A stretch of 64,000 bases of DNA from a virus, in the IMG/VR virus record IMGVR_UViG_3300046782_000129, positions 1 through 64,000 of that record; one strand, 5' to 3'. The position numbers were made by a program, and so were the translations under genes. Positions 1 to 64,000 of this stretch are shown piece after piece. The stretch's first letter is position 1; each line of letters starts with the position of its first letter. The notes beneath the pieces are model-generated. The model had not been told where the DNA came from and ran no database searches. It worked only from the letters and a program-made list of their open reading frames with translations.

Positions 1-1
1 G

Positions 2-127
2 AAGGCCACGGTGACCGCTGTTCCACAGCCTGAAGATCGTCCCGGTCCCGTCCGGATGCGCGTCGAGAAAGATGACGACCCGCGTCGGGGAAATTTCGAT
101 ACGGCGTTTTTGCGTCGGCGTCGGTAA
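2..127 (+). CDS. 3' end of an unidentified virion gene (partial)
   Basis: The second frame is open from the window edge to a TAA at 125-127, giving 41 residues rich in Pro, Asp and Arg and ending in four arginines. Its place just before the capsid gene suggests the end of a scaffold, protease or decoration gene. The fragment is too short to identify. Confidence 0.4.
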   Translation, partial: KATVTAVPQPEDRPGPVRMRVEKDDDPRRGNFDTAFLRRRR

Positions 128-168
128 AGATCGTTCAACGCAAAGCCTTTTGATAGGAGAAGAGTGAC

Positions 169-1110
169 ATGACGAATCAGGAAGTGATTCAAAAAGCCGA
201 CATGGCGTTGAGCGATCTGGCCATCGCAGGCAAGCTGAATCCGGAACAAACGGATCGGTTCATTCGAACCCTGATCGACCAGCCGACACTGCTGAACGCA
301 GTCCGGACGGTCGCCATGGGTGCTCCGGAGATGAAGATCAACAAGATCGGCTTCGGGTCGCGCATCTTGCGGCCTGCGGTCAGCGCGACCGCCTTGGCGG
401 CATCGGATCGCGTGAAGCCTGACCTTGGACAGGTCCAGCTATCCACGAAGGAAGTCATCGCGGAAGTCTGGATTCCGTACGACGTCATCGAAGACAACAT
501 CGAGAAGGGCAACGTCAACGTGCCGCTCCAGACCGGCGCGGGCGGATTGCATCAGACCATCGTGGACCTGATGGCCGAGCGTGCGGCACTGGACTTGGAA
601 GAGTTGGGCATTCAGGGCGACACCGCGAACGTCGCAGACGCCTATCTGGCGTTGCAGGACGGGTACCTGAAGCTGGCGACGGCCAATGTGGTCAACGTCG
701 GGGGACCGTACGACAAGAACGCCGTCAAGGCGGCCCTCAAGACGATGCCCACCCGGTACCTCCGGAACAGGAGTGCCATGTCGCACTTCGTGTCGGTGGA
801 CAACGAGACGGAAATTCGTGACCAGTACGGCGCACGGCAGACGGCGTTGGGCGACCAGCAGGTACAGGGTTTGCTTCCGGTGTACATCTATGGAAGCCGC
901 GTGACCCCTGTCGCGTTGATGCCGGGAGTCAGCGGCCTGTTCACCGATCCGATGAACCTGATCTTCGGCATCCAGCGCAACATCATGATCGAGTACACGA
1001 AGGACATCCGTGCCCGCGTGTTCATCATCGTGCTGACCTGCCGCATCGACTTCGCCATTGAAGAGGCGAACGCTGTGGTGAAGTACGCGGGCATCACCGG
1101 AAGCCGGTAA
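169..1110 (+). CDS. Major capsid protein (HK97-like fold)
   Basis: A 313-residue protein that should form the icosahedral shell. It has the usual plan of this family: a helical N-terminus, a long E-loop-like segment around residues 85-125, and a C-terminal beta-rich part in which a GIQRNIMIEY stretch is followed by a hydrophobic strand and a VKYAGI end. The length suits a compact HK97-type capsid protein without a long scaffold domain. AGGAGA lies just before the ATG. It is followed by head-completion genes, the expected order. The call rests on overall pattern and position, since capsid proteins diverge strongly. Confidence 0.75.
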   Translation: MTNQEVIQKADMALSDLAIAGKLNPEQTDRFIRTLIDQPTLLNAVRTVAMGAPEMKINKIGFGSRILRPAVSATALAASDRVKPDLGQVQLSTKEVIAEVWIPYDVIEDNIEKGNVNVPLQTGAGGLHQTIVDLMAERAALDLEELGIQGDTANVADAYLALQDGYLKLATANVVNVGGPYDKNAVKAALKTMPTRYLRNRSAMSHFVSVDNETEIRDQYGARQTALGDQQVQGLLPVYIYGSRVTPVALMPGVSGLFTDPMNLIFGIQRNIMIEYTKDIRARVFIIVLTCRIDFAIEEANAVVKYAGITGSR

Positions 1111-1144
1111 CGCCGGTCACACAAGGCACCAAGGAGAGTCAACG

Positions 1145-1372
1145 ATGGCGATGGAGAAACATAACCAGCCCCAGCCGGGGGAACATGCGTGGGATCATCC
1201 AAGCGTGGATCACCCGAGCATGGAACCCCACAGAAACAGGCGGATGGGGGATGACCCGTCTCCAGTCAAGACCAGACTGGCCACGACGCTCCCCGCACCG
1301 TGGGCACCCAAGACGGTGGCCGAGCACAATGCGTGGGTGGACAAGACCTCCGCTGAGCAGTTGAAGGACTAG
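1145..1372 (+). CDS. Small hydrophilic protein behind the capsid gene
   Basis: A 75-residue protein rich in His, Pro and charged residues, with no membrane segment or motif I recognise. AAGGAGAG precedes the ATG; a second in-frame ATG lies two codons later. Its position between the capsid and connector genes suggests a minor virion or head decoration role, but that is inference from position only. An intrinsic terminator follows. Confidence 0.6.
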   Translation: MAMEKHNQPQPGEHAWDHPSVDHPSMEPHRNRRMGDDPSPVKTRLATTLPAPWAPKTVAEHNAWVDKTSAEQLKD

Positions 1373-1392
1373 GCGGAATACAGTAAGCTCAT

Positions 1393-1422
1393 GGGGACTC
1401 CTCTAACAGGGGAGTCCCTTTT
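1393..1422 (+). terminator. Intrinsic terminator after the capsid block
   Basis: An 8-bp stem, GGGACTCC pairing with GGAGTCCC across a short loop, is followed directly by TTTT. It would separate or attenuate transcription between the capsid block and the connector genes. Confidence 0.75.
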
Positions 1423-1434
1423 GCACTTGATTGC
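1423..1434 (-). repeat. Dispersed palindrome, variant half-site copy
   Basis: GCACTTGATTGC, whose reverse complement is GCAATCAAGTGC. It directly abuts the T-run of the preceding terminator. Confidence 0.6.
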
Positions 1435-1462
1435 CACAACAACATGTCAAAGGAGTTGACAC

Positions 1463-1897
1463 ATGGCGTTGAAAACGGGAGAGAGACCTGAGAAGTCGGT
1501 CGGGGAAGATGTGGCTGGACCTCAGCCAGTGGACACCATCGTCCTTGAACTGACGATGTACGTCAATTACACGTGGAACGGGGAGACGTATCACGCGGGG
1601 ACACCGTATCGGTTCAAGCGGGATGATGCAATGATCCTCATGTCCGAACAGGACCACGAACGTCCTATCTGGCGGATCTACCAGCCGCCCAAGATCAAGA
1701 AGGCCCAGCGTGCGCCAGAAGTGGACTCAACCGAGGTGAAGGCGGTACGGACACGCCAATCCTTGGAAGAGGCGGGCTTTCGGGACACGCGGAAGGGGAC
1801 GAACACGGGTAAGAGAATCGACGTCGGCACTGATGAGGAGATTGCAGACATTCTCGACCGTCCTGATTTCGACGCATCCGGGGACGTGACGGTGTAA
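1463..1897 (+). CDS. Unidentified virion-region protein
   Basis: A 144-residue protein with an N-terminal strand-rich part (around residues 28-55, with a YVNYTWNGETY stretch) and a charged, probably disordered C-terminal half. AAGGAG precedes the ATG. It ends 2 nt before the connector gene, so the two are probably translated together. I do not recognise the family; a head-tail joining or capsid accessory role is possible from position. Confidence 0.6.
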   Translation: MALKTGERPEKSVGEDVAGPQPVDTIVLELTMYVNYTWNGETYHAGTPYRFKRDDAMILMSEQDHERPIWRIYQPPKIKKAQRAPEVDSTEVKAVRTRQSLEEAGFRDTRKGTNTGKRIDVGTDEEIADILDRPDFDASGDVTV

Positions 1898-1899
1898 TT

Positions 1900-2517
1900 A
1901 TGTCGATGAAGATGCCGCTGTTCGTGAAGCCGGAAGATGTCATGACCCGGTTGCAGTTGGACCCCGAGCTTGCGGGGATCACCGACGTGATCACCTCTGG
2001 CATCATCGGCGCACAACTTCACGTCCAGCGCATCTGTAGCGGGCTACTGCCACGTCAAGTGCAGGACGCCCGCTACTTCATCGACTCCATGTCGTTCTCC
2101 AGCATCGCCCCCAACGGCACGTATCGTGTGGAGATTCCGAGCGGGTTCGTCCGTATGGACGTGCCCGTGATGATTACGGCGTCCGCGTCCGGGGCCGGTC
2201 CATTCGAAGACCTGACCGAGGTGGACATGGGGCTGGTGAGACTGGAAGCTCCGCGTGGCTACCTTCACCTCGATGGAAACACGTTTGGAGACTGTCACGT
2301 GCGGGTGCAATGTGAGACGGGGTTCGATGCTGATGAAGAAATTCCAAACGACGTGTATGAAGCCATCATGTCGCTCATTCCGATGATTTTTGAAAGTGCG
2401 CCCACGACGGGAGGCACGACCCAGAAGGCCATGATGCGACATCAGCCCACGGACCCGGCATTCATGCTGTTACAGCCCTATATTCGGACCAAAGGCTTCT
2501 CTTTCCGTCCAGCGTGA
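1900..2517 (+). CDS. Head-tail connector (adaptor) protein
   Basis: A 205-residue protein in the position of gp6/adaptor-type head completion proteins, between the capsid and tail completion genes. The N-terminal part is helical (MTRLQLD near residue 15). The central part is beta-rich, and a long helix around residues 150-165 is typical of adaptor proteins that sit under the portal. The assignment is based on size, layout and secondary-structure impression, not on a diagnostic motif. Confidence 0.55.
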   Translation: MSMKMPLFVKPEDVMTRLQLDPELAGITDVITSGIIGAQLHVQRICSGLLPRQVQDARYFIDSMSFSSIAPNGTYRVEIPSGFVRMDVPVMITASASGAGPFEDLTEVDMGLVRLEAPRGYLHLDGNTFGDCHVRVQCETGFDADEEIPNDVYEAIMSLIPMIFESAPTTGGTTQKAMMRHQPTDPAFMLLQPYIRTKGFSFRPA

Positions 2518-2520
2518 GTG

Positions 2521-2576
2521 CAAGCAAGCACAAGCAAGCACAAGCAAGCATTTTCCAAGCAAGCACAAGCAAGCAT
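2521..2576 (+). repeat. 56-bp repeat, copy A (inverted copy at 52236)
   Basis: Built from a 10-bp unit CAAGCAAGCA: three copies, a TTTTC spacer, then two copies. It is identical over 56 bp to the reverse complement of 52236-52291. It fills the gap between the stop of the connector gene (2515-2517) and the ATG at 2575. Confidence 0.95.
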
Positions 2577-3039
2577 GAAGCTTCTTTCCGTTACCGTCGT
2601 CGGCCAGACCGGTTTAGAGGCTTCAATGGCTGGTTTGGCCGAGGCCATGGACACGAGGAAGATCCTCGATGAGGGAGCCGCCGTCATCTACAACCGGATG
2701 CGGTCACGGTTCCTCATGGAGGAAGATCCTCTGGGGAACAAGTGGCCCCCCTCTCGTGCGGCTCTCCGACGTGCGGCGAGTGGCCGAGGCGGTGGCACCC
2801 TGTTCGACACCGGCAAACTCTTTCGAAGCATTCAGTTGTATGCTGGGGACGACACGACCCGCGCCATCGGCACGGATGTCACGTCCCCGAGCGGTTTCTC
2901 CTACGCCGAGAAGCATCAGTTCGGGATTGGCTTCCCCCAGCGGCAGTTTTTAGGCTTCGGGCAGGACGATCTGGAGACCATGCAGAACGTGATCATCAGA
3001 CGCATTGCTGAGGGCATCAAGAAGGGGACGAACGTATGA
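2575..3039 (+). CDS. Tail completion protein, virion morphogenesis family
   Basis: A 154-residue protein from ATG 2575. A GTG at 2518 would add 19 residues encoded entirely by the repeat, so I prefer 2575. It resembles the Mu gpG / P2 gpS virion morphogenesis family. The family signs are a helix with a repeated AAVIYNRMRSRF-type segment, a W-P-S context near residue 60, a DTGKL(F)RSI turn, and the closing P-x-RQFLGFG motif near residue 125. Proteins of this family finish the tail end that joins the head. It overlaps the next gene by 4 bp. Confidence 0.75.
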   Translation: MKLLSVTVVGQTGLEASMAGLAEAMDTRKILDEGAAVIYNRMRSRFLMEEDPLGNKWPPSRAALRRAASGRGGGTLFDTGKLFRSIQLYAGDDTTRAIGTDVTSPSGFSYAEKHQFGIGFPQRQFLGFGQDDLETMQNVIIRRIAEGIKKGTNV

Positions 3040-3524
3040 ACCCCAGCAAGCTGAACGAGGTGATGGCGGAGGCCATGGCCCGGTTGCAGCAATTGAATGC
3101 CCCGCCCGTGGACTTGACTGGCCGCGTCGTGGTGGCGTATGACGAGAACGATTTACACGATGTCCTGAAGGGCATCAAGAGTTTCCCTGCCGTAGGCATT
3201 GTGTACGAAGGCATGCGTTCGATGCCTGAGTCAGGTCCTACGGCCAAAGTGGGTCTGTCCGCAGAGATTGTGTTGGCCTTCGTGTTGGTGGAGGCGGGCG
3301 ATCAGATTCATCGGACGAACCAGAAGAAGGTCCGCGCTATTGAGTGGCTGGATGCGATGCGGGCACAATTCATTGCCCAACGGAGCACTGTCACCCAGCA
3401 TTTCTGGCATTTTCTCGTGGAAAGCCCAGCCGCCTTGCGGTCTGGTACGGTGGTGTGGATCCAGCGATGGTCAGTCCCCGTTCAACTCCCCCACCAACCG
3501 CCCTCCCAGCCAAACTGCCGCTAG
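3036..3524 (+). CDS. Tail terminator / completion-like protein
   Basis: A 162-residue protein coupled to the previous gene by ATGA overlap. The alternating strand-helix layout, with a long amphipathic helix around residues 93-120, fits tail terminator proteins that cap the tail tube. The last 19 codons overlap the following glycosyltransferase gene and look unstructured (Pro- and Gln-rich). No diagnostic motif was seen, so the role rests on position. Confidence 0.5.
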   Translation: MNPSKLNEVMAEAMARLQQLNAPPVDLTGRVVVAYDENDLHDVLKGIKSFPAVGIVYEGMRSMPESGPTAKVGLSAEIVLAFVLVEAGDQIHRTNQKKVRAIEWLDAMRAQFIAQRSTVTQHFWHFLVESPAALRSGTVVWIQRWSVPVQLPHQPPSQPNCR

Positions 3525-4240
3525 TCTCCTGCATTCTGCCGACGAAGGATCGAGCAGCCTTCATCCCGCAGGCCATCAGAAGCTACCAGACGCAGACGTA
3601 TCCCTACCGGGAACTGGTGATCGTAGACAACGGGAACGACCACACCGAGTCGATGATTCCCTTTGCTACGGATCCCACCATTCGATATGCCCGCGTGGCA
3701 GGCCGATTGACCACCGGAGACATGCGAAACCTGTGTGCGAAGCACTCGTACGGACAGATCATCTGTCATTTTGACTCGGATGACTGGAGTGCGCCGGGAC
3801 GTGTGACAGAACAGGTCACACAGTTGGGGGAGTTCGGCGTGGTGACTGGCTATCACTCGATGTTGTTCTATGACATCCGAGATGGCAAAAGCTACCTGTG
3901 GCACATGCCGCATTCACCCGTGCGCTACATATTGGGGACATCGCTGTGTTACCGTCGAGAGTGGTGGCGTACCCACCGGTTCGAATCGTTGCGTGTGGGA
4001 GAAGACTTGCGGTTCTATCAACGAGCCTGCCGAGAGGCCAGACGGTTGACCTTCTCGGCTCCCGCAGGCCATCAGATGGTGGCCCGCGTGCATGATCATC
4101 AGACGTGTCGGAAGTCTCTCACCCCGATGAGTTATACTCCGATGCCACCCACGGCGTTACCCTCGGGATTCCCATGCGATTTAACATCTGCTCCAATCTC
4201 AATAACGGTGTTGGACTCCAGCGGGACTACGAACTGCTGA
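3467..4240 (+). CDS. Glycosyltransferase, GT-A fold (family 2-like)
   Basis: A 257-residue enzyme expected to move a sugar from a nucleotide sugar to an acceptor. The start of a family 2 domain is clear (LVSCILPTKDR near residue 16, then LVIVDNGND). The metal-binding acidic motif is HFDSDDW near residue 102. I chose ATG 3467 because the domain begins just after it; ATG 3344 would overlap most of the previous gene. It opens a four-gene sugar/methyl cassette in the virion operon, so decoration of virion proteins or phage DNA is plausible. The acceptor is unknown. Confidence 0.8.
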   Translation: MVSPRSTPPPTALPAKLPLVSCILPTKDRAAFIPQAIRSYQTQTYPYRELVIVDNGNDHTESMIPFATDPTIRYARVAGRLTTGDMRNLCAKHSYGQIICHFDSDDWSAPGRVTEQVTQLGEFGVVTGYHSMLFYDIRDGKSYLWHMPHSPVRYILGTSLCYRREWWRTHRFESLRVGEDLRFYQRACREARRLTFSAPAGHQMVARVHDHQTCRKSLTPMSYTPMPPTALPSGFPCDLTSAPISITVLDSSGTTNC

Positions 4241-5040
4241 GACACCAGTTAGAGAAGCGTGGCCATCAGGTGTATGGAGTGCAGTTCAATGCCACTCCGG
4301 TGGTGGCTCCACGAGCAGATGTCAATATTTTCGTGGAAGTGGTGACGCCGTTCGTGTTTGCTGCCGCTCCCAAGCAATGGGTTATCCCCCATCCTGAGTG
4401 GTGGTTTGCTCAGTGGGACAAGTACCCCTATGACTTGGTGCTAGCGAAGACCAGAGACTGCGAACGGATTTTTAGAGCGAAGGTTGGGGACAAATGCCGT
4501 TATATTGGGTGGCTGGCAAGGGATTTGTATCGTCCGGAGATTCCACGGCAACGGAAATTCCTGCATGTCTGTGGGAAGTCACAGTTCAAGAACACGCCTG
4601 CGGTTATTGTGGGATGCCAGCATGCTGGTGTGCCCCTGACTGTGATCGGGACACACGCGGGCACCCGCCGTCACGTCTCCGATCCGGAGCTAGTCAACTT
4701 GATGAACACCCATTTTTGTCAGGTGATGCCTTCCGCGTATGAAGGGTACGGCCATGTGTTGCATGAGGCGTTGGGGGCGGGACAGATCCTCATTACCACC
4801 AATGCTCCGCCGATGAATGAGTTGACGCCCTCCATCTTGTTGCCGAGTGAAAGCACGTCGAAGTACCATGAAGGCACGTTGCACAAGGTGTCGCCACTCA
4901 GTGTGTCGAAGGCCGTCAAGCATGTGATGGCGTTGCCACCCACGTCGGTGCAACGGTATCGTGACGAGGGCCGCGCACAGTTTCAGCAAGATCAGGTGGC
5001 GTTTGAGCAGGCGTTGGACGAGTTGTTGGGACCCGGCTAA
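4174..5040 (+). CDS. Glycosyltransferase, GT-B fold (GT1/GT4-like)
   Basis: A 288-residue protein from ATG 4174; a GTG at 4105 is possible but would extend further into the previous gene. The C-terminal half carries the GT4-type signature SAYEGYGHVLHEALGAG, with the donor-binding E-x7-E spacing, followed by ITTNAPPMNEL. The N-terminal Rossmann-like half starts with an MRFNICSNLNNG strand and loop. It overlaps the methyltransferase gene by one base (TAATG). It probably acts with the neighbouring glycosyltransferases on one glycan. Confidence 0.8.
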   Translation: MRFNICSNLNNGVGLQRDYELLRHQLEKRGHQVYGVQFNATPVVAPRADVNIFVEVVTPFVFAAAPKQWVIPHPEWWFAQWDKYPYDLVLAKTRDCERIFRAKVGDKCRYIGWLARDLYRPEIPRQRKFLHVCGKSQFKNTPAVIVGCQHAGVPLTVIGTHAGTRRHVSDPELVNLMNTHFCQVMPSAYEGYGHVLHEALGAGQILITTNAPPMNELTPSILLPSESTSKYHEGTLHKVSPLSVSKAVKHVMALPPTSVQRYRDEGRAQFQQDQVAFEQALDELLGPG

Positions 5041-5585
5041 TGGTGTTTACGGATCACGGGAAGAAGAATGCGCTGTGGGATGTGCTGCACTCAATTGCCA
5101 CACAGCGGAAAATCGTGGCCTATCTGGAAGTGGGGGTGTGTTACGGCCACTCCCTGCGAACGGTGCTGGACGTGCAGTTCCCAGACCGATTGACGCTCTG
5201 TGATTCGTGGGGCGGCGAGTCGGGTGGAGAACAATTTGGAGGCCCGACTCACATCGAAGCCCTCCTCCAGACCTTGGAATACCACTACCCAGTGACGTTC
5301 TTGAATGGAAACTCCCACGAGTTACTGAAGACCGTCAAGCAACGGTTCGACCTGATTCTCGTGGATGGCGACCACACGGAGGAAGGAGCCAGACAAGACC
5401 TTCAGGATTGTTGGCCCTTGCTGATGCCCGGAGGCTTGTTGGTGTTCGATGACCTGAGCCATCCCTCCCACCCCGAGCTACTGTCGGTGTTCCATGACTT
5501 CATGACCAGCGTGCAGGCCACCCTGATCCATGAAGATGTCGATACGCCGATGGGCGTCGGTGTGCTATGCAAGATATCGTCCTAA
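5040..5585 (+). CDS. Class I SAM-dependent methyltransferase
   Basis: A 181-residue protein of the Methyltransf_24-like type. Motif I is YLEVGVCYGHS near residue 28. The post-I acidic residue lies in LCDSW. The motif FDLILVDGDHTEEGARQDL near residue 102 is followed by PGGLLVFDDL, typical of sugar O-methyltransferases and related enzymes. Lying between glycosyltransferase genes, it may methylate the sugar they attach. One palindrome copy lies near its start at 5087. Confidence 0.8.
   Translation: MVFTDHGKKNALWDVLHSIATQRKIVAYLEVGVCYGHSLRTVLDVQFPDRLTLCDSWGGESGGEQFGGPTHIEALLQTLEYHYPVTFLNGNSHELLKTVKQRFDLILVDGDHTEEGARQDLQDCWPLLMPGGLLVFDDLSHPSHPELLSVFHDFMTSVQATLIHEDVDTPMGVGVLCKISS
5087..5098 (-). 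repeat. Dispersed palindrome, variant half-site copy
   Basis: GCACTCAATTGC (reverse complement GCAATTGAGTGC), inside the methyltransferase gene, where it encodes part of L-H-S-I-A. Confidence 0.5.
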
Positions 5586-6340
5586 TCCCCACCTATGACC
5601 GGCCCGAATTGCTGTGGTTGTGCTTGGAGTACATGGCAGCAAGTCCGGAGAGCCGAGAGGTGCAGATTCTAATCTGTGTGGATGCTCATGTGGGGCACGC
5701 CCCCCCTCCACGAGCCGAGATTGAAGAAGTCATCAAGAAATTCCCGCAGCTACACATTCGCATCGGCTTCAGGCCCGCGCACACGTTCCACGGGAACAGT
5801 TTCAATTTGATGATGGCGTACCGGGACTTGTATCAGACCGAGGCCCGCTACGTGTTCATGGTGGAAGACGACGTGATGATCATGCCCGAGTTTTTCGCAT
5901 GGCATCGCCAGCAACACCTCCACCGGTTGATTGGGTGCAGCATTGGCGTACTGAAGCGTCCTGAGCACGGGCACTATGCGTCGTTGGGGGTGTGTTTTCG
6001 TCGGGAGATTCTGAAAAGAATTATCCCCCATTGTCAAACGGCGTACTTTCAAGACATGAGGGGATATTGCAAGAAAATGTTCCCTCCGTCGAAGTATGAC
6101 TGCGAACAGGATGGGTTGTGGTGTCGAGTGCTGTCCGATCAACCGGTCGTCTGGCCTATGATTGCCATGGCCCAACATGTAGGGTGGTACGGCTACCACA
6201 GAAAGAAGAGTCATCGCCCCAGCGGGACACTCGATCAACGTTACCAGCAAGTCAAAATCGCTCTGTCTGACGCAGGAATTTTGCACACGATGGTGCGAGA
6301 GTTCTGGGATGTGGAACCCTTACGAAGCCCTTGCAATTGA
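5567..6340 (+). CDS. Glycosyltransferase-like protein, GT-A fold
   Basis: A 257-residue protein that opens like a GT-A enzyme (MQDIVLIPTYDRPELL). It has a long helix, then a FMVEDDV acidic motif near residue 97 in the position of the metal-binding DxD. Its overlap of 19 bp with the methyltransferase indicates joint translation. It closes the decoration cassette; the next gene is again a tail gene. The substrate cannot be read from sequence. Confidence 0.7.
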   Translation: MQDIVLIPTYDRPELLWLCLEYMAASPESREVQILICVDAHVGHAPPPRAEIEEVIKKFPQLHIRIGFRPAHTFHGNSFNLMMAYRDLYQTEARYVFMVEDDVMIMPEFFAWHRQQHLHRLIGCSIGVLKRPEHGHYASLGVCFRREILKRIIPHCQTAYFQDMRGYCKKMFPPSKYDCEQDGLWCRVLSDQPVVWPMIAMAQHVGWYGYHRKKSHRPSGTLDQRYQQVKIALSDAGILHTMVREFWDVEPLRSPCN

Positions 6341-6344
6341 GTGC
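6333..6344 (+). repeat. Dispersed palindrome, variant half-site copy
   Basis: GCAATTGAGTGC, overlapping the stop codon (6338-6340) of the glycosyltransferase gene. Confidence 0.6.
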
Positions 6345-6403
6345 CGAATGCCTCACACTCTTGGACGCAGCCACAACAGGTTGTGTGTTCAAAGGAGAAC
6401 GCT

Positions 6404-7519
6404 ATGAGTCTGGTAAATGTTAAGAGTCTAGGGTATGGCGGTACGGGTATCCCCGACGCTTTGCCTCAGGCGATTGCCGAACTCCAAGGCATGAGATTGA
6501 CCGTGGTCAATGGAGCAGCGGCAGGCACGGTTGTCCCGGTCCCCGGCATGGACCCGGAAGACACCATCGGAGCCGCTGTGGATCTGACCGGCACGGTGGA
6601 CATCCCCGTCAACACGCTTACCATCCAAGGCCGCAACGCGAAGGGCACGATCACGTGTCTGACGACCGCCGCCGATGGCGACTTCGTGACCGTCAACGGC
6701 AGGAACTACACGTTCCGCAATGTGATCGTGAGCACCAGCTACAATGCGCCTCCCGGCGTGGTGCCTATCACGATTACGCCGAGCGGCAGTGACCCCGAGC
6801 AGATGGCCAGAGTACTGGCTCAGGTCATCATGTCCGGAGATAGCAGCGTGACCTGCACGGTGGGTCCCGATGCATCGTCTCCGCCGAAGATGGCCGTGGT
6901 GACCGTGCTGGTGCGCCAGCCCGGAACCGCAGGCAACAGCTACACGCTGGCCGAGACTGGTAATTCGGTCACGGTATCCGGAGCCACCTTCACAGGCGGT
7001 ACATCAACTGGCAGCGCGGGATTCGTGAGCAGCGTCAGCTTGGCAGGCAAGAAAGTCCTCCTGCTCTGGTACGACAAGCGTCCGGGAGTGCAGACGGCTC
7101 CGTTGCTCATGGGCGTGCTTGGGGCGATGGAAGACCCAATGGAGCACATCACGTTGACCGTGACGGAACTGGACCCGGAGTCGGCCAACATCGGAGACCC
7201 GAGCTTCACGTTGCACGTTCACGGCACGGGCTTCGGTCCGGATTCGGTGATCGTGTTCAACGGCCACGAAGAGCCGACGACGTTCGTTTCCACCACGGAA
7301 CTGACCACGGGGGTGGACATGGACGTGTGGAAGGGTCCTTCGGAACCCCTGCCGGTGGTCGTCAAGACCGGGCTGGGTGATCAGAGTGAGCCTCTGGAAT
7401 TCCAATTCTTTGCTGCTGGAACTCCTCCAAAGGCTGGGTCGGAAGGCAAGGGCAACTTGACCTTCAAGGGTGGCGGGGAGAAGAACGACACGAAACACCC
7501 CGGCAGACCCAGACGCTAA
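6404..7519 (+). CDS. Tail protein with C-terminal IPT/TIG-like Ig domain
   Basis: A 371-residue, Gly-, Thr- and Val-rich protein. I start it at ATG 6404, which has AAAGGAG at good spacing; an earlier GTG would include non-coding leader. Residues about 245-335 look like an IPT/TIG immunoglobulin-like fold (LDPESANIGD, then HGTGFGPDSVIVFNG). The last 35 residues are basic and glycine-rich. It lies just before the major tail protein, so a tail tube or decoration role is likely, perhaps binding host surface glycans. Confidence 0.6.
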   Translation: MSLVNVKSLGYGGTGIPDALPQAIAELQGMRLTVVNGAAAGTVVPVPGMDPEDTIGAAVDLTGTVDIPVNTLTIQGRNAKGTITCLTTAADGDFVTVNGRNYTFRNVIVSTSYNAPPGVVPITITPSGSDPEQMARVLAQVIMSGDSSVTCTVGPDASSPPKMAVVTVLVRQPGTAGNSYTLAETGNSVTVSGATFTGGTSTGSAGFVSSVSLAGKKVLLLWYDKRPGVQTAPLLMGVLGAMEDPMEHITLTVTELDPESANIGDPSFTLHVHGTGFGPDSVIVFNGHEEPTTFVSTTELTTGVDMDVWKGPSEPLPVVVKTGLGDQSEPLEFQFFAAGTPPKAGSEGKGNLTFKGGGEKNDTKHPGRPRR

Positions 7520-7545
7520 CCATTTAGAGGAGAGGGAGACTCAGC

Positions 7546-8379
7546 ATGGCAACTTTTGATGGGGCCAATTGGTACTTCAGCGGCCAAGGCGTGATCATGG
7601 TCGGTCGGCGGGATCCGATTACCGGCAATCCGATTGGCCTGAGACCAGTCGGCAACTGCCCGGACATGAAGATCGGGATCGCCACGACCGTTGTGAATCA
7701 CAAAGGGTCGCAGGACGGTCAGCGTGCGACAGACGCACGACTCCAGACCGAAATCAACGTGACTTGCTCGATCACCGTGGAGAACTGGAACGCGAAGAAC
7801 CTCGCAGAAGCCACGAGAGGTTCGGACACGCTCCTGCCAGCCGGAACCGCCACCAACGAAGACGTGATGGGCTTCCCCGGTATGGTCAGTTCGTTCCGGC
7901 ACATCGACGTGAACGGCGTGGTCGTCAAGCAAGGCAGTTCCTCGCTGGTGATGTACACGGACGGCACGGTGCCGTGGGACTACAAGCTGAACCAAGCGGC
8001 AGGCTCCATCCTGATGAACGATGGCGTCCTGATGGACTTCGCGTCCTACGCCCCGGCATCGCCCTTCGATCCCGCAGGCGATCCACTCACGGTCAGCTAC
8101 AGCTACGGGGAACAGTACCTCGTGGATTCGTTGACCCGTCCGATCACCGACAACTGGCTGCGCTTCGAAGGTCTCAACACCATCGAGGAGAACAGCCCGG
8201 TCATCGTGGACGTGTTCCGCTTCAGCAACGACCCGCTGAAGGAACTGGCCCTGTTGTCCGACACGTTCGGTCAGTTCGTCATCGAGGGTTCGGTCCTCAA
8301 GGACGATACCCGTTTGGCAGGCAGCAATTACTTCAGCATCAAGAAGCTGAAGGCACAGCCCGACAACGCCGTCAACTAG
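7546..8379 (+). CDS. Major tail (tube) protein
   Basis: A 277-residue protein immediately before a terminator, the tail chaperone genes and the tape measure gene, which is the canonical place for the tube subunit. The beta-rich sequence has few charged clusters and a SYSYGEQYLVDSLTRPIT strand near residue 190. GGAGAGG precedes the ATG. A strong terminator follows, consistent with high expression of this gene relative to the next ones. The call relies mainly on position, size and composition. Confidence 0.65.
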   Translation: MATFDGANWYFSGQGVIMVGRRDPITGNPIGLRPVGNCPDMKIGIATTVVNHKGSQDGQRATDARLQTEINVTCSITVENWNAKNLAEATRGSDTLLPAGTATNEDVMGFPGMVSSFRHIDVNGVVVKQGSSSLVMYTDGTVPWDYKLNQAAGSILMNDGVLMDFASYAPASPFDPAGDPLTVSYSYGEQYLVDSLTRPITDNWLRFEGLNTIEENSPVIVDVFRFSNDPLKELALLSDTFGQFVIEGSVLKDDTRLAGSNYFSIKKLKAQPDNAVN

Positions 8380-8401
8380 ACGGCCACTCGGGGCACGGCA
8401 T

Positions 8402-8433
8402 GGGTGGGTGGCAATGGGCCATCCACCCCTTTT
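8402..8433 (+). terminator. Intrinsic terminator after the major tail protein
   Basis: An 11-bp stem (GGGTGGGTGGC with GCCATCCACCC, one G-U pair) and a short loop, followed by CTTTT. It probably sets the drop in expression between the tube protein and the chaperone/tape measure genes. Confidence 0.8.
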
Positions 8434-8460
8434 CGTAGCAGGCCCAACAAGGAGTGTTCA

Positions 8461-8919
8461 GTGGCCAAAAAGATCGTGAAGATCGCAGACCTCGCTCAAC
8501 TCAGCCGTCCCGTTGACATTTCTGAAGACGAACAGATCATGGTGCGGGCCTTGAACCTCCGCGAGATGGTGGAGTTGTTTATCGATTCCCGTGACGTGTT
8601 TCTGCCGTTGTATGCGGCAGGCGTGGAAGGCACGGTGAATGCCGAAGGACTCGGACCTTTCCTGCTCACGGCTCCAGAAGTCGTCGCCAAGATCATCGCC
8701 CTCGCTTCGGACGAGCCGGGATCTACCGACGTGATCCAGAAGCGCATGCCTGCGACCGTGCAACTGATTGCGCTGTCGGAGATATGGAAGCTGTCGGTAC
8801 CCGACGCAAAAAAAGCGAGAGAGTTGTTATCCGAGGTGACAACTCTGTTGCAAAAGCTCAACGAAAAGGGCGAGTTAGCCCAGAAGACAGCTTCTCCAAT
8901 GAGCTTGCAGGCGCAGTAG
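8461..8919 (+). CDS. Tail assembly chaperone (G-type product)
   Basis: A 152-residue protein from GTG 8461 (AAGGAG upstream; the frame also opens at 8404 inside the terminator region). It is in the place of lambda gpG and is mostly helical and acidic. The codons for K-K at 8809-8814 form an A7 heptamer in slippery phase, so a fraction of ribosomes should move to the -1 frame and make a longer G-GT protein ending at 9116. Such chaperones bind the tape measure protein during tail assembly. A palindrome copy lies at 8760. Confidence 0.7.
   Translation: MAKKIVKIADLAQLSRPVDISEDEQIMVRALNLREMVELFIDSRDVFLPLYAAGVEGTVNAEGLGPFLLTAPEVVAKIIALASDEPGSTDVIQKRMPATVQLIALSEIWKLSVPDAKKARELLSEVTTLLQKLNEKGELAQKTASPMSLQAQ
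8760..8771 (+). repeat. Dispersed palindrome, exact copy
   Basis: GCAACTGATTGC inside the tail chaperone gene, encoding part of V-Q-L-I-A. Confidence 0.8.
8808..8814 (+). other. Programmed -1 ribosomal frameshift site
   Basis: The heptamer A AAA AAA is read in the zero frame as gcA AAA AAA G, the canonical X-XXY-YYZ form. The -1 frame is open from here to the stop at 9114-9116. This is the expected position for the G/GT switch of tailed phages. Confidence 0.75.
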
Positions 8920-9116
8920 AGTTACTGGTGGCCCATGGCCATCGCCCCCATGAAGTCTGGGGCTACAGTTTGCGAGTCATTCAGGTGTACGTAGACCTGA
9001 TCACCGTGCGGGTTCGTCAGCAGTTGCATGCCTTGACGGTGGCCGTACGCCATACGCAAGGGTCTGATGCCAAGGTGTTTCGTGAGTTTCTGAAAAGCCT
9101 TGAGGGAGACGAGTAA
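8814..9116 (+). CDS. Frameshift extension of the tail chaperone (T part)
   Basis: The -1 frame from the slippery site gives 100 residues. Joined to the first 118 codons of the upstream gene, it makes a fusion of about 218 residues. An ATG at 8784 could in principle start it alone, but no ribosome site fits. The part after 8890 has a helix typical of T domains (ELAGAVELLVAHGHRPHEVWGYSLRV in two pieces). The stop overlaps the tape measure ATG (TAATG), coupling the two. Confidence 0.65.
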   Translation, partial: SERVVIRGDNSVAKAQRKGRVSPEDSFSNELAGAVELLVAHGHRPHEVWGYSLRVIQVYVDLITVRVRQQLHALTVAVRHTQGSDAKVFREFLKSLEGDE

Positions 9117-12100
9117 TGCCCCCGACCTCAGCCGCGATGGAGTTGAAAGTTCTGATTAGCGTCTTGCAGGAGGGCGGAGCACTCAAGACCCTACTAGCGG
9201 ATACCAAATCTCTGACTACGGCACTGACGACCCTTCAAGGGCAAGCTCAGAAAGGAAATGCCGAACAGAGTATCAAGAAGATTGGGGATGCCGGAAACGA
9301 AGCGGCTAAGGGTATCGCCAATCTGAACTCCATAATGGAGAAGGCCGTTGCGGGGGTAAAATTTCTGGCCGGTGGGTTTCTGGCGTTGGAGTCGGTACGG
9401 TTTATCAAAGACCTCGCAGATACGGCAGCACGAGCCGAAGTGCTGGCTACGGTGCTCCATGTTGTCGGATTCAATGCCGGATACTCTGTTGATCAGCTTG
9501 ATAAAGCGGATCGTCAAATTCAAGCTCTTGGAATTACAGCGACGGCATCACGTCAGGCCCTCACTCAGTTCATCCAAGCTCAGTTAGACCTCACCAAGGC
9601 CCCAGAACTCGCCCGAGCCGCCCAAGACGCAGCGGTCATTCTCGGAGTGAACTCGTCAGAAGCGTTTTCTCGGTTAGTGACGGCTGTACAGACCAGTAAC
9701 ACGCTGATGCTTCGGCACATGGGCATTATCGTGCAGGCCGAAGGTTCCTATTCGAAGTACGCTGCTGCGATTGGGAAGACAGCAGGACAGTTAACGACGG
9801 AGGAGCGTCATCAAGCGTTTTTGAACGCCACGCTAGAGGAAGCGAAAAAGATCCAAGGGTCATACGAAGCCGCGATGGGAGACGTGGGTAAGCAATTGAC
9901 GTCTCTCGACCGCTTGACTGAGAACTTGAAGGAATCGTTGGGTAAGAATTTACTGCCTGCGTATTTGGCTGTGGTGCAGGAACTGTCGTTGGTGTTGGAG
10001 CAGTTGAAACTGACGTCCGATGGGATGTACGAACAGGGTGAAGGAGCGAAGACTCTCGGGGAAAACGTTCGTGAACTGGTGAAATTTCTCCACGATTTAC
10101 TCGATATCATCATTAAGTTCAAAACAGAAATTCTAGGATTTGTGGGGGGATGGATTCTGCTGAGATACGTCATGCTCCCGGTCGTGGAAGGACTCAAATG
10201 GCTCGTTACGTATCTGGGGAGTGGTGAACTGGCCGCAGGGGCGGGCATTCTCGGGAGGATCGCCGGAGCGTTTAGTCTTCTTGGTGCGACGATCATCATT
10301 TTTGTCGTCGGTATGGCCATTGTCTCTGAGCGATTCCGTATGGGATTGGCAGGGATGGCCAGTGCGGTCATGGCGGCAGCAGAAGCCATGACTATCCCTT
10401 TCCAAGGGGCATTTCGAGCGATTATCGCGGCTCTGCAAACCCTACGAAATATCATCGACCACCCATTTGACACGGATAGTTGGAAGCAGCCGTGGATTGA
10501 GTGGGAAAAGTACATCAAAGATAGAATTTCGGGAGTAAAGGATTGGTGGGACTTAGCGAAGGTCGGATTCTCCATCGCCTTCCCACAGCTAGCCACGCCC
10601 GAGTTTGCCCGAGGGATCGTCCAATCACAATTGACGAAAACCTTTGAGGAAGAAGCCCAACTTCTTGAGCAGATCACTAGGAAGACTCAAGAGTACAACG
10701 ATATGACAACTGCCGGGTCTACGGCCATGGCCACGGCGGCTAAAAAAGAATTGGATGTTCTAAATAGTAAGGCAAAAACGCTCCATGAAAATCGGATGGC
10801 CGCAGAAGACGCTCTGAAATACTCTAAAGAACAGCGGGCACAAGCTGAAAAGGACTTGGAGACCAGACGAGCACAGATAAAGCTGGAAGCTCTTGCGACT
10901 TCGGTAGAAGAGGCGAGAAAGGGAGCGAAGTTCGGGTACGGCCCATCTGGTGAAATTGGTGTGCAGTTTGGCAATCAGTTGGGGCAGTTCAATTCGTTGC
11001 TGAGAGGGTACACCACAGGTGTTGATCATGCTGGGGTCGCTACTGCCGAATTGGTTCGCAACCTTGAAGAGGTTGGTGCCCAGACCAAGACCCGAGATGA
11101 ACTGGTTCAACTGAAAAAGGCAGCAGACGACCTGTTGAAGACTCCGGGGCTGTCTCTGTCTGAGACTTTGCGGGCGAGACAGGTCTCGTCCACGGCGGCT
11201 CTTCAAGTGGCACAAGCCGAGCGGCAACGTTCAGCAGCCATTGTCGCTGATCAGATAGAAAAAGCCAAAGAAATTACGGATATCCAGACCCAGAAGGATG
11301 AACGGGAACTCGCCAACCTCAAGACCCGTGGGACCAACGAACAACAGTTGCTGGAGTTTCAGTACAAGCAGCACCTTGTTCTGCTCGATGACTACTACGA
11401 TGCCCGCATCGCCAAGATTCGGAAGGAGACCGACGCTGAGGTGAAGGTGCAGCAAGACCAAATTGCTGCGATAGATGCCAAGGCCGCGATTGGAAATCAA
11501 GATCCGAAAGTTTACGCCGATCTAGCTATCCAAAAGGCGAAAGCCGTCGCCCAAATCGCGCAGATTCGGGGCAGGGGTGAAAACGAGGAAGACGCGCAGA
11601 ACCAAGAGCGGATTACCCAGAGGAATCAACTCGTTGATGACCTGAGGATGGCCACGTTTCAACAGCGTGCTCAAGTGGGGGGCATTACCGCTGAGATGGC
11701 CCTGTTGAATGAACAATTGGAGCGAGAGAAAGACAAATACGCCGCGTTAGATCCCATGCAGGCGGAAGAACTGACTCGTCTGCATCGTTTGTCAGCGGAA
11801 GCTGCACTGTACCAGAAATACCGGGATCAAGCTCTCCAAGTTGAGATGGGGATCACGCAGGCGTTCAGGGATCAGTTGGATCAGCGACAGCAAGGACGTG
11901 ATCTGGCGGGCGCACAAGATAAGGCCGACGTTGCTACTGGAAAGATGACGGAGAACCAAGCACGGGTCCGATCCAATGACCGTATTCGGCAAGAGATGGC
12001 GGACAATGAACTGAAGCGATTGACGCTTGAAAAAGACTACGCCCTCCAAGCACAACATGCACAGGAGAGCCTTGAGGCAATGAAGGTGGATAAGGTTTCC

Positions 12101-12868
12101 ACCGCCGAACAAATTACGCTTGCCGAGCAGAAATACAACGCGGAGCTTTTGAAGACCCAGACGGCCATTGCTGGGGTGGATAAGGCCCAGATCGAACTCG
12201 CCGCATCCATCGAATCAACCAACAAACAGATTCGGGATTCGTTTGTGAACTCGTGGGCGGATGCGCTAAACCAGATGGTTTTTAGTTTCAATAGTATGGG
12301 GAAAATCTTAGCCGACATGGCGAAGACGATTAGCCAGACCATCATCGGGATCTTTACCAAAGCCTTCGCAGAGGCGTTCGATAAGAAATTTGGAATTTCT
12401 AAGTTTGTTTCTGGATTGGCGGATAGGTTGTTAGGGTTAGGTGGAGGAAGTGGAAGTGGTGCCGGATCTGCGGTGACCGGAAATGCTGGGGGTGGATTGA
12501 TCACCGGACCCGGTACGGGCACCAGTGATTCGATCCCCGCCATGCTGTCCACGGGTGAGCACGTGATGCCTGCCTCCAAGACCGCCCAGTGGTTACCTCT
12601 TCTTGAGGGTATCCGACTCGGAAGAATCCTCCCGGCCTATGCCTTAGGTGGTGTGGTTTCTCTGCAATCGATTGCCATGTCTCCGATCATCCCGAGACGA
12701 TACGCCGCTGGGGGCATGGTCTCCGTGGGTGATGCCGGAGCCTCCAACGTGATGCCCGGTGGCGGCGGGGCGGGCAACATGGTCATTTCTCTCCACCCTG
12801 ATGCGATGAACCTGACTCTCAGGGAGTGGCTGGAGCAAGAAGTTGTCAGACAACAAGGGAGACGGTGA
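9116..12868 (+). CDS. Tape measure protein
   Basis: At 1250 residues this is the longest gene here; its length should set tail length. Hydrophobic segments lie near residues 75-95, 338-365 and 375-405. Long charged coiled-coil stretches fill about 500-1050. Near residue 1122 comes a glycine-rich GPGTGTSDSIPAMLS-GEHV motif, very common at the end of tape measure proteins. It starts on the stop of the tail chaperone and ends on the start of the next gene. The membrane-like segments may help DNA cross the inner membrane. Confidence 0.93.
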   Translation: MPPTSAAMELKVLISVLQEGGALKTLLADTKSLTTALTTLQGQAQKGNAEQSIKKIGDAGNEAAKGIANLNSIMEKAVAGVKFLAGGFLALESVRFIKDLADTAARAEVLATVLHVVGFNAGYSVDQLDKADRQIQALGITATASRQALTQFIQAQLDLTKAPELARAAQDAAVILGVNSSEAFSRLVTAVQTSNTLMLRHMGIIVQAEGSYSKYAAAIGKTAGQLTTEERHQAFLNATLEEAKKIQGSYEAAMGDVGKQLTSLDRLTENLKESLGKNLLPAYLAVVQELSLVLEQLKLTSDGMYEQGEGAKTLGENVRELVKFLHDLLDIIIKFKTEILGFVGGWILLRYVMLPVVEGLKWLVTYLGSGELAAGAGILGRIAGAFSLLGATIIIFVVGMAIVSERFRMGLAGMASAVMAAAEAMTIPFQGAFRAIIAALQTLRNIIDHPFDTDSWKQPWIEWEKYIKDRISGVKDWWDLAKVGFSIAFPQLATPEFARGIVQSQLTKTFEEEAQLLEQITRKTQEYNDMTTAGSTAMATAAKKELDVLNSKAKTLHENRMAAEDALKYSKEQRAQAEKDLETRRAQIKLEALATSVEEARKGAKFGYGPSGEIGVQFGNQLGQFNSLLRGYTTGVDHAGVATAELVRNLEEVGAQTKTRDELVQLKKAADDLLKTPGLSLSETLRARQVSSTAALQVAQAERQRSAAIVADQIEKAKEITDIQTQKDERELANLKTRGTNEQQLLEFQYKQHLVLLDDYYDARIAKIRKETDAEVKVQQDQIAAIDAKAAIGNQDPKVYADLAIQKAKAVAQIAQIRGRGENEEDAQNQERITQRNQLVDDLRMATFQQRAQVGGITAEMALLNEQLEREKDKYAALDPMQAEELTRLHRLSAEAALYQKYRDQALQVEMGITQAFRDQLDQRQQGRDLAGAQDKADVATGKMTENQARVRSNDRIRQEMADNELKRLTLEKDYALQAQHAQESLEAMKVDKVSTAEQITLAEQKYNAELLKTQTAIAGVDKAQIELAASIESTNKQIRDSFVNSWADALNQMVFSFNSMGKILADMAKTISQTIIGIFTKAFAEAFDKKFGISKFVSGLADRLLGLGGGSGSGAGSAVTGNAGGGLITGPGTGTSDSIPAMLSTGEHVMPASKTAQWLPLLEGIRLGRILPAYALGGVVSLQSIAMSPIIPRRYAAGGMVSVGDAGASNVMPGGGGAGNMVISLHPDAMNLTLREWLEQEVVRQQGRR
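12664..12675 (+). repeat. Dispersed palindrome, exact copy
   Basis: GCAATCGATTGC near the end of the tape measure gene, encoding part of L-Q-S-I-A. Confidence 0.8.
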
Positions 12869-13278
12869 TGCCTCTGCAATTCAGTGACACGCTCAGGAAC
12901 AATCGAGCCAATCAGATCGAGACAACGCTGGGTACGGCTCCAACGATGTACATCTTCTCAGGACCCATGCCCGCCAACTGTGCGGCGGCGGATGCAGGCA
13001 CGCTGCTCTGTCAGTTCACCCTGCCCTCTGACTGGTTGTCCAACGCCACGACCGGCATCAAGACGAAGGTGGGCACGTGGACGGGCACCGCAGGCGTGGC
13101 CGCAGGGGCAGGGACCGCAGCGGGGTACTTTCGGCTCAAGACGGGATCAGCCGTTCACATGCAGGGCAACATCACGGTGACCGGGGGCGGCGGAGCCATG
13201 ACCATCGACAACATCATGATTGTCAATGGTCAGCCGGTGAACGTGACCAACTTCAATGTGATTGACGGCAATGCCTAA
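12868..13278 (+). CDS. Tail-tip region protein, unidentified
   Basis: A 136-residue protein whose ATG shares its first base with the tape measure stop (TGATG). The sequence is beta-rich with many Gly, Ala and Thr and resembles small phage structural proteins that carry a jelly-roll-like C-terminal half (TGYF..., then a GNITVTGGGGAMTIDN strand pair). Its place behind the tape measure suggests a distal tail part. The function is not known. Confidence 0.6.
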   Translation: MPLQFSDTLRNNRANQIETTLGTAPTMYIFSGPMPANCAAADAGTLLCQFTLPSDWLSNATTGIKTKVGTWTGTAGVAAGAGTAAGYFRLKTGSAVHMQGNITVTGGGGAMTIDNIMIVNGQPVNVTNFNVIDGNA

Positions 13279-13717
13279 TGCATCGCTCGATCAGACGCTC
13301 GGAAGTGTGACGCTTGATGCTCAGGCGTTGAACACGAACAATTTGTCAGTGGATCAGACGCTGCAATCGGTTGCACTGACGGCCACGGGCATTTTAGGTC
13401 GTGTGCTGACCGTCAAGGACTACTTAGGGGAAGCCAAGCTCGATGCTCAGATCGCCTTGGGTGACAAACCTGCGGTGATTACCGGCCCACCCCGCATCTA
13501 CAACCTGACCGGCCCTGTCAGGGATTCCGGAGGGGCCATCCTCTGTTTTGTTGGACCCCCGTGGAAGACGGTGGAGTGGCGAATGGTGCAAGGCACGGGG
13601 ACGTTGACGCCCTTCACGACGTTCACCGATGCTCGGGGACAGGCGTCGTGTCGATTTGATGCAGGCTATCACCCAAAGAAGACGCTGGTGGTGGTCGGCG
13701 TGGCATATGTGCCATGA
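13271..13717 (+). CDS. Tail-tip protein with a Big_1-like Ig segment
   Basis: A 148-residue protein overlapping the previous gene by 8 bp. I chose ATG 13271 over TTG 13262. The N-terminus holds two similar strands (LDQTLGSVTLDAQ and VDQTLQSVALTATG). The C-terminal half resembles a bacterial Ig-like (Big_1) module (WRMVQGTGTL, then TDARGQASCRFDAG). It overlaps the next gene by 4 bp. Together with the following genes it seems to belong to a tail-tip adhesion set. Confidence 0.55.
   Translation: MPNASLDQTLGSVTLDAQALNTNNLSVDQTLQSVALTATGILGRVLTVKDYLGEAKLDAQIALGDKPAVITGPPRIYNLTGPVRDSGGAILCFVGPPWKTVEWRMVQGTGTLTPFTTFTDARGQASCRFDAGYHPKKTLVVVGVAYVP
13363..13374 (+). repeat. Dispersed palindrome, exact copy
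   Basis: GCAATCGGTTGC within the previous gene, encoding part of L-Q-S-V-A; flanked by T and A, giving TGCAA-TCGG-TTGCA. Confidence 0.85.
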
Positions 13718-14712
13718 GCGTACGGCTGTTGGCAGGACCATTTCCAGTGGTAAGTCCGAAGGGTACGTCTTTGACGTATTCCCTTCAGGATTGGACATGG
13801 TATCCCGGTATAGGATTTTTGCTGTCTGGAGTTACTACTGCCGAGGAGGAGGCTGGAGAAGCCGGGTTCCAACACACCTATCTGATGACGTTGGATGGGG
13901 TTGTCACTAATTTTTGTCGAGGTCCGCGCTCGTGGAGTTGGTGGCCTGCAAAACAGAGGCTTATAGACATGGCAGCGTACAGGCAACCAGACGGGACCTA
14001 CGAGACTATGGAACTTGTGTTTGAACCTATAGCGATGGTTGCTCAGGCTGCTGGTCCTGAAAAAGCCCCGTCCGGGATAATTACTTTTCTTCGGTATGTG
14101 AAGTTAGCAGATCGGCGTATTTATACGAATTCTTTCAAAATGTATCGGCAGGTTGAGGGGGTCGTACCTGATGTACCCGAGTACGATTTTTACCCATTCT
14201 TTCCGGATGAAGTGTTGCCGGGTAGGTCGGAACACGATATGTGGGTGCCGGGAGCGTCCCAGCAAACTGGGAGTGGGTGTTTCTATGACACGGTAATGTG
14301 CAGGGTGTCGTCACCAGTTTATAAGATAGCCACGCTACCGTATTTCAACTTTTTGGGCTATGCCCCCGAGTACGGGGTGTTGTTTTCTATTCATGCGACT
14401 GGTCCTTCACCGACGATAGATCAATTGATGGTTCGGATATGGAGTTTGGAAGTTCATCCGACCATCTTGACGGTTCCTGAAGCATTCATCGGTACTCCTA
14501 AGTCTGGGCAAGTGGTGACCTATCGAGTGCGCGTGACCGGGGACGATGACGATGGGGCCGAGAATGAACTGGTGAACTGGTCGTTGACTGGAGCCGGGGT
14601 GTTATTGGATGTGCAGACCAAAGCCGATGCCGATGGTTACGCCACGGCGCGGGTGCAGTATGGGCTGGGGGAAAGCGGGTCCTCAACTGTTGAGGCGAGG
14701 GTCCTATGTTAA
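13714..14712 (+). CDS. Tail protein A1, first copy of a duplicated pair
   Basis: A 332-residue protein with a tryptophan-rich, probably beta-propeller-like body and a C-terminal Big_1-like module (residues about 255-332: SGQVVTYRVRVTGDDD, then DADGYATARVQYG). It is a clear paralogue of the gene at 15782: both begin M-x-VRLLAGPF and end in the same module. Base composition is visibly more A/T-rich than that of its paralogue, which suggests a separate origin or relaxed selection. Function unknown; probably a tail-tip adhesin. Confidence 0.65.
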   Translation: MSVRLLAGPFPVVSPKGTSLTYSLQDWTWYPGIGFLLSGVTTAEEEAGEAGFQHTYLMTLDGVVTNFCRGPRSWSWWPAKQRLIDMAAYRQPDGTYETMELVFEPIAMVAQAAGPEKAPSGIITFLRYVKLADRRIYTNSFKMYRQVEGVVPDVPEYDFYPFFPDEVLPGRSEHDMWVPGASQQTGSGCFYDTVMCRVSSPVYKIATLPYFNFLGYAPEYGVLFSIHATGPSPTIDQLMVRIWSLEVHPTILTVPEAFIGTPKSGQVVTYRVRVTGDDDDGAENELVNWSLTGAGVLLDVQTKADADGYATARVQYGLGESGSSTVEARVLC

Positions 14713-15782
14713 GAGAAATATTTCGTTCCGACCCTATTCCGTATATGACTGAGGCGCAGCATCCTAAGTCTGGGTATTGGAATCAAAACAACGCGCCTTC
14801 GCCCTACGTGGAGAAGCTTGCGTGGATCAGTGGGTTGATTGTTCAACATCCCCCGGAAGTTCCTGTGAGTCGTATTCTCGTCACGACCGTGATGTACACC
14901 AACTATTTTTCGTCTGGTGGTGGCACTGCGGCAGATTTTATCTTTGACGCTCTTACTGGAAAATTTGTGACGCGAGTCTCAGGGGATGGGGTAAGTGTTG
15001 GGCTTATTTTTGCGCTGAATACGCCGAAAGCTGCCCGCAGTGGAGTTATTTATTCAAGAGATTACTACCAATCTTCATTGCACAAAATTGCTTTCGGAGC
15101 GTCTACGACCGCTTTGCCGGGAGAACCGCCGACTACCCCCCAAGGGTGGAAGTTTCTTCAGGCCGACGCGGTGGTCATTGACAAGCCTAAGGGGGCCTAT
15201 AAGGAAGACCCCACAGCTTCGGGCTTTCTTAGTAGTCCATTATTTGGGTTCGATGCATGGGCTATTGATGACGTTCAGAAGCCGGGAGCACTCCTCGACG
15301 GGTCGGGTACAGATTTTCGTGTGTTTGAGTTTCCGTCAGGGAAGTGGAAGTACAGCATGGTGGTGCCAGATAGTATCGCGGCGGTTTGTTTGGCGGATGA
15401 TTCTCGATGTTACATCTTGATGGGCAATCGTGTGCTGGTGCTCTTTGATTACGTTCGGGGTGAAGTGATGGGGGCGGCGAAGGTGCCTCCAACAGCAAAC
15501 ACTGGCCCGTACAAAGGGTATTGGAACGCTCCGTATACACAAATGGCGTGGGACAAAGTGTACAACCGGCTGCTGGTGCTGGAGATGGAGGGGGACAAAC
15601 CAGATGGATCGTGTGCATGCAAGGTGCGAGGATTTCAACTGGTGAACATGCCACAACGTATCACTAGACCTATTCCTTTGAAGGTGCCCCGTCAGGGTCG
15701 AGTGGTACCGGTGCTTGTGCAGATCGTAGATGACATGAATCACGGCGTGGGCGGCTACGTGGTCAACGCACAGGTGATCTGA
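14706..15782 (+). CDS. Tail protein B1, first copy of a duplicated pair
   Basis: A 358-residue protein overlapping A1 by 7 bp. It matches the first 370 residues or so of the 959-residue protein at 16837: MLRE(I/V)FR start, RVL-L(F/V)DYVRGE(V/I)-GA-KVPP in the middle, and PRQGR-(V/I)PVLVQ-DDMN-GVGGY at the end. It lacks the long modular extension of that paralogue. The repeated strands suggest a propeller. Likely part of the tail tip or fibre base. Confidence 0.65.
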   Translation: MLREIFRSDPIPYMTEAQHPKSGYWNQNNAPSPYVEKLAWISGLIVQHPPEVPVSRILVTTVMYTNYFSSGGGTAADFIFDALTGKFVTRVSGDGVSVGLIFALNTPKAARSGVIYSRDYYQSSLHKIAFGASTTALPGEPPTTPQGWKFLQADAVVIDKPKGAYKEDPTASGFLSSPLFGFDAWAIDDVQKPGALLDGSGTDFRVFEFPSGKWKYSMVVPDSIAAVCLADDSRCYILMGNRVLVLFDYVRGEVMGAAKVPPTANTGPYKGYWNAPYTQMAWDKVYNRLLVLEMEGDKPDGSCACKVRGFQLVNMPQRITRPIPLKVPRQGRVVPVLVQIVDDMNHGVGGYVVNAQVI

Positions 15783-16843
15783 TGGCGGTGCGACTCCTCG
15801 CAGGACCGTTTTTCATGACCCTGAATGGGGCACCCGCCACATTAGTAGTGGAAGTCACCACGGTGACGTGGTGGCCGGGAGTGGGGTTGATTGCTGAAGG
15901 TTCACCCGGAGGATTCTATTCGTCCTACGTGGGCATCATGACGCTCGATGGGCGATTCTGTGATCGGTCGAATTCTGGCTTGGACTATGCTGGTTGGTGG
16001 CCCGCGAAAAGTGCGTTAGTGCAAATTGTTGGGCACTCGTTTTCAAGTCCTAGAGTGGGCCAGTTCGAATTGATTTACGAGCCGATTGTGTTCACCCCAG
16101 AACGGTCCGGTCCATACGAGGGGGATCCGGTTAATCATCCGTTGTACTTGAAGCAATACGTCAAGCTAGCAGATCGCTGCATTTTTTACGAACCCAACGG
16201 CACCAGCATCTCCACGCCCGAAGGCCCTCGATACGAGCACAGTTTTCGGGTGGTCGTGGACGGGGTGGAAATTGACGGTGAAGGCCCGCCCCACCCGTTC
16301 ACAGGACAGGGAGGAAGTACGGGAAGACTCCACCCCGGACGATCAGACACCGAAGTGTTTGTCACTGCATATTCGATTCAGGGAGATACCCAAGCGGCCT
16401 TCTACGACACGGCCACCAAAACGTGGTCGTCTCCGGTCTATCGCATTGGGATGGTGTGTTATGGCGGGCTGGTGTATTGCTCAGACTTCGGAGTGATGGT
16501 CTCCACCCACAACTGGGTCTCCAACCCTGACGAGCTTGGGAGCCGCACACAATCCAACCAGCTTCGTGTCTGGAGTCTGGAAGTCAACCCCACCATCATG
16601 ACGGACGTGGAGGTGGCCGAAGGAGAAGTGAAGTCTGGGCAGGTCGTGACTTACCGAGTGCAGGTTACCGGGGATCAGGACGATCCGGCTGAAGGCGAAC
16701 TGGTGAACTGGTTCCTGACCGGAGCCGGATTCCTGTTGACGATGCAGAGCAAGACCGATGAAGACGGCTATGCCACCGCCCAAGTGCAATACGGCGTAGC
16801 TGAGACGGGAGAGTCGAAGGTGGAGGCGACCCTGATATGTTGA
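15782..16843 (+). CDS. Tail protein A2, second copy of the pair
   Basis: A 353-residue paralogue of the protein at 13714, sharing its start, the WWPAK segment, the YVKLADR segment and the C-terminal Big_1-like module (TGDQDDPAEGELVNW). Its start shares a base with the previous stop. Base composition is closer to the rest of the tail operon than that of A1. Confidence 0.65.
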   Translation: MAVRLLAGPFFMTLNGAPATLVVEVTTVTWWPGVGLIAEGSPGGFYSSYVGIMTLDGRFCDRSNSGLDYAGWWPAKSALVQIVGHSFSSPRVGQFELIYEPIVFTPERSGPYEGDPVNHPLYLKQYVKLADRCIFYEPNGTSISTPEGPRYEHSFRVVVDGVEIDGEGPPHPFTGQGGSTGRLHPGRSDTEVFVTAYSIQGDTQAAFYDTATKTWSSPVYRIGMVCYGGLVYCSDFGVMVSTHNWVSNPDELGSRTQSNQLRVWSLEVNPTIMTDVEVAEGEVKSGQVVTYRVQVTGDQDDPAEGELVNWFLTGAGFLLTMQSKTDEDGYATAQVQYGVAETGESKVEATLIC

Positions 16844-19716
16844 GGGAAGTCTTCCGCACTGAGACCATCAAGTATCGTCCCGGAGAGAAATTTGGGGCTT
16901 TCGGGATCTACAGCATGGTGTGTACGACCCCCGTCGAGCAGGCCCAAGGGGATACAAGCATCGTCATCACCGGGGTGGTGCAGACCCAAACGCATGACGG
17001 GGCAGATTTTCTGGGGTGGCGGTACAACAGTGTGACCGGGGCCTTGATCAAGCAATTTGATTTGTTTCCCGGAGGCCCAGAAGGCTTCCTGACGATGAAC
17101 TACATTACATCGTCCCGAATGGGCATGTACTGGGGTGGTCGTGGAGCGGATGGGCAGTTTCAGCGACTGCATTACGGCAACATCGTCACCGCGTTACCGG
17201 AAGATGAGCAGGGCCTGAAGGATTTGGCGAAGCATCCAGAACCTTTCTGGATCTTGGACGGAGAGGTGATTGACTACAAGCACTGGCAGTCCTTGGGTGG
17301 ATTTGGATTTTTGCCTGAGGATAACTACTCTATTGATGACAAGCTGGCCGATGGAGGAAGGTTTCTCGTGGGGTCAGGAGGAATGGCGAACACGCCTGAC
17401 CACATCACGTTGCAGTACTTGTCCGTGTTCAATTTTAAGACAGGCAAGTGGATCTATGATCTGCCGATGGTCAATGAGGTGGTGGCGACGGCCCTTGAAG
17501 ACGATTCTCGCATCTACGTGTTGTTGCAAAATCGCTTGTTGTTACTGGTGGATTACGTCCGAGGAGAGATTCTTGGGGCCTCAAAGGTGCCGCCACTGGT
17601 GAATGGGGATCCCTATGGCGGAAACAGTGGACTCGATGCGGTGTTTGATGGCGTGCGGATGGCGTGGGATTCGTCTCTCCGCCGACTGTTGATTATCGAA
17701 AACTCTCCAGATAAGGCAGACGGCACCTGTACCGTGTGCGTGCGGGGATTTTCATTGTCTGCGGAGCCGAATCGGTTGACGATTCCTATCCCCCTGATCG
17801 TCCCACGTCAAGGCCGCACGATTCCCGTCCTCGTGCAGGTCAAAGACGACATGAATGCAGGCGTCGGTGGGTATGCTGTGGAGGCTGCTGTGGCAGGGTA
17901 TGGATCATTGGTGGGGATGCCCATCACGAACTATCGTGGGGATGCCATCATTAACGTGGCGTGCATCGGGTCTCCCCTGTTTTCTCCCGTGGAACTACCG
18001 GGCGGCGGAGATGGCGGAGGCGGAGGCATTGACACCGGAGGAGGACCCGTCTCAGGACGGGTGCCGTCCATCGGTAAGTCGTGTTGGGTGGGATGGTTTG
18101 AAGTCCTGCCGATCACCTTCCCGACGTTGGCCTACGCCCCGCCCGGAAATGCCTATCTCTGGAGCGATAGAGTCACGCCCACCCTGCCAATCACTGACAC
18201 GAGCAACGTGCAGTTTGCCACGTGGGTACAGGGAGCGTCGGTGGAAGAGATTGAAGGGCGAGTGGCAACAGTCAGTGGACCAGCCGTGGCCTACTGGGAT
18301 AGTCGGACGTGGCCACGTTATCCAAACCTGAGAGTCAATGATTGGCTGGCGATTCAAGCCTACTGTAAAGTCGATGAGATTGCCGCAGATTTTGAAACGA
18401 ATATGCGGGCCACCATCGCTGCCGTCCCGCCCACCTATCAAAAAGTCTGTTTGGTATGTCAGTGCTACACGTCCAACACCACGAACACGAGTGATCTGAT
18501 CGGCATTGTGCCGGTCTATGCTCGGTTGGCGAGAGACCTTCCGAGTGTGACCATGCTACTGGTCTTCACGGATCAAGGACGACAGACCGGGTTGATGGAT
18601 CATCCGGAAGTCCTGCCCTACTGGGTGGATTTGTTCAAAGGCGTACCGACTGCTCCCGTAGGGTTGAGCGTTGGTGCCGAGGTGGCCCGAAGAACGGTCA
18701 GTTCTCTGATGAATGGTATCGCGTTGTTGGATTCGGGATCGATGGACACCGGGTCTGATACCGGATCAGACTATGGTGGTCCTCTTCCCGCAGGACGAGT
18801 GAAAGTGATTGCCACGGTGGTCGTGTCCGGACCAGACCCGACGAACTCTATTCTCCTCAGCGGTGGAATTGACAGTGGGGGCGTCGGCACGGGAGGTACT
18901 GGAGGGACCGGTGGCACAGGCGGTGCTGGAGGACCGGGGACTCCCGCCCCTCCCGGAGGCGGCGTGGACTCGGGCACAAACCTGTCGGAAACTGCACCAA
19001 ATTATTTCTATATCGTGCAGCGAGTGTTTGCTCAAGCCCCATGGAATTTGTCTGAGGGTAATGCGACGGCCTTTGATGGTTCTGGAGCCTTTACCGAAGC
19101 GGTTGTCACGGCTCTGCACGATGTGGATCCACGATTTGGAGACCTCGCAAAAACATTTGGACAGGTCCGGTACAATGGACACTCGGTGGACTCGGTGGAT
19201 TTCAAGAGTCCAGATGGCATCACTGGGGAAGTGATTACCATCGTATCCAACGGACAGATTCAATGGGTGTGGCAGAGCCGTAATTCCGCCAACCTGAGTA
19301 ACTGGTATTACCCAGCGGCAGCATCTTCCGGGGTGCTTCCTCCGAGTTCAAGCGGAGGCACGACTCCTCCACCGAGTGGGTTCAATCCCAGCGGGCCGGG
19401 GTCATCGGCTTCCAGTCCAGTCGTGGCGCAGAGTAAAGATCCGTTCCAAGTTGTGAAGGATGTGGAAGCCAGTTGGGATGTGTTCAGTGGTATCGCCTTA
19501 GTCGGGGGACGGCCTTTTGATAAGTTAGAAGTATGGGTAGCCAAATGTAATACGCCCACGCAAATTGGCAGTGTGTGGACGCAAGGCATGAATCGATACT
19601 GGGAAGATTTGATGGCGGTACAGGCGGGACTGCCAAATTATCCCGTTCTCGTCACCGATGTTAGCCTGCCCGCCATGCATCTAGCCGAGACTGTGGTGCC
19701 TCCGTCACAAGGGTGA
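16837..19716 (+). CDS. Large modular tail-tip protein, glycosidase-like middle
   Basis: A 959-residue protein. Residues 1-370 match protein B1 (propeller-like). A Gly/Asp linker near 388 leads to a domain of about 200 residues with TIM-barrel-like spacing (GKSCWVGWFEVLP, AYWDSRTWPRYP, VCLVCQCY, MLLVFTDQG) that looks like a glycoside hydrolase. A Gly-Thr linker near 681 and a Pro-Ser linker near 830 set off two further small domains. The last contains NRYWED, also seen at the end of the hub-like protein at 21165. It probably binds or trims host surface polysaccharide. Confidence 0.6.
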   Translation: MLREVFRTETIKYRPGEKFGAFGIYSMVCTTPVEQAQGDTSIVITGVVQTQTHDGADFLGWRYNSVTGALIKQFDLFPGGPEGFLTMNYITSSRMGMYWGGRGADGQFQRLHYGNIVTALPEDEQGLKDLAKHPEPFWILDGEVIDYKHWQSLGGFGFLPEDNYSIDDKLADGGRFLVGSGGMANTPDHITLQYLSVFNFKTGKWIYDLPMVNEVVATALEDDSRIYVLLQNRLLLLVDYVRGEILGASKVPPLVNGDPYGGNSGLDAVFDGVRMAWDSSLRRLLIIENSPDKADGTCTVCVRGFSLSAEPNRLTIPIPLIVPRQGRTIPVLVQVKDDMNAGVGGYAVEAAVAGYGSLVGMPITNYRGDAIINVACIGSPLFSPVELPGGGDGGGGGIDTGGGPVSGRVPSIGKSCWVGWFEVLPITFPTLAYAPPGNAYLWSDRVTPTLPITDTSNVQFATWVQGASVEEIEGRVATVSGPAVAYWDSRTWPRYPNLRVNDWLAIQAYCKVDEIAADFETNMRATIAAVPPTYQKVCLVCQCYTSNTTNTSDLIGIVPVYARLARDLPSVTMLLVFTDQGRQTGLMDHPEVLPYWVDLFKGVPTAPVGLSVGAEVARRTVSSLMNGIALLDSGSMDTGSDTGSDYGGPLPAGRVKVIATVVVSGPDPTNSILLSGGIDSGGVGTGGTGGTGGTGGAGGPGTPAPPGGGVDSGTNLSETAPNYFYIVQRVFAQAPWNLSEGNATAFDGSGAFTEAVVTALHDVDPRFGDLAKTFGQVRYNGHSVDSVDFKSPDGITGEVITIVSNGQIQWVWQSRNSANLSNWYYPAAASSGVLPPSSSGGTTPPPSGFNPSGPGSSASSPVVAQSKDPFQVVKDVEASWDVFSGIALVGGRPFDKLEVWVAKCNTPTQIGSVWTQGMNRYWEDLMAVQAGLPNYPVLVTDVSLPAMHLAETVVPPSQG

Positions 19717-19719
19717 ATC

Positions 19720-21165
19720 ATGCCGTACTTGAACAGTAAGGGTGAGTGGTGCGCTGGAGTGGGAGGCGCAGGGCTGTCGTGGGGCAGTCCCAGCGGGAGC
19801 CATACGTTGACGGTGGGAAATTCAGGTTCTGCCAATTGGCTGGATGATGATCACGTCATTGGACAAGATTGTAGTGCTGGATCCTGTGTCCTGCGGTCGT
19901 TCAATGTTCGTGACGGTACGTCTTCCGTGGTTGATCCCAAGGGGGCCAACACTTTGTACGCGGGAGGTGGCGTGTGGGCTGCATGGTTGGGCGGCGACGG
20001 CATCAGAAGTTCGACGGGGTACACGTCTCTTGTTGGCGGTTTGGCTGACGTCGGACCAGACGGAGCCATCTGTGTGAAGCGTGATTACCAAGGGGCAGGG
20101 CCGTTTGACGTGTTCGAAGTTGATGGGTCGAATTGGTTGCTGACCAATGGTCTGGCCAACGATCCCCAACTACTGGGCAGTAGAAAGGCGGTGTGGGTCG
20201 AAGACGGTCCTAAGACGACCGGCGCACCCACCCCCAATCCGATGACGCGACCCTTCTGGTGGCTGCGAATGCTATACACCCCAGATCCTGACGGCTGGTG
20301 GTGCATCTATCAGGACAGCACCGGGCGGTTGCTCTTGCACCCGGTGACTTCAAACAAAGGGTATGTGCTGACTGGGGCCGGAAGTCTGACGTACAACCCG
20401 GACTTGGTGCGCCTGTCTGCCACGACCATCCGAGTGGCGTGGTCGGTGACACAGGGAGAAGAGCCTCAGAACATTGTCACGCGGGATATTCAGATTCAGG
20501 TGGATACCCGGACAGAACTCGGCACGGCTACCCCCCCGACGTGGGATCCCAGTCAGGATGCCGGAGCCGGGGGGCCGGGAGGCACGACCGGGGTTTCTGT
20601 GGGGACGGTCACCCTCAGGAGCGAAGGCACGTTTGACGTGGTGGGGGCGGCAGAGGAACTGGTGACGTTGCCCATTGAGGTGTGGCCCGCGTTCCCAGTC
20701 GAGAGCGGTCATGGACGTATCATCCATCCCATTCTCGGGGCCTTTGACTACGAAGTGAAGCCAGACGAGTGGGTGAACATCGATGCGGACGCCATCATCG
20801 CCCCCGTGTGGTCTTCGACTCGGACCCTGACCAGTGCCTCCAACGTCTTGTGGCAGGGCAATCTCCGAGACGTGACCATCGAGGAGCGATGGAAGGCTCT
20901 GGGCGGGTTGTCCATGCCCATCACCCAGCTTCGCATGCTGCTGGCCATCTGGACGACTCCTGTGGATCCAGATGTTGGGTATGTCCAGTGGTTCCCGAAC
21001 TACATTACGAACGTAGGCTTCAAAGTCTTGCCGGTGATGTTGGCGGCGGGAGGTCAAGGCGTTACCTTCGATGACATTGTGAACTACAAGGACGAGGATG
21101 GCGAACCCATTGGCTGGATGACGAATCCCGTGACGTTCACGCTGAAGTTGGTGGGGAGACTGTAA
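19720..21165 (+). CDS. Tail protein with propeller-like N-terminus, distal-tail-like C-terminus
   Basis: A 481-residue protein. Residues 1-270 show repeated short W/G-rich strands like a beta-propeller. After a GAGGPGGTTG linker, residues about 290-481 look like a separate beta-rich virion domain ending in TFTLKLVGRL, as in proteins that anchor the hub. The stop overlaps the start of the hub gene. Role by position: a distal tail or hub adaptor carrying a binding domain. Confidence 0.5.
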   Translation: MPYLNSKGEWCAGVGGAGLSWGSPSGSHTLTVGNSGSANWLDDDHVIGQDCSAGSCVLRSFNVRDGTSSVVDPKGANTLYAGGGVWAAWLGGDGIRSSTGYTSLVGGLADVGPDGAICVKRDYQGAGPFDVFEVDGSNWLLTNGLANDPQLLGSRKAVWVEDGPKTTGAPTPNPMTRPFWWLRMLYTPDPDGWWCIYQDSTGRLLLHPVTSNKGYVLTGAGSLTYNPDLVRLSATTIRVAWSVTQGEEPQNIVTRDIQIQVDTRTELGTATPPTWDPSQDAGAGGPGGTTGVSVGTVTLRSEGTFDVVGAAEELVTLPIEVWPAFPVESGHGRIIHPILGAFDYEVKPDEWVNIDADAIIAPVWSSTRTLTSASNVLWQGNLRDVTIEERWKALGGLSMPITQLRMLLAIWTTPVDPDVGYVQWFPNYITNVGFKVLPVMLAAGGQGVTFDDIVNYKDEDGEPIGWMTNPVTFTLKLVGRL

Positions 21166-23201
21166 TGGACGGAAGGTGGCAACCCATCAGTCCGGATAGC
21201 GCACGTGAGGTGAAGATTGTTCTTCACCCCACGGCGGCGATTTGGGAAGTCCGACGTGGACTGGATCCGGGATCCGATGATTCTATTGATCTGTCCGAGT
21301 TTGTCAAAGATGCCCGACAGACCGCCTTCGACTTCAACGTGACGTTGGTGTTCAACCGCGAGTTGTTCGGGCAGTACCAGCCGAAGCCTAATCAGGTCAT
21401 CGAGATTCAGTTACGTCAAAACGATGAATGGAAGCCGTTGTGGCTGGGCCACATAGACGCCATCAACAGCTTCACCATGTCTCGTGGGGAACGGCAGATG
21501 CAACTGATTGCCAAAACCCGAGACCAGCAGGACATCTGGAGGAATGCCCCACGAGTCTCACCGCTATTCCCCCAGATGACAAATTTCACCTACATGATCC
21601 AGCGCATTGCCCGATCCGCTGAGATGAAGGGGGATGAGATTGTCTTGCCGCCGAGTTCGTTGATGACGGCCCACAGTAACACGCAGTTGGCCGACATGAC
21701 GGCGTGGGACATGGTGTCATCCATTATGGTGGCGTTGGGATGGACGCCCTTCATTGATGCCATCGGTCGGTTACGAGCCGCAGACAAGGGGTTACAAAAT
21801 CGCTCTTCGGACATCAAGCTGACGGATGATCGCATGGTGAAAGTTGGCGGGCAACGTCAACGTCCTCCGGTGAGTCGAATCAAGGTCTCGTGGTTGGACC
21901 CTGAGTTGAAGATGTGGAAGCAGACGGGTCGGAAGTTGGCGGGACCGATTGTCGTGACGCTCGGATGGTTCATGCCTTATTGGAAGGTGCATGTGGATTT
22001 CTCTTCAGACGGGACCCAGCGGGCGACGGGTACCTACAAGAAGATTCTCAACAGCGTGAACACGATAAATGTGCCGGGGTTGAAATTTTGTACGGAGAAC
22101 TGGATTCAGCAGTCTCCGACTGGAGGGAAACTTTCGTTCGTCAATTTCAATACCTACGCTATGTTGTTTTTGTTGACTCAAATGACTCTTCGAACGGCTA
22201 CAAGAGTGGATTTCGTGGCGGGAGCAATACCTGTAGCGACACCGGCAAAGGATGAACTGTACGCTTATGTCACTGGGCTGGGGGAAAGTGTAGGCCCAGT
22301 GATTGGAAATATTGTACAGGTAGGCACTCCTGTTGCTGGGGCATTATACACAGTACCTTCTGTTAAGGGATCTATCTGGGAGAGCATTGCTCACGCAGCG
22401 TTTGCATTAGAAATGATGAACATCGGTACTGGCAGCTATGAAATCTGGGGCGATCCCTACAACTATGTTCACTCCAAGAATGTTTCCGAAGCCTTTGACA
22501 CCTCGGTGCCGACGTGGGTGAATCGTGTCCAAGAAATCAACTGTGATTTCATCACCAATGAAGGCCATGCGAAGGCTGTCGCCACTCGTGAATTGATTTA
22601 CACGGCCCGTTCCGCCAACAAGTGGTCCGTGACCATTGTAGATGATCCCCGCATTGAGTACGGAGACCTCTTAGAGTTTCCCGATGGAAGTCAGTTGTTC
22701 GTGGAAGATTTCACCCGGTCGTTGGGCAGAGGGAGTGAAGCCACGATAGACATCAGTGGGTTCTTGGTCGGACGAGTCGGTGGCGGTGGCAAGATGATCA
22801 CTATCGTGGGAGGCACGCCAGACATTGGGATTGGTGCTCCCGGTCAGCCCGGTGGAGGCCCTGAGGGTGGGACTCCCGGTGCGCCCGGTGCATGGGATGG
22901 TGTGATGGGTTCAGATGCGGCCCATCCGATTGTTGCCATGAGCATTGACCCAGATCAGCTTCGCCGGGATGTGACGGCCAGCTTCAACCACTATGATCCG
23001 ATTGCCCGTGCAGCGGGCATCAGTATCGGCACCATTGATCAGTGGGTAGGGTATGCCTCACAACCAGAATTGTTCAGCAGCATGAAGTGGTACAACGGCT
23101 GGAACAAGTACTGGGAGGATCGGATGGACATCCACAATCCGGGGTTCTCTGGGAGTGCGGATCCGGGGGGTGGTGATCATCCAGCGGTGTATCGAGCGTA
23201 G
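21165..23201 (+). CDS. Tail hub-like protein
   Basis: A 678-residue protein that reads like a phage hub/baseplate gpD-type protein. The N-terminus (residues 15-110) has the strand pattern with SEFVKDARQTAFDFNVTLVF, then a PLWLGHIDAI strand. The middle contains the TAWDMVSSIMVALGW-type helix common in such hubs, and a late domain with DPRIEYGDLLEFPDG. A Gly-Pro linker near 555-580 leads to a C-terminal domain with NKYWED, shared with 16837. A local A/T-rich patch around 22060-22450 interrupts the otherwise G/C-rich gene. Confidence 0.65.
   Translation: MDGRWQPISPDSAREVKIVLHPTAAIWEVRRGLDPGSDDSIDLSEFVKDARQTAFDFNVTLVFNRELFGQYQPKPNQVIEIQLRQNDEWKPLWLGHIDAINSFTMSRGERQMQLIAKTRDQQDIWRNAPRVSPLFPQMTNFTYMIQRIARSAEMKGDEIVLPPSSLMTAHSNTQLADMTAWDMVSSIMVALGWTPFIDAIGRLRAADKGLQNRSSDIKLTDDRMVKVGGQRQRPPVSRIKVSWLDPELKMWKQTGRKLAGPIVVTLGWFMPYWKVHVDFSSDGTQRATGTYKKILNSVNTINVPGLKFCTENWIQQSPTGGKLSFVNFNTYAMLFLLTQMTLRTATRVDFVAGAIPVATPAKDELYAYVTGLGESVGPVIGNIVQVGTPVAGALYTVPSVKGSIWESIAHAAFALEMMNIGTGSYEIWGDPYNYVHSKNVSEAFDTSVPTWVNRVQEINCDFITNEGHAKAVATRELIYTARSANKWSVTIVDDPRIEYGDLLEFPDGSQLFVEDFTRSLGRGSEATIDISGFLVGRVGGGGKMITIVGGTPDIGIGAPGQPGGGPEGGTPGAPGAWDGVMGSDAAHPIVAMSIDPDQLRRDVTASFNHYDPIARAAGISIGTIDQWVGYASQPELFSSMKWYNGWNKYWEDRMDIHNPGFSGSADPGGGDHPAVYRA
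21500..21511 (+). repeat. Dispersed palindrome, exact copy
   Basis: GCAACTGATTGC inside the hub gene, encoding part of M-Q-L-I-A. Confidence 0.8.
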
Positions 23202-23208
23202 GTGAGAC

Positions 23209-23823
23209 ATGGCTGTTCTAACAGATTTAGCGTCCGCAGAAATCAAACGCACGACGCTGAAGCTTTATGGCGTGACGACCACTCGTCCGACGATTTTTCT
23301 CTCGGATGGATTGAACACCACTTACGTAGTGGACGTGAACATCGGGGAACTAGACCCGACAGGAACAATCAATCAGTATTTTGCCCAGAAAAAAGATGGT
23401 TCGCTGGATAAGCACGGGAAGTTTACTAATTCAGGACTCATCACCGGGATACCCGGTCAGCCCCCAGAGGATTGGCAGTTAGATGATTCACTACCGGGGC
23501 ATATTGACACCACGATGCACAACGTGGCCTTGGCTCGGAACAACGCTGAGTTACGGTACGCTGACATCGGTGCCCCAGTCGTCCTGAATCGCTCGGACGC
23601 ATCGTCGGCGTGGGAAGTCTCAGGGTTTTCGATGCTCCAACCGGGCACGCATGTGCTCTATCCCGTGGATCTGGGGGACATGACGATTGGGACGGTGATT
23701 GACCTGACTGTGACCACCCGGTTGTTGACGCTGGCGGAGTTTGGGGAGTGGGCACCCTTCGGCAGCTTAGCGTTGGGGGCGAGTGCGCTCTTCAAAGGTG
23801 GCGAACTGATTAGCGTGGTGTAG
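23209..23823 (+). CDS. Tail-tip accessory protein, unidentified
   Basis: A 204-residue protein starting 7 bp after the hub gene. It has a beta-rich middle (VVDVNIGELDPTGTINQYF) and no membrane segment. The family is not recognised. Its position between hub and fibre genes suggests a structural part of the tail tip or an assembly factor. Confidence 0.55.
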   Translation: MAVLTDLASAEIKRTTLKLYGVTTTRPTIFLSDGLNTTYVVDVNIGELDPTGTINQYFAQKKDGSLDKHGKFTNSGLITGIPGQPPEDWQLDDSLPGHIDTTMHNVALARNNAELRYADIGAPVVLNRSDASSAWEVSGFSMLQPGTHVLYPVDLGDMTIGTVIDLTVTTRLLTLAEFGEWAPFGSLALGASALFKGGELISVV

Positions 23824-23832
23824 GAGATTTTC

Positions 23833-24924
23833 ATGTCGATTGAACTGCAAACGTTTGCCAGCGGCGACACGGATTACATCTCTAAACTCAATGCCAATGT
23901 GGCGGCGTTGACGGATGCGATTAACGCTCTGCAAACACAAATAGGTTCGATGAGCGGTGGGAGTGCGCTCTCGACGGGCATGCTCATGAACACGCTGTTC
24001 AATGGAGCCGATGCCTTGATTGGCACCACGAGCTATTCTCCCCAGAAGAGTGCCACGACCCTGACGATCCAACCGGGAGGGATGTATCTGGTGACGTCCC
24101 AAACGGTGGTCTCGTCTTTTATTGCCGTGCCGTTGAATTTTACCGGACAGTCTGCGGGGACCTACTACATTGTGGTGGCGACGTCGGGCCAGCCCACCCG
24201 TATGACCACCAAAGATCCGGGGGCTATCTATTCGGTCGTCTGGACAGGATCAGGGTTCGGCCAGATTACGTACCTCGTGCCCATCTTCTACGACACCACC
24301 GAAGCCGATGCGTCCCGAAGAAGCTTGGCGATGAGCACCACTTCTGGTGAGAAGCAATTCAACACGCTGGATGCCCGGATGGAGCAAGCTGAAACTGCGG
24401 CCATGGACGCCGCAGAGTCTGCGGGCAATGCCATGTCCGTGGCCTACGAGTTGGAAGCCTATGTCACGTCGGCCCGGTATCGCAAGGTGGGGATCACGGT
24501 GGACGGCACGACGGGTGTCAAAGGAGCCATCCAGATCGATTTTGGCGGCACTATCGTAGGCTGGAGCATCATCGGCAACATGATTGGCAGTATTCAGGTG
24601 GAGGTGGACTTGCATCCGTCGTCAGCCCCGCCTGCGAATCCAAATGTTCCCAATACTACAACCGACAAGATTTCCGCCAACGCCCCGATCAAGTTGACGG
24701 GCAACAAGTCCGCATCGACAGCAGAGAGTGGCGTGGCCACGTGGATGCATAATTTGGCGAAGTGGGACGTGATCCAGTTCAACGTCATCTCCGTAGACAC
24801 GTTGACGCAGGCCACGTTGTATCTCCGGATCTTGGAAGAGATGCCTTCGCCCCCAGTGATCAATCCGTTAGAAGAACTGGAATTTGATCTATCCCCGTTG
24901 GAATTTCGTGAAGGAGACCGGTAA
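23833..24924 (+). CDS. Tail fibre-like protein
   Basis: A 363-residue protein. An N-terminal helix (AALTDAINALQTQIG) is followed by Ser/Thr/Gly-rich strands, then an Ala-rich heptad-like helix (residues about 180-215) suited to trimerisation and a beta-rich C-terminal half. This layout is typical of fibre or fibre-adaptor proteins. It is preceded by TAGGAG and overlaps the next gene by one base. Confidence 0.6.
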   Translation: MSIELQTFASGDTDYISKLNANVAALTDAINALQTQIGSMSGGSALSTGMLMNTLFNGADALIGTTSYSPQKSATTLTIQPGGMYLVTSQTVVSSFIAVPLNFTGQSAGTYYIVVATSGQPTRMTTKDPGAIYSVVWTGSGFGQITYLVPIFYDTTEADASRRSLAMSTTSGEKQFNTLDARMEQAETAAMDAAESAGNAMSVAYELEAYVTSARYRKVGITVDGTTGVKGAIQIDFGGTIVGWSIIGNMIGSIQVEVDLHPSSAPPANPNVPNTTTDKISANAPIKLTGNKSASTAESGVATWMHNLAKWDVIQFNVISVDTLTQATLYLRILEEMPSPPVINPLEELEFDLSPLEFREGDR

Positions 24925-25964
24925 TGTCCCTGCTATTTATGGACGGCTTTGATCACACAGGTAATGGATCCCCTGATTTGGTGGCTCACGGAAAATGGGG
25001 AGCCAATGTTGGGTTTTCAATTGCATTGACGTCCACAACTACTCAATCCAGAACAGGTGGACATAGTGCCCAGATGTACTATCAGGGGGATGAAACCGAA
25101 ACCAAACCTTATTTGGCCATTGGTGGGTTTGTTGTAGGGATGGCCATACGTTTCAATCAAGCCCCCGGTGGAGGAGACTTTATCCGGATCAAAGAAGGAG
25201 CCACGATTCACCTTGCTTTGGCCATGACAGCCGGGGCTGTCTTACAAGTGAAAGTGGGTTCGACCGTGATTGCAACCGGCATCACGGTACTTCCGATGAA
25301 TTCGTGGGTGTATGTGGAGTTTAAGGGTGTGATTCACGACACCGCTGGGTCATACGAAGTGCATATTGATGGGGTAGCTGAGGCGTCTTTGACTAATGCT
25401 GGTCCAGTGGATACGCGAAATGCCGGGGCTACTGGGCAATGGGATCGAGTGTCTGTATTGCCTACCTCAACAGGATGGACTTCATTTGTTGATGATTTTT
25501 ATCTTTGTGATTTGAGCGGCACGAGTCGTAATGATTTTTTGGGACCAATAAAGATCGACACGTTGATGCCTCAACCGGGAAACGGTACCAACGTAGGGTT
25601 CACTCCCTCCACTGGCACGGATCACGGAGCGTTGGTGGATGAAAATCCTCCGAACACAACGGATTACAACGGGGGGGCCACGGTCGGACTCAAGGACACT
25701 TACAACCTCACCAACCCCACGTTGAGCGGAGCCATTCTCGGTATTCAAGTGAACATGTATGCGGCCAAGTCTGATGTGGGTGGACGAAAAGTCGTTTCAG
25801 TCGTCCGTGTCGGCGGGACAGATTACGATGGTAGTCCAGACCTTCCGTTGATCACCACATTTCAATACGTCTCACAAGTTCGGTCACAGAACCCCGGCAC
25901 CTCCGCCGATTGGACCGTAGCCGATGTCACCGCTCTTGAAGCGGGTATGAAAGTGACGGTGTAG
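24924..25964 (+). CDS. ConA-like adhesin, copy 1
   Basis: A 346-residue protein, paralogous to the next gene: both begin M-(S/A)-LLFMD-FDH, and both have a jelly-roll N-terminal half, a WDRVSV or similar strand and a YDDLY/DDFYL motif near residue 195. Each ends in a QVNPGTSA(D/Q)WT-(V/A)AD-type tail. This kind of virion protein probably binds sugars on the host surface. Base composition is A/T-richer at the N-terminal half than in neighbours. Confidence 0.6.
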   Translation: MSLLFMDGFDHTGNGSPDLVAHGKWGANVGFSIALTSTTTQSRTGGHSAQMYYQGDETETKPYLAIGGFVVGMAIRFNQAPGGGDFIRIKEGATIHLALAMTAGAVLQVKVGSTVIATGITVLPMNSWVYVEFKGVIHDTAGSYEVHIDGVAEASLTNAGPVDTRNAGATGQWDRVSVLPTSTGWTSFVDDFYLCDLSGTSRNDFLGPIKIDTLMPQPGNGTNVGFTPSTGTDHGALVDENPPNTTDYNGGATVGLKDTYNLTNPTLSGAILGIQVNMYAAKSDVGGRKVVSVVRVGGTDYDGSPDLPLITTFQYVSQVRSQNPGTSADWTVADVTALEAGMKVTV

Positions 25965-25966
25965 CG

Positions 25967-27097
25967 ATGGCCCTGCTGTTCATGGACTCGTTCGACCACT
26001 ACGCCTTTGCTGATTTCACGACAAAATGGACGTCGTTCATTGGTGGTTACAATGGAACTGAAGCGTCGGGTATTGTGGCAACGGCTGGGCGTCGAGGAGG
26101 CTCGGCAGTACGCTTTCAAACCACCGGAACAAGTGCGGGAGCGGTTGGTGGAGCTTTGCTTACACTTCAGCCAACAAGCAACAAAATTGTCGTGGGATTT
26201 GCCTTTACGTCTGTGTCTACGTTTCTTGCATGGGCGATAGCTAATACCGGAGCAGAGGGTAATGGTTTTGGCACCCCTCCGTGCTTGTTGAATGTTCGTA
26301 ATGCGGGGGTGGCGCAAGCATGGATTAGACTAAACACTGATGGGACACTTTCCGCGATGCGTCCCACGAGTGGTTCGGCTTCTGTCACTATAGGCCCACC
26401 AACCAGTGCTTCTCTCGTGCAAGCGGTGTACACCTATATCGAAATTGCCATGACGATTGATGCCACGGTGGGGGCGGTGGCCATTCGATTTAACGGGGTG
26501 ACGGTAATGAACCAGACCGGGGTGAATACCGTGGGGTTCGGAACGGCCTTGAACGCATGGAATGCCATTCGCATCGGACCGATGGGATTTACTGGTGCTC
26601 TTCCTAACGTAGAGATTCGATACGACGATCTGTATGTGTTAGATGGCTCTGGAGCCGCCCCATGGAACACGTTCCTCGGAGATTGCCGAGTAGAAGCGAT
26701 GTCTCCTTCCGGGCCGGGGGCGAATACCGGGTGGACCCCCTCCGCAGGGGCCAATTGGCAATGCGTAGATGACGCGGCTCCGAATGGTGATGCAGACTAT
26801 ACCGCCGCAGCGACGGCGGGGTTGACGGACACGTTTGCCACACAAGATTTATTGGCGGCGGGAACGACCGTGTACGGGGTGCAGCACTGTTTGAGTGCTA
26901 AGAAGGCAGACGCTGGGGCGGCTTCTCTGGCTCCAGTCATTCGCCATGGTGGAACGGATTATCCGGGGGCCGTTCTGAACCCCAACACAGGGTACAACGT
27001 GCTGATGCAGATTGCCCAAGTGAACCCCGGCACCTCCGCCCAGTGGACCATGGCTGACTTCAACGCCGCCGAGTTTGGGTATCGGAGAACGGTCTAG
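25967..27097 (+). CDS. ConA-like adhesin, copy 2
   Basis: A 376-residue paralogue of the gene at 24924, with the same start, domain order and NPGTSAQWTMADFNAAE ending. The strongest conservation is at both ends, while the middle binding region differs, as expected for receptor-binding proteins under diversifying selection. It begins 2 bp after the previous stop. Confidence 0.6.
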   Translation: MALLFMDSFDHYAFADFTTKWTSFIGGYNGTEASGIVATAGRRGGSAVRFQTTGTSAGAVGGALLTLQPTSNKIVVGFAFTSVSTFLAWAIANTGAEGNGFGTPPCLLNVRNAGVAQAWIRLNTDGTLSAMRPTSGSASVTIGPPTSASLVQAVYTYIEIAMTIDATVGAVAIRFNGVTVMNQTGVNTVGFGTALNAWNAIRIGPMGFTGALPNVEIRYDDLYVLDGSGAAPWNTFLGDCRVEAMSPSGPGANTGWTPSAGANWQCVDDAAPNGDADYTAAATAGLTDTFATQDLLAAGTTVYGVQHCLSAKKADAGAASLAPVIRHGGTDYPGAVLNPNTGYNVLMQIAQVNPGTSAQWTMADFNAAEFGYRRTV

Positions 27098-27100
27098 ATC

Positions 27101-28765
27101 GTGGCCCTTACTCGCGTTCAAGCTACACCTCAGGCTCGGGGGACCGGCTCAACGGTCGTCATGACGTTTGCGACCCCACCCACCGTGGGGAACGCGATTG
27201 TCGTGCCGTTTGTGATGTACTCGGTGGCGGTTCCTACGTGTACCGATAGCTCCGGGAATAGCTATCAGCTAGTGGCGATCAAAAGAAATGGTACGGGTGC
27301 GGCAGGGGTTTTTGCCTCTCGTAAAGTTGCGGCAACAGGATCGCCCTTTACCGTGACGATTTCCGGAGGATTAGATTACGAAGCGTGTGCGATTGAGGTG
27401 GGTGGAGTCGTCAACTCACTGATAGTCGATCAGACGACAGGACAAACAGGCACCAGTGCGGCTCCGTCCACGGGAAGCACGACAGGATTGTCCAGTGCAA
27501 ACGTGTTTGTAGTGGCGGTCGCTGCTCTTCAAGCCAATCAAACGGCGATTACCGTCGAAGCAGTGACTCCGACGTGGACGCAAGAACTTGAAAACTTCAA
27601 TTACACCGCCACGGTGGCAGGGGAAGCCGATAGCCGAGCGTTGACGGGTGTGCAAAGCACACCACAGAGTTGTAGCTGGACAAATTCTACCACGTCCGCG
27701 TGGTCAGCAGTCATTGTGGCGTTCAGGGAAGCCGCACCGGTCGTGTTACTCATCGGGGCCGAGAGCGGAATTGTTGACGAGAGTTTCTATGCTCGGACCT
27801 TGACCACGGCTGGCAACGCGGCACAGACGACCGCACAGGCCAAATACGGGGTGGGGTCTCTGACTTTCGACGGTATTGGGGATCGAATCGTCGCGGCGAA
27901 TAGTCCTGATTTTGCCTTGGGGACAGGAGACTTTACCGTTGAGGGATGGTTTCGATTTGTTGTCAAGCAAGACAGCCAAGCTCTGTTAGGCCAATGGGGA
28001 TCTGGAGGCAATAGCTGGTATTTCTATGTTCAAGGTGGCCAGTTGGTGTGGACGATAGGAGCCACTTTAGGGTTTACGTGGGCACCAGTTCTTGGCACGT
28101 GGTACCACCTTGCCGTAGATCGAAATGGCACAACCACTCGGATCTACATCAATGGGGCAGTGGTGGCGACGTCTGCCACCATGAACACCATTACGGCCAC
28201 GACGGAAGCTCTGGTTCTGGGAACCATCGGTCAGGCTAACCAATTCGCTAGTTTTGATTTCAACGGTCAGATGGATGAAATTCGGGTTACCAAAGGGGTC
28301 GCCCAGTATGCTGGAGCCTTTACTCCGCCGACTGGTCCCTTTGATCGTGGAACCACGAGTACCGTTGCCATTCGGGTGACGCAAGACACCATCGAGTCGT
28401 TAACTCAACCCGTTCCCGCTCTGAGAGTCACACAAGACACCATCGAGTCGTTAACCCAACCCGTTCCCGCTATCAATGTTACGCAGTTGACGGTGGAGGT
28501 GTTGGGGCAGGCCGCAAATAACTTCGGGACGGACTTGAGTTCTGCTCAAGTATCACAGACAGCCGTTGAAGTGCTGTTTGCTCCAGCTATTTCAAGAGCC
28601 AATCTGTCACAAGTGGCCGTGGAAGTGATGTTTGCTCCTTCGTCCACCCAACCTGCCAAGCTCTCTCAGGTGGCCGTGGAAGTGATGTACCTGCCGGGAC
28701 CCTCAGGGGCCGCAGGCGTCACGGTGTGGATGGGTGAAGTCGGCGGCGTGATCTGGGTGGACTAG
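27101..28765 (+). CDS. Adhesin with LamG/ConA domain and C-terminal short repeats
   Basis: A 554-residue protein from GTG 27101. Residues about 260-405 match the LamG/concanavalin-like pattern (TGDFTVEGWFRF, WYHLAVDRNGTTTRIYINGA, GQMDEIRVTKGVAQY). The C-terminus carries six related short units of the form (V/L)(T/S)Q-x-(T/A)-(V/I)E-(V/S)(L/M), the first two nearly identical in DNA. It is the last gene of the virion operon, and receptor binding is likely. Confidence 0.7.
   Translation: MALTRVQATPQARGTGSTVVMTFATPPTVGNAIVVPFVMYSVAVPTCTDSSGNSYQLVAIKRNGTGAAGVFASRKVAATGSPFTVTISGGLDYEACAIEVGGVVNSLIVDQTTGQTGTSAAPSTGSTTGLSSANVFVVAVAALQANQTAITVEAVTPTWTQELENFNYTATVAGEADSRALTGVQSTPQSCSWTNSTTSAWSAVIVAFREAAPVVLLIGAESGIVDESFYARTLTTAGNAAQTTAQAKYGVGSLTFDGIGDRIVAANSPDFALGTGDFTVEGWFRFVVKQDSQALLGQWGSGGNSWYFYVQGGQLVWTIGATLGFTWAPVLGTWYHLAVDRNGTTTRIYINGAVVATSATMNTITATTEALVLGTIGQANQFASFDFNGQMDEIRVTKGVAQYAGAFTPPTGPFDRGTTSTVAIRVTQDTIESLTQPVPALRVTQDTIESLTQPVPAINVTQLTVEVLGQAANNFGTDLSSAQVSQTAVEVLFAPAISRANLSQVAVEVMFAPSSTQPAKLSQVAVEVMYLPGPSGAAGVTVWMGEVGGVIWVD
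28378..28485 (+). repeat. Two 54-bp near-identical tandem repeats
   Basis: The segment around 28381-28425 recurs 54 bp downstream with only a few changes, encoding two copies of TQDTIESLTQPVPA. Weaker related units follow to the end of the gene. Confidence 0.85.
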
Positions 28766-28781
28766 GCCAAGGAGGGCGGTT

Positions 28782-29195
28782 GTGTTACGGTTCCAGTTTC
28801 CTCAGATAGAGAAAAAGTACGAGCCACCTGTCAATTGTTTGACGCTGACGCGGTATTTCTACCCACTCTCCGAACGGTCGGAGGAACAACTTGGCAAGCA
28901 ATTGCAGCAGGCAGAGGAGGTGGTGTCGTACAACATCGTCCGTCCCTTGCTGGAGCACCAACGGGAGGCGTTACTCTGCCTCGTGTCGGACATCGTGGCC
29001 GGGTTGGCGGCGGCACCGTCCGGGTCGTTTGAGAGAAGTTTCCTCGTCACCTCCATCAATCGTGGCATGTTTCAGATCGCGGCAGCAGAATTCCACACGT
29101 TCTGCTACGCGGATGGCAAGGCCCAGACCCGGCTCTGGGAGAAACGAAAAGCTGAGTCTTACCTCTTCAGTCGAGGGCACTTGCTTTTTGACTAA
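28782..29195 (+). CDS. Unidentified small protein after the tail operon
   Basis: A 137-residue protein from GTG 28782 with GGAGGG upstream. It is largely helical with an aromatic, charged mix, and has no membrane segment or known motif. It marks the change from virion to early/replication genes; I cannot assign a role. Confidence 0.5.
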   Translation: MLRFQFPQIEKKYEPPVNCLTLTRYFYPLSERSEEQLGKQLQQAEEVVSYNIVRPLLEHQREALLCLVSDIVAGLAAAPSGSFERSFLVTSINRGMFQIAAAEFHTFCYADGKAQTRLWEKRKAESYLFSRGHLLFD

Positions 29196-29231
29196 CGCCT
29201 TGATAAACTGACAGTCGCCAATGGAGTGCTT

Positions 29232-29396
29232 ATGAACAACGACAAGTTTGCCGAGGAATTTGAGAAGTTGGCGGCGGAAGTTTCCGAGAAAGCCGCCAAG
29301 ATCGAGTGTGCCCCGGACGAGTACCGGGATGGACTCCAAATCATCATCGATACGCTGAAGATCGATCTGCGGGCGTCGGAAGAAACCAGTGCTTGA
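29232..29396 (+). CDS. Small acidic helical protein
   Basis: A 54-residue protein (MNNDKFAEEFEKLAAEVSEK start), strongly helical and acidic. It overlaps the start of the AAA+ ATPase gene by 8 bp, so translation is probably coupled. It could be a partner or regulator of that ATPase; this is inferred from position only. Confidence 0.6.
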   Translation: MNNDKFAEEFEKLAAEVSEKAAKIECAPDEYRDGLQIIIDTLKIDLRASEETSA

Positions 29397-30576
29397 TTTT
29401 GCCACGGCCTTCAAGGCCAAGCTTCCATTCATCGGGGTACACACTGACGATCCGGTCAATGTGCGGTTGATTCTCCAGCACTGGTCTGGGAAGACGCTCC
29501 AGCCGCTGCCGACCGCCAAGCAGGCCCCAGTGGGGGACGCCTACCTCTGGTGGACGGAAGACCTGACGATGGTCACGACGGACACGTACCGCAGGCTCTG
29601 TGCGGTGGCGGCAAGCTGCGTGGTCGTGAACCCCGACAAGCCCTCGTCACTGGTGTATGACACGGGGACCCTTCAGACGCCGCCCGAGTTCTACCGGCAG
29701 TACCTGAAGGAGTTCGTGCAGGAAGACCAGATCGAGCCGGTGGTCCAGCAATTGAAGGGCCTATCCCTGAAGTCCGCGCAAGAGGTGGTGCAGTTGACCA
29801 TGGCGCGGGCGCAATCAGTTGCACCGCACGAGGTGAGGAAGACCCGTCAGATGATGGGCGGGGAGACGCCCGGTCTGACCACGTTGGACACGGAATTCGA
29901 CTTCTACGAGTGGCCCAAGCCCCTTCAAGACTGGCTAGCCCTCAACGACAAGTATTTTCTGGACCTGAACACGCCCATGCAGTTGGTGCCGAGAGGCTTA
30001 CTGCTGGCCGGGGACGCAGGCACCGGTAAGTCCATGGCGGCAAAGGTGTTAGCCAAGCATTGGGACGTGCCCTGCTTCCGGCTGGACGTCTCCACGAGCC
30101 TGAATCGGTTCCTTGGAGAATCAGAAAGTCGGATCGCCAGAAATCTGAATGTCATCGAACAGAGTGCGCCGTGCGTGTGGCTCCTCGATGAAGTCGAGAA
30201 GCTGTTCGCGTCCAATGGCGATGAAGGCACCACCCAGCGCATCCTCAGTCAGATGCTCTGGTGGTTGCAGGCCCACACGTCACGGGTGTTGACCATCATG
30301 ACGACCAACAACCTGTCCAGCATCCCGAAGGAGTTGTACCGGGCCGAGCGGTTGGACAAGGTGATCCATCTGGAGAAGCTATCTCTCTCAGGAGCGAAGC
30401 AGTTTGCCACGAGGGTCTACGAATCGGTGTTGAAGGCTCCCATGACCCCGAAGCGGGCCAAGGTGATCCGGGATGCACTGGACAGGGGTGACAAAGGGAC
30501 GTATGCTCACGCCGAGGTCCGCGTGCTAGTTTATGAGACGATCAAGGAGCAAGGGTGGGTGGACCCCAACACCTAA
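29389..30576 (+). CDS. AAA+ ATPase
   Basis: A 395-residue protein from GTG 29389. The C-terminal AAA+ module has Walker A GDAGTGKS near residue 208, a pore-loop-like segment and ESESR arginine contacts, Walker B WLLDEVEK near 263 and a TTNNLSSIPKEL sensor I region. It resembles FtsH/Cdc48-type remodelling ATPases rather than clamp loaders. The N-terminal 170 residues are unlike any domain I know and may bind the target. The target may be a phage replication or virion protein; this is not known. Confidence 0.85.
   Translation: MLDFATAFKAKLPFIGVHTDDPVNVRLILQHWSGKTLQPLPTAKQAPVGDAYLWWTEDLTMVTTDTYRRLCAVAASCVVVNPDKPSSLVYDTGTLQTPPEFYRQYLKEFVQEDQIEPVVQQLKGLSLKSAQEVVQLTMARAQSVAPHEVRKTRQMMGGETPGLTTLDTEFDFYEWPKPLQDWLALNDKYFLDLNTPMQLVPRGLLLAGDAGTGKSMAAKVLAKHWDVPCFRLDVSTSLNRFLGESESRIARNLNVIEQSAPCVWLLDEVEKLFASNGDEGTTQRILSQMLWWLQAHTSRVLTIMTTNNLSSIPKELYRAERLDKVIHLEKLSLSGAKQFATRVYESVLKAPMTPKRAKVIRDALDRGDKGTYAHAEVRVLVYETIKEQGWVDPNT
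29811..29822 (+). repeat. Dispersed palindrome, exact copy
   Basis: GCAATCAGTTGC inside the AAA+ gene, encoding part of A-Q-S-V-A. Confidence 0.85.
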
Positions 30577-30584
30577 GGGTCGAT

Positions 30585-30614
30585 TTGACAACGGAAATCG
30601 ATTCGTGCTAGACT
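30585..30614 (+). promoter_or_regulatory. Sigma70-like promoter for the gene at 30654
   Basis: TTGACA at 30585-30590 and TAGACT at 30609-30614, 18 nt apart, just after the AAA+ stop. Confidence 0.7.
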
Positions 30615-30653
30615 AGGCTACGGTCGATTTTGACCCCAATGGAGTGTAAAAAA

Positions 30654-31265
30654 ATGGCAGACACGCAGAACCCTCTTCACTATCACGGATCGAGCAATCA
30701 CTACGTGGATGTGGCCGTCCGGGGCGGCGACGAACATCTTGGCCTGAACGTCGAGTACGCGGTTCACCCACACGGGTTCGGCGCGTTCATCGTTCGGTTC
30801 GTGGTTCACGGGAAAGGTGTGGACCCCAAGAACTACGTCCACCTGACCTACCGGCAGTCGGCCAAGTTCATCATCCCGGCCACCAAGACGACCGGCGCGG
30901 AGTTGTTCAAGGGCATCCGCCTCAACAAGGTGGCGATCAAAGCCTTCGAACCTGCCGTGCAGCGGTTCGAACTGGACCACTTTGCCACGAAGTTCGGCAT
31001 GTGGGACACCCTGACCGAGTGGATCGCGGATCAGATCACGGCGGAGGGATTTACGTTCAACCCCGCCATCACGGATTTCAAAGAGACGGTCAAGTCGCTG
31101 ATGGTCCCCAAGGCCACGCCCGAAGACAGCGTGAAGAGCATCATCGAGTTCCCGGATCTGAATTCTCCGGAGCAGAAGGCGGCGGCTCTCCACTTGGTGC
31201 AGGCCCCCGACGAAGACGAGACTGACGAAGACGACAGCGACGAAGACGACGACACCATCAACTAG
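30654..31265 (+). CDS. Protein with very acidic C-terminal tail
   Basis: A 203-residue protein. ATG 30654 follows GGAGTG at good spacing; upstream TTG/ATG codons lie in the leader. The body is mixed alpha/beta, and the last 20 residues are almost all Asp/Glu. Acidic tails of this kind occur in ssDNA-binding proteins and DNA mimics, and the gene has its own promoter, so an abundant early protein is likely. I do not recognise the family. Confidence 0.65.
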   Translation: MADTQNPLHYHGSSNHYVDVAVRGGDEHLGLNVEYAVHPHGFGAFIVRFVVHGKGVDPKNYVHLTYRQSAKFIIPATKTTGAELFKGIRLNKVAIKAFEPAVQRFELDHFATKFGMWDTLTEWIADQITAEGFTFNPAITDFKETVKSLMVPKATPEDSVKSIIEFPDLNSPEQKAAALHLVQAPDEDETDEDDSDEDDDTIN

Positions 31266-31291
31266 CCAACGGCTGAAGGAGCAGAACGCAC

Positions 31292-31999
31292 ATGGTCATG
31301 AAACGGAAGCCGCTGGCGGAACGTCTGCGGGCAAAACTGAAGACGCTGGGGTTTCCCGAGCGTAAGGCGACCGAGGTCGCCAAGAAACTCGCTCCGGTGG
31401 CCGCGAAGCCCCCGGCGAAGGGTACGGTCTTCCTCAAACTGGTCTCCAAGCTGGAGAAGCTGGGGTTGTCGGATCGCAAGGCCAAGACGGTGGCGAAAGG
31501 CTTGTCGCCACTCGTCAAGGCCGAGCACCGGTCGCAGGCGGCTGATCCCAAGGCCCCGAAGGTCCCCAAGGACCTGACGGCCCCACTGGATCTGCCGGTG
31601 GCCCCGATGGAGGGCATCAAGGGCATCGAACTGATGCGCGTCATGAACGGTCTCTCGTCCACGGCCACCTATCTGGTGGCGGCGGTCAAGGGAGACGTGG
31701 GGATCGTGGCCATCCGGAAGTTCTCGGACGAGTACTTCAACGTGAAATTCTATCCGAACATGCGGTACTGGAATCGCACGCCCGGAGAGTTGGAAGCCTT
31801 GGCGGCGACTGACTATCTCCAGCGTCAGTGGTACGAGCGGATGCACTTCAGCAACCACGGACTGGCCAAGCTGCTGGTCATGTTGCAGGACGAAGCCAAG
31901 CCCAAGTCCCGCATGAAGAACCTGATGGACCGCTTCATGGCGGTGGCGTTCAAGTCGTTGTTCAAGGCGTTCGACAAGTTGTACAGCCGAGCGGCGTAA
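31292..31999 (+). CDS. Basic protein with two helical-hairpin repeats
   Basis: A 235-residue protein. Two similar lysine-rich units of about 35 residues open it (LRAKLKTLGFPERKATEVAK and LVSKLEKLGLSDRKAKTVAK), each like a small helix-hairpin. The middle is beta-rich and the C-terminal end basic. The charge pattern suggests nucleic-acid or acidic-partner binding. It directly follows the acidic-tail gene with AAGGAG before its ATG. Confidence 0.6.
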   Translation: MVMKRKPLAERLRAKLKTLGFPERKATEVAKKLAPVAAKPPAKGTVFLKLVSKLEKLGLSDRKAKTVAKGLSPLVKAEHRSQAADPKAPKVPKDLTAPLDLPVAPMEGIKGIELMRVMNGLSSTATYLVAAVKGDVGIVAIRKFSDEYFNVKFYPNMRYWNRTPGELEALAATDYLQRQWYERMHFSNHGLAKLLVMLQDEAKPKSRMKNLMDRFMAVAFKSLFKAFDKLYSRAA

Positions 32000-32014
32000 C
32001 CAAAGGGAGAGCTA

Positions 32015-32260
32015 ATGGCAAATCCTGATCGAGAAACGGTGGCGGAGAGTACGGACAAGGTGGTGAAAGTCGTACAGTATCCCAACGGGGATTACATTGT
32101 CCGTTTTCAAGGGATCCGGTTAACGGTGGAGCGGTTCATCTTCGATAAGAACGGGGGCAACATCGTGTTGCGTAGAGATACCCGTCCGTCACGACGTGAT
32201 GAAGCGTTCATCGTGATTCCGAAGGCGGCTGGCGTCGAGGGTGAAGAGGAGAAGTCGTGA
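32015..32260 (+). CDS. Small unidentified early protein
   Basis: An 81-residue protein with a compact strand-rich core (VVKVVQYPNGDYIVRFQGIRLTV in two pieces), a basic loop and a short acidic end. AAGGGAGA precedes the ATG. It overlaps the next gene by 4 bp. Role unknown. Confidence 0.55.
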   Translation: MANPDRETVAESTDKVVKVVQYPNGDYIVRFQGIRLTVERFIFDKNGGNIVLRRDTRPSRRDEAFIVIPKAAGVEGEEEKS

Positions 32261-32622
32261 GACTGCTGGAGACCAGAGAAGACGTCACCAACTACATCGA
32301 TCATTTGATGTGGGGCATCGAGCATCACGCGGCCAGTCTCAAAGGCGTTGCGGAGACGGCCTTGACGCATCTGTTGCGGTACGCGGAGCAGCCTCCGCAA
32401 GTGCGGACGTTCCGTGGATCGATTGCCAATGCATTGTGGGCGACCATTGGTGGGCAGCGGTATGCGTTCAGTGCGGCCAAAAATGCGCTGAGCCAGTACT
32501 CCATCGTGATCAAGCGTGGCGGCGTGCAGGGTCCCGTGGTAGCCACCTTGACCGCCACGATGTCACGAGATGAAATTGTATCGGTGTTCAGGCAGTTGAA
32601 GTACGTCGGCAAAGCGGCGTAA
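32257..32622 (+). CDS. Small unidentified early protein
   Basis: A 121-residue protein starting at GTG inside the previous stop region (GTGA). It is helical at the N-terminus and mixed after residue 50. No motif was recognised. It sits directly before the initiator-like gene and may be part of the replication module. Confidence 0.5.
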   Translation: MRLLETREDVTNYIDHLMWGIEHHAASLKGVAETALTHLLRYAEQPPQVRTFRGSIANALWATIGGQRYAFSAAKNALSQYSIVIKRGGVQGPVVATLTATMSRDEIVSVFRQLKYVGKAA

Positions 32623-32643
32623 GTAACTTTCGTCGGGGGGATC

Positions 32644-33732
32644 ATGACCCATCCGGTGTTGTTGCGTCCTGAGTGTGTCGAGGCAGGGGGAGACGTGGTT
32701 GTCGGTCTCCTTCTGTCTCAGATCGTGTACTGGTACCTTCCAGACAAAGAGGGCAAGCCCAAACTCCGAATCCATCGCCACGGGTTATACTGGGTAATGA
32801 AGACCCGTGAGGATTGGATGGAAGAGACCGGGTTGACGCTGGAGCAGTACAAGCGTGCTGTGGCCGTGTTGAAGCGGAAGGGGTTGGTAGAGACGCGGGT
32901 GATGCGGCGGTTCAATGGAGACGCCGTGACCCATCTGCGTCTCTTGCAACCGATTGCCGGGGCCACACTGCCCCTGCCGCCACGGTGGCTGAAGCCCCCA
33001 ACCGGCTGGAGTCAGACCCCCCACGCGGATGGTGGGAAAGCCACCACGCAAGTACAGATAGTACAGAAAACAGAGAAGACCGAAGAAGAGAAAGAAAAGA
33101 TCCTCATAAGTATTGGCGAAACACAGAGCAGTTTCGCTAGTAATCTTGGATCCTCTGTAAAAGGAAGTAATAGCGAGGGGAATCAAGAGCAAGGTCAAGA
33201 GCAGGGAAAGAGCAGTACAAAAGCTATAACTCCGAATTTGTCAATTGCAGTTCAGAAACACCCATGGTGGGCCATGAACGCCAAAGAGGTCTTGAAAGCG
33301 CATCAGGCGAGTCTCAACGGAGAGTTGGGGGCCTACTGGCAATCACGGGTCAAGCTGGTGACAGAGAACCCGAAGGCGTATCTGCCACCCCTGACGCTGA
33401 AACAGAGGGGACAACTTTCCCATCTGAAGAAGAAGCTGGGTGAGATGACGAGACCGGTGATCGCCTACGCGGTGGAGCACTGGATGAAGTTTGCGAGTGA
33501 GGCGGCTGACTACGCGGGCTGGTCCGACTACCCGACCAACCCGGATATTGGCTTTCTCTTGAAGCACCACCATGTGGCAGTGAATTTGCTTATGCCAAAG
33601 GCACCCAAGCCGAAGGCGACCCCGGCAGTGGAGGCGGTGCAATCGGTTGCACCGGTAGCGAAGAAGGAACCCGTTCATGTGCTGACGTTGAAGGAGTTGA
33701 CGGAGCTATTGGACGAGTACCACTCTTCGTAA
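32644..33732 (+). CDS. Replication initiator-like protein (winged helix)
   Basis: A 362-residue protein. Residues about 15-105 form a winged-helix pattern of the kind found in phage replication proteins (GGDVVVGLLLSQIVYW, TREDWMEETGLTLEQYKRAV, then LKRKGLVETR wing). The middle, residues about 135-200, is low-complexity and encoded by A/T-rich DNA. The C-terminal third contains helices that could bind the helicase or loader. The order initiator, loader-like, DnaB-type helicase follows. As in lambda O, the A/T-rich centre might be the origin itself. Confidence 0.65.
   Translation: MTHPVLLRPECVEAGGDVVVGLLLSQIVYWYLPDKEGKPKLRIHRHGLYWVMKTREDWMEETGLTLEQYKRAVAVLKRKGLVETRVMRRFNGDAVTHLRLLQPIAGATLPLPPRWLKPPTGWSQTPHADGGKATTQVQIVQKTEKTEEEKEKILISIGETQSSFASNLGSSVKGSNSEGNQEQGQEQGKSSTKAITPNLSIAVQKHPWWAMNAKEVLKAHQASLNGELGAYWQSRVKLVTENPKAYLPPLTLKQRGQLSHLKKKLGEMTRPVIAYAVEHWMKFASEAADYAGWSDYPTNPDIGFLLKHHHVAVNLLMPKAPKPKATPAVEAVQSVAPVAKKEPVHVLTLKELTELLDEYHSS
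32946..32957 (+). repeat. Dispersed palindrome, exact copy
   Basis: GCAACCGATTGC in the initiator-like gene, about 100 bp before its A/T-rich segment; it encodes part of L-Q-P-I-A. Confidence 0.8.
33639..33650 (+). repeat. Dispersed palindrome, exact copy
   Basis: GCAATCGGTTGC near the end of the initiator-like gene, flanked by T and A; it encodes part of V-Q-S-V-A. Confidence 0.85.
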
Positions 33733-33744
33733 GGAGACGGAATC

Positions 33745-34314
33745 GTGACGACCGGCATGCTTGACGCGAAGGAGCACGAGCGGATTATTGCCGACTTTGA
33801 ACGGGTGTGTACGACCGCTGGCATCCAAGGCCATTTTTTGCACGAGTCCATGATGACGTATTGCGGCCCGATTGAAGTGGATTGGGTCCGAAAGTTCTGG
33901 CGATACAAGAAAGCCGGGGTGGCGGGACTGGCCTTGGTGAACATCTCTCGCCCCGACACCCGGTGTCAGGCGATTGCTGCCGCCTTGGTGCGGCACTACG
34001 TGGATGCCCGTGTGATCCCGTTGAACACGCTGATCGATAGCACTTCCAATGGCAACCGTCCTCCGTCTCCTACGGTGCTGTTGATCCCCAACCTGTACAT
34101 GGCGGCGACCAACTACAAGACGTTGGCGTGGCGGGTGCAGGCCATGTACGATTTGTTGTTGGAGCGGGCCACGAGAGGCAAGCCCACCGTGGTGTACGTC
34201 GAGAACCTGAAGCCGGGGATGGGTCTGGCCAAAGCCTACGGCGAACCGTTCCGAGATTTTCTCAGCCGATTCATGCAGGTCGAGGAGGAAGCCGTCCATG
34301 AGCAGGTCGGATGA
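33745..34314 (+). CDS. Possible helicase loader (DnaC-like, no visible P-loop)
   Basis: A 189-residue protein from GTG 33745 with AAGGAG upstream. It lies between initiator and DnaB-type helicase, the usual place of a loader. The C-terminal half resembles the end of DnaC-type ATPases (TVLLIPNLYM Walker B-like strand, then LLLERATRGKPTVVYVENL and a YGEPFRDFLSRF end). No GxxxxGK motif is visible, so if it is a loader it may work without ATP. Moderate confidence. Confidence 0.45.
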   Translation: MTTGMLDAKEHERIIADFERVCTTAGIQGHFLHESMMTYCGPIEVDWVRKFWRYKKAGVAGLALVNISRPDTRCQAIAAALVRHYVDARVIPLNTLIDSTSNGNRPPSPTVLLIPNLYMAATNYKTLAWRVQAMYDLLLERATRGKPTVVYVENLKPGMGLAKAYGEPFRDFLSRFMQVEEEAVHEQVG

Positions 34315-34519
34315 CGATCACAGCGATTTGAGGATCATCGCAGCGGTACTGGCGCACAAGGCGGGGTTGAATGCCGTCCAGCCTGATCCGGAACAGATTG
34401 CGATGATCCAGACGTTTGCCCAGCAGCATGGGCAGACGTTGGACAAGGAAGAGATTATCCGGTGCTTGCGAAAAGCCCAGATTGAGCTACTGGAACGCCA
34501 GCTAGACAACAAAGAATAG
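34298..34519 (+). CDS. Small helical protein in replication operon
   Basis: A 73-residue, fully helical, charged protein overlapping the loader-like gene by 17 bp and ending 9 bp before the helicase gene. No known motif. It could assist the helicase; evidence is positional only. Confidence 0.5.
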   Translation: MSRSDDDHSDLRIIAAVLAHKAGLNAVQPDPEQIAMIQTFAQQHGQTLDKEEIIRCLRKAQIELLERQLDNKE

Positions 34520-34528
34520 GAATCTGCC

Positions 34529-35815
34529 GTGGCCTACGCAATTGGAGTGAAGGCAATTAAGCGGTTGTGTGTCGAGCAGAGTCCTATCACGTGGCAGAAG
34601 GCAAAGCTCTCGCCCATCCTCTTCAAACCGTATGAACAACCCCTGTTTGCGTGGGTGCAGACGCATGTGAAGCAGTTCCATGTGCTGCCGCAAGTCGAGA
34701 CGTTGCAGGCGATGTTTCCGGACACGGTGCCGGTGGAGACGCCCGAGCCGTCGAGCTACTACCTCAAGGCCCTAGAGCAGCAGTTCTTCTACGACACGCT
34801 GAACAAGACCAATCTGGCGTCTCAAGACCTCCTCAAAGAGGATCAGGACGCTTCAGACGCCGCGATGGAGATTCTGCGAACTGGAGTCAGAACCATTACG
34901 GAACAGAAGTACCGGGCACGGATTTTGGACGTGGGGATGGATGCGGCGGCGTTGGTGCTCAAGGCGTATCACAATACCGCGCTGTTAGAGTATGTGGCCG
35001 CGTTTGGGTGGCCGTATTTAGATGAGCAGTCGGGTGGCGTCATGCCGGGGGATGTCATCAGCTTCGTGGGGCGACCAGCGGTCGGGAAGACATGGCTGAC
35101 GTTGTGGAGTGCGCTCCACAACTGGACCGTCAGAAAATTGAATGTGCTCTACGTCTCTATGGAGATGATGACGCTGCCGATTGCCCAGCGTATCACGGCG
35201 TTGTATTCCAAACAGAACATCGCGCAGTTGAAGATGGCGGGCTACAGTAATCAGACCTTCGATAAGTTCATGAAGGGTCTGAAGGCCATGAAGAAGGAAG
35301 AGGCCAAGATGTACGTGGTGGACGGCAATCTGGCCACCAGTGCCGAAGACCTGTTTGCCTTGGCGGAGATGCTGGAGTGCCGGGTGGTGTTTATCGACGG
35401 GGCCTACCTCCTTCGCCATCGCAACGTGCGACTGGACCGCTTTACCCGAGCGGCAGAGAACGTGGAACTGATCAAGCGGCACTGCACCGACTTAGAAATC
35501 ATGACGTTCTGTAGCTGGCAGTTCAACCGCGAAGCCTCCAAGAAACAGAAGAAGGGCGGCGTGGAGCATGGGGACTTGGAAGATATCGGCTACACGGACG
35601 CCATTGGACAGATCAGCAGTATTGCCTTGTCGCTCTTTCAAGAAGACAGCGTGGAGACGATCAAGGAGCGGAAGATCCAAGTGATGAAGGGCCGCAACGG
35701 AGAGGTGGGGCAGTTTACCATCGCGTGGGACTTCATCAGCATGTCCTTCCAGCAAATCTATCCCGTGGTGGGCATCGAGAAGGCTGAACCGAATACGGAT
35801 TTCGATACCTTGTGA
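34529..35815 (+). CDS. DnaB-type replicative helicase
   Basis: A 428-residue protein from GTG 34529. The C-terminal RecA-fold ATPase has Walker A GRPAVGKT near residue 181, a YVSMEM motif (H1a-like), Walker B VVFIDGAYLL near 286 and a CSWQFNRE motif equivalent to the DnaB glutamine motif. The N-terminal 150 residues are divergent from the DnaB primase-binding domain. It should unwind the phage replication fork 5' to 3'. Confidence 0.85.
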   Translation: MAYAIGVKAIKRLCVEQSPITWQKAKLSPILFKPYEQPLFAWVQTHVKQFHVLPQVETLQAMFPDTVPVETPEPSSYYLKALEQQFFYDTLNKTNLASQDLLKEDQDASDAAMEILRTGVRTITEQKYRARILDVGMDAAALVLKAYHNTALLEYVAAFGWPYLDEQSGGVMPGDVISFVGRPAVGKTWLTLWSALHNWTVRKLNVLYVSMEMMTLPIAQRITALYSKQNIAQLKMAGYSNQTFDKFMKGLKAMKKEEAKMYVVDGNLATSAEDLFALAEMLECRVVFIDGAYLLRHRNVRLDRFTRAAENVELIKRHCTDLEIMTFCSWQFNREASKKQKKGGVEHGDLEDIGYTDAIGQISSIALSLFQEDSVETIKERKIQVMKGRNGEVGQFTIAWDFISMSFQQIYPVVGIEKAEPNTDFDTL

Positions 35816-36012
35816 CCACCGTGCCGGTCTCCCCCGAGGCATTGAAGCCGTGGCATCGTTGGTTGGTGCAGATTCGTCCCATGCGATTGGGGCGGTGGAT
35901 GCCGTTCACCGTGCATACCTTTCGATGGATGGCCTATCGTCAAGCTGAGTACGCCACCCGCGAATACAAATGTGAAGCCCGAGTCATTCGTCCGAGTGAG
36001 CAGGAGGAATAA
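35812..36012 (+). CDS. Small basic protein
   Basis: A 66-residue, Trp- and Arg-rich protein overlapping both neighbours (GTGA at its start, TAATG at its end). The W-rich middle ([19 protein letters not shown]) may be a membrane-surface or nucleic-acid binding stretch. Not recognised. Confidence 0.5.
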
Positions 36013-36935
36013 TGCCGTGCATTTGTCCGAGTGATCCCAAGCTGGAACTGGTGTACACCGTCATGGACTGCCCGGTGCATGGTGTGGGAGTGCGTGCCCC
36101 CGGAGGCGTGCCCGGACCACCCGGAGCACAAGGCCCTCCCGGACCTCAAGGTGAACCCGGACCTACTGGTCCAGCCGGTCCCGCAGGGCCAGCCGGTCCT
36201 ACTGGTCCTGAAGGTCCAGTCGGGGCGACCGGCCCCGAAGGTCCCAGAGGACAGCAAGGTCCTCCGGGAGAGTACGCCATCGGCCCTCCCGGAGAACAAG
36301 GCCCTCAGGGGGTACCGGGACCACAAGGCCCCAAAGGAGACCAAGGTGAACCCGGAGATGTTGGGCCTACTGGTAGTGCTGGACCTGTTGGCGATCACGG
36401 GGCTGATGGCCCACGCGGCGAAACAGGACCGCAAGGAAGCGATGGCCCGCAGGGACCACAAGGACCCCCCGGACCCCAAGGTCCCACTGGTATGACCGGA
36501 CCCGGTGGCAGCGGCCCAGCCGGTCCTCCCGGCCCGATGGGTCCCCAAGGCATGCCCGGACCCGTGGGAGCCACCGGACCCTCAGGACAGGGGCCAGCCG
36601 GTCCAGTGGGGCAGGCAGGCCCACCGGGACCTCCCGGACCCGCAGGCCCTCCCGGCGAACCGATGGGGTGTTCACGTGAGGAAGTGCAGGCGATGATCGA
36701 TGCGGCACTCGCCCCCATCTTGTCGGCGTTATCAGACGCCGTGATGTACGGCGGATCAGTGGCCCTGAAGTCGTCTGGAAGTCACGGACAGACTGGGGTT
36801 TTTGACCACGAGGGTAAGTATCTGTGCGCGGACAAGGGTGGACCCGAAAACAGTGGGGACCTGTTCAAATTGACAGGTCGGAACTACGTGGATGTCAACG
36901 AGTCGTGGACCATCGACCGAGGTAAGGACGAATAG
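36012..36935 (+). CDS. Collagen-like triple-helix protein
   Basis: A 307-residue protein. After a 27-residue N-terminus with three cysteines comes a Gly-X-Y repeat region from about residue 30 to 215 ([17 protein letters not shown]-type), with two short breaks. It ends in a helix ([20 protein letters not shown]) and a small beta-rich domain. Phage collagen-like proteins usually trimerise in fibres. This one lies within the replication operon, away from the tail genes, which is unusual. The cysteine-rich start could cross-link or bind metal. Confidence 0.85.
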
Positions 36936-36947
36936 GCAACTGATTGC
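36936..36947 (+). repeat. Dispersed palindrome, exact copy, upstream of a promoter
   Basis: GCAACTGATTGC just after the collagen-like stop; it ends 6 nt before the -35 of the next promoter. Confidence 0.85.
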
Positions 36948-36953
36948 AGGCAC

Positions 36954-36982
36954 TTGACAAACGGGGGACGGTGTGGCATACT
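36954..36982 (+). promoter_or_regulatory. Sigma70-like promoter
   Basis: TTGACA 36954-36959, 17-nt spacer, CATACT 36977-36982. It drives the gene at 37006. Confidence 0.8.
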
Positions 36983-37005
36983 GTTCCCCTCGCCAAGGAG
37001 TGGTC

Positions 37006-37443
37006 ATGTTCGAACGCACACGGTGTGATTGCACTGAATGTCAGAAATGCTGCCACACACAGCCCGGTCATCTGTTGCCCGGACAGATGGAGAAGATCGC
37101 GGAGCATCTGAACCAGCCCATCGCTGAAGTCAAGGAGATGTTCTGGGCGAGTCCCGGTGCCGTGGTCATGGACCAGCGGACGCAGATTCAGTTCCGCGTG
37201 GGCACCATCACCCCCAAATTTGATCGCCGCAAGAAGGCGTGCGTCTTCCTCACCGAGGAAGGGAAGTGCCGCATCCACGAGGTGGCCCCCTTCGGGTGTA
37301 GTTTTTTTGATGCTCACATGTCGAGCTTCGAAGCGCAGAAGCGGGCGCGTTGGGGATTGCAAGTCATCCTCAGCGATGGGGACTACAAGATGTTGCGGCA
37401 GACCCTGCCGTTTGCCGATCATTACAAACCACGTGGGTACTAA
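37006..37443 (+). CDS. YkgJ-type zinc/iron-chelating cysteine protein
   Basis: A 145-residue protein starting at ATG 37006 after CAAGGAG. It has the family's cysteine set: CDCTECQKCC near the N-terminus, then CVFLTEEGKCRIHEVAPFGC around residues 78-97, as in the YkgJ/Fe-S-oxidoreductase-like family. These proteins bind a metal or Fe-S cluster; their role in phages is not settled. It has its own promoter with an upstream palindrome. Confidence 0.8.
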   Translation: MFERTRCDCTECQKCCHTQPGHLLPGQMEKIAEHLNQPIAEVKEMFWASPGAVVMDQRTQIQFRVGTITPKFDRRKKACVFLTEEGKCRIHEVAPFGCSFFDAHMSSFEAQKRARWGLQVILSDGDYKMLRQTLPFADHYKPRGY

Positions 37444-37843
37444 GTGGTCTGGAAAACGACATGGCCGGTATGTGGCTGTGAGTAGTGACCGCCACAATGA
37501 ACACCGAGAAGTTGCTGAGAAGGCAGTAGGGAAACCTTTGCCTCTTGGGGTTGAAATTCACCACGTCGATGGTAATGGAAGAAATAATGAAAATCGAAAT
37601 TTGGTGATTTGTCAGGATCACGCTTACCACTACTTGCTGGAGGCCCGAGCGAAGGTTGTGAAGAGGGGTGGAAATCCAGACACGCAACGATGGTGCAGTT
37701 TTTGTAAAGCTCTTAGACCGTTGGAACTATTTTACGTGCGTAAAAGCGGCAGAAACACTGGCCAATGCACTTCAACCTGTAGGCTGTGCCGTCCCGCCAG
37801 ATACAAGAAGTATGGCGAGTACGAGCGCAAGACGGAAGATTGA
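37433..37843 (+). CDS. HNH endonuclease with C-terminal zinc ribbon
   Basis: A 136-residue protein. The core has EIHHVDGNGRNNENRNLVIC-type HNH sequence (residues about 45-65) and H-x3-H. The C-terminal CSFC...C...C adds a zinc ribbon. The start is uncertain: GTG 37433 overlaps the previous gene, GTG 37472 is an alternative. The DNA is clearly A/T-richer than the flanking genes, as expected for a recently gained homing-type endonuclease. Confidence 0.8.
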   Translation: MGTKWSGKRHGRYVAVSSDRHNEHREVAEKAVGKPLPLGVEIHHVDGNGRNNENRNLVICQDHAYHYLLEARAKVVKRGGNPDTQRWCSFCKALRPLELFYVRKSGRNTGQCTSTCRLCRPARYKKYGEYERKTED

Positions 37844-38178
37844 TGCTGAAGTGGAAACCGTCCAAAATTGAAAAGCAGTTTTGGGCGTTTCATTACGCTA
37901 ATCCACAGGTGTACGAGAAATTGAGAGAATTAGCGTTCCAAGTAAAAAACAGTGGACAACGACGGTTTGGTATTCGTTGTTTGTGGGAACGTCTTCGATG
38001 GTGGAGGATGTTGGAGACGGGTGGAAAAGATTTCAAGTTGAATGACCACTACCATTCCCACTACGCCAGACTGTTAATGAGTAATGAACCTACACTTCAT
38101 GGTCTATTCGAATTGCGTAGTTTGAAGTGGAGTAAGAGTCTTCGTGCTGATTTTACAAAAATCTCTCGTTTTGGTTGA
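37843..38178 (+). CDS. Phage-conserved protein of unknown function
   Basis: A 111-residue protein whose ATG overlaps the HNH stop (TGATG). The pattern FHYANPQVYEKLRELAF, RFGIRCLWERLRWW, FKLNDHYHSHYARLLM and LHGLFELR is a widespread phage family I recognise by its motif order; it has no assigned function. Its A/T-rich composition matches the HNH gene, suggesting they came together. Confidence 0.7.
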   Translation: MLKWKPSKIEKQFWAFHYANPQVYEKLRELAFQVKNSGQRRFGIRCLWERLRWWRMLETGGKDFKLNDHYHSHYARLLMSNEPTLHGLFELRSLKWSKSLRADFTKISRFG

Positions 38179-38185
38179 CCGAGCC

Positions 38186-38740
38186 ATGGCCTATGCCATG
38201 GCATTTCCCCAGAACAAGGCGTCCCACCTATGGACCGCACAGGAGCAGGGCCGAGACGTGCTCTATGGCCGGTGGCTGTTGGGCAATGACTACCGCAACA
38301 AGACCGAGTACTACGGAGCCTACCCACCGGGGTATCTGAAGCGAGTCATGGCGTTGTTTCCGGATGCCCATCAGGTGCTGCACATGTTCTCTGGGAGTCT
38401 CCCACCGGGCGACTACACCCGAGTGGATCTAGTGCAGCCCGCCGAGTACCAATGTTCGGTCTATGACTTTCCACAGGTGATTACAGACAAGTTCTTTTTG
38501 GTGCTGGCAGACCCGCCCTACACGGCTGAGGATGCCAAGCGATACACCACGCCGATGATCAGTCGGCACCGAGCGTTGGCGGCGTTGGCGGCATGCACGC
38601 AGCCCGGAGGGTTTCTCGTGTGGTTGGACACGTGTTGGCCCATGCATTCGAAAGAGCAGTGGCTGACGGTCGGTCGTATCACCATCACTCGTTCGACCAA
38701 CCATCGAACTCGTGACGTGACCATTTTTCAACGGAGATAA
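38186..38740 (+). CDS. DNA N6-adenine-methyltransferase-like protein
   Basis: A 184-residue protein from ATG 38186. It carries an FSGS segment near residue 70 in the place of motif I and FLVLADPPYTAEDAKRY near residue 110 with the catalytic DPPY tetrad of amino-methyltransferases. The sequence is short and the SAM-binding glycine motif is degenerate, so activity is not certain. If active, it would methylate adenine (or cytosine) in phage DNA, perhaps against host restriction. Confidence 0.65.
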   Translation: MAYAMAFPQNKASHLWTAQEQGRDVLYGRWLLGNDYRNKTEYYGAYPPGYLKRVMALFPDAHQVLHMFSGSLPPGDYTRVDLVQPAEYQCSVYDFPQVITDKFFLVLADPPYTAEDAKRYTTPMISRHRALAALAACTQPGGFLVWLDTCWPMHSKEQWLTVGRITITRSTNHRTRDVTIFQRR

Positions 38741-38741
38741 C

Positions 38742-39227
38742 GTGGCTCTCAAACTGAAGAAACCCCTACTGGAAGTCTCAGCGGTGATCGAACCGGTGGT
38801 GATCCCCGACAAGGTACTGGTGCAGCAGCCGGTCGAGTCCGAGACCGAGGCCCTGACGTCCGAGTACATCGAGTTGTATCGGAAGTACGACTACTTCGAA
38901 GTCAAGGCCATGATCAAACGGATGGACGAAATCCGCAAGCAGTTGCTGGCCATCGCCAACGAGACGATGGACGAGAAGAAGCCCGCCATCTTTACCAGTC
39001 CTCAAGGCGAAGTGGAGTTCTCGATCCGCAACAAGGTGGCCGAGGTCCCAGAGCCGTTGACGTTGGTCAAGGATTTGCTTGAGAAGTTTGGTCCCGAGGT
39101 GACGGCAAGTGTGGTGGACATCGCCATCACGCCTCTGCGACAATTGCTCAGCGAATTTGAATTGCAAAAGTACCTCGTGGACGTACCGGGAGGTCGGACA
39201 ATCAAGTCCGTACGCCCGGTGGGGTAA
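38742..39227 (+). CDS. Unidentified helical protein in replication module
   Basis: A 161-residue protein starting at GTG 38742. It has a long helix around residues 40-80 (YIELYRKYDYFEVKAMIKRM) and a beta/helix C-terminal part. It is about the size of small phage recombination or nuclease-inhibitor proteins, but no motif allows a call. Confidence 0.5.
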   Translation: MALKLKKPLLEVSAVIEPVVIPDKVLVQQPVESETEALTSEYIELYRKYDYFEVKAMIKRMDEIRKQLLAIANETMDEKKPAIFTSPQGEVEFSIRNKVAEVPEPLTLVKDLLEKFGPEVTASVVDIAITPLRQLLSEFELQKYLVDVPGGRTIKSVRPVG

Positions 39228-39245
39228 AACCAAGGGAGACTGCAC

Positions 39246-39389
39246 ATGCTTCACCTCCTCCTGCTTGTGTTCGCGCTCGTGTTCTTCATTCTCGCTACGC
39301 TGCCCATGACTGCGCCGTATCACCCACGGCTGGTCGCAGCGGGATTGGCGTGTCTTACCGCGTCCATGATTCAGTGGCCGGTGTCTTAG
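39246..39389 (+). CDS. Small membrane protein, two hydrophobic segments
   Basis: A 47-residue protein from ATG 39246 (AGGGAGA upstream). Residues 2-20 and 28-44 are hydrophobic, joined by a short TAPYHPR loop, so both ends would be on the same side. Function unknown; it is too short for most holins. Confidence 0.6.
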   Translation: MLHLLLLVFALVFFILATLPMTAPYHPRLVAAGLACLTASMIQWPVS

Positions 39390-39412
39390 AAGCCGGGTAG
39401 TAGGAGAGTACC

Positions 39413-39652
39413 GTGGCGCAAGAGCCAGAGGCTCAGGTATGCGGGTGGACACTTTACATGCGTCCACCCGACTACCCTGATCACTTTGTGGTGCTTCAGT
39501 GGTGGGTGACCGCTGAAGGAGGACTCCGGACCAGAAGTACGGCGGTGGTCTGTAACACCTTGGAAGAAGCACGGGCACAGGTGCCCCCCGGCACCATCTG
39601 CATGCCGCGTGATGAAGATGACGATCCCACCGTGATAGAAACGTGGATATGA
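39413..39652 (+). CDS. Small unidentified protein
   Basis: A 79-residue protein starting at GTG 39413. It overlaps the primase gene by 10 bp. It has a strand-rich core (CGWTLYMRPPDYPDHFVVLQWW in two pieces) and an acidic end. No motif recognised. Confidence 0.5.
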   Translation: MAQEPEAQVCGWTLYMRPPDYPDHFVVLQWWVTAEGGLRTRSTAVVCNTLEEARAQVPPGTICMPRDEDDDPTVIETWI

Positions 39653-40599
39653 ACGAAGCACAGGGTGTGGCTTTTCTGGAAGCGTTGCGGTGCAAGAACA
39701 TCAGAGTCAAAGAGAACGGCTGGATCGAAGCCGGTTGTCCGCTGGCCCGGTGGCTTCATAAACACCATGTCGATGCGACCCCGAGCTTCGGTCTGAACGT
39801 CAGGCCGGGAGAGCGGAGCTACTTCTTGTGCTTTGCGTGTCGGCAAGGAAGTGCCGAAGAACTGCTGCACACCTTGGAGATGTACACACACGTCTCTCAG
39901 GACTACGACTTCGCGCAGTGCCACAAGCTCTTGTCAGACGAAGAGTATGTCGTACCGCTCCCGGCCTACGGAGAGTTCCCGAGACCACAACAGGTCTTTA
40001 GTGAGTGGCCCGCCTATTGGCTGGAGAGTTTCAAACCCGCCGAGTGGGTGGCAGAGTCGGCGGTGTATCTCGCAGCCCGAGGCGTACCGCTGTCCATCGT
40101 CCAGCAGTTCCATCTTCGGTTTGACCACAAGCGGCAGATGATTGTCGTCCCCTACTGGGATGTGTTCGGACGGTTCGCTGGAGCCAGAGGCCGGTCGATC
40201 TTGGAAACCCCGCCCCAGAAGCACCATGACTATAGTTTCCAAGGCGTGAACAACGCCCGACTGGTCTGGCTCAATGAACCGGTGTTGAACCAGACCGGTC
40301 CGGTCGTGGTGGTGGAAGGCCAGTTCGATGTGATGCGAACGGCCCAAGCCTACCAGAAGACGGTGGGCAATCTCACGGCTAAGCCCACCCTAGAGAAGAT
40401 GAAGAAGCTGGGGGACTGTGAGACGGTGATTCAGATTCCGGATCGAGACGAGGCCGGGGAGCAGAGCATCGGGAAATATGCAAGGTTTTGTAAGGAACTA
40501 GGGCTGAAACACAAGGTCGTCTGGTTGGACGAGGGAGTGAAGGATCCGGCAGAGTGCGCGGTGGCGTACCTGAAGGACAAAATCTACGAGCAAATGTAG
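39643..40599 (+). CDS. DNA primase (CHC2-like zinc finger and TOPRIM)
   Basis: A 318-residue protein (GTG 39643, or ATG 39649). An N-terminal zinc-binding segment spans about residues 32-67 (C-P-L, H, then CFAC). The TOPRIM core follows with VVVVEGQFDVMR near residue 221 and QIPDRDEAGEQS near 266. These are the metal-binding acidic motifs of bacterial-type primases. It would lay RNA primers for the DnaB-type helicase complex. No helicase domain is fused. Confidence 0.85.
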   Translation: MDMNEAQGVAFLEALRCKNIRVKENGWIEAGCPLARWLHKHHVDATPSFGLNVRPGERSYFLCFACRQGSAEELLHTLEMYTHVSQDYDFAQCHKLLSDEEYVVPLPAYGEFPRPQQVFSEWPAYWLESFKPAEWVAESAVYLAARGVPLSIVQQFHLRFDHKRQMIVVPYWDVFGRFAGARGRSILETPPQKHHDYSFQGVNNARLVWLNEPVLNQTGPVVVVEGQFDVMRTAQAYQKTVGNLTAKPTLEKMKKLGDCETVIQIPDRDEAGEQSIGKYARFCKELGLKHKVVWLDEGVKDPAECAVAYLKDKIYEQM

Positions 40600-40601
40600 C
40601 T

Positions 40602-40613
40602 GCAATCCGTTGC
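40602..40613 (+). repeat. Dispersed palindrome, one spacer mismatch, upstream of a promoter
   Basis: GCAATCCGTTGC, flanked by T and A, so the TGCAA/TTGCA arms are perfect. It ends 2 nt before the -35 at 40616. Confidence 0.75.
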
Positions 40614-40615
40614 AC

Positions 40616-40645
40616 TTGACAAACCCACACACAATGTAGTAGGAT
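40616..40645 (+). promoter_or_regulatory. Sigma70-like promoter
   Basis: TTGACA 40616-40621, 18-nt spacer, TAGGAT 40640-40645. It drives the gene at 40684. Confidence 0.75.
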
Positions 40646-40683
40646 GGCAAGATGGTCGTGTTACGACCGGAGCGAGGTGACAT

Positions 40684-41463
40684 TTGGCGTTTACCTTCTT
40701 GAAAACAGGCGCAGAAAGCGCAAAGATGGCTCAGAAAGCAGCCTTAGAAGCGGAGCAGCGTCGGTCTGAACAAGGCAAGATGTTTCGGTTCTGGTTGAAG
40801 GAAAAAGAGGAAGCCCGCATCACGTTCGTGGACGGAGACTTGGGTCCGGATGGGTTCTTGGTGCCGCCCCGGTATTGGGAGCACAACCTGTTCCATGACG
40901 GGACGTGGAACAACTTCTACGTGTGTCCCGAGCGGACCAACCCCGAGTCCAATGACAAGTGTCCGATCTGTGAAGCGGGAGAGAACCGAGCCTCCTTGGT
41001 GGCCCTGTTCACCATCATCGATCATCGGTCCATCCAGAGCAAGGACAAGACCAAGACGTACAAGGACACGAAGAAGCTGCTGGTCGCCAAGTCGCAGACG
41101 TTCGAACTGCTGAACAACCGAGCGATCAAGCGGGGCGGGTTGACCTGCTGCACCTTCGATGCTCAGCGAATCGGGGACAAGTCGGCGTCAGTCGGCAGTC
41201 AGTTCGACTTCGTGGAGAAGCACGACCTCAAGGAACTCCAGAAGCTGTACATGATCGAGAAGATCGACCCGAAGACCAACCTGAAGATCAAGATGACCAA
41301 CTTCACTCCTGCCGAATACGAGAAGGAAATTACCTTTCGGACGGGGGAACAGTTGCGGATGCTGTTGAAGGGAAAGATTTCTGACGGCGGCGGCGGGGAC
41401 GATAATCCCCCTTTTGAGAAGGCTGGGTCCACGGGGGCAGTGGACTACAGCAAGGAACTGTAG
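40684..41463 (+). CDS. ssDNA-binding-protein-like (gp32 type, zinc site)
   Basis: A 259-residue protein starting at TTG 40684 after GAGGTGA. The central part resembles gp32-type single-strand binding proteins: an FRFWLKEKEEARITFVDG strand, then YVCPERTN-x-DKCPICEAG with cysteines that could hold zinc, then KKLLVAK and aromatic residues. It ends in a glycine/aspartate tail. It has its own promoter and lies beside primase and helicases. Function inferred from pattern, not proven. Confidence 0.6.
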   Translation: MAFTFLKTGAESAKMAQKAALEAEQRRSEQGKMFRFWLKEKEEARITFVDGDLGPDGFLVPPRYWEHNLFHDGTWNNFYVCPERTNPESNDKCPICEAGENRASLVALFTIIDHRSIQSKDKTKTYKDTKKLLVAKSQTFELLNNRAIKRGGLTCCTFDAQRIGDKSASVGSQFDFVEKHDLKELQKLYMIEKIDPKTNLKIKMTNFTPAEYEKEITFRTGEQLRMLLKGKISDGGGGDDNPPFEKAGSTGAVDYSKEL

Positions 41464-41471
41464 GCCCGTCG

Positions 41472-41477
41472 TATAAT
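41472..41477 (+). promoter_or_regulatory. Isolated TATAAT -10 element
   Basis: A perfect TATAAT in the gap before the SF2 helicase gene, without a recognisable -35 at usual spacing. It may need an activator. Confidence 0.35.
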
Positions 41478-41587
41478 GTTCGTCGGGGGGCGTGCTGGGT
41501 GGAAGTGTGGTCATTGCACCTTGTCCCTGCCCGTGGCTGCATGGTTCTGGTGCGCCTCCCTAATTTTGACCGATGGAGCGGTGAAGC

Positions 41588-42931
41588 ATGGGATTTGTAG
41601 TAGAAGTAGTGCCGATCTTAACGGGGGCGATGTCAGCCTTGCCCTACTCGGAGGGGCTGGAACATCTGTACACGTTTCAATCGGCGTTTGACGAGACGGT
41701 ACGCGGAGCCGTCAAGCAGGGCAACACGTTGTTGGTGCCACGGGAGAGCGTGCCGTACGCGCTACCGAAGAATGACTATCGAACGCTGAGTCCTTCCAAG
41801 CCGGTGAAGGTCACGTTCATCCCTCGCAATGAGGAACAGCAGAAGCTGAGCGTCAAATCGTTGAACCTGTTGTATCAGGGACACAGCCATTTGTTCGAAG
41901 CCCCTACGGGGTGGGGCAAGACGGTGGTGGGAGGTGTCATCGCGGCGTCGTTCGGTCAGCCCACGCTGATTGTCGTGACCAAGGAAGACCTGATGCACCA
42001 GTGGCGCGATTCGCTGACACAGGTGCTGGGAATTTCCCCGTCGCTGATCGGCCACATTCAACAGGACGTGTGTGACTGGAAGGGCAAGCAGTTCGTTCTA
42101 GGCATGGTGCAGAGTCTGATCATCGAGGACAAGTACCCATCGGAGATGTATCGAAACTTCGGGCTGTTGGTGTTGGACGAAGTACACCAGATGGCGGCAG
42201 AGTGCTTCGTCCGGTCGTGCCAGTTGTTCACGGCCAAGCTGAGACTCGGCTTCAGTGCGACCCCCATGAGGAAAGACGGCAAGACCAAGCTCCTGCACTG
42301 GCACATTGGTCAGACGCTGGTGAAGGGCACCATTCTGAATTCTAAACCCAAGGTGCTGATTAGGCAGACGGGCTGGAAGATTCCGTACCACAGCAAGCTG
42401 ATCGGCCACAATTGGCAGCAGGTCCCGATCCCTCACTCGCCCGGTCGCATGATGACGGTGAACAAGGCCATCGCGGCGTCGGAAGGCCGGAACCTAGAGA
42501 TTGTAAATTTTGTCGTCCAGAGCTACAAATCTGACCGTATCACCTTGGTGATGTCCGACTTACGGGAGGCCCATCTGAATCGGCTGTTTCAGATGTTGAC
42601 AAATGAGGGCATTCCGGGTAATGATATTGGATACTATCTTGGCGGCATGTCCAAGATCGAACTGTCGCACACAAAGCAGCGACGAGTGGTCCTTGGGACC
42701 TACAAAATGTGTGCGACGGGTACAGACGTACCGAGGTGGGATACGCTGGTGATGGCGACCCCCCGAGCGGACGTGAAGCAGGCGATAGGCCGAGTGCTCA
42801 GAGCAGCCGAGGGCAAAAAACAGCCGGTGATTCTCGACCTCGTGGATTACAACGCCATCTTTCAGGGATTCCACATGGCACGTCTCAAGACGTACTACGC
42901 CATCGGGGCGGAAGTCGTCAAGGTGCAATGA
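41588..42931 (+). CDS. SF2 DEAD/DEAH-type helicase (UvsW-like)
   Basis: A 447-residue protein. Motif I is APTGWGKT near residue 105, motif II DEVH near 197, motif III SATP near 222, and motif VI QAIGRVLRA near 398. The N-terminal 80 residues are specific to this protein. The arrangement fits phage recombination helicases such as UvsW, which process branched DNA with RecA/UvsX. The 124-bp gap before it holds a TATAAT box. Confidence 0.85.
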   Translation: MGFVVEVVPILTGAMSALPYSEGLEHLYTFQSAFDETVRGAVKQGNTLLVPRESVPYALPKNDYRTLSPSKPVKVTFIPRNEEQQKLSVKSLNLLYQGHSHLFEAPTGWGKTVVGGVIAASFGQPTLIVVTKEDLMHQWRDSLTQVLGISPSLIGHIQQDVCDWKGKQFVLGMVQSLIIEDKYPSEMYRNFGLLVLDEVHQMAAECFVRSCQLFTAKLRLGFSATPMRKDGKTKLLHWHIGQTLVKGTILNSKPKVLIRQTGWKIPYHSKLIGHNWQQVPIPHSPGRMMTVNKAIAASEGRNLEIVNFVVQSYKSDRITLVMSDLREAHLNRLFQMLTNEGIPGNDIGYYLGGMSKIELSHTKQRRVVLGTYKMCATGTDVPRWDTLVMATPRADVKQAIGRVLRAAEGKKQPVILDLVDYNAIFQGFHMARLKTYYAIGAEVVKVQ

Positions 42932-42942
42932 TGGAGACGAAC

Positions 42943-43395
42943 ATGGCGTTGATTATGAAAACGCAGGAGCCGGTGACCTCTGGACCGGCCAAAGGATTCA
43001 GTTGGGATGCGTGGTATGCCAAGAACAAGTCCCGGCTGTCCGAGAAGCGTGCGAGGCGATACCGTGAAGACACCGCCTATCGTGAGGCCGCGTTGGAGCG
43101 AAGCCGCAAGCAGCGTGAGACGAAGAAAGTCACCGTGAAGGATGACAACTGGGTGTCCTTCAACGATGCCGCTGTTGGTCTCGGCATCACGGTCTGGGTG
43201 CTTCGTGAGTGGCGGCGGAAGGACTACTTCCCCGAGCCAGCACGGCGACAGGGACGGCTGTGGTTTACTCCACCGCAGGTCCAATTGCTGCAACGATTGC
43301 ACGAGTTCTTCGTGGCGCACGGGGTGCGTGTGACGGAGGCCAATCGTCAGGCCCTTGAGGAAGTGGTTAGTTTGATTTATGCGAATTGGAGCTAA
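42943..43395 (+). CDS. MerR/excisionase-like DNA-binding protein
   Basis: A 150-residue protein (ATG 42943 follows GGAGACG; ATG 42928/42931 are alternatives). The N-terminus WYAKNKSRLSEKRARRYREDTAYRE is a basic helical unit seen in phage proteins. Residues about 75-125 form a winged helix-turn-helix (SFNDAAVGLGITVWVLREWRR, then GRLWFTPPQVQLL). It could bind a specific DNA site; it is one candidate for a regulator of this phage's promoters. Confidence 0.6.
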   Translation: MALIMKTQEPVTSGPAKGFSWDAWYAKNKSRLSEKRARRYREDTAYREAALERSRKQRETKKVTVKDDNWVSFNDAAVGLGITVWVLREWRRKDYFPEPARRQGRLWFTPPQVQLLQRLHEFFVAHGVRVTEANRQALEEVVSLIYANWS

Positions 43396-43398
43396 CGT

Positions 43399-43749
43399 GT
43401 GCCGTTGAAGATGAAAAAGGGGATTCTCCCGAAGGGACCGGACTACCACAAGCACCTGATGTCCAAGCCGATCACGGGGATGGAGTCATCGTCCAAGTCG
43501 GTGTCTGGAGAGAAGGTGGCCGAGTCCACGGGAGAAACCCAGACGCTCCACCCCGGCGTCTTCACCAACGGCATGTCCATTACGGTTGAGGGCGGTCGCG
43601 TGTTGAATCTCGGCAACTACGAGACCGCCCGCGTTGGCGTCACGATCACGGTGCCCTGCGACAAAGACACGTTGAATGAGGCGTACATCTTCGCCACCGG
43701 ATGGGTGTCTTCGAAGATCGAAGAAGCGGTCAAACTTGCTAAGGAGTAG
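43399..43749 (+). CDS. Phage-conserved small protein
   Basis: A 116-residue protein from GTG 43399. Its C-terminal 65 residues (ITVEGGRVLNLGNYETARVGVTITVPC, read in pieces) recall small phage proteins of unknown function that carry one beta-sandwich-like unit. The N-terminal half is basic and disordered. It ends 2 bp before the next gene. Confidence 0.5.
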   Translation: MPLKMKKGILPKGPDYHKHLMSKPITGMESSSKSVSGEKVAESTGETQTLHPGVFTNGMSITVEGGRVLNLGNYETARVGVTITVPCDKDTLNEAYIFATGWVSSKIEEAVKLAKE

Positions 43750-43751
43750 CC

Positions 43752-43952
43752 ATGTATGAGCCGGTTGAACCGTTGCTGGTGAACAAAGAAAACGCGGCCA
43801 AGATGTTGGGCGTGGGCCAAGTGGCCCTGAACCGTCTGATTCGAACCGGTGAACTGTCGGTCATCGACTTGGGCCGCAGGTCGCCACGTCTTTCGGTCGA
43901 GGAAATCAAAAGTCTCATTGCCCGTCGCATGAAGTTGACCGCAGCAGAATAG
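43752..43952 (+). CDS. Excisionase-like helix-turn-helix protein
   Basis: A 66-residue protein with a complete small helix-turn-helix of the DNA-binding domain 17 / excisionase type: LLVNKENAAKMLGVGQVALN, then RTGELSVIDLGRRSPRLSVEEI. Despite the family name, no integrase was seen, so a promoter regulator is more likely. It directly precedes the RecA promoter. Confidence 0.7.
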   Translation: MYEPVEPLLVNKENAAKMLGVGQVALNRLIRTGELSVIDLGRRSPRLSVEEIKSLIARRMKLTAAE

Positions 43953-43954
43953 AC

Positions 43955-43983
43955 TTGACAAATAGGTCTGGTTCTGCCAGACT
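43955..43983 (+). promoter_or_regulatory. Sigma70-like promoter for recA-like gene
   Basis: TTGACA 43955-43960, 17-nt spacer, CAGACT 43978-43983, right after the helix-turn-helix gene. Confidence 0.75.
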
Positions 43984-44013
43984 GCGGGTCGTCATCCCAC
44001 GCAAGGAGTGCCT

Positions 44014-45186
44014 TTGGCCCTAGTCCTGAAGTCTGAGGGGAAGACTGTCCCGTCCGTCAAGAAGGATAGGAAGCCTCCAACTGGTACGTTGCAAGAGGTG
44101 TTGGTCGGGATCCGCAAAGACAAGGGTGAGAAGGTCGTGGTGGCAGGAAACGAAATTCCTGTCGTCAGACGTCTCCCCACAGGCATCTTCGAATTTGATT
44201 TTTATACCGGTGGCGGCTTCCCGTGTGGCCGCTACAGCATTGTGTACGGTCCCGAGTCCGGGAACAAGACCAACGTCTGCCTCAAGGCTGTGTCCCATGC
44301 ACAGAAGCAACCGCCTCCCTGTAACAAAGCGATCTGGGTCAACATCGAACAAAGCTTCGACCCCGTTTGGGCAGAGCGTATGGGCGTCGATACTAAAGCT
44401 TTGTTGGTGGTTAACGCTGGCTATGGTGAGGAAGCCATTGATCTGGTGGATGCGCTGGTTCGGGCGGAGGATGTGGCCATTGTGGTTGTGGATTCTATGG
44501 CGGGTCTCATCGCCAGCAAAGAGATTGCCCAATCCGTCGAGCAATATGACGTCGGAACCTCCGCTCTCCTGATCAAACGCATGGTGAACAAGCTCATGAT
44601 CGCCTTCGGGGAAGAATCGAAGCGTGACCATGACCCCTGCGTCATCCTGATCAACCAGACTCGGTACAAGGTCGGGGTGATGTTCGGAGACCCGGAGACC
44701 ATGCCCGGTGGAGAGGCCCAGAAGTTTCTGTCCAGCCTCCGCGTGCGGTTGAGTGCGAAGAACGTCATCGACAAGGCCACCGGGATCTTGGTGTTCAAAG
44801 AAACCAAGGTGGTCGTCAAGAAGGCCAAGGTCCCAGTCAGGACCACCAGCTTTGAGTTCAGCCTCTGTGTCCACGCCCACGATGATCTGAAGGTCGGAGA
44901 GACCGATAGCTTCAACACCGTGAAGTCTCACCTCCAAGCGTTAGGGATGTTGGTCAAGACCTCCAAGGGTTATGCCCTGACGCAGAATGGAAAGACGCAG
45001 AACTATTCTACGCTGACGGCGATGCAGGACCGGTATCTGAAGGACGCCGTGTTCAAGATGTTCTTGCAGAGCATGGTGATCGAAGCGTACCGAGACAAGA
45101 TGGTGTTGGTCGAAGAGACGAATTATTCCCCGAATGATGTGGAGCCGGGAACGCCGGTCGAAGTGCAATCAGTTGCCGAGGAATGA
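44014..45186 (+). CDS. RecA/UvsX-like recombinase
   Basis: A 390-residue protein. TTG 44014 follows AAGGAG at 44003-44008; the GTG at 44008 lies inside that site. RecA features are a YGPESGNKT P-loop near residue 79, the catalytic-glutamate region VNIEQSFDP, Walker B VAIVVVDSMAGL near 155 and VILINQTRYKVG with the ATP-sensing glutamine. The P-loop has Asn where RecA proteins have the conserved Gly (GPESSGKT). It should coat ssDNA and drive strand exchange with the nearby nucleases and helicase. Confidence 0.88.
   Translation: MALVLKSEGKTVPSVKKDRKPPTGTLQEVLVGIRKDKGEKVVVAGNEIPVVRRLPTGIFEFDFYTGGGFPCGRYSIVYGPESGNKTNVCLKAVSHAQKQPPPCNKAIWVNIEQSFDPVWAERMGVDTKALLVVNAGYGEEAIDLVDALVRAEDVAIVVVDSMAGLIASKEIAQSVEQYDVGTSALLIKRMVNKLMIAFGEESKRDHDPCVILINQTRYKVGVMFGDPETMPGGEAQKFLSSLRVRLSAKNVIDKATGILVFKETKVVVKKAKVPVRTTSFEFSLCVHAHDDLKVGETDSFNTVKSHLQALGMLVKTSKGYALTQNGKTQNYSTLTAMQDRYLKDAVFKMFLQSMVIEAYRDKMVLVEETNYSPNDVEPGTPVEVQSVAEE
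45165..45176 (+). repeat. Dispersed palindrome, exact copy
   Basis: GCAATCAGTTGC near the end of the RecA gene, encoding part of V-Q-S-V-A. Confidence 0.85.
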
Positions 45187-45187
45187 A

Positions 45188-45511
45188 GTGGGATTGCATA
45201 TCAGTCCGGAAGCGAATGACCTCATAAAAGTGCATTGGACAGATGCGGCACTGGAGGTTGTTCATGCCATAGCCCAGACTACTATGTACCTTACGACAGA
45301 TAAGGTCTGGTGGACGCTACCAGCACACTATCGAAAAGTCGTGAGAGAGCCACGAAGGTTGGGACCGGTGATGGTCAGAGCGCGGTCACTTGGGTGGATT
45401 ACTTCTATGGAAAAGTGGTCCAAAAGCAATCGTTCTGTGAATCATCACAGACCTCTTAGGATGTGGAAGTCATTGCTGTTCAAAAAAGTGGTGGTAATAC
45501 GCAGAGGGTGA
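45188..45511 (+). CDS. Phage-conserved protein of unknown function
   Basis: A 107-residue protein from GTG 45188. The order ALEVVHAIAQTTMYLTTDKVW, PREPRRLGPVMVRARSLGWI with V-for-P shifts, and NHHRPLRMWKSL is a phage family I recognise by its motif order, without assigned function. Like the gene at 37843 it is A/T-richer than its neighbours, hinting at separate acquisition into this operon. Confidence 0.65.
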   Translation: MGLHISPEANDLIKVHWTDAALEVVHAIAQTTMYLTTDKVWWTLPAHYRKVVREPRRLGPVMVRARSLGWITSMEKWSKSNRSVNHHRPLRMWKSLLFKKVVVIRRG

Positions 45512-45514
45512 GTG

Positions 45515-45877
45515 ATGCCGAACCCGTATCTGGACCGCTTAGCAGCGCAGGGTAACAACGCCCACGGCAAGAAGTCAGAGCGCAAGGTGGCCAAGAAGTT
45601 GGGTGCCAAACTCCATCCGAATTCCGGAGCCATGGTGGGGGCGAAGTCTGATGCCAGCCTCAAGACTTATCGACTCGAAATGAAATCGACCACCACGCAA
45701 ACGCTCATCATCGAGATGGCGTGGCTGGTGAAAATCGCACAAGAAGCCTTAGCCCATGGGCAGACCCCTGCCGTCGTGGCGTCCTTCGTGGACCCCCAAG
45801 GGAACCCACGAATGAAGACCTACGCCGAGTGGGTGGTACTGCCCATGGCCACATTCAAAGACCTCACTGAGACGTAG
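45515..45877 (+). CDS. PD-(D/E)XK endonuclease, Hjc-like
   Basis: A 120-residue protein from ATG 45515. The catalytic pattern of small Holliday-junction or nicking nucleases is visible: Glu22 in KKSERKVAK, Asp46 in GAKSDAS, then Glu55-x-Lys57 in YRLEMKST. It stands between RecA and a Cas4-like nuclease, so recombination or DNA-end processing is likely. Confidence 0.65.
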   Translation: MPNPYLDRLAAQGNNAHGKKSERKVAKKLGAKLHPNSGAMVGAKSDASLKTYRLEMKSTTTQTLIIEMAWLVKIAQEALAHGQTPAVVASFVDPQGNPRMKTYAEWVVLPMATFKDLTET

Positions 45878-45879
45878 CC

Positions 45880-46776
45880 ATGACCTCGTGGTTGCACAAC
45901 GCCATTCACCAGTCCAACAAGCCGAAGCAGTCGGTGATTGGTGTGCTCAAGCGGCACTTGGGGGGCATGCACCCCGGACGGTCGATGAAGGTGCTCCATG
46001 CCTCCGACGTGACTAAGCCACACTTCTGTCCACGTCGATGGGCCTTCTTCGATATCTTTGAGAAGGATCCACCACCCGATCCTGTGTCGGCGGCACTAGA
46101 CGTGACGTTCCAGATGGGTCTCCATGCTGAGCAACTGGTGGTCGAAGAGTGGGGCGGCGATGCCGTGATTGGGAACTGGCGATGCCGATATTGTGGAGAG
46201 CAACGGTCAATGGTACCCAAGCCCGAGGGCTGGTGCTCCGACGACCGGAGGCACTGGTGGCAGTATCTTCAGATGACCGTGGAGGCCCCGGAGTACGGAA
46301 TCCAAGGCGGCATCGATGCGTTGTTCAACATCGGGGCACCGCAACTGGTGATTACCGAGATGAAGACGCTGAACCCCACGGAATTTGAAACGATCCTGAC
46401 GCCTCTGCCAGAGCACCGGCTCCGCACCAACCTGTACATGCGGATCTTGGAACAGTCGTTGCATCCGTTCAAAGAAAAAATCAACACCAAGGAAGCCAGA
46501 GTGTTGTATATTAGCCGTGGCTATGGAAAGCTGAACGCCGAGTGGAATGAGATTCTGCCGTTCAAGGAGTTCACGGTCAAAAGGAACGACGGGGATTTAC
46601 AGGAGTTTCTGAAGCGGGCAACGTTGTTGAAGGAGTTCCGAGACCATGGTGTGATGCCTCCGGGCATCTGCACCACCGCGTTGGACAAGATTGCCAAGGC
46701 GTGCAGCGTGTGTCCCCCGTGCTTCTCCGGGAAGTATCCAGCCGGGAAGAAGGTGGAGTGCGTACCGCAGGTTTAG
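45880..46776 (+). CDS. Cas4/RecB-like nuclease with Fe-S cysteines
   Basis: A 298-residue protein. The PD-(D/E)XK core has GGIDALF near residue 144 and VITEMKT near 160. A first cysteine (HFCPRRWAF, Cys50) and a C-terminal cysteine set (CSVCPPC...C, residues about 274-294) match the Fe-S arrangement of Cas4 and AddB-type nucleases. An extra C-x2-C near residue 106 adds a possible zinc site. No CRISPR array is present, so it probably resects DNA ends for recombination or replication. Confidence 0.75.
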   Translation: MTSWLHNAIHQSNKPKQSVIGVLKRHLGGMHPGRSMKVLHASDVTKPHFCPRRWAFFDIFEKDPPPDPVSAALDVTFQMGLHAEQLVVEEWGGDAVIGNWRCRYCGEQRSMVPKPEGWCSDDRRHWWQYLQMTVEAPEYGIQGGIDALFNIGAPQLVITEMKTLNPTEFETILTPLPEHRLRTNLYMRILEQSLHPFKEKINTKEARVLYISRGYGKLNAEWNEILPFKEFTVKRNDGDLQEFLKRATLLKEFRDHGVMPPGICTTALDKIAKACSVCPPCFSGKYPAGKKVECVPQV

Positions 46777-47249
46777 ACCCAGCCACCTGTACTGGTCTAG
46801 CACTGGTAGGAGAGGACGAAGACCGAGGCAAGACGATCCACATCAAGAAGGAGCGTGGCTTTCTTCGACTGCAACTGATTGCCAACGAGGTTTCTGAAAC
46901 GCTCCACACATGGGATCCGCTCTTTGTGGCGGTCGAGGGATACGCTTACGTCCGGAACGTGAGTTCGTTCGTCACACTGGTAGAGATTGGCACGGCGATT
47001 CGGATCGCCTTGAAGCAGATGGACATGTCGTGGGTCGAGGTGCCGCCGACCGTGCTAAAGAAATGGACGACAGGACGTGGAAACGCAACAAAAGACGAGA
47101 TGGCACTGGCCGTTAACCAGCGATGGGGATTCCATAGCCACTCGCATGATATCGTGGATGCGATTGCACTGGCGCAGATGGCGCAGCTAGGCTGGAAAGA
47201 AGTGCAAGAAATTCACGGCGTCACGGTCGGATGGACAAATTTCCGTTGA
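46758..47249 (+). CDS. RuvC-like Holliday junction resolvase
   Basis: A 163-residue protein from GTG 46758 (AAGGTGG upstream), overlapping the Cas4-like gene by 19 bp. RNase H-fold acidic residues are in place: Asp in RTAGLDPATCTG, Glu in FVAVEGYAY near residue 60, and two Asp in HDIVDAIALA near 135. It would cut four-way junctions before packaging. A palindrome copy lies at 46871. Confidence 0.75.
   Translation: MRTAGLDPATCTGLALVGEDEDRGKTIHIKKERGFLRLQLIANEVSETLHTWDPLFVAVEGYAYVRNVSSFVTLVEIGTAIRIALKQMDMSWVEVPPTVLKKWTTGRGNATKDEMALAVNQRWGFHSHSHDIVDAIALAQMAQLGWKEVQEIHGVTVGWTNFR
46871..46882 (+). repeat. Dispersed palindrome, exact copy
   Basis: GCAACTGATTGC in the RuvC-like gene, encoding part of L-Q-L-I-A. 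Confidence 0.8.
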
Positions 47250-47275
47250 CAAACGGATACTAACTTCAGTAGAGT
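47246..47275 (+). promoter_or_regulatory. Sigma70-like promoter
   Basis: TTGACA 47246-47251, 18-nt spacer, TAGAGT 47270-47275. It drives the gene at 47343. Confidence 0.65.
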
Positions 47276-47342
47276 GAAAACAGCCACAAAAGCTGGGCTA
47301 AACAGATCGTTGAGTCCAAGGAGTGGAAAGGAGTAGTTTGTG

Positions 47343-48074
47343 ATGAAAATCGGAGCATTTCGAAAGAACGTCGGGAAGACTCTCACGGTCAAGTCCACCA
47401 AACTGGGGCTGAAGACCGTCGCCAAGAACACGGCCCGGACGAACATCGCACTGGGCACCGTCGCGCTGAAGGTCCACACGGGCCAGTTGCTTCAGACGAT
47501 GAACCAGTACCTGCTCGGCGTGCAGCAGACGCAGGAGATGAAGGACTCGGCTCTGCCGGTCATGGGCAACATCGGGTACGACTTGGCTCTGTTGGCCAAG
47601 GTGCTCAAGGGCAAGCTGCCGTCGAGCACGAAGAAGATCAAGCTGGTGGGCACGCGGGCGGCGGCGATCCTCATGCTGGACGGTCTGGCCACGGATTTGC
47701 TGGTGCAGGTTCAGCGAGGCGCGTTTCAGGCCCCCAAGATGACCACGGTCAAGAAGCTGGTCTCCATGCCCCTGAAGGGCGGAGCCAAGGAAGAGCGCAA
47801 CGTCGAGGTCGTGGACTCGGAGGCCGAGAACGCCGCCGAGACGGAGCGTCAGACGGAGATGAAGTCGTTCCTCAGCGGGGCGGTGGATGTCTACTGGCGG
47901 CTGTGCTTTGACCTGTTCGGACAGCCCCCGGTGCATGTGCTGGAACACCAGTTCAAGGTCATGCAGCAGGCGTACCCGTCCGTCGAGTTCAACGCGAAGC
48001 CCAAGGTGAAGAAGGCCCCGGCGAAGGCCGTTGCCAAGGTCAAGAAGAGCAAGGCCGAAGCGGTGTCCGCGTAG
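47343..48074 (+). CDS. Unidentified basic protein
   Basis: A 243-residue protein; ATG 47343 follows AAGGAG. The body is mainly helical (residues 40-130), with a possible helical bundle MGNIGYDLALLAKVLKGKL. The last 30 residues are Lys/Ala-rich like a histone tail (KVKKAPAKAVAKVKKSK). The tail suggests DNA binding. It has its own promoter and ends just before the next promoter. Confidence 0.55.
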   Translation: MKIGAFRKNVGKTLTVKSTKLGLKTVAKNTARTNIALGTVALKVHTGQLLQTMNQYLLGVQQTQEMKDSALPVMGNIGYDLALLAKVLKGKLPSSTKKIKLVGTRAAAILMLDGLATDLLVQVQRGAFQAPKMTTVKKLVSMPLKGGAKEERNVEVVDSEAENAAETERQTEMKSFLSGAVDVYWRLCFDLFGQPPVHVLEHQFKVMQQAYPSVEFNAKPKVKKAPAKAVAKVKKSKAEAVSA

Positions 48075-48077
48075 GAC

Positions 48078-48107
48078 TTGACAAATCAGCACCGGCCATG
48101 CCATAAT
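48078..48107 (+). promoter_or_regulatory. Sigma70-like promoter
   Basis: TTGACA 48078-48083, 18-nt spacer, CATAAT 48102-48107; AAGGAGG follows before ATG 48137. Confidence 0.8.
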
Positions 48108-48136
48108 AGGCAGGTTCGGTTCAAGGAGGAACAGAA

Positions 48137-48937
48137 ATGAGTTCAGCAGCAGAGTCAGCAACGGTGGTCGAGGAAGCCAAGACGGAAACGACCGCCATCG
48201 GGAAGAAGAAGGTCGAGAAGACGGGCAATCTGATCGTGGACATCGCCCATGAGGTCGAAGGTCTCACGAAGACGAAGGCCCTCAACGAGGCCGACCGGTT
48301 GGCCGAGAACATCGAGGTCAACTACTTCAAGATGGGCGGCGTCTTGAAGCTCATCAACGACAACTCGTGGTTCGAAGGCTTCGAACTGTTCGATGACTTC
48401 GTGCGGGAGAAGTATGGATTCGAAGGGCGGAAGGCCCGCTACCTCGTCTCCATCTACGACAACCTCGTCACCAAGATGATCCCGTGGGAGAAGGTCAGTC
48501 ATCTGGGCTGGACCAAGCTCAAGGATCTGGCCCCCGTCCTCACGGTGGACAACGTGGACGAGTGGGTGGCGAAGGCCGAGAAGCTGACGGTCAAGGAACT
48601 CTTGGCCATCATCAAGGAAGCCAAGGAGACCGGTGAGGGCGGCGACAAGAAGATCAAGACGACGGACGAGTTCGTCAAGATCAACTTCAAGCTCAAGCCC
48701 GATCAGGCGGAGATTGTGACGCAGGCTCTGGCGAAGGCCAAGGGTGAGCTTCACACGGAATTCGATGCCGTGGCTATCGAAAATATCTGCATGGGCTACG
48801 TCGGCGGGACGATTTCTGTCCCGAAGCCCTTCAGTCTGGACGAAGTGATCGAGACGACTGGGTTCGAACCGATGCTCAAACGGATCGCGGAGCTTTTCCC
48901 GTCCTATGACATCACGGTCGCGCCGGTCGAAGCGTAA
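48137..48937 (+). CDS. Possible DNA-binding protein (helical)
   Basis: A 266-residue protein. Residues 60-130 (YFKMGGVLKLINDNSWFEGF, FVREKYGFEGRKARYLVSIYDNLV) look like the helix-turn-helix region of ParB-related or DUF3102-like proteins, which respond to a DNA site. An acidic linker follows, then a compact C-terminal domain. With its own strong promoter and terminator it may be abundant, and it is a candidate binder of the dispersed palindrome. Family not confirmed. Confidence 0.5.
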   Translation: MSSAAESATVVEEAKTETTAIGKKKVEKTGNLIVDIAHEVEGLTKTKALNEADRLAENIEVNYFKMGGVLKLINDNSWFEGFELFDDFVREKYGFEGRKARYLVSIYDNLVTKMIPWEKVSHLGWTKLKDLAPVLTVDNVDEWVAKAEKLTVKELLAIIKEAKETGEGGDKKIKTTDEFVKINFKLKPDQAEIVTQALAKAKGELHTEFDAVAIENICMGYVGGTISVPKPFSLDEVIETTGFEPMLKRIAELFPSYDITVAPVEA

Positions 48938-48942
48938 GAAAT

Positions 48943-48964
48943 TCGGGCGGCAACTGACGCCCGA
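48943..48964 (+). terminator. Hairpin after the gene at 48137
   Basis: TCGGGCG pairs with CGCCCGA across an 8-nt loop, with no T-run. It probably acts with the next hairpin to end transcription or stabilise the 3' end. Confidence 0.5.
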
Positions 48965-48968
48965 GGGG

Positions 48969-49020
48969 TGGTTGGGTCAGGGTGAGGATGTCATTCCGCA
49001 GCCCGCCCAACCATGTTTTT
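48969..49020 (+). terminator. Terminator with large loop
   Basis: TGGTTGGG at 48969-48976 pairs with CCCAACCA at 49006-49013, followed by TGTTTTT. The loop of about 29 nt is unusually large for an intrinsic terminator. Confidence 0.55.
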
Positions 49021-49026
49021 CTTTTG

Positions 49027-49038
49027 GCACTTGATTGC
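49027..49038 (-). repeat. Dispersed palindrome, variant half-site copy over a -35
   Basis: GCACTTGATTGC (reverse complement GCAATCAAGTGC). Its inner TTGATT at 49031-49036 could itself serve as the -35 of the promoter ending at 49060. Confidence 0.7.
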
Positions 49039-49060
49039 ATAGGGTCAAGCAGCGTAGACT
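49031..49060 (+). promoter_or_regulatory. Promoter overlapped by the palindrome
   Basis: TTGATT 49031-49036, 18-nt spacer, TAGACT 49055-49060. It drives the small Gly-Pro gene at 49094. Confidence 0.55.
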
Positions 49061-49093
49061 GTGGCTCCCCCGCCGTATAAAAGGAGCACATGA

Positions 49094-49333
49094 ATGGCTG
49101 AGACACCAGAACAACCCACGGATCCCACGTCCCCACCGGAAACGACTCCACCGGCCCATCCCGATCACGAACTACCGGGTGGCCCCGGCAGACCGGGTGG
49201 AAGTCCCGGACGTCCGGGTGGACCTATCGGACCCGGAGGCCCCGGTGGACCGGCTGGTCCCGGTGGTCCCGGTGGTGGTCCCGTCAGGCCCGGAGACAAA
49301 CCGGAACCCGGACGGCCACAGCCGAAGCGGTAA
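49094..49333 (+). CDS. Small Gly-Pro-rich (collagen-like) protein
   Basis: A 79-residue protein with an acidic Pro/Thr start and a Gly-Pro-Gly repeat region (residues about 28-65), too short and too Gly-rich for a stable collagen helix by itself. It has AAAAGGAG before ATG 49094, its own promoter and a strong terminator, so it is a self-contained unit. Function unknown. Confidence 0.65.
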   Translation: MAETPEQPTDPTSPPETTPPAHPDHELPGGPGRPGGSPGRPGGPIGPGGPGGPAGPGGPGGGPVRPGDKPEPGRPQPKR

Positions 49334-49347
49334 ACGTTACGCACGGA

Positions 49348-49379
49348 AGGGGGCGGTGTAAGCCGCCCTCTACTTTTTT
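49348..49379 (+). terminator. Intrinsic terminator
   Basis: A stem of nine base pairs (GGGGGCGG side with CCGCCCTC, one G-U pair) and a short loop, followed by TACTTTTTT. Confidence 0.8.
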
Positions 49380-49394
49380 GTTGGTGGAGGCGTT

Positions 49395-49607
49395 GTGGGC
49401 AAGGAAGATCGTCAGTCGGGGATTGTCGTCCGAGTGTTCCCGGACAAAGGCTTTGGCTTCATCCGGGATCAGAAGGGCACAGAATACTTTTTCCATCGAA
49501 CCGCATGTCGTGAGTGGGACACCCTGAAGATGCACCAGTCAGTGACGTTCATGGTGCAAGACAACCCCAAGGGACCACGCGCCGAAGACATTGCGGCTTT
49601 GTCGTAG
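49395..49607 (+). CDS. Cold-shock-domain protein
   Basis: A 70-residue protein from GTG 49395. The single OB-fold has the RNP1 motif KGFGFI near residue 18 and the RNP2-like EYFFHRTA near 30, as in CspA. It should bind single-stranded RNA/DNA and may act as an RNA chaperone or antiterminator for phage transcripts. It is separated from the previous gene by a terminator. Confidence 0.88.
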   Translation: MGKEDRQSGIVVRVFPDKGFGFIRDQKGTEYFFHRTACREWDTLKMHQSVTFMVQDNPKGPRAEDIAALS

Positions 49608-49620
49608 GAAAACACCCCAC

Positions 49621-49649
49621 TTGACAAACGTTTGACAAGTGTGTTAAGT
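49621..49649 (+). promoter_or_regulatory. Sigma70-like promoter for PEP-CTERM gene 1
   Basis: TTGACA 49621-49626, 17-nt spacer, TTAAGT 49644-49649. A second TTGACA lies at 49632, and CAAACGTTTG (49625-49634) is a perfect palindrome over the -35. Confidence 0.7.
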
Positions 49650-49675
49650 TAGGGGTTCGGTCGTCGTCAAGTAGT

Positions 49676-49685
49676 TGTCATGACA
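49676..49685 (+). promoter_or_regulatory. Palindrome in the leader of PEP-CTERM gene 1
   Basis: TGTCATGACA, a perfect 10-bp palindrome about 20 nt after the predicted start of transcription. It may be a repressor site. Confidence 0.35.
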
Positions 49686-49722
49686 CTCGGGTACTATTGT
49701 CGGCAATAGGAGGAAGTTCACA

Positions 49723-50397
49723 ATGAAGCAGTTCAAGACTCTCACTCTCGCAGTCGCACTTCTCGCGGTCCCCGCACTCGCGTCGGCCAGCACCATTCTC
49801 CAGTTCACGGAGTCTGGTGGGTTCAACACGCCGTTCACGATTACCGGGAATGGAGCCACGGCCACCATCAGTGGCAACAAGACCGTCAGCGTCACCATCG
49901 ACCCGGCGTTCTGTGCCGTGGCCGGTTGTGGTGGGATCCCGACCACGGATACCTACGTGCTGAACTTGGTGGCCAACAGCATCGGGACCGCTCAGGTCGT
50001 CGGTACGTCATTCAGTGAGGCGTTCTCTGGGACGTTCTCGTTCACCGGCACGGGTGCTCACGCTGGTCTGAACTTGCTGACGGTTAATTTCACCGACCTG
50101 CTTCAGGGCAGCATCGGCGGAACGAACCCGACGCTCCAGTCCAGTCAGCCGCCTGACTCGTTCTCGGGCACGTCGGCCATCTTCGGCACGCTCAATCCGC
50201 CGCGTGGGTTCAGCTTCGGGTTCTCGAATTTGAACCCGGCGTTGGGCGTCAACGGTACGGCAGTCCGCAGCGGTGTTGGTGACCTCGCAGGCACCATCAA
50301 CGCGACGGCCTCCACGGTTCCGGAGCCGACGTCGATGGTGTTGCTCGGCAGCGGGCTGGCACTCTTCGCACGTAAGCTGAAGGCCCGCAAGCAGTAA
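49723..50397 (+). CDS. PEP-CTERM sorting-domain protein 1
   Basis: A 224-residue secreted protein. A signal peptide (KQFKTLTLAVALLAVPALASA, cleavage near residue 22) leads to a Ser/Thr/Gly-rich beta body with one Cys pair. The C-terminal 26 residues are VPEP, a hydrophobic stretch and an Arg/Lys end (FARKLKARKQ): the PEP-CTERM tail that exosortase (XrtA/EpsH) cuts in Gram-negative biofilm formers. No exosortase is encoded here, so host machinery would process it. Own promoter and terminator make it look like a moron. Confidence 0.9.
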   Translation: MKQFKTLTLAVALLAVPALASASTILQFTESGGFNTPFTITGNGATATISGNKTVSVTIDPAFCAVAGCGGIPTTDTYVLNLVANSIGTAQVVGTSFSEAFSGTFSFTGTGAHAGLNLLTVNFTDLLQGSIGGTNPTLQSSQPPDSFSGTSAIFGTLNPPRGFSFGFSNLNPALGVNGTAVRSGVGDLAGTINATASTVPEPTSMVLLGSGLALFARKLKARKQ

Positions 50398-50412
50398 GTC
50401 TCCCCAGCAAGG

Positions 50413-50456
50413 CCCACGCAGTGGCAGACCTCGTTCGAAGGGCACCACTGCGTGGG
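50413..50456 (+). terminator. Terminator after PEP-CTERM gene 1
   Basis: A perfect 12-bp stem (CCCACGCAGTGG with CCACTGCGTGGG) and a 20-nt loop, followed by ATTTCTCT; the U-run is weak but the stem is strong. Confidence 0.6.
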
Positions 50457-50482
50457 ATTTCTCTCTAGATCCATAGGACAAT

Positions 50483-50511
50483 TGGACTTGATGTAGGCTC
50501 TGTGGTAGAGT
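50483..50511 (+). promoter_or_regulatory. Weak sigma70-like promoter
   Basis: TTGGAC 50483-50488, 17-nt spacer, TAGAGT 50506-50511, upstream of ATG 50524. Confidence 0.45.
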
Positions 50512-50523
50512 GCGGGCTTTCCC

Positions 50524-50823
50524 ATGCCCAATTGCCATGATTGCCAGTTCTGGAAGAAAGATTGGGGTATCTGGGCGCACAACCGATGGACACGAGCGTA
50601 TTCCGAGAGAGGCTGGTGTACGTATCGTAAATTGGATCCACCCCTAGAGATGTCAGGCACGGCGATCTTCTGCCACTTTTATCAAGCCCTTCCAGAAAAA
50701 CCTGATGTCTTCTATGCCCCCGGTCAATCGCAAGCTAGTCATCCAAGCGATGCTCAATGCATTGACCGCGCCCACCAAACCCCTGACTCAGTGGGAAGAG
50801 AAATTCTTGGAAAGCATCGGTGA
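50524..50823 (+). CDS. Small cysteine protein
   Basis: A 99-residue protein starting about 13 nt after the predicted -10, so nearly leaderless. Four cysteines near the N-terminal half (C-x2-C, then two more by residue 50) suggest a metal site. The last third overlaps the next gene in another frame and looks unstructured. Not recognised. Confidence 0.45.
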   Translation: MPNCHDCQFWKKDWGIWAHNRWTRAYSERGWCTYRKLDPPLEMSGTAIFCHFYQALPEKPDVFYAPGQSQASHPSDAQCIDRAHQTPDSVGREILGKHR

Positions 50824-50902
50824 AGATTTCGATGCCAAAGGTACGCTGTCAGAGAAGCAATTCGCGGTGCTAGACAGGATTTACAACGCGAAGGCGAATT
50901 GA
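50705..50902 (+). CDS. Small helical phage protein
   Basis: A 65-residue protein (ATG 50705 or 50714) overlapping the previous gene. The sequence LTQWEEKFLESIGEDFDAKGTLSEKQFAVLDRIY has the pattern of a short helical unit found in phage hypothetical proteins. Function unknown. Confidence 0.55.
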   Translation: MSSMPPVNRKLVIQAMLNALTAPTKPLTQWEEKFLESIGEDFDAKGTLSEKQFAVLDRIYNAKAN

Positions 50903-50904
50903 AT

Positions 50905-50934
50905 TTGACGAGAGGTTAGGCCCCGCAGTAGGAT
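50905..50934 (+). promoter_or_regulatory. Sigma70-like promoter before the structured leader
   Basis: TTGACG 50905-50910, 18-nt spacer, TAGGAT 50929-50934; the transcript would begin just before the structured leader. Confidence 0.55.
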
Positions 50935-50942
50935 GGGGCTGG

Positions 50943-51030
50943 GTCGCCCGATGGGATTAGGTTGTAGACGATGTGAGGATGGGAGAGTCTTCTCACCGCG
51001 TCTGCTGGGGAGCCGAACCCACCGGGCGAC
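50943..51030 (+). ncRNA. Structured leader RNA, possible regulatory RNA
   Basis: GTCGCCCG-A-TGGG at 50943-50955 pairs with CCCA-C-CGGGCGAC at 51018-51030 (12 pairs, one mismatch). Inside, AGACG (50966) pairs with CGTCT (50999) and GTGAG (50973) with CTCAC (50992). The fold directly follows a promoter and precedes the gene at 51076. It is not a tRNA or a riboswitch I know. Confidence 0.45.
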
Positions 51031-51038
51031 TGCTTTCT

Positions 51039-51050
51039 GCAACTGAGTGC
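51039..51050 (+). repeat. Dispersed palindrome, variant half-site copy
   Basis: GCAACTGAGTGC, between the structured leader and the ribosome site of the next gene. Confidence 0.6.
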
Positions 51051-51075
51051 AAAATCTTTGGAGGGAGAGCATACC

Positions 51076-51441
51076 ATGGATGGGCTGGTGCCGGGTAGGG
51101 TCGTCTACTACGTGCTCAGTGCGAAGGATGCCGAGGAAATCAACCGGCGAAGGACGACGCCGGGATCCATTGCCCAAGCGATGGAAGAGGGCACGTGGAC
51201 GGTGGGAGCGCAGGCCCACGTCGGCAGTGAGGTTCACGAGGGAGATGTTCTCCCGGCCCAAGTGATTCGCATCTGGAGTCAAGAGACGGGTAACGTTAAC
51301 CTCAAGGTCAATCTTGATGGCAGCGACACGTTCTGGGCGACGACTCGTGCCTATACCGAGAGTAAAAATCCCGGCACATGGCACTGGATGTTTGATGGCC
51401 AAAACACTCGGTACAGGCCGGATCGCGTGGAGAAAGCATGA
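51076..51441 (+). CDS. Phage-conserved small protein
   Basis: A 121-residue protein; ATG 51076 follows GGAGGGAG. The start LVPGRVVYYVLSAKDAEEIN and the later NVNLKVNLDGSD and GTWHWM segments match a common phage family that controls or modifies small molecules in some annotations, but its role is not established. It overlaps the next gene by 4 bp. Confidence 0.6.
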   Translation: MDGLVPGRVVYYVLSAKDAEEINRRRTTPGSIAQAMEEGTWTVGAQAHVGSEVHEGDVLPAQVIRIWSQETGNVNLKVNLDGSDTFWATTRAYTESKNPGTWHWMFDGQNTRYRPDRVEKA

Positions 51442-51758
51442 GCACTGCACGGTGTCAACTGTGCGGGTCGTCAGAGTCCGCGTGGCGGATCAACGAAGCC
51501 AACATCAACGTTGGAGAACTCCGGAACTACTCGATTCAAGCGTGCGAACGATGCACGGATGTTCTGTCCGAAGCCATCGTGACTGCGTGTGAGTCGTTGA
51601 CAAGGGTGATGGATCATGGCGGGCAGACCACCGTTCGAACGACTGAGGGCGTTGGGCGAAGCACGGTTCCAGAAGATTCTGAATCATCTGATGCAAGGGA
51701 AGCCAGCGATGACGCTGGCCCGAGAGATTCAGCAACCTTTGCCCGTGGGTTGGGGTGA
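51438..51758 (+). CDS. Zinc-ribbon protein
   Basis: A 106-residue protein with two C-x2-C pairs (CQLCG near residue 6 and CERCT near 37), forming a zinc ribbon in the first 45 residues. The rest is acidic and disordered and overlaps the terminase small subunit gene by 143 bp. It may bind DNA or the packaging complex. Confidence 0.5.
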   Translation: MSTARCQLCGSSESAWRINEANINVGELRNYSIQACERCTDVLSEAIVTACESLTRVMDHGGQTTVRTTEGVGRSTVPEDSESSDAREASDDAGPRDSATFARGLG

Positions 51759-52236
51759 GTTCCAAGACGTCGCAGAGAAGACCCTCACTCAGCAACTGAA
51801 CCGTCTCCGTATGGAGGCGGCAGAGGGAGCCTTTGGTCCAGAGATGGCCAAGCAGATCGTGGCCGTCGCTGCCCAACCGAGTAAAGTGCTCGGACATATC
51901 TCCGTCAGTGTCCTCCAGCGCATGGAGGCGTTGTCCGACATCCAGCAGCAACGAGTCCTCACCCTTGTAGAGAAGGAGCAGGTAGGGAAGTTCGTCCACC
52001 CGGCCACCAACGAAGTCATCCTGACCTATCGGCAACTTCTGCTCGATTTACAGAAGATTCGCTTTGATTTGGGACTCGATGACTTCAAGGGACCGGTGAC
52101 TTCTACCGCGATGCGCGGGGCGACCCAGCAGGTCTCCCTTCCTGACGGAACAAATATTCAGCGGCAGGTCTTCGAAGCGGTCAGTACGGTCGAGCAAATC
52201 TTTGACGCCCGGAAGATTCCTCTGCCGGGGCGATGA
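51616..52236 (+). CDS. Terminase small subunit (probable)
   Basis: A 206-residue protein just before the large subunit region. The basic start MAGRPPFERLRALGE is typical of small terminases. A helical middle (residues 60-150) could form the oligomeric ring, and a C-terminal unit (QQVSLPDGTNIQRQVFEAV) could contact the large subunit. It would recognise the packaging site. Its stop directly abuts the 56-bp repeat copy B. Confidence 0.6.
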   Translation: MAGRPPFERLRALGEARFQKILNHLMQGKPAMTLAREIQQPLPVGWGEFQDVAEKTLTQQLNRLRMEAAEGAFGPEMAKQIVAVAAQPSKVLGHISVSVLQRMEALSDIQQQRVLTLVEKEQVGKFVHPATNEVILTYRQLLLDLQKIRFDLGLDDFKGPVTSTAMRGATQQVSLPDGTNIQRQVFEAVSTVEQIFDARKIPLPGR

Positions 52237-52291
52237 TGCTTGCTTGTGCTTGCTTGGAAAATGCTTGCTTGTGCTTGCTTGTGCTTGCTTG
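52236..52291 (-). repeat. 56-bp repeat, copy B (inverted copy of 2521)
   Basis: It begins at the last base of the terminase small subunit stop codon and ends 3 nt before ATG 52295. It is the exact reverse complement of 2521-2576. Confidence 0.95.
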
Positions 52292-52294
52292 GAC

Positions 52295-52519
52295 ATGTTG
52301 ATTTTCAAGGAAGAGAAAAAACTACCGAAAGTATTGGAAATTGTGCTGGTTTGCCCGGAGTGCTTGCACGTGTGGCATGCCGCGTCCATCGTGCTCGGTA
52401 CGTGGTGGGCGGGACCACCGGAAGCGACCGCCAAACAGTGTTACTGTCCGAAGTGCGAGACGCCGCCACCGATGCGTATCCACAAGATTCGTCATGTTGA
52501 CTTTCAAACGGGGAGATAA
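52295..52519 (+). CDS. Small zinc-ribbon protein in the terminase region
   Basis: A 74-residue protein from ATG 52295; the frame is open upstream but that part is only repeat DNA. Two C-x2-C pairs (LVCPECLHVWH and YCPKCETPP) form a zinc ribbon. It overlaps the terminase large subunit by 26 bp, suggesting a helper role in packaging or in transcription of late genes. Confidence 0.6.
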   Translation: MLIFKEEKKLPKVLEIVLVCPECLHVWHAASIVLGTWWAGPPEATAKQCYCPKCETPPPMRIHKIRHVDFQTGR

Positions 52520-54500
52520 CGGCAAGAGTCTGGTCGCCCACAAGACCAGCCAAGAACATCTGGATGTGGTGAACGAGCGTGCCCACCTGTACCTCCGCCA
52601 GTACCTTGGCCACCATCACGCCGAGAAGATTTGGTTCGCGGGCCAGAAGATCCTTGACCTCAACGAGCGGGCCATGTTCTACGCTCAGATGGTCGTCCAC
52701 GTCGAAGAAGAACTCCGGGGCCAGTCCTCCACGGTTATCCAAGACTTCGCCCAGTATAAGTGGAAGCCGGTGGGCATCAAGGAGTTCATCTGCTCCACGC
52801 ATTACCTGAATAAGCAGGCGGAGATTTATCCCGGTGTGCTGGAAGCTGCCGAGGAGTTGAACAACGGCACGTACGTGGAAGCCGTCATGACCGGAGGTAT
52901 CGGGTCAGGCAAGACCACGCTGGCTCTGTACACGAACGCCTATCAGTTGTATCTGCTGTCCTGCATGAGAAGTCCGCACAAGCAGTTCGGGCTGGACCCG
53001 TCATCTGAAATCATGTTGATTTTTCAGTCGATGACCATGCAGTTGGCCAGAGGCGTGGACTATCAACGGTTCCGGAACATGATCGAGGGCAGTCCCTACT
53101 TCCTGAAGCACTACCCCTTCCAGCGAGACTTGCAGAGCCGGTTGGTGTTCCCGAACCGCGTGGAGGTCGTGCCGGTCTCAGGCTCAGAGACTGCCGCCAT
53201 CGGCCAGAACGTCATGGGCGGATTGATTGACGAGTTGAACTACATGGCCGTGGTTGAGAAGTCGCGGGTGGCCGTGGACCGAGGCACTTACGACCAAGCC
53301 ATTCTCCTCTACAACAGCATCGCCAGACGCCGGAAGAGCCGTTTCATGGAGAACGGCAAGCTCCCCGGCATTCTCTGTCTGGTGTCCAGTAAGAAGTACC
53401 CCGGCCAGTTCACGGACCAGAAGGTGGCCGAGGCAGAGCGGGACCCCAGCATCTTCGTCTACGACCGCCGCGTCTGGGACATCAAGCCGGATGACTTCGG
53501 GAATCAAGGATGGTTCTCGGTCTTCGCAGGCGACCTGACGCGCAAGCCACGCATCATGGACGAAGACGATGAGGTGGCCGACGAGGATCGTCCGTTGGTG
53601 GTGGCCGTCCCCGAAGAGTTCAGAACCGAGTTCGAAAAGGATGTCATCAATGCGCTGAGAGAAATTGCAGGCGTGAGCACACTGGCCCGCCACCCCTTCT
53701 TCTTGGAGGTGGACAAGGTGCATCACTCCTTCATGGAACGAGAGTCGATCTTCAGCCAGCCTGTGGTGGACTTCGTGAACCAGCGGCTGACGCTCTTGAA
53801 ACGCAACTTCTGGAACCCCGAGGTGCCGAGGTTCGCGCATTGTGACTTAGCCCTCTCCGGAGATAGTGCAGGCTTAGCCATCGGCACGGTTACGAACTTC
53901 AAGAACGTGTCCAGCGACCAAGGCCAGCCCGCCTACATGCCGAACATCTGGATCGATGGGGTGTTGGAGGTCCGTCCCCCGAAGAACTGTGAAATCCTTC
54001 TGAGCAAGATCCGAGAGGTCATCATCGTCCTGAAGAAGATGGGCCTGAACATCATCTGGGTGACGTTCGATCAATTTCAGTCGAGCGACAGTCAACAGAT
54101 TCTCAGGCAGCAGGGATTGATCACGGGCCACCAGTCGATGGATGAAGTGCCGTGCAGGCCCTATGATTTCTTGAAGACTGCCGTGTATGAAGGCCGGTTG
54201 AACGCCCCGATCATGCCGAAGCTTCAGCGAGAGATGCTGATGTTGGAGAAGGATACGAAGCACGGGCGAGTGGACCACCCACCGGGCGGGAGCAAGGACT
54301 GCGCGGATGCGTTGGCGGGTGTGGCCTTCGGCCTGACTATGCGACGGGAACTGTGGGGCCTGTATCGGATCCCGACCCTCATGATCCCCCAGAGCGTCTA
54401 CGCCAGCGTGGATAAGCTCAAGCCGAAGGAAGACCAGCCAGACTACCAGCCCGAGTTGAGTCTGGTGGCGACGGAGCGAGGTCTTACGACCCCGATGTAA
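52494..54500 (+). CDS. Terminase large subunit
   Basis: A 668-residue packaging motor from ATG 52494 (upstream in-frame codons overlap the zinc-ribbon gene). The ATPase half has Walker A GGIGSGKTT near residue 134 and Walker B LIDEL near 243. The nuclease half has acidic residues in FAHCDLALSGDSAG near 448, WVTFDQFQS near 522 and SKDCADALAG near 602, the RNase H-like set. It pumps DNA into the prohead and cuts the concatemer. Confidence 0.92.
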   Translation: MLTFKRGDNGKSLVAHKTSQEHLDVVNERAHLYLRQYLGHHHAEKIWFAGQKILDLNERAMFYAQMVVHVEEELRGQSSTVIQDFAQYKWKPVGIKEFICSTHYLNKQAEIYPGVLEAAEELNNGTYVEAVMTGGIGSGKTTLALYTNAYQLYLLSCMRSPHKQFGLDPSSEIMLIFQSMTMQLARGVDYQRFRNMIEGSPYFLKHYPFQRDLQSRLVFPNRVEVVPVSGSETAAIGQNVMGGLIDELNYMAVVEKSRVAVDRGTYDQAILLYNSIARRRKSRFMENGKLPGILCLVSSKKYPGQFTDQKVAEAERDPSIFVYDRRVWDIKPDDFGNQGWFSVFAGDLTRKPRIMDEDDEVADEDRPLVVAVPEEFRTEFEKDVINALREIAGVSTLARHPFFLEVDKVHHSFMERESIFSQPVVDFVNQRLTLLKRNFWNPEVPRFAHCDLALSGDSAGLAIGTVTNFKNVSSDQGQPAYMPNIWIDGVLEVRPPKNCEILLSKIREVIIVLKKMGLNIIWVTFDQFQSSDSQQILRQQGLITGHQSMDEVPCRPYDFLKTAVYEGRLNAPIMPKLQREMLMLEKDTKHGRVDHPPGGSKDCADALAGVAFGLTMRRELWGLYRIPTLMIPQSVYASVDKLKPKEDQPDYQPELSLVATERGLTTPM

Positions 54501-54798
54501 GGCACCCCTCCTTGAGTGCCGTGCCGTACATCTCTTCGAACCCCTCCGGGGCTTCCGTGCAGACCACGGCCAGCTTGTTGCAGGTCACGCAGAACGAGTT
54601 CCACCGGCCAGCCGGGTCATTGGACCGACGCACCCACGAGCGCATGTCGTGGCCCAGCTTGCGGGCGGCAGCAGCAGCGGCCTTCTTGCGGGCCGACAGA
54701 TCCCCGAAGTGATCGATGGCGTTGTAACGCTGGACGATGATGCGACGTTTCCTTGGTGCCAGATTTGAAGAACGACGACGAGCAAACTTCAAAGCCAT
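54484..54798 (-). CDS. Small basic zinc protein, the only minus-strand gene
   Basis: A 104-residue protein on the minus strand, preceded by AAGGAGA. The N-terminal 60 residues are very basic (ARRRSSN, RKRRIIVQRY, ARKKAAAAAARKLGHD); a C-x2-C motif (FCVTCNK) near residue 70 and two later cysteines may bind zinc. Its 3' end overlaps the terminase gene by 17 bp. DNA or RNA binding is likely. It has its own divergent promoter. Confidence 0.65.
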   Translation of the reverse strand: MALKFARRRSSNLAPRKRRIIVQRYNAIDHFGDLSARKKAAAAAARKLGHDMRSWVRRSNDPAGRWNSFCVTCNKLAVVCTEAPEGFEEMYGTALKEGCLTSGS

Positions 54799-54843
54799 GT
54801 TTTCTCCTTGGTTTGATTGCTCACTCCTTGAGCGTACACATGG

Positions 54844-54873
54844 ATCATATCATAGGCCCCTCAGGTTTGTCAA
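54844..54873 (-). promoter_or_regulatory. Divergent sigma70-like promoter, minus strand
   Basis: On the minus strand: TTGACA (54873-54868), 18-nt spacer, TATGAT (54849-54844). It drives the gene at 54484-54798. Confidence 0.65.
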
Positions 54874-54883
54874 GTTTGACAAA
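54866..54883. repeat. 18-bp palindrome joining two -35 elements
   Basis: TTTGTCAA-GT-TTGACAAA: the two arms are the -35 regions of the divergent promoters, so one bound protein could control both. Confidence 0.75.
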
Positions 54884-54905
54884 TCCCAAAGCTGTGTGAT
54901 ATGAT
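54876..54905 (+). promoter_or_regulatory. Divergent sigma70-like promoter, plus strand
   Basis: TTGACA 54876-54881, 18-nt spacer, TATGAT 54900-54905. It drives the gene at 54951. Confidence 0.75.
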
Positions 54906-54950
54906 CAGTAGAGTCGGAAACTCATGGAGGAGTTTCTGGAGGGAGAGACA

Positions 54951-55199
54951 ATGGCAAAGAAGAAGACGACAGCGGTACCCACCCCGGTGAAGTACGACAG
55001 CCGGATCTGTTTCGGGATTGCCTACTTCACGACGGAGGAAGACGCCATGGCATTCGACCGTCATGTGCGGGCACTAGGCATCACGTACAACGGCGGCTAC
55101 TTTCACGGGATGGCCTGTGGCCGGGACAAGACGTGGGACCACGTGGACCAGTCAGGCGGCTATCTCCATGGCAAGAAGCTCTACGCGGTGACCCAGTAA
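54951..55199 (+). CDS. Small unidentified protein
   Basis: An 82-residue protein from ATG 54951 (GGAGGGAG upstream). The leader includes CTCATGGAGGAG, a form of the shared leader motif. It has a strand-helix-strand core (ICFGIAYFTTEEDAMAFDRHV) and a G/H-rich end. It looks similar in plan to the next gene, as both have a DAMAF/DALAF helix. Function unknown; stop overlaps next start. Confidence 0.55.
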   Translation: MAKKKTTAVPTPVKYDSRICFGIAYFTTEEDAMAFDRHVRALGITYNGGYFHGMACGRDKTWDHVDQSGGYLHGKKLYAVTQ

Positions 55200-55507
55200 T
55201 GGCGCGGCTCACCAAAGAACGTTACGAGGTCGAGTGGTGGGTGTTGACCGATGCCGCCAAAGCTCGGAAGGCCCGTGAGCAGACTGAAGCGGGTTACATC
55301 TACGAGCACGACCGAGACCAAGACGAGCAGTCGATGTTCGAAGTCTTCCTCAAGGAGAAGGACGCTCTTGCCTTCGCCCGGAAGGTGGTGGACGAATATC
55401 AGACGGTCTACGGCCATGCGACGGTGACGAAGCAGCGACTGGAGAACGTGGAGGGCACACGGATGTGGGAGTGGGAAGACATCGGTGAACCCACCTACGT
55501 CGAGTAA
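55199..55507 (+). CDS. Small unidentified protein
   Basis: A 102-residue protein beginning on the previous stop (TAATG). The core VEWWVLTDAAKARKARE, EKDALAFARKVVDEY, then TVTKQRLEN is a beta-alpha-beta unit like the ferredoxin-like fold of small phage proteins. It ends shortly before the promoter of PEP-CTERM gene 2. Confidence 0.55.
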   Translation: MARLTKERYEVEWWVLTDAAKARKAREQTEAGYIYEHDRDQDEQSMFEVFLKEKDALAFARKVVDEYQTVYGHATVTKQRLENVEGTRMWEWEDIGEPTYVE

Positions 55508-55514
55508 ATCTGCT

Positions 55515-55526
55515 GCAATCGGTTGC
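55515..55526 (+). repeat. Dispersed palindrome, exact copy, upstream of a promoter
   Basis: GCAATCGGTTGC flanked by T and A; it ends 2 nt before the -35 at 55529. Confidence 0.9.
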
Positions 55527-55528
55527 AT

Positions 55529-55558
55529 TTGACAAACCATTGGGGGGCGTGGTAGTAT
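55529..55558 (+). promoter_or_regulatory. Sigma70-like promoter for PEP-CTERM gene 2
   Basis: TTGACA 55529-55534, 18-nt spacer, TAGTAT 55553-55558. Confidence 0.75.
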
Positions 55559-55570
55559 CCACGTCCCCCC
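55542..55570 (+). promoter_or_regulatory. Inverted repeat with the -10 in its loop
   Basis: GGGGGGCGTGG (55542-55552), the -10 hexamer TAGTAT, then CCACGTCCCCCC (55559-55570): eleven pairs with one bulged T. It is a possible operator or transcription-start hairpin. Confidence 0.55.
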
Positions 55571-55619
55571 TCTTTCTAGGGGAGGGGGTTCGTTCCCTAA
55601 GACAGAGGAGCAAGCACAC

Positions 55620-56423
55620 ATGAAGAAGACTCTCCAGTTCGTTCTTGCAGTGGCTATGGTAGGGATCTTCGCAGCGTCGGCATCGGCGGCGTCCATCACG
55701 TTCGTGGGTTCATCGGGCACCTTGGCAGCAGCCACACGTATCACCGATCTTGGTGGTGGCCTGCTGCGGATCGAGTTGGGCAACTTCGGGAGCGCAGCGG
55801 TGATCCCGGTGGATGTGCTGACCGGCGTGTTTTTCGACGGGAACAACGCGGTGTTGTCCAGCTTGGGCAACGTCTCAGCGATCACGTCGGCCACGACGAC
55901 CATCACGAATCCGAATAGTTGTGGCGCAGGCGCGGCAGCGTGCCCGAGTGGAGCCAACCTGAATGTCGGTGGCGAGTTCGCATCGGCGGCGAATCCGCTG
56001 GGCGTCTACGACTTCGGCATCAGTAGCTCGGGACTCGGCATTTTCGGGAACGCCAATTTCCTTGGCCCCGATTTGTCCGACCCGGTTGCTGTCAACGGCC
56101 TGAACTTCGGCATGGTCAGCATCCCGAACGGCATTTCGGGTGGGGCCAATCCGGCAGTCTTGGCTGCTCCGCTGCTCCGTGGCGTCGTGACGTTCACGTT
56201 GCAGGGGCAAGTCGGGTTCAATCCGGCGACGGGGATCACCGGCGTTCGCTTCCAGTATGGGACGGCCCTGACGGATGCGAACTTCATCGGTACTCCGCTG
56301 CCTCCGGGTGTTCCAACGCCGTTCGACGTTGGTCCGACAGCGGTGCCGGAACCGGCATCGATGATGCTTCTCGGTAGCGGGCTACTCGCTGGTGCCCGTT
56401 ACGCCCGTCGTCGCAAGAAGTAA
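55620..56423 (+). CDS. PEP-CTERM sorting-domain protein 2
   Basis: A 267-residue secreted protein. The signal peptide ends near residue 24 (AVAMVGIFAASASAA). The body is Gly/Asn/Ser-rich with two cysteines and looks like a beta-sandwich. The last 26 residues are VPEP, then ASMMLLGSGLLAGA and a basic YARRRKK end: a full PEP-CTERM tail. It is not close in sequence to protein 1 outside the two sorting ends. Own promoter, palindrome and terminator suggest an independent moron, processed by host exosortase. Confidence 0.9.
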   Translation: MKKTLQFVLAVAMVGIFAASASAASITFVGSSGTLAAATRITDLGGGLLRIELGNFGSAAVIPVDVLTGVFFDGNNAVLSSLGNVSAITSATTTITNPNSCGAGAAACPSGANLNVGGEFASAANPLGVYDFGISSSGLGIFGNANFLGPDLSDPVAVNGLNFGMVSIPNGISGGANPAVLAAPLLRGVVTFTLQGQVGFNPATGITGVRFQYGTALTDANFIGTPLPPGVPTPFDVGPTAVPEPASMMLLGSGLLAGARYARRRKK

Positions 56424-56472
56424 GTTCTCCCTGCTCGGAAGCGTACTGCCATTCGCTTAGCCCGTTGTTACG

Positions 56473-56509
56473 GCCCCGGCACAACGCCGAGAAAGTCCGG
56501 GGCAATTTT
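56473..56509 (+). terminator. Terminator after PEP-CTERM gene 2
   Basis: GCCCCGG (56473-56479) pairs with CCGGGGC (56497-56503), followed by AATTTT. Confidence 0.7.
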
Positions 56510-56529
56510 CCTTCCAGACTGGGCGACCT

Positions 56530-57639
56530 ATGACACGGTACACGCCTGACCAGTTAGCGCAACGAGCGAAGATCGAACCACGTGCCGCCGGGTATCGTTA
56601 CGGCTGTTGCTGGAACGATGCAGAAACGCTGTTCACGTGTGTGACCGGAGCCACCACTGAGGTCAAGGCCACGGATGGTCGCACGTGGACCGGAGTGCTG
56701 CCGCATGCGGCCATCTTCCAGAGCGGAGCATCGTCACACGGTACGTGGGCGGTGGCCTACGGTAGTTGGGACGATGACCAGTTATACGTGTTCGGCCCGG
56801 ACAGTTTTGTGCAGGGCCAGATTCGTGTGGCGGCTCTCGGTCCCAAGTGGGGCAACAACACCACGTTCATCGAAGCCGCCGAGTGGGGCTTCACCGTCTA
56901 CTGGATCAATGCCAGTGACATTTGGAAGTACACGAAGACGCGCCTGTCGTTGGCCCTTGGCGTGATTGGCACCGAGATGATCCCGGTGCCGGTGGAACTT
57001 GCGCCACCCGCAAGCGGATGGGCCGATGTCGTGAGCCACGAGCCGTTGTGGTTGGCCGGTCCCGTGGTCAATGGCACCGGCAGCTACGGCAACATGGCGA
57101 CGACCGCCCCTGATGGCACGACGCATCTGTTTCGTCCGATGACCCGTGGACGTTTCACGTCGGGGCAAGCGGACAACACGGTGAGCGGTCTACCGGGAAC
57201 GATCATCCTCGATGTGCCCACGGGAAAGATTTTGCGTGCGACCAACGTGGACTCGCAGATTGGACCCGTCCTCGCATGTACGCCGAGTGGCCGTGGAGTC
57301 ACGGTGTCCCCCGGTCCAGAAGGTCCGTATCAGATTCAGTTCTCGGAGCAGTGGACGCTGGAACCAGTACACTCCGTTATTACGCCGCCTACGCCGCCTG
57401 ATCCAGTCAAACCGCCCAACCCTGTGGAGCCGCCCATGAACAAACCCGGTGTCAACATCACGTCCTACGACAAGACGCTCACGCCAACAACGAACTGGCG
57501 TGTCGTAGTTGAAGACCGCAACAATCCGGGCGTTAAGTGTGTCGTGGAACTGCTGCACGGGGATCTGCATGTGACGTTGGACAACCCTGCGGGAAGTGAT
57601 CGGAGCGGACTGGCACGACCCATCGTCATTCAAAGTTAA
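56530..57639 (+). CDS. Propeller-like protein with proline-rich linker
   Basis: A 369-residue protein. Residues 20-280 show repeated Gly/Trp/Thr strands compatible with a beta-propeller. A Pro-rich linker (PPTPPDPVKPPNPVEPP) near 290-310 leads to a small C-terminal domain. It opens a three-gene cassette with a TIM-barrel protein. It resembles tail-tip proteins in this window in style, though no direct match is claimed; it may be an extra adhesion or lysis accessory factor. Confidence 0.5.
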   Translation: MTRYTPDQLAQRAKIEPRAAGYRYGCCWNDAETLFTCVTGATTEVKATDGRTWTGVLPHAAIFQSGASSHGTWAVAYGSWDDDQLYVFGPDSFVQGQIRVAALGPKWGNNTTFIEAAEWGFTVYWINASDIWKYTKTRLSLALGVIGTEMIPVPVELAPPASGWADVVSHEPLWLAGPVVNGTGSYGNMATTAPDGTTHLFRPMTRGRFTSGQADNTVSGLPGTIILDVPTGKILRATNVDSQIGPVLACTPSGRGVTVSPGPEGPYQIQFSEQWTLEPVHSVITPPTPPDPVKPPNPVEPPMNKPGVNITSYDKTLTPTTNWRVVVEDRNNPGVKCVVELLHGDLHVTLDNPAGSDRSGLARPIVIQS

Positions 57640-57649
57640 GGAGCCTCAC

Positions 57650-58096
57650 ATGAAGAAGGACAATCCCGCGTCAGATGTTCCACCACCGGATGACCCGATG
57701 CACTTTCCGGCGAAGAAACCGCAGGCGAAGAAAGAAACACGCACCGTGACGGCGCAAGCTGGTCCGATGGCCGCGAGAGCCGTGTTCAACGCTAGCCAGT
57801 TGGTGGACCTGCACGATGGGTCGTTTGCGGTGCATGTTGAAAATCCGCTCCGCTACAGTTACGACCAAGGTCCGGATGCTGGCACGACGCTCTCTGGACA
57901 AGGCGAATCACCACAGGGCACGGTGTTCTTGTCGATCAATCCGCTCGGAGGGTGGGAGTGCCGTCCGAATGATCCCGCCGTGATCGGCGCGTGGGAACGT
58001 TTTTACAAGCAGGACGGGTTGATCATCGTGAAGCCGTCCGACTTCGATGCCAACCAGCCGCACGTGGCGTACGCCTTCATCTGCTCGGAGAAGTAG
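57650..58096 (+). CDS. Unidentified beta-rich protein
   Basis: A 148-residue protein from ATG 57650 (AAGGAGCC upstream). After a Pro/Lys-rich disordered start, residues 45-148 are beta-rich with several Trp and Phe. Its place between a propeller and a TIM-barrel protein suggests a carbohydrate-binding partner. Not recognised. Confidence 0.5.
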   Translation: MKKDNPASDVPPPDDPMHFPAKKPQAKKETRTVTAQAGPMAARAVFNASQLVDLHDGSFAVHVENPLRYSYDQGPDAGTTLSGQGESPQGTVFLSINPLGGWECRPNDPAVIGAWERFYKQDGLIIVKPSDFDANQPHVAYAFICSEK

Positions 58097-58099
58097 GTT

Positions 58100-59185
58100 A
58101 TGAACACACGCATGGTTGCGGCGATGCGCCGTGCTATGGAACCGGGTCCCGGTCCGGGGCCGGGTCCGGGACCCCTGCCTCCGGTGATTCCTCCCACCGA
58201 TCAGTCGATGATACGAGCGAACTTCTGTGGTCATCGGGACCACGTGGGACGCATCGTCTTTGACCCGGCGTACTTCTGCGCGAATGAAGTGACGCCAGAG
58301 GATCGCAAGCAGACCTACGCCATCAAGAAGCGGATGGGTCTGAACGCCATCGTGCTCCAGACTCCTGATGGACACGTGTATCCGGGGTACAAGGGCTTCT
58401 CGATCCCTGACTGGCGTCAGCGCATGGACCTGATGAAGGCGTTGGTCGATGAGGTGATCGCCCATGGGTTCCTGCCGTTGGTGTTCCTGACGACCGGCAA
58501 CAACGTGGACGACCTTGGCCTGTACGATGGAGAGCTACGCCGAAAGACCAGAGTCTTCGCAGGCTACGGCAAGGCCGCATGGTTCTCAGGTGGCTGGGAG
58601 ATGACCGGGAGTCAAAACCCGACCATCAGCACGAAGCAGGTCAACGAAATGCTCAAGATCATGCACGAGGAGTTGGGTGACGGTGCCCTGCTGTTTGTGC
58701 ATGGAGCGGACTGGGAGCGGTGTACTGCTGCGAGTTATCGAGGCAGTAATCCGGACATCCAACCCCCCGGTTGTATTTGGGTGAACGATACGTGGGTGGA
58801 AGCCGATGATCCCTCGCAGGGTGGAGAAATCGACTGGTGGTACACGCCAGAAGCTCTGTGGTGCAAGGCGTGGTTCTGGCAGTCACGACACGGTGGAGCC
58901 GGTCCCAGTTACAACGATGACACTGAGTTGAAAGCGTGGCGGGGTCGTGCAATTGAGTGCCAAATCCGGTTCTTGGAGCCGGGAATGCGTCCACCACCGA
59001 TGGTGGCGTACGAACACGGTGCTCCAGATTGGATGGGGTCACGACACGGCAATCGCCCGATCTTCGTGGTGTTTGAACTCTCTCCATACGAATACATCCG
59101 AGAGTGGTGTGATGAAGCTCGGGTGCAATACGTGGCCAAGCTCCTGCACGATGACGGGTTCTTGCATCTGGGTAGCGGCACATGA
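58100..59185 (+). CDS. TIM-barrel glycoside-hydrolase-like protein
   Basis: A 361-residue protein. After a helix and a (PG)n linker (residues 15-27), the rest reads like a (beta/alpha)8 barrel: NAIVLQTPDGHVYPG, FLPLVFLTTGN, WFSGGWEMTG, ALLFVHGADWERC, WYTPEALWCKAWFW, MVAYEHGAPDW. Glu/Asp at strand ends (WEM, YEH) could be catalytic. No signal peptide is seen. A tail depolymerase or a lysis enzyme are both possible. A palindrome copy lies at 58949. Confidence 0.55.
   Translation: MNTRMVAAMRRAMEPGPGPGPGPGPLPPVIPPTDQSMIRANFCGHRDHVGRIVFDPAYFCANEVTPEDRKQTYAIKKRMGLNAIVLQTPDGHVYPGYKGFSIPDWRQRMDLMKALVDEVIAHGFLPLVFLTTGNNVDDLGLYDGELRRKTRVFAGYGKAAWFSGGWEMTGSQNPTISTKQVNEMLKIMHEELGDGALLFVHGADWERCTAASYRGSNPDIQPPGCIWVNDTWVEADDPSQGGEIDWWYTPEALWCKAWFWQSRHGGAGPSYNDDTELKAWRGRAIECQIRFLEPGMRPPPMVAYEHGAPDWMGSRHGNRPIFVVFELSPYEYIREWCDEARVQYVAKLLHDDGFLHLGSGT
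58949..58960 (+). repeat. Dispersed palindrome, variant half-site copy
   Basis: GCAATTGAGTGC inside the TIM-barrel gene, in a codon phase (A-I-E-C) different from the other in-gene copies. Confidence 0.5.
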
Positions 59186-59277
59186 CTGCTGCTGATGTGC
59201 TGATCCCAATTGCGGTTGCGCTGGTGGCGGCGTTAGTCGGTGGTGCTATTGGTTGGTGGTTTGGTCGGAGACGTTGA
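59182..59277 (+). CDS. Very small membrane protein
   Basis: A 31-residue protein overlapping the TIM-barrel stop (ATGA). One membrane helix (VLIPIAVALVAALVGGAIGWWF) ends in three arginines, so the C-terminus should stay in the cytoplasm. It could be a minimal holin/pinholin-like or regulatory peptide; this is not proven. Confidence 0.6.
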   Translation: MTAADVLIPIAVALVAALVGGAIGWWFGRRR

Positions 59278-59279
59278 TA

Positions 59280-59375
59280 ATGAAGCGCGACACGTTCTGG
59301 GCGACCGTGCTGTGGCCGTTCAACGTGTTGCGCGTCATTTGGAAGGCTCTAACTACTAGAAGGGACAAGACTTAG
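59280..59375 (+). CDS. Very small amphipathic protein
   Basis: A 31-residue protein starting 2 bp after the previous stop. A short hydrophobic, Trp-rich segment (FWATVLWPFNVLRVIW) is followed by a basic tail. It may lie at the membrane surface. Ends six bases before the next -35. Confidence 0.5.
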   Translation: MKRDTFWATVLWPFNVLRVIWKALTTRRDKT

Positions 59376-59380
59376 AGTCC

Positions 59381-59410
59381 TTGACAAATTAAAGCTGGGT
59401 GTGAGACACT
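59381..59410 (+). promoter_or_regulatory. Sigma70-like promoter with a start codon near +1
   Basis: TTGACA 59381-59386, 18-nt spacer, GACACT 59405-59410. The ATG at 59417 is only 7 nt after the -10. Confidence 0.55.
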
Positions 59411-59416
59411 AGGGTC

Positions 59417-59665
59417 ATGGATCGCACACTGACAGGCGAAGTGCTCTACAAAGAAGGCCAGTTTTTCGTGGTCAAGACGGATGGCCCGTCCCACCTGACC
59501 ACGATGCACATGACCCCCCGAGAGATGAAGGACGGCGACGTCGGAGACGTGGTGGAGTTGAAGTATTTCTCCACAAACACCTACGGGTTCTGGTACGTCA
59601 GCCGGGTGGTCGATAAGGGGCCGGTTAGCGATGAAGAACAGCTTCTGAGTAGGTATCTGCCCTGA
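59417..59665 (+). CDS. Small beta-rich protein, probably leaderless
   Basis: An 82-residue protein (LTGEVLYKEGQFFVVKT, GDVGDVVELKYF, GFWYVSRVV) with an SH3/KOW-like strand order. Its ATG 59417 has no ribosome site and coincides with the expected transcription start, so the mRNA may be leaderless. Function unknown. Confidence 0.6.
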   Translation: MDRTLTGEVLYKEGQFFVVKTDGPSHLTTMHMTPREMKDGDVGDVVELKYFSTNTYGFWYVSRVVDKGPVSDEEQLLSRYLP

Positions 59666-59666
59666 T

Positions 59667-59696
59667 TTGACAAACTGCTAGGACCTGTGCGACAAT
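59667..59696 (+). promoter_or_regulatory. Sigma70-like promoter
   Basis: TTGACA 59667-59672, 18-nt spacer, GACAAT 59691-59696. Leader carries CTCATGGAGGAG. Confidence 0.75.
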
Positions 59697-59725
59697 GGGT
59701 TCCTGCTCATGGAGGAGCGAAATTT

Positions 59726-59992
59726 ATGGCCCTGAACCGATACGACGCTGACAAGATGACCCTCCCCCTCTGCGACGACTTTGAAGACACGCCGATCTTC
59801 GTCTCGTGCGAGAAGTGCGAGAAGCCGGTGGAGTCAGAGACGGTGGAAACGGTGGAGCTTCTGACGGAGCGCAACCCCGACGTCTACGAGGATCAGGTGT
59901 GGTGCATGACGTGCCGGGAGCGGGCGGAGTATCTGAGCGATCCGTTCAACGAAGCGTACGAGCGGGCACGGGCGAGAGGCTGGGAAGACTGA
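59726..59992 (+). CDS. Small zinc-ribbon protein
   Basis: An 88-residue acidic protein from ATG 59726 (GGAGGAG upstream). Two C-x2-C pairs (SCEKCEKP near residue 28 and WCMTCRER near 59) form a zinc ribbon. Its stop overlaps the next ATG. Regulatory or RNA-polymerase-binding roles are possible; none is shown. Confidence 0.6.
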   Translation: MALNRYDADKMTLPLCDDFEDTPIFVSCEKCEKPVESETVETVELLTERNPDVYEDQVWCMTCRERAEYLSDPFNEAYERARARGWED

Positions 59993-60219
59993 TGGGATGG
60001 ACAGCGATTGATCGGTATGGCCAGACGTGGTGTCTGGTCCGAGTGCAGCGACAGGACGGCACGGAGTTCGCGGACATCGTGCCCGGACCCGATGACGACC
60101 TTGCTATCATGGGAGTGTTTGCATGGGCGTTGTTCCCCCTCGCCAAGGAAATTCTGTACAAGGGTCAGCCACTGGTGAACCCGGTGAAGCATCAGGACGA
60201 CGTGTCAAGCGGTGTCTGA
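59992..60219 (+). CDS. Small unidentified protein
   Basis: A 75-residue protein beginning on the previous stop (TGATG). A strand pair (GWTAIDRYGQTWCLVRVQ) and a hydrophobic helix (LAIMGVFAWALFPLAKEIL) could touch the membrane. Not recognised. Confidence 0.5.
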   Translation: MGWTAIDRYGQTWCLVRVQRQDGTEFADIVPGPDDDLAIMGVFAWALFPLAKEILYKGQPLVNPVKHQDDVSSGV

Positions 60220-60572
60220 TTTGTGGGAAGACATTGGAGCAGCACGACCGGGTGGATCTGCGGATCTGCCAGCGGAAAGCCGATGCCCTGAAGAACAAGG
60301 GAATGAAACGGGTGCGGCCAGAATCCGTGGAACGTCTCCTGATGGTGGAGCGTGAGGCCGAGGAGCGGGGATTTCAGCGGGGTCGGGAGGCCAGTCGAGC
60401 CATGGTGTTGAAGTGGGGCATCAAGCATGACTCGTTTCCCCATCCTAACGAGCGACCGCACTACCGCTGTCAGGAGTGCGCGGTGTCATGGTCAGGAGCG
60501 AGAGATGCCCACCCCCCTAGCGAAGGGTGTGCGGTGCAGCAGGCTCTTGCTAAGGTGGATGTCAGGTCATGA
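60123..60572 (+). CDS. Zinc-finger-like basic protein (start uncertain)
   Basis: A 149-residue frame whose N-terminal 28 codons overlap the previous gene, so the real start may be later. Cysteine pairs CLICGKT near residue 31 and CQECAVSW near 115, with His residues nearby, suggest zinc sites. The middle is a charged helix. Not recognised. Confidence 0.45.
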   Translation: MGVVPPRQGNSVQGSATGEPGEASGRRVKRCLICGKTLEQHDRVDLRICQRKADALKNKGMKRVRPESVERLLMVEREAEERGFQRGREASRAMVLKWGIKHDSFPHPNERPHYRCQECAVSWSGARDAHPPSEGCAVQQALAKVDVRS

Positions 60573-60664
60573 GGCAACGAGAGTGGATGACGTTGATTCT
60601 TCTCGTGGTGGTGCTTACATGGTTTATTGCGAAAGCCATCGCATGGTGGTGGGGGTATCGATGA
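60569..60664 (+). CDS. Very small membrane protein
   Basis: A 31-residue protein starting in the previous stop (ATGA) and ending in the next start. One hydrophobic helix (MTLILLVVVLTWFIAKAIAW) with a basic start and a Trp-Arg end. Function unknown. Confidence 0.6.
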   Translation: MRQREWMTLILLVVVLTWFIAKAIAWWWGYR

Positions 60665-60891
60665 AGTATCTGGATCGGTTGGAAAAAGACAATGCGTATC
60701 GGGTGGCCGTGGAATTCGGCCAGCAGCAAGGTCAAGAAGACCCGGCGTCAGATGCCGTGGCTTTCTGGTCGGCATGGAGAGCGGCAAGGAACGCAGCAGC
60801 CGCCCTGTTGAACAAGGCGGAGGAACTGAACCTGACGCCTGAGCAGATGGAGGCCCTGACCCGTGTCGCGGAAAAAGTCGCCTACGACTAG
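60661..60891 (+). CDS. Small helical protein
   Basis: A 76-residue, fully helical protein from ATG 60661, overlapping the membrane peptide by 4 bp. Charged and Ala-rich (NKAEELNLTPEQMEALTRVAEK). It overlaps the next small gene by 29 bp. Not recognised. Confidence 0.55.
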   Translation: MKYLDRLEKDNAYRVAVEFGQQQGQEDPASDAVAFWSAWRAARNAAAALLNKAEELNLTPEQMEALTRVAEKVAYD

Positions 60892-61000
60892 GCTGGAGCC
60901 GTGGTGGTTGATCTGGCCCCCGATGATCTTGCTGGCGGGGGTGGTGCTCGGCGTGTTCTGGGGCGTGGTCGAAGACCTACCGTGGTTGTGGAGGCACTGA
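60863..61000 (+). CDS. Very small membrane protein
   Basis: A 45-residue protein from GTG 60863. A basic start (SRKKSPTTR) precedes a Trp- and Leu/Val-rich helix (WWLIWPPMILLAGVVLGVFW). The stop overlaps the ATG of the next membrane protein (TGATG). Function unknown. Confidence 0.5.
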   Translation: MSRKKSPTTRLEPWWLIWPPMILLAGVVLGVFWGVVEDLPWLWRH

Positions 61001-61155
61001 TGGCGAAGAAGCGGATTCATCCGATCACGGAGATGAACAACGAGTTCAGCAAGGCTATTTTTCTGGCCCCGTTCGGGTGCCTGTTCATTGGCCTGTTCTG
61101 GGGGCTGGTCTTCACGGTGCTGGGCTGGCTGGGGCTGATAACCGTCCACCACTGA
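61000..61155 (+). CDS. Small membrane protein
   Basis: A 51-residue protein from ATG 61000. A basic, polar N-terminus of 20 residues leads to a Gly/Phe-rich membrane helix (FLAPFGCLFIGLFWGLVFTV, then LGWLGLI). It belongs to a group of tiny membrane proteins in this region. Confidence 0.6.
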   Translation: MAKKRIHPITEMNNEFSKAIFLAPFGCLFIGLFWGLVFTVLGWLGLITVHH

Positions 61156-61158
61156 GTG

Positions 61159-61170
61159 GCAATCAAGTGC
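61159..61170 (+). repeat. Dispersed palindrome, variant half-site copy upstream of a promoter
   Basis: GCAATCAAGTGC, ending 2 nt before the -35 at 61173. Confidence 0.75.
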
Positions 61171-61172
61171 AT

Positions 61173-61201
61173 TTGACAAACTAATCCTCCTGTGTCATAC
61201 T
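61173..61201 (+). promoter_or_regulatory. Sigma70-like promoter
   Basis: TTGACA 61173-61178, 17-nt spacer, CATACT 61196-61201, then the shared leader GGTCATGGAGGA. Confidence 0.8.
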
Positions 61202-61210
61202 GGTCTGGTC

Positions 61211-61546
61211 ATGGAGGATACATTGACTGTCAAACACGCCACTCCCGAGTTCAACGCCGCCCTCGATGCCTTCGTCGCGGCCACGCAAGCCAAAATCAAC
61301 GCGGACTTCGCCCACAATTACTCGCGGGTGACGCCCCCGGTCCTGACGGTGGAAGCCGGTCAGAAGAACGCCAAGATCGTCAAGACGGACAGCCAGCGGT
61401 CGGTGTTCTGCTTCGTCCGGATCGCGGACGGAGCCATCCTCAAGGCGGCAAGCTGGAAGGCTCCTGCCAAGCACGCCCGAGGGTCCATCTTCGTGAACGC
61501 CGGTCAAGACGCGGTGACCACCTTCGGCGCGAACTACCTGCGCTGA
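61211..61546 (+). CDS. Small unidentified early protein
   Basis: A 111-residue protein if ATG 61211 is used. That ATG lies inside the shared leader and near +1; TTG 61223, just after GGAGGA, may be the real start. Helical start (FNAALDAFVAATQAKINADF), then a strand-rich half ending GANYLR. It is one of several singly promoted small genes. Confidence 0.6.
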   Translation: MEDTLTVKHATPEFNAALDAFVAATQAKINADFAHNYSRVTPPVLTVEAGQKNAKIVKTDSQRSVFCFVRIADGAILKAASWKAPAKHARGSIFVNAGQDAVTTFGANYLR

Positions 61547-61557
61547 GCCTCAAAAAG

Positions 61558-61594
61558 GGCCAAATTCCCTAGCAAAAACAGGGGAATTTGGTCC
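61558..61594. terminator. Strong hairpin, possibly bidirectional terminator
   Basis: GGGCCAAATTCCC pairs with GGGAATTTGGTCC (13 pairs, one G-U). On the minus strand it is followed by a run of five T; on the plus strand only two T follow. Confidence 0.5.
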
Positions 61595-61623
61595 TTGACA
61601 AACTGGGCTAGTGGTGTCATACT
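61595..61623 (+). promoter_or_regulatory. Sigma70-like promoter
   Basis: TTGACA 61595-61600, 17-nt spacer, CATACT 61618-61623, then GGTGGGTAAGGTCATGGAGGA leader parts shared with 62235 and 63173. Confidence 0.85.
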
Positions 61624-61649
61624 GGGTGGGTAAGGTCATGGAGGATTCG

Positions 61650-61808
61650 ATGGTAGCAACAATTCGCCCGGTCCACTTCGTCCCCGATGTTCGTCGGCCC
61701 TTCAAGACGGCGTGCCAAGCTGGGCGGCACACAAAGCGGTGGAGGTCGGTGGATACGACCACGGTGAAGGCCGCAGTGACGTGCAAAAAGTGCAGGAGGG
61801 TGGCATGA
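61650..61808 (+). CDS. Small zinc-binding peptide
   Basis: A 52-residue basic protein from ATG 61650, after GGAGG. It contains HTKRW and a C-terminal TCKKCRR; with an earlier Cys (TACQAGRH) this could be one zinc site. It overlaps the next gene by 4 bp. Function unknown. Confidence 0.6.
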   Translation: MVATIRPVHFVPDVRRPFKTACQAGRHTKRWRSVDTTTVKAAVTCKKCRRVA

Positions 61809-61975
61809 AGGACATGGTACAGCATCACACTGACATCAAGAAGCAGGGCGTAAAGCCAACTACGTGGGTGGTCGTCTGCTCCTGCGGCTATCAGAGCCGT
61901 CCCTACGAACGCAAGCGGGACGCGGACAACGACGAAGGCGAACACGTTCGCCTGATGACCTACGTGAAGGATTGA
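61805..61975 (+). CDS. Small protein with CSCGYQS motif
   Basis: A 56-residue protein from ATG 61805 (ATGA overlap). The strand TTWVVVCSCGYQSRPYERK followed by D-E-H residues is like half of a zinc-ribbon domain. Probably works with, or is split from, the preceding peptide. Not recognised. Confidence 0.55.
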   Translation: MKDMVQHHTDIKKQGVKPTTWVVVCSCGYQSRPYERKRDADNDEGEHVRLMTYVKD

Positions 61976-61980
61976 TCCAA

Positions 61981-62229
61981 GTGAGAAACTTCACGCACGA
62001 GCGGGACAAACGCTGCACAGAGACCGTGTTCAGACGGGGCCGGGACGGGCAGGGGTTCAAGCGGTGTGCATTCAGCACCCTGATGCACCTGTCCCCCCAG
62101 CGGTGTGGGCGTGTGGCCCCTGAGGGGCGGAGCAAGTGCTGGCAGCACGACCGGGAGCAGTCGAGGCGGCGGCGGCAGGCCCACGTCGAATTCCCTGACT
62201 CTAAACCCTTGAGAAATAAGGGGTTATAG
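61981..62229 (+). CDS. Small basic cysteine protein
   Basis: An 82-residue protein starting at GTG 61981. Four cysteines (RCTETVF, RCAFSTL, RCGRV, KCWQHD) and many arginines suggest a zinc-bound nucleic-acid binder. It ends shortly before the next promoter. Confidence 0.6.
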   Translation: MRNFTHERDKRCTETVFRRGRDGQGFKRCAFSTLMHLSPQRCGRVAPEGRSKCWQHDREQSRRRRQAHVEFPDSKPLRNKGL

Positions 62230-62234
62230 ACCAC

Positions 62235-62263
62235 TTGACAAATGGAGTGATTGGGCGTATACT
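62235..62263 (+). promoter_or_regulatory. Strong sigma70-like promoter
   Basis: TTGACA 62235-62240, 17-nt spacer, TATACT 62258-62263, then TAAGGTCATGGAGGA leader. The closest match to consensus in the window. Confidence 0.9.
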
Positions 62264-62295
62264 TGTTCTGTAAGGTCATGGAGGACAACAAAGTT

Positions 62296-63150
62296 ATGGC
62301 ACACACACCCACGGTCCACAATCCGACGCACTTCGAACCCGCGCACTACGAGGTCGTAGACTATCTTGACAACAAGCGTCCCGCCTACTACGGGCAGGGC
62401 ATCGAAGCGTTCGAAGCCGAGATCAAGTTCTGGCAGGACGAGATGATCGCCACCTTCGGCGCGGACTACGCGAAGAAGATTCACCACTGCGTTCACTGCG
62501 GCAACGGTCGCGTGCGCTGGATCACGGCGACCAAGCACCTCCCCACGGGCGACGTGGTGGTCTTCGGGTCGGACTGCACGGCGCGTCTCGGGTTCCGCAA
62601 TCAGGTCGCCTTCAAGCTGGCGCAGCTTCAGGCGAAGGCGGAAGCCGGTCACAAGCGGATGAAGATTTGGGTCGCCCGCACGGCGTTCCTCGCGGCGAAT
62701 CCGGAGTTCGCGGCGGCGGTCGAGCAGGCGAAGAACGAAGTCCACGCGAAGAATACCTTCGTGGCCGACGTCATCAGCAAGCTGAACCTTTACGGAAGCC
62801 TCTCAGAGCGTCAGGTGGCGGCGGTCATCAAGTCCATCGCCCGTGACATCGAGATGGCGTCAGGCAAGGCGGCAGAGGCCACCGAGGTCAAGGGAGACGC
62901 CCCCACGGGTCGCCAGACGGTCACCGGGGTCATCCTGAGCATCAAGCAGGTCGAAGGCTACTACGGCTGGCAGTCGAAGATGCTCCTCAAGCTGGAGAAC
63001 AACGCCCGCGTGTGGCTGACGGTCCCCAGCAAGGCGGCGGTGGAGGTCAAGAACACCATCACGGTGACGGCCACCTTCGAAGTCAGCAAGGATGACAAGT
63101 CCTTCGCCTTCGGTAAGCGTCCGAGTCTGGTCAGCGTCAAGGCGGCGTGA
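62296..63150 (+). CDS. Abundant early protein with zinc site and OB-like end
   Basis: A 284-residue protein from ATG 62296. HHCVHCGNGRVRW near residue 57, then VVFGSDCTARLGF near 84, gives three cysteines and His for a zinc site. An Ala/Lys-rich helical middle follows. The C-terminal 90 residues (TVTGVILSIKQVEGYYGWQSKMLLKLE...) look like an OB fold. The combination is found in phage proteins of unknown role; single-strand nucleic-acid binding is plausible. It has the strongest promoter here. Confidence 0.65.
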   Translation: MAHTPTVHNPTHFEPAHYEVVDYLDNKRPAYYGQGIEAFEAEIKFWQDEMIATFGADYAKKIHHCVHCGNGRVRWITATKHLPTGDVVVFGSDCTARLGFRNQVAFKLAQLQAKAEAGHKRMKIWVARTAFLAANPEFAAAVEQAKNEVHAKNTFVADVISKLNLYGSLSERQVAAVIKSIARDIEMASGKAAEATEVKGDAPTGRQTVTGVILSIKQVEGYYGWQSKMLLKLENNARVWLTVPSKAAVEVKNTITVTATFEVSKDDKSFAFGKRPSLVSVKAA

Positions 63151-63160
63151 AATCGATTGC
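63149..63160 (+). repeat. Degenerate palindrome copy
   Basis: GAAATCGATTGC, one mismatch from the exact palindrome, overlapping the stop of the previous gene and 12 nt before the next -35. Confidence 0.35.
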
Positions 63161-63172
63161 AGGGGGAGGGGG

Positions 63173-63202
63173 TTGACAAACTCCTCCCCCTCATGCGATA
63201 CT
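63173..63202 (+). promoter_or_regulatory. Sigma70-like promoter
   Basis: TTGACA 63173-63178, 18-nt spacer, GATACT 63197-63202. The following GGGTGGGTAAGGT matches the leader at 61624. Confidence 0.8.
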
Positions 63203-63234
63203 GGGTGGGTAAGGTAGTCCCAAAGGAGTTGGGT

Positions 63235-63591
63235 ATGACAGACATGACGGTCGCAAAGACGATTCTGGAACAGCTTGGTGGGCGACGGTTCTCGGTGATG
63301 ACCGGAGCCAAGAACTTCATCGGCAGCGAAAACACTCTGTCCTTCCGTTTGCCCGGTAGCGGCTTCGCCAAGGATGGCATCAACGCTGTTCGGGTCACGC
63401 TCAATGGGCTGGATCTGTATGACGTGGAGTTCTCGCGGGTGCGTGGGGCCAAGGTCAAGGTCCTGCACACGGAGACGAACATCTACGGCGACAAGCTGGC
63501 GGAGGCGTTCCGTCTCTGCACGGGCCTGAACACGTCGCTGGGCACCATGGGTGGCGAGATGCGGCGGTTCAACAACCGCCACGAGGATTAA
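63235..63591 (+). CDS. Phage-conserved small protein
   Basis: A 118-residue protein from ATG 63235 (AAAGGAG upstream). The opening AKTILEQLGGRRFSVMTGAKNFIGSENTLSFRL belongs to a widespread phage/plasmid family of unknown function that I recognise by the QLGG-x-x-F-x-x-MTGAK motif. The C-terminal part ends in a basic, His-rich segment. It follows its own promoter. Confidence 0.7.
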   Translation: MTDMTVAKTILEQLGGRRFSVMTGAKNFIGSENTLSFRLPGSGFAKDGINAVRVTLNGLDLYDVEFSRVRGAKVKVLHTETNIYGDKLAEAFRLCTGLNTSLGTMGGEMRRFNNRHED

Positions 63592-63595
63592 GGCC

Positions 63596-63829
63596 ATGGC
63601 GTTCAAGATGCCGTGGGGGCGGGAAGAAACGGCGGAGCGGCTGGCCAGAGCCTTGATGTCCACTGGCGACAGCTACCGCAGGGGGTGCATGTCCAGACTC
63701 ACCTACCGGTCGCATATGGCATCCTTGTGGGGGCAGGCACGGGTGCATGGGGTGATGGCAGAAGTCGAGGCACAGGTGGACCCAGCGTTGGTGGGTCTCC
63801 GGCCACTCGGGGAGCAGAGGATCGCATGA
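63596..63829 (+). CDS. Small basic helical protein
   Basis: A 77-residue protein 4 bp after the previous stop, overlapping the next gene by 4 bp. It is helical and Arg-rich with no motif I recognise. Function unknown. Confidence 0.5.
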   Translation: MAFKMPWGREETAERLARALMSTGDSYRRGCMSRLTYRSHMASLWGQARVHGVMAEVEAQVDPALVGLRPLGEQRIA

Positions 63830-64000
63830 AACCGCATCAGTGTTTTAGTCGTTCAGGATGGTGGCAGACGCTGTGTGGACTCGATGCCGCCAATCAAGGG
63901 TTCGGGTGGACGTCGGTGCCGGGTAACGTGGGTTGCATCGAGTGCAAAAAGCTGATTCAAAAGGGTGAGCACTTGAAGTGGACAGAGAAGCACATTCTTG
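63826..64000 (+). CDS. Zinc-site protein (truncated by window end)
   Basis: From ATG 63826 the frame stays open to the window edge (58 codons). Cysteines at residues 6 and 17 and a GCIECKKL pair, with nearby His, suggest a zinc-binding fold; W and G are frequent. The 3' end lies outside the window. Confidence 0.5.
   Translation, partial: MKPHQCFSRSGWWQTLCGLDAANQGFGWTSVPGNVGCIECKKLIQKGEHLKWTEKHIL

Follow-up and report, generated by a model that had tools for sequence, protein, structure and literature searches.

A phage gene for a PEP-CTERM protein between replication and terminase genes

The window analysed here, a 64,000-base stretch of a virus record of 117,534 bases, carries a gene, PEP1, whose predicted product has the signal peptide, beta-strand body and sorting tail of a bacterial exosortase substrate. 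We are confident that PEP1 is a moron for a surface protein sorted by the host, with the proviso that the host exosortase is assumed because the host is unknown. The fuller reading, in which the product uses this exosortase and alters the cell surface or matrix, is the best explanation overall and in our judgement the probable one, with the host unidentified and no expression or localisation data available.

The carrier is a large tailed phage. Genes for TerL, tape measure, tail fibre and minor-head proteins, a DnaB-like helicase and a UvsX-like protein are present in its record, and the placement of PEP1 between the replication genes (DnaB-like, UvsX-like) and TerL, as given in the earlier note, was confirmed. 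By TerL, the nearest isolates are the Stenotrophomonas Delepquintavirus phages (Summit, DLP_5), and the gene preceding TerL is also related to its counterpart there; unlike the window phage, Summit has no PEP-CTERM gene annotated near its terminase. All sequences are metagenomic, and genes were called with a home-made gene caller.

51616..52236, + strand: probable TerS, immediately 5' of TerL; 34% to the gene that precedes TerL in Summit; function inferred from position
52494..54500, + strand: TerL, large terminase subunit; phrog_2; 54.7% identity to Stenotrophomonas phage Summit TerL

The absence of an exosortase gene, previously claimed, holds for the whole 117.5-kb record and for 34 other virus records, and a search of the phage record for a tyrosine integrase found none; lacking both, the phage looks lytic. 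Beyond the window, at 68386-71613 of the record (L006 5386-8613), lies a gene for a large tail-fibre protein, for which many collagen-like tail-fibre matches were obtained.

The PEP1 protein and its transcription unit

The PEP1 unit begins with a -35 element at 49621 and ends at 50456, the base of a stem, which is exactly the interval delimited in the earlier note. It comprises the following features.

49621..49650, + strand: PEP1 promoter, TTGACA, 18 nt, TAAGTT; member of the TTGACAAA..TGTG phage promoter class, matrix score 19.2
49694..49709, + strand: leader hairpin CTATTG-TCGG-CAATAG, read from sequence, preceding an AGGAGG ribosome-binding site (49708-49713)
49723..50397, + strand: PEP1, 224 aa, ATG start; signal peptide, beta body and PEP-CTERM tail, supported by domain models, a structure model and homologs
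50317..50394, + strand: PEP1 sorting tail, VPEP, hydrophobic stretch and basic end; PF07589 and TIGR02595 above cut-off
50413..50456, + strand: 12-bp perfect stem-loop closing the PEP1 cassette, terminator-like; sole such stem in 64 kb

The proposed architecture of a secreted exosortase substrate was recovered at these coordinates. Failure to match PEP-CTERM models had been set beforehand as grounds for refutation, and the tail (VPEPTSMVLLGSGLALFARKLKARKQ) scores above both the Pfam and the TIGRFAM cut-offs (PF07589, 23.1 bits against 20.7; TIGR02595, 20.1 bits against 16), and it reached 27 bits when the record was scanned separately. The signal peptide, MKQFKTLTLAVALLAVPALASA, and a cleavage site before STILQ were read from the sequence by eye. 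Sequence reading and the structural model agree that there is no other membrane segment between the signal peptide and the tail. Our AlphaFold2 model (mean pLDDT 81.8) predicts a body composed mostly of beta-strand, most of it above 90, with helices only at the two ends apart from short ones within the body. Membership of the FxDxF family was not met (NF038126, 30.1 bits, cut-off 50). Assignment to a known fold was tried and abandoned: a PDB search with a first, poor model (pLDDT 63.7) came back empty, the better model gave no PDB or viral match at E ≤ 0.001, and the PEP1 family profile matched no PDB sequence. The body is confidently modelled as an all-beta fold without a known match.

Scored with a weight matrix derived from 14 other intergenic promoters of the phage, the promoter TTGACAAAC at 49621 ranks 15 among 63,960 plus-strand positions. 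It belongs to a class of 14-16 near-identical intergenic sites (30585-63173, + strand) that occur only in the replication half of the genome, with the consensus TTGACAAAc/t, a spacing of 17-18 nt and often TGTG ahead of a -10 element like CATACT. Intergenic TTGACA is distributed accordingly: the 30-64 kb half has 17 occurrences on the plus strand and 2 on the minus strand, and the structural half has 1 on each. The proposal that PEP1 has its own promoter is supported by a phage-class site, though its -10 element (TAAGTT) is weak and was missed by a generic sigma-70 scan. The 12-bp stem was matched by none of 3000 shuffles (perfect 12-bp stem with a short loop) and has an RNA-fold z of -3.6; what stands of the terminator claim is a perfect stem, unique in 64 kb, while the T-run 3' of it is weak (ATTTCTCTCT). 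Both signals are known from sequence alone, as we have no transcript data. The leader palindrome exists where it had been reported, but it folds no better than shuffles (z = -0.02); it consequently carries no weight, and we ruled it out as a regulator. Control of PEP1 or PEP2, a second PEP-CTERM gene described below, by sigma-54 was likewise ruled out, since there is no site near either gene and matches across the window are at chance level.

The insertion site and its exchangeable cassettes

A TerL scan yielded 23 virus contigs, most with a TerL 80-84% identical to that of the window phage. Those long enough keep the gene order ParB-like, CSD, CxxC protein, g50714, TerS, TerL, and PEP1 lies between the second and third of these genes.

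49395..49607, + strand: cold-shock-domain (CSD) gene, left neighbour of the site; PF00313, 45 bits; conserved in relatives
50524..50823, + strand: gene for a small CxxC protein, flanking the site on the right; seen in relatives' site sequences
50714..50902, + strand: conserved small gene g50714, right anchor; 46-63% identical in relatives

The CxxC protein begins MPxCxxCxFWKKDWGIWAHNRWT..., and its gene was missed by our caller. The distance from CSD to g50714 is 278-286 bp in five relatives (L102, L103, L116, L117 and L121), representing the empty site, 1109 bp in the window phage and 2.7-3.7 kb in L107, L111 and L112. Each of the latter three has a PEP1 homolog (43-44% identical) at the same site, as does L108. 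By its position and predicted signals PEP1 is a classical moron, as had been suggested: an extra gene, with promoter and stem, between genes that adjoin in relatives. One further relative, L109, has an HNH/AP2-like ORF of homing-endonuclease type (3915-5011; type judged by eye) and no PEP-CTERM gene in the CSD-CxxC interval; the site is therefore a general insertion hot-spot.

Several exchangeable PEP-CTERM cassettes occur at this locus, PEP1 among them. The window itself contains a second one, downstream of TerL.

55529..55558, + strand: PEP2 promoter, TTGACA, 18 nt, TAGTAT; leave-one-out matrix score 23.3
55620..56423, + strand: PEP2, second PEP-CTERM protein, XDD4 family, 267 aa; NF045504, TIGR02595

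PEP2 meets membership of the XDD4 family (NF045504, 124.9 bits, cut-off 40) and matches TIGR02595 (21.7 bits, cut-off 16). It has bacterial kin and is 37-43% identical to a Pseudomonadota protein; it differs from other members of the family in being phage-carried, and a search for viral relatives found none. At least four further PEP-CTERM types occur around the terminase genes of relatives: a cistern-family protein adjoins PEP1 in L107 and L112 (117 and 111 bits, cut-off 60), and other PEP-CTERM genes lie immediately 3' of TerL (L109, L110, L114), between ParB-like and CSD (L116) or before CSD (L103). Significant similarity among the cassette types is essentially confined to the tail. Such swapping of bodies behind a kept tail is compatible with surface diversification (exclusion, receptor masking) or with an exosortase decoy, and fits either.

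How cassettes are exchanged is suggested by L111 and L112. Their flanking sequences agree at about 98% identity to one side of the cassette position and at 88-94% to the other. The cistern cassette of L112 is missing from L111, which has two similar hairpins back to back at the corresponding position; together with the near-identical flanks, these paired hairpins suggest, by inference, that the cassette was gained or lost through recombination between hairpins. Downstream of the PEP-CTERM gene of L116 (from 3982), a 19-bp perfect stem is followed by TTTTTGATTTT, a predicted strong terminator closing that cassette.

Distribution of and constraint on the PEP1 family

A search of viral contigs, advised in the earlier note, found PEP1 homologs in 17 other virus records, giving a family of 18 with the window, some of them near-identical copies. 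The homologs span several unrelated phage lineages, and most have packaging or head genes as neighbours. In L003 and L012 the gene precedes a PHROG-9 terminase; in L022 and L023 it is flanked by a small putative TerS gene and a PHROG-979 terminase, and in L017 and L024 by portal and major head genes. The L005 copy follows a PHROG-264 major head gene, and that of L014 lies within the tail-fibre region. Searches of 50,697 phage records (tblastn) and of PHROGs gave no credible match for either PEP1 or PEP2, and a clade-specific alignment search revealed no new PEP1 members. A codon-restricted tail pattern gave 63 matches in viral contigs, and none of the 50 checked had a PEP-CTERM domain. Since the pattern is limited to a small set of codon choices and its ability to pick up known members was not demonstrated, this census indicates little more than that such tails are not abundant.

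Beyond the tail, no convincing homolog of PEP1 was found in 398 Pseudomonadota genomes, although two weak matches from the bacterial search (L092, L100) extend into the body, and a pattern scan covering some 85,000 species, the only search to include other bacterial phyla, found no homolog of the body. Because both bacterial searches were limited, we call the body phage-specific only provisionally. The body evidently has a job, given that it is under purifying selection (dN 0.10 and dS 0.61 for L111/L112; dN 0.14 and dS 0.44 for L012/L013) and that its cysteine pair is kept in 12 of 13 homologs. The window copy stands apart from those of L107, L111 and L112 in the PEP1 tree despite their alike TerL, with moderate support (80/92, 87/98); we did not accept transfer between phage lineages on this basis, as a single origin is not ruled out.

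Short proline/glycine-rich repeat proteins adjoin PEP1 or its homologs in several unrelated phages, and a functional link with PEP1 is possible.

49094-49333; L022 3832-4170; L023 6696-7157; L005 7454-7939: proline/glycine-rich repeat proteins, PDNSLPG-type in the other phages

Ten PEP-CTERM matches were also seen in a metagenome-assembled genome labelled Asaia bogorensis (L021 / G010). To our knowledge such matches are unexpected for this genus, and the label or the binning may be wrong.

Sorting by the host and rival readings

PEP1 bears a surface tag and its phage lacks the machine that reads such tags, which makes it probable that the phage borrows the machine of the host and redecorates the infected cell. 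Transcription would rely on the class of sigma-70-type promoters that the phage itself has in its replication half, without a host-type sigma-54 site. The protein would then cross the inner membrane and be retained there by its tail, and the host exosortase would cleave it and pass the beta body to the cell surface or the exopolysaccharide layer. There the body may alter the surface layer, most likely either by making it harder for competing phages to adsorb, or for progeny to adsorb to debris, or by modifying the attachment of polysaccharide to the cell. We infer, and hold only tentatively, that the phage benefits chiefly through a change of surface or matrix with an effect on phage adsorption. 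The superinfection block and the biofilm or matrix change envisaged in the earlier note remain inference, and PADLOC gave no match to PEP1 as a defence system.

Other readings of the same data deserve consideration. PEP1 might instead aid the matrix, strengthening the binding of polysaccharide to infected cells or their surroundings so that progeny or kin are kept in the biofilm, with adsorption unaffected. PEP-CTERM proteins do bind EPS to cells in floc-formers (PMC9850573), and PEP1 homologs weakly match the model of the floc protein PepA; none does so above cut-off, however, and the gain for a phage without an integrase is less obvious, which leaves this an unlikely alternative. Somewhat less likely again, in our estimate, is that PEP1 serves to saturate the host exosortase with substrate, leaving the host's own PEP-CTERM proteins unsorted, with a loosening of matrix or flocs that frees progeny. 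Only the tail would matter here, in keeping with the tail-confined similarity of the cassettes, but a decoy needs no particular body, and the conservation of PEP1 bodies across unrelated phages, with purifying selection, speaks against a pure decoy.

The genomic settings of PEP1 homologs count against host sorting: their position between portal and capsid genes, or beside capsid or terminase genes, in unrelated phages might mean that they are expressed late or serve in the virion in those phages, with PEP1 a structural or assembly protein that merely resembles a PEP-CTERM protein. Against this, the signal peptide and membrane tail direct PEP1 out of the cytoplasm, where heads assemble, the gene is missing from close relatives with the same backbone, and its own promoter lies in the replication half; we regard a virion role as very improbable. 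An assembly chimera of bacterial and phage DNA, raised in the earlier note as a possible refutation, would account for a gene of an otherwise bacterial kind. It is already refuted by synteny, as L107, L108, L111 and L112, from other assemblies, have the same gene order with a PEP1 homolog and conserved phage genes flank PEP1 on both sides, and we give it virtually no credence.

Sorting of PEP1 by a host exosortase can be set against what is known of bacterial systems. PEP-CTERM proteins occur together with genes for exosortase, the outer membrane and EPS, and a sigma-54 site often lies upstream of their genes in Proteobacteria (PMC1569441). PEP1 resembles these exosortase (EpsH/Xrt) substrates of Gram-negative bacteria in its signal peptide, PEP motif, hydrophobic stretch and basic end, and in having a body that resembles no known family, as is usual for such proteins (PMC1569441); it departs from them in being encoded by a phage whose genome lacks an exosortase and in standing under a phage promoter without the sigma-54 site. 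Overproduction of PepA converts soluble EPS to cell-bound EPS (PMC9850573), and exosortase loss in Nostoc abolishes polysaccharide adhesion and biofilm (PMC12188702). Just one of several host PEP-CTERM proteins tested in Aquincola altered flocs (PMC9850573), so a surface effect of PEP1 is not to be taken for granted.

PEP-CTERM sorting has so far been regarded as a bacterial biofilm or floc trait. Should our reading be true, a phage-borne, cassette-swapped substrate family not found in the searched bacterial genomes would place the exosortase among the host factors exploited by phages, offer a handle on the long-open question of PEP-CTERM body function and bear on phage encounters with flocs and biofilms in soil, sediment and wastewater. 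It is conceivable, though we consider it doubtful, that a lytic phage group keeps a hot-spot of exchangeable promoter-gene-hairpin units for exosortase-sorted proteins, one family being common to unrelated phages, and that, while infecting, these phages employ the host exosortase to remodel the cell coat for adsorption exclusion or matrix control.

Envelope proteins are encoded by the phage morons lom and bor of lambda. The cor gene of phi80 and N15 is a further such moron (PMC11436027). Like these, PEP1 is an accessory gene that lies between conserved phage genes, is equipped with a promoter and a terminator-like stem of its own, and has a product predicted to reach the envelope or surface; unlike them, it has a predicted delivery by the exosortase pathway rather than by lipoprotein or beta-barrel routes, its family is common to unrelated phages and its carrier has no tyrosine integrase. 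PEP-CTERM substrates and phage morons are each already known, whereas their combination, the cassette hot-spot and the cross-phage PEP1 family are new; we found no literature on phage PEP-CTERM genes as such, subscription journals and preprints being mostly not covered. The nearest precedent concerns hot-spring viruses, where TIGR03118 proteins with a putative exosortase tail appear among gene-transfer candidates (PMC11003980). That case involves another family and a single survey line, with no cassette, site or phage family described, and shares with PEP1 the presence of an exosortase-type tail in viral contigs.
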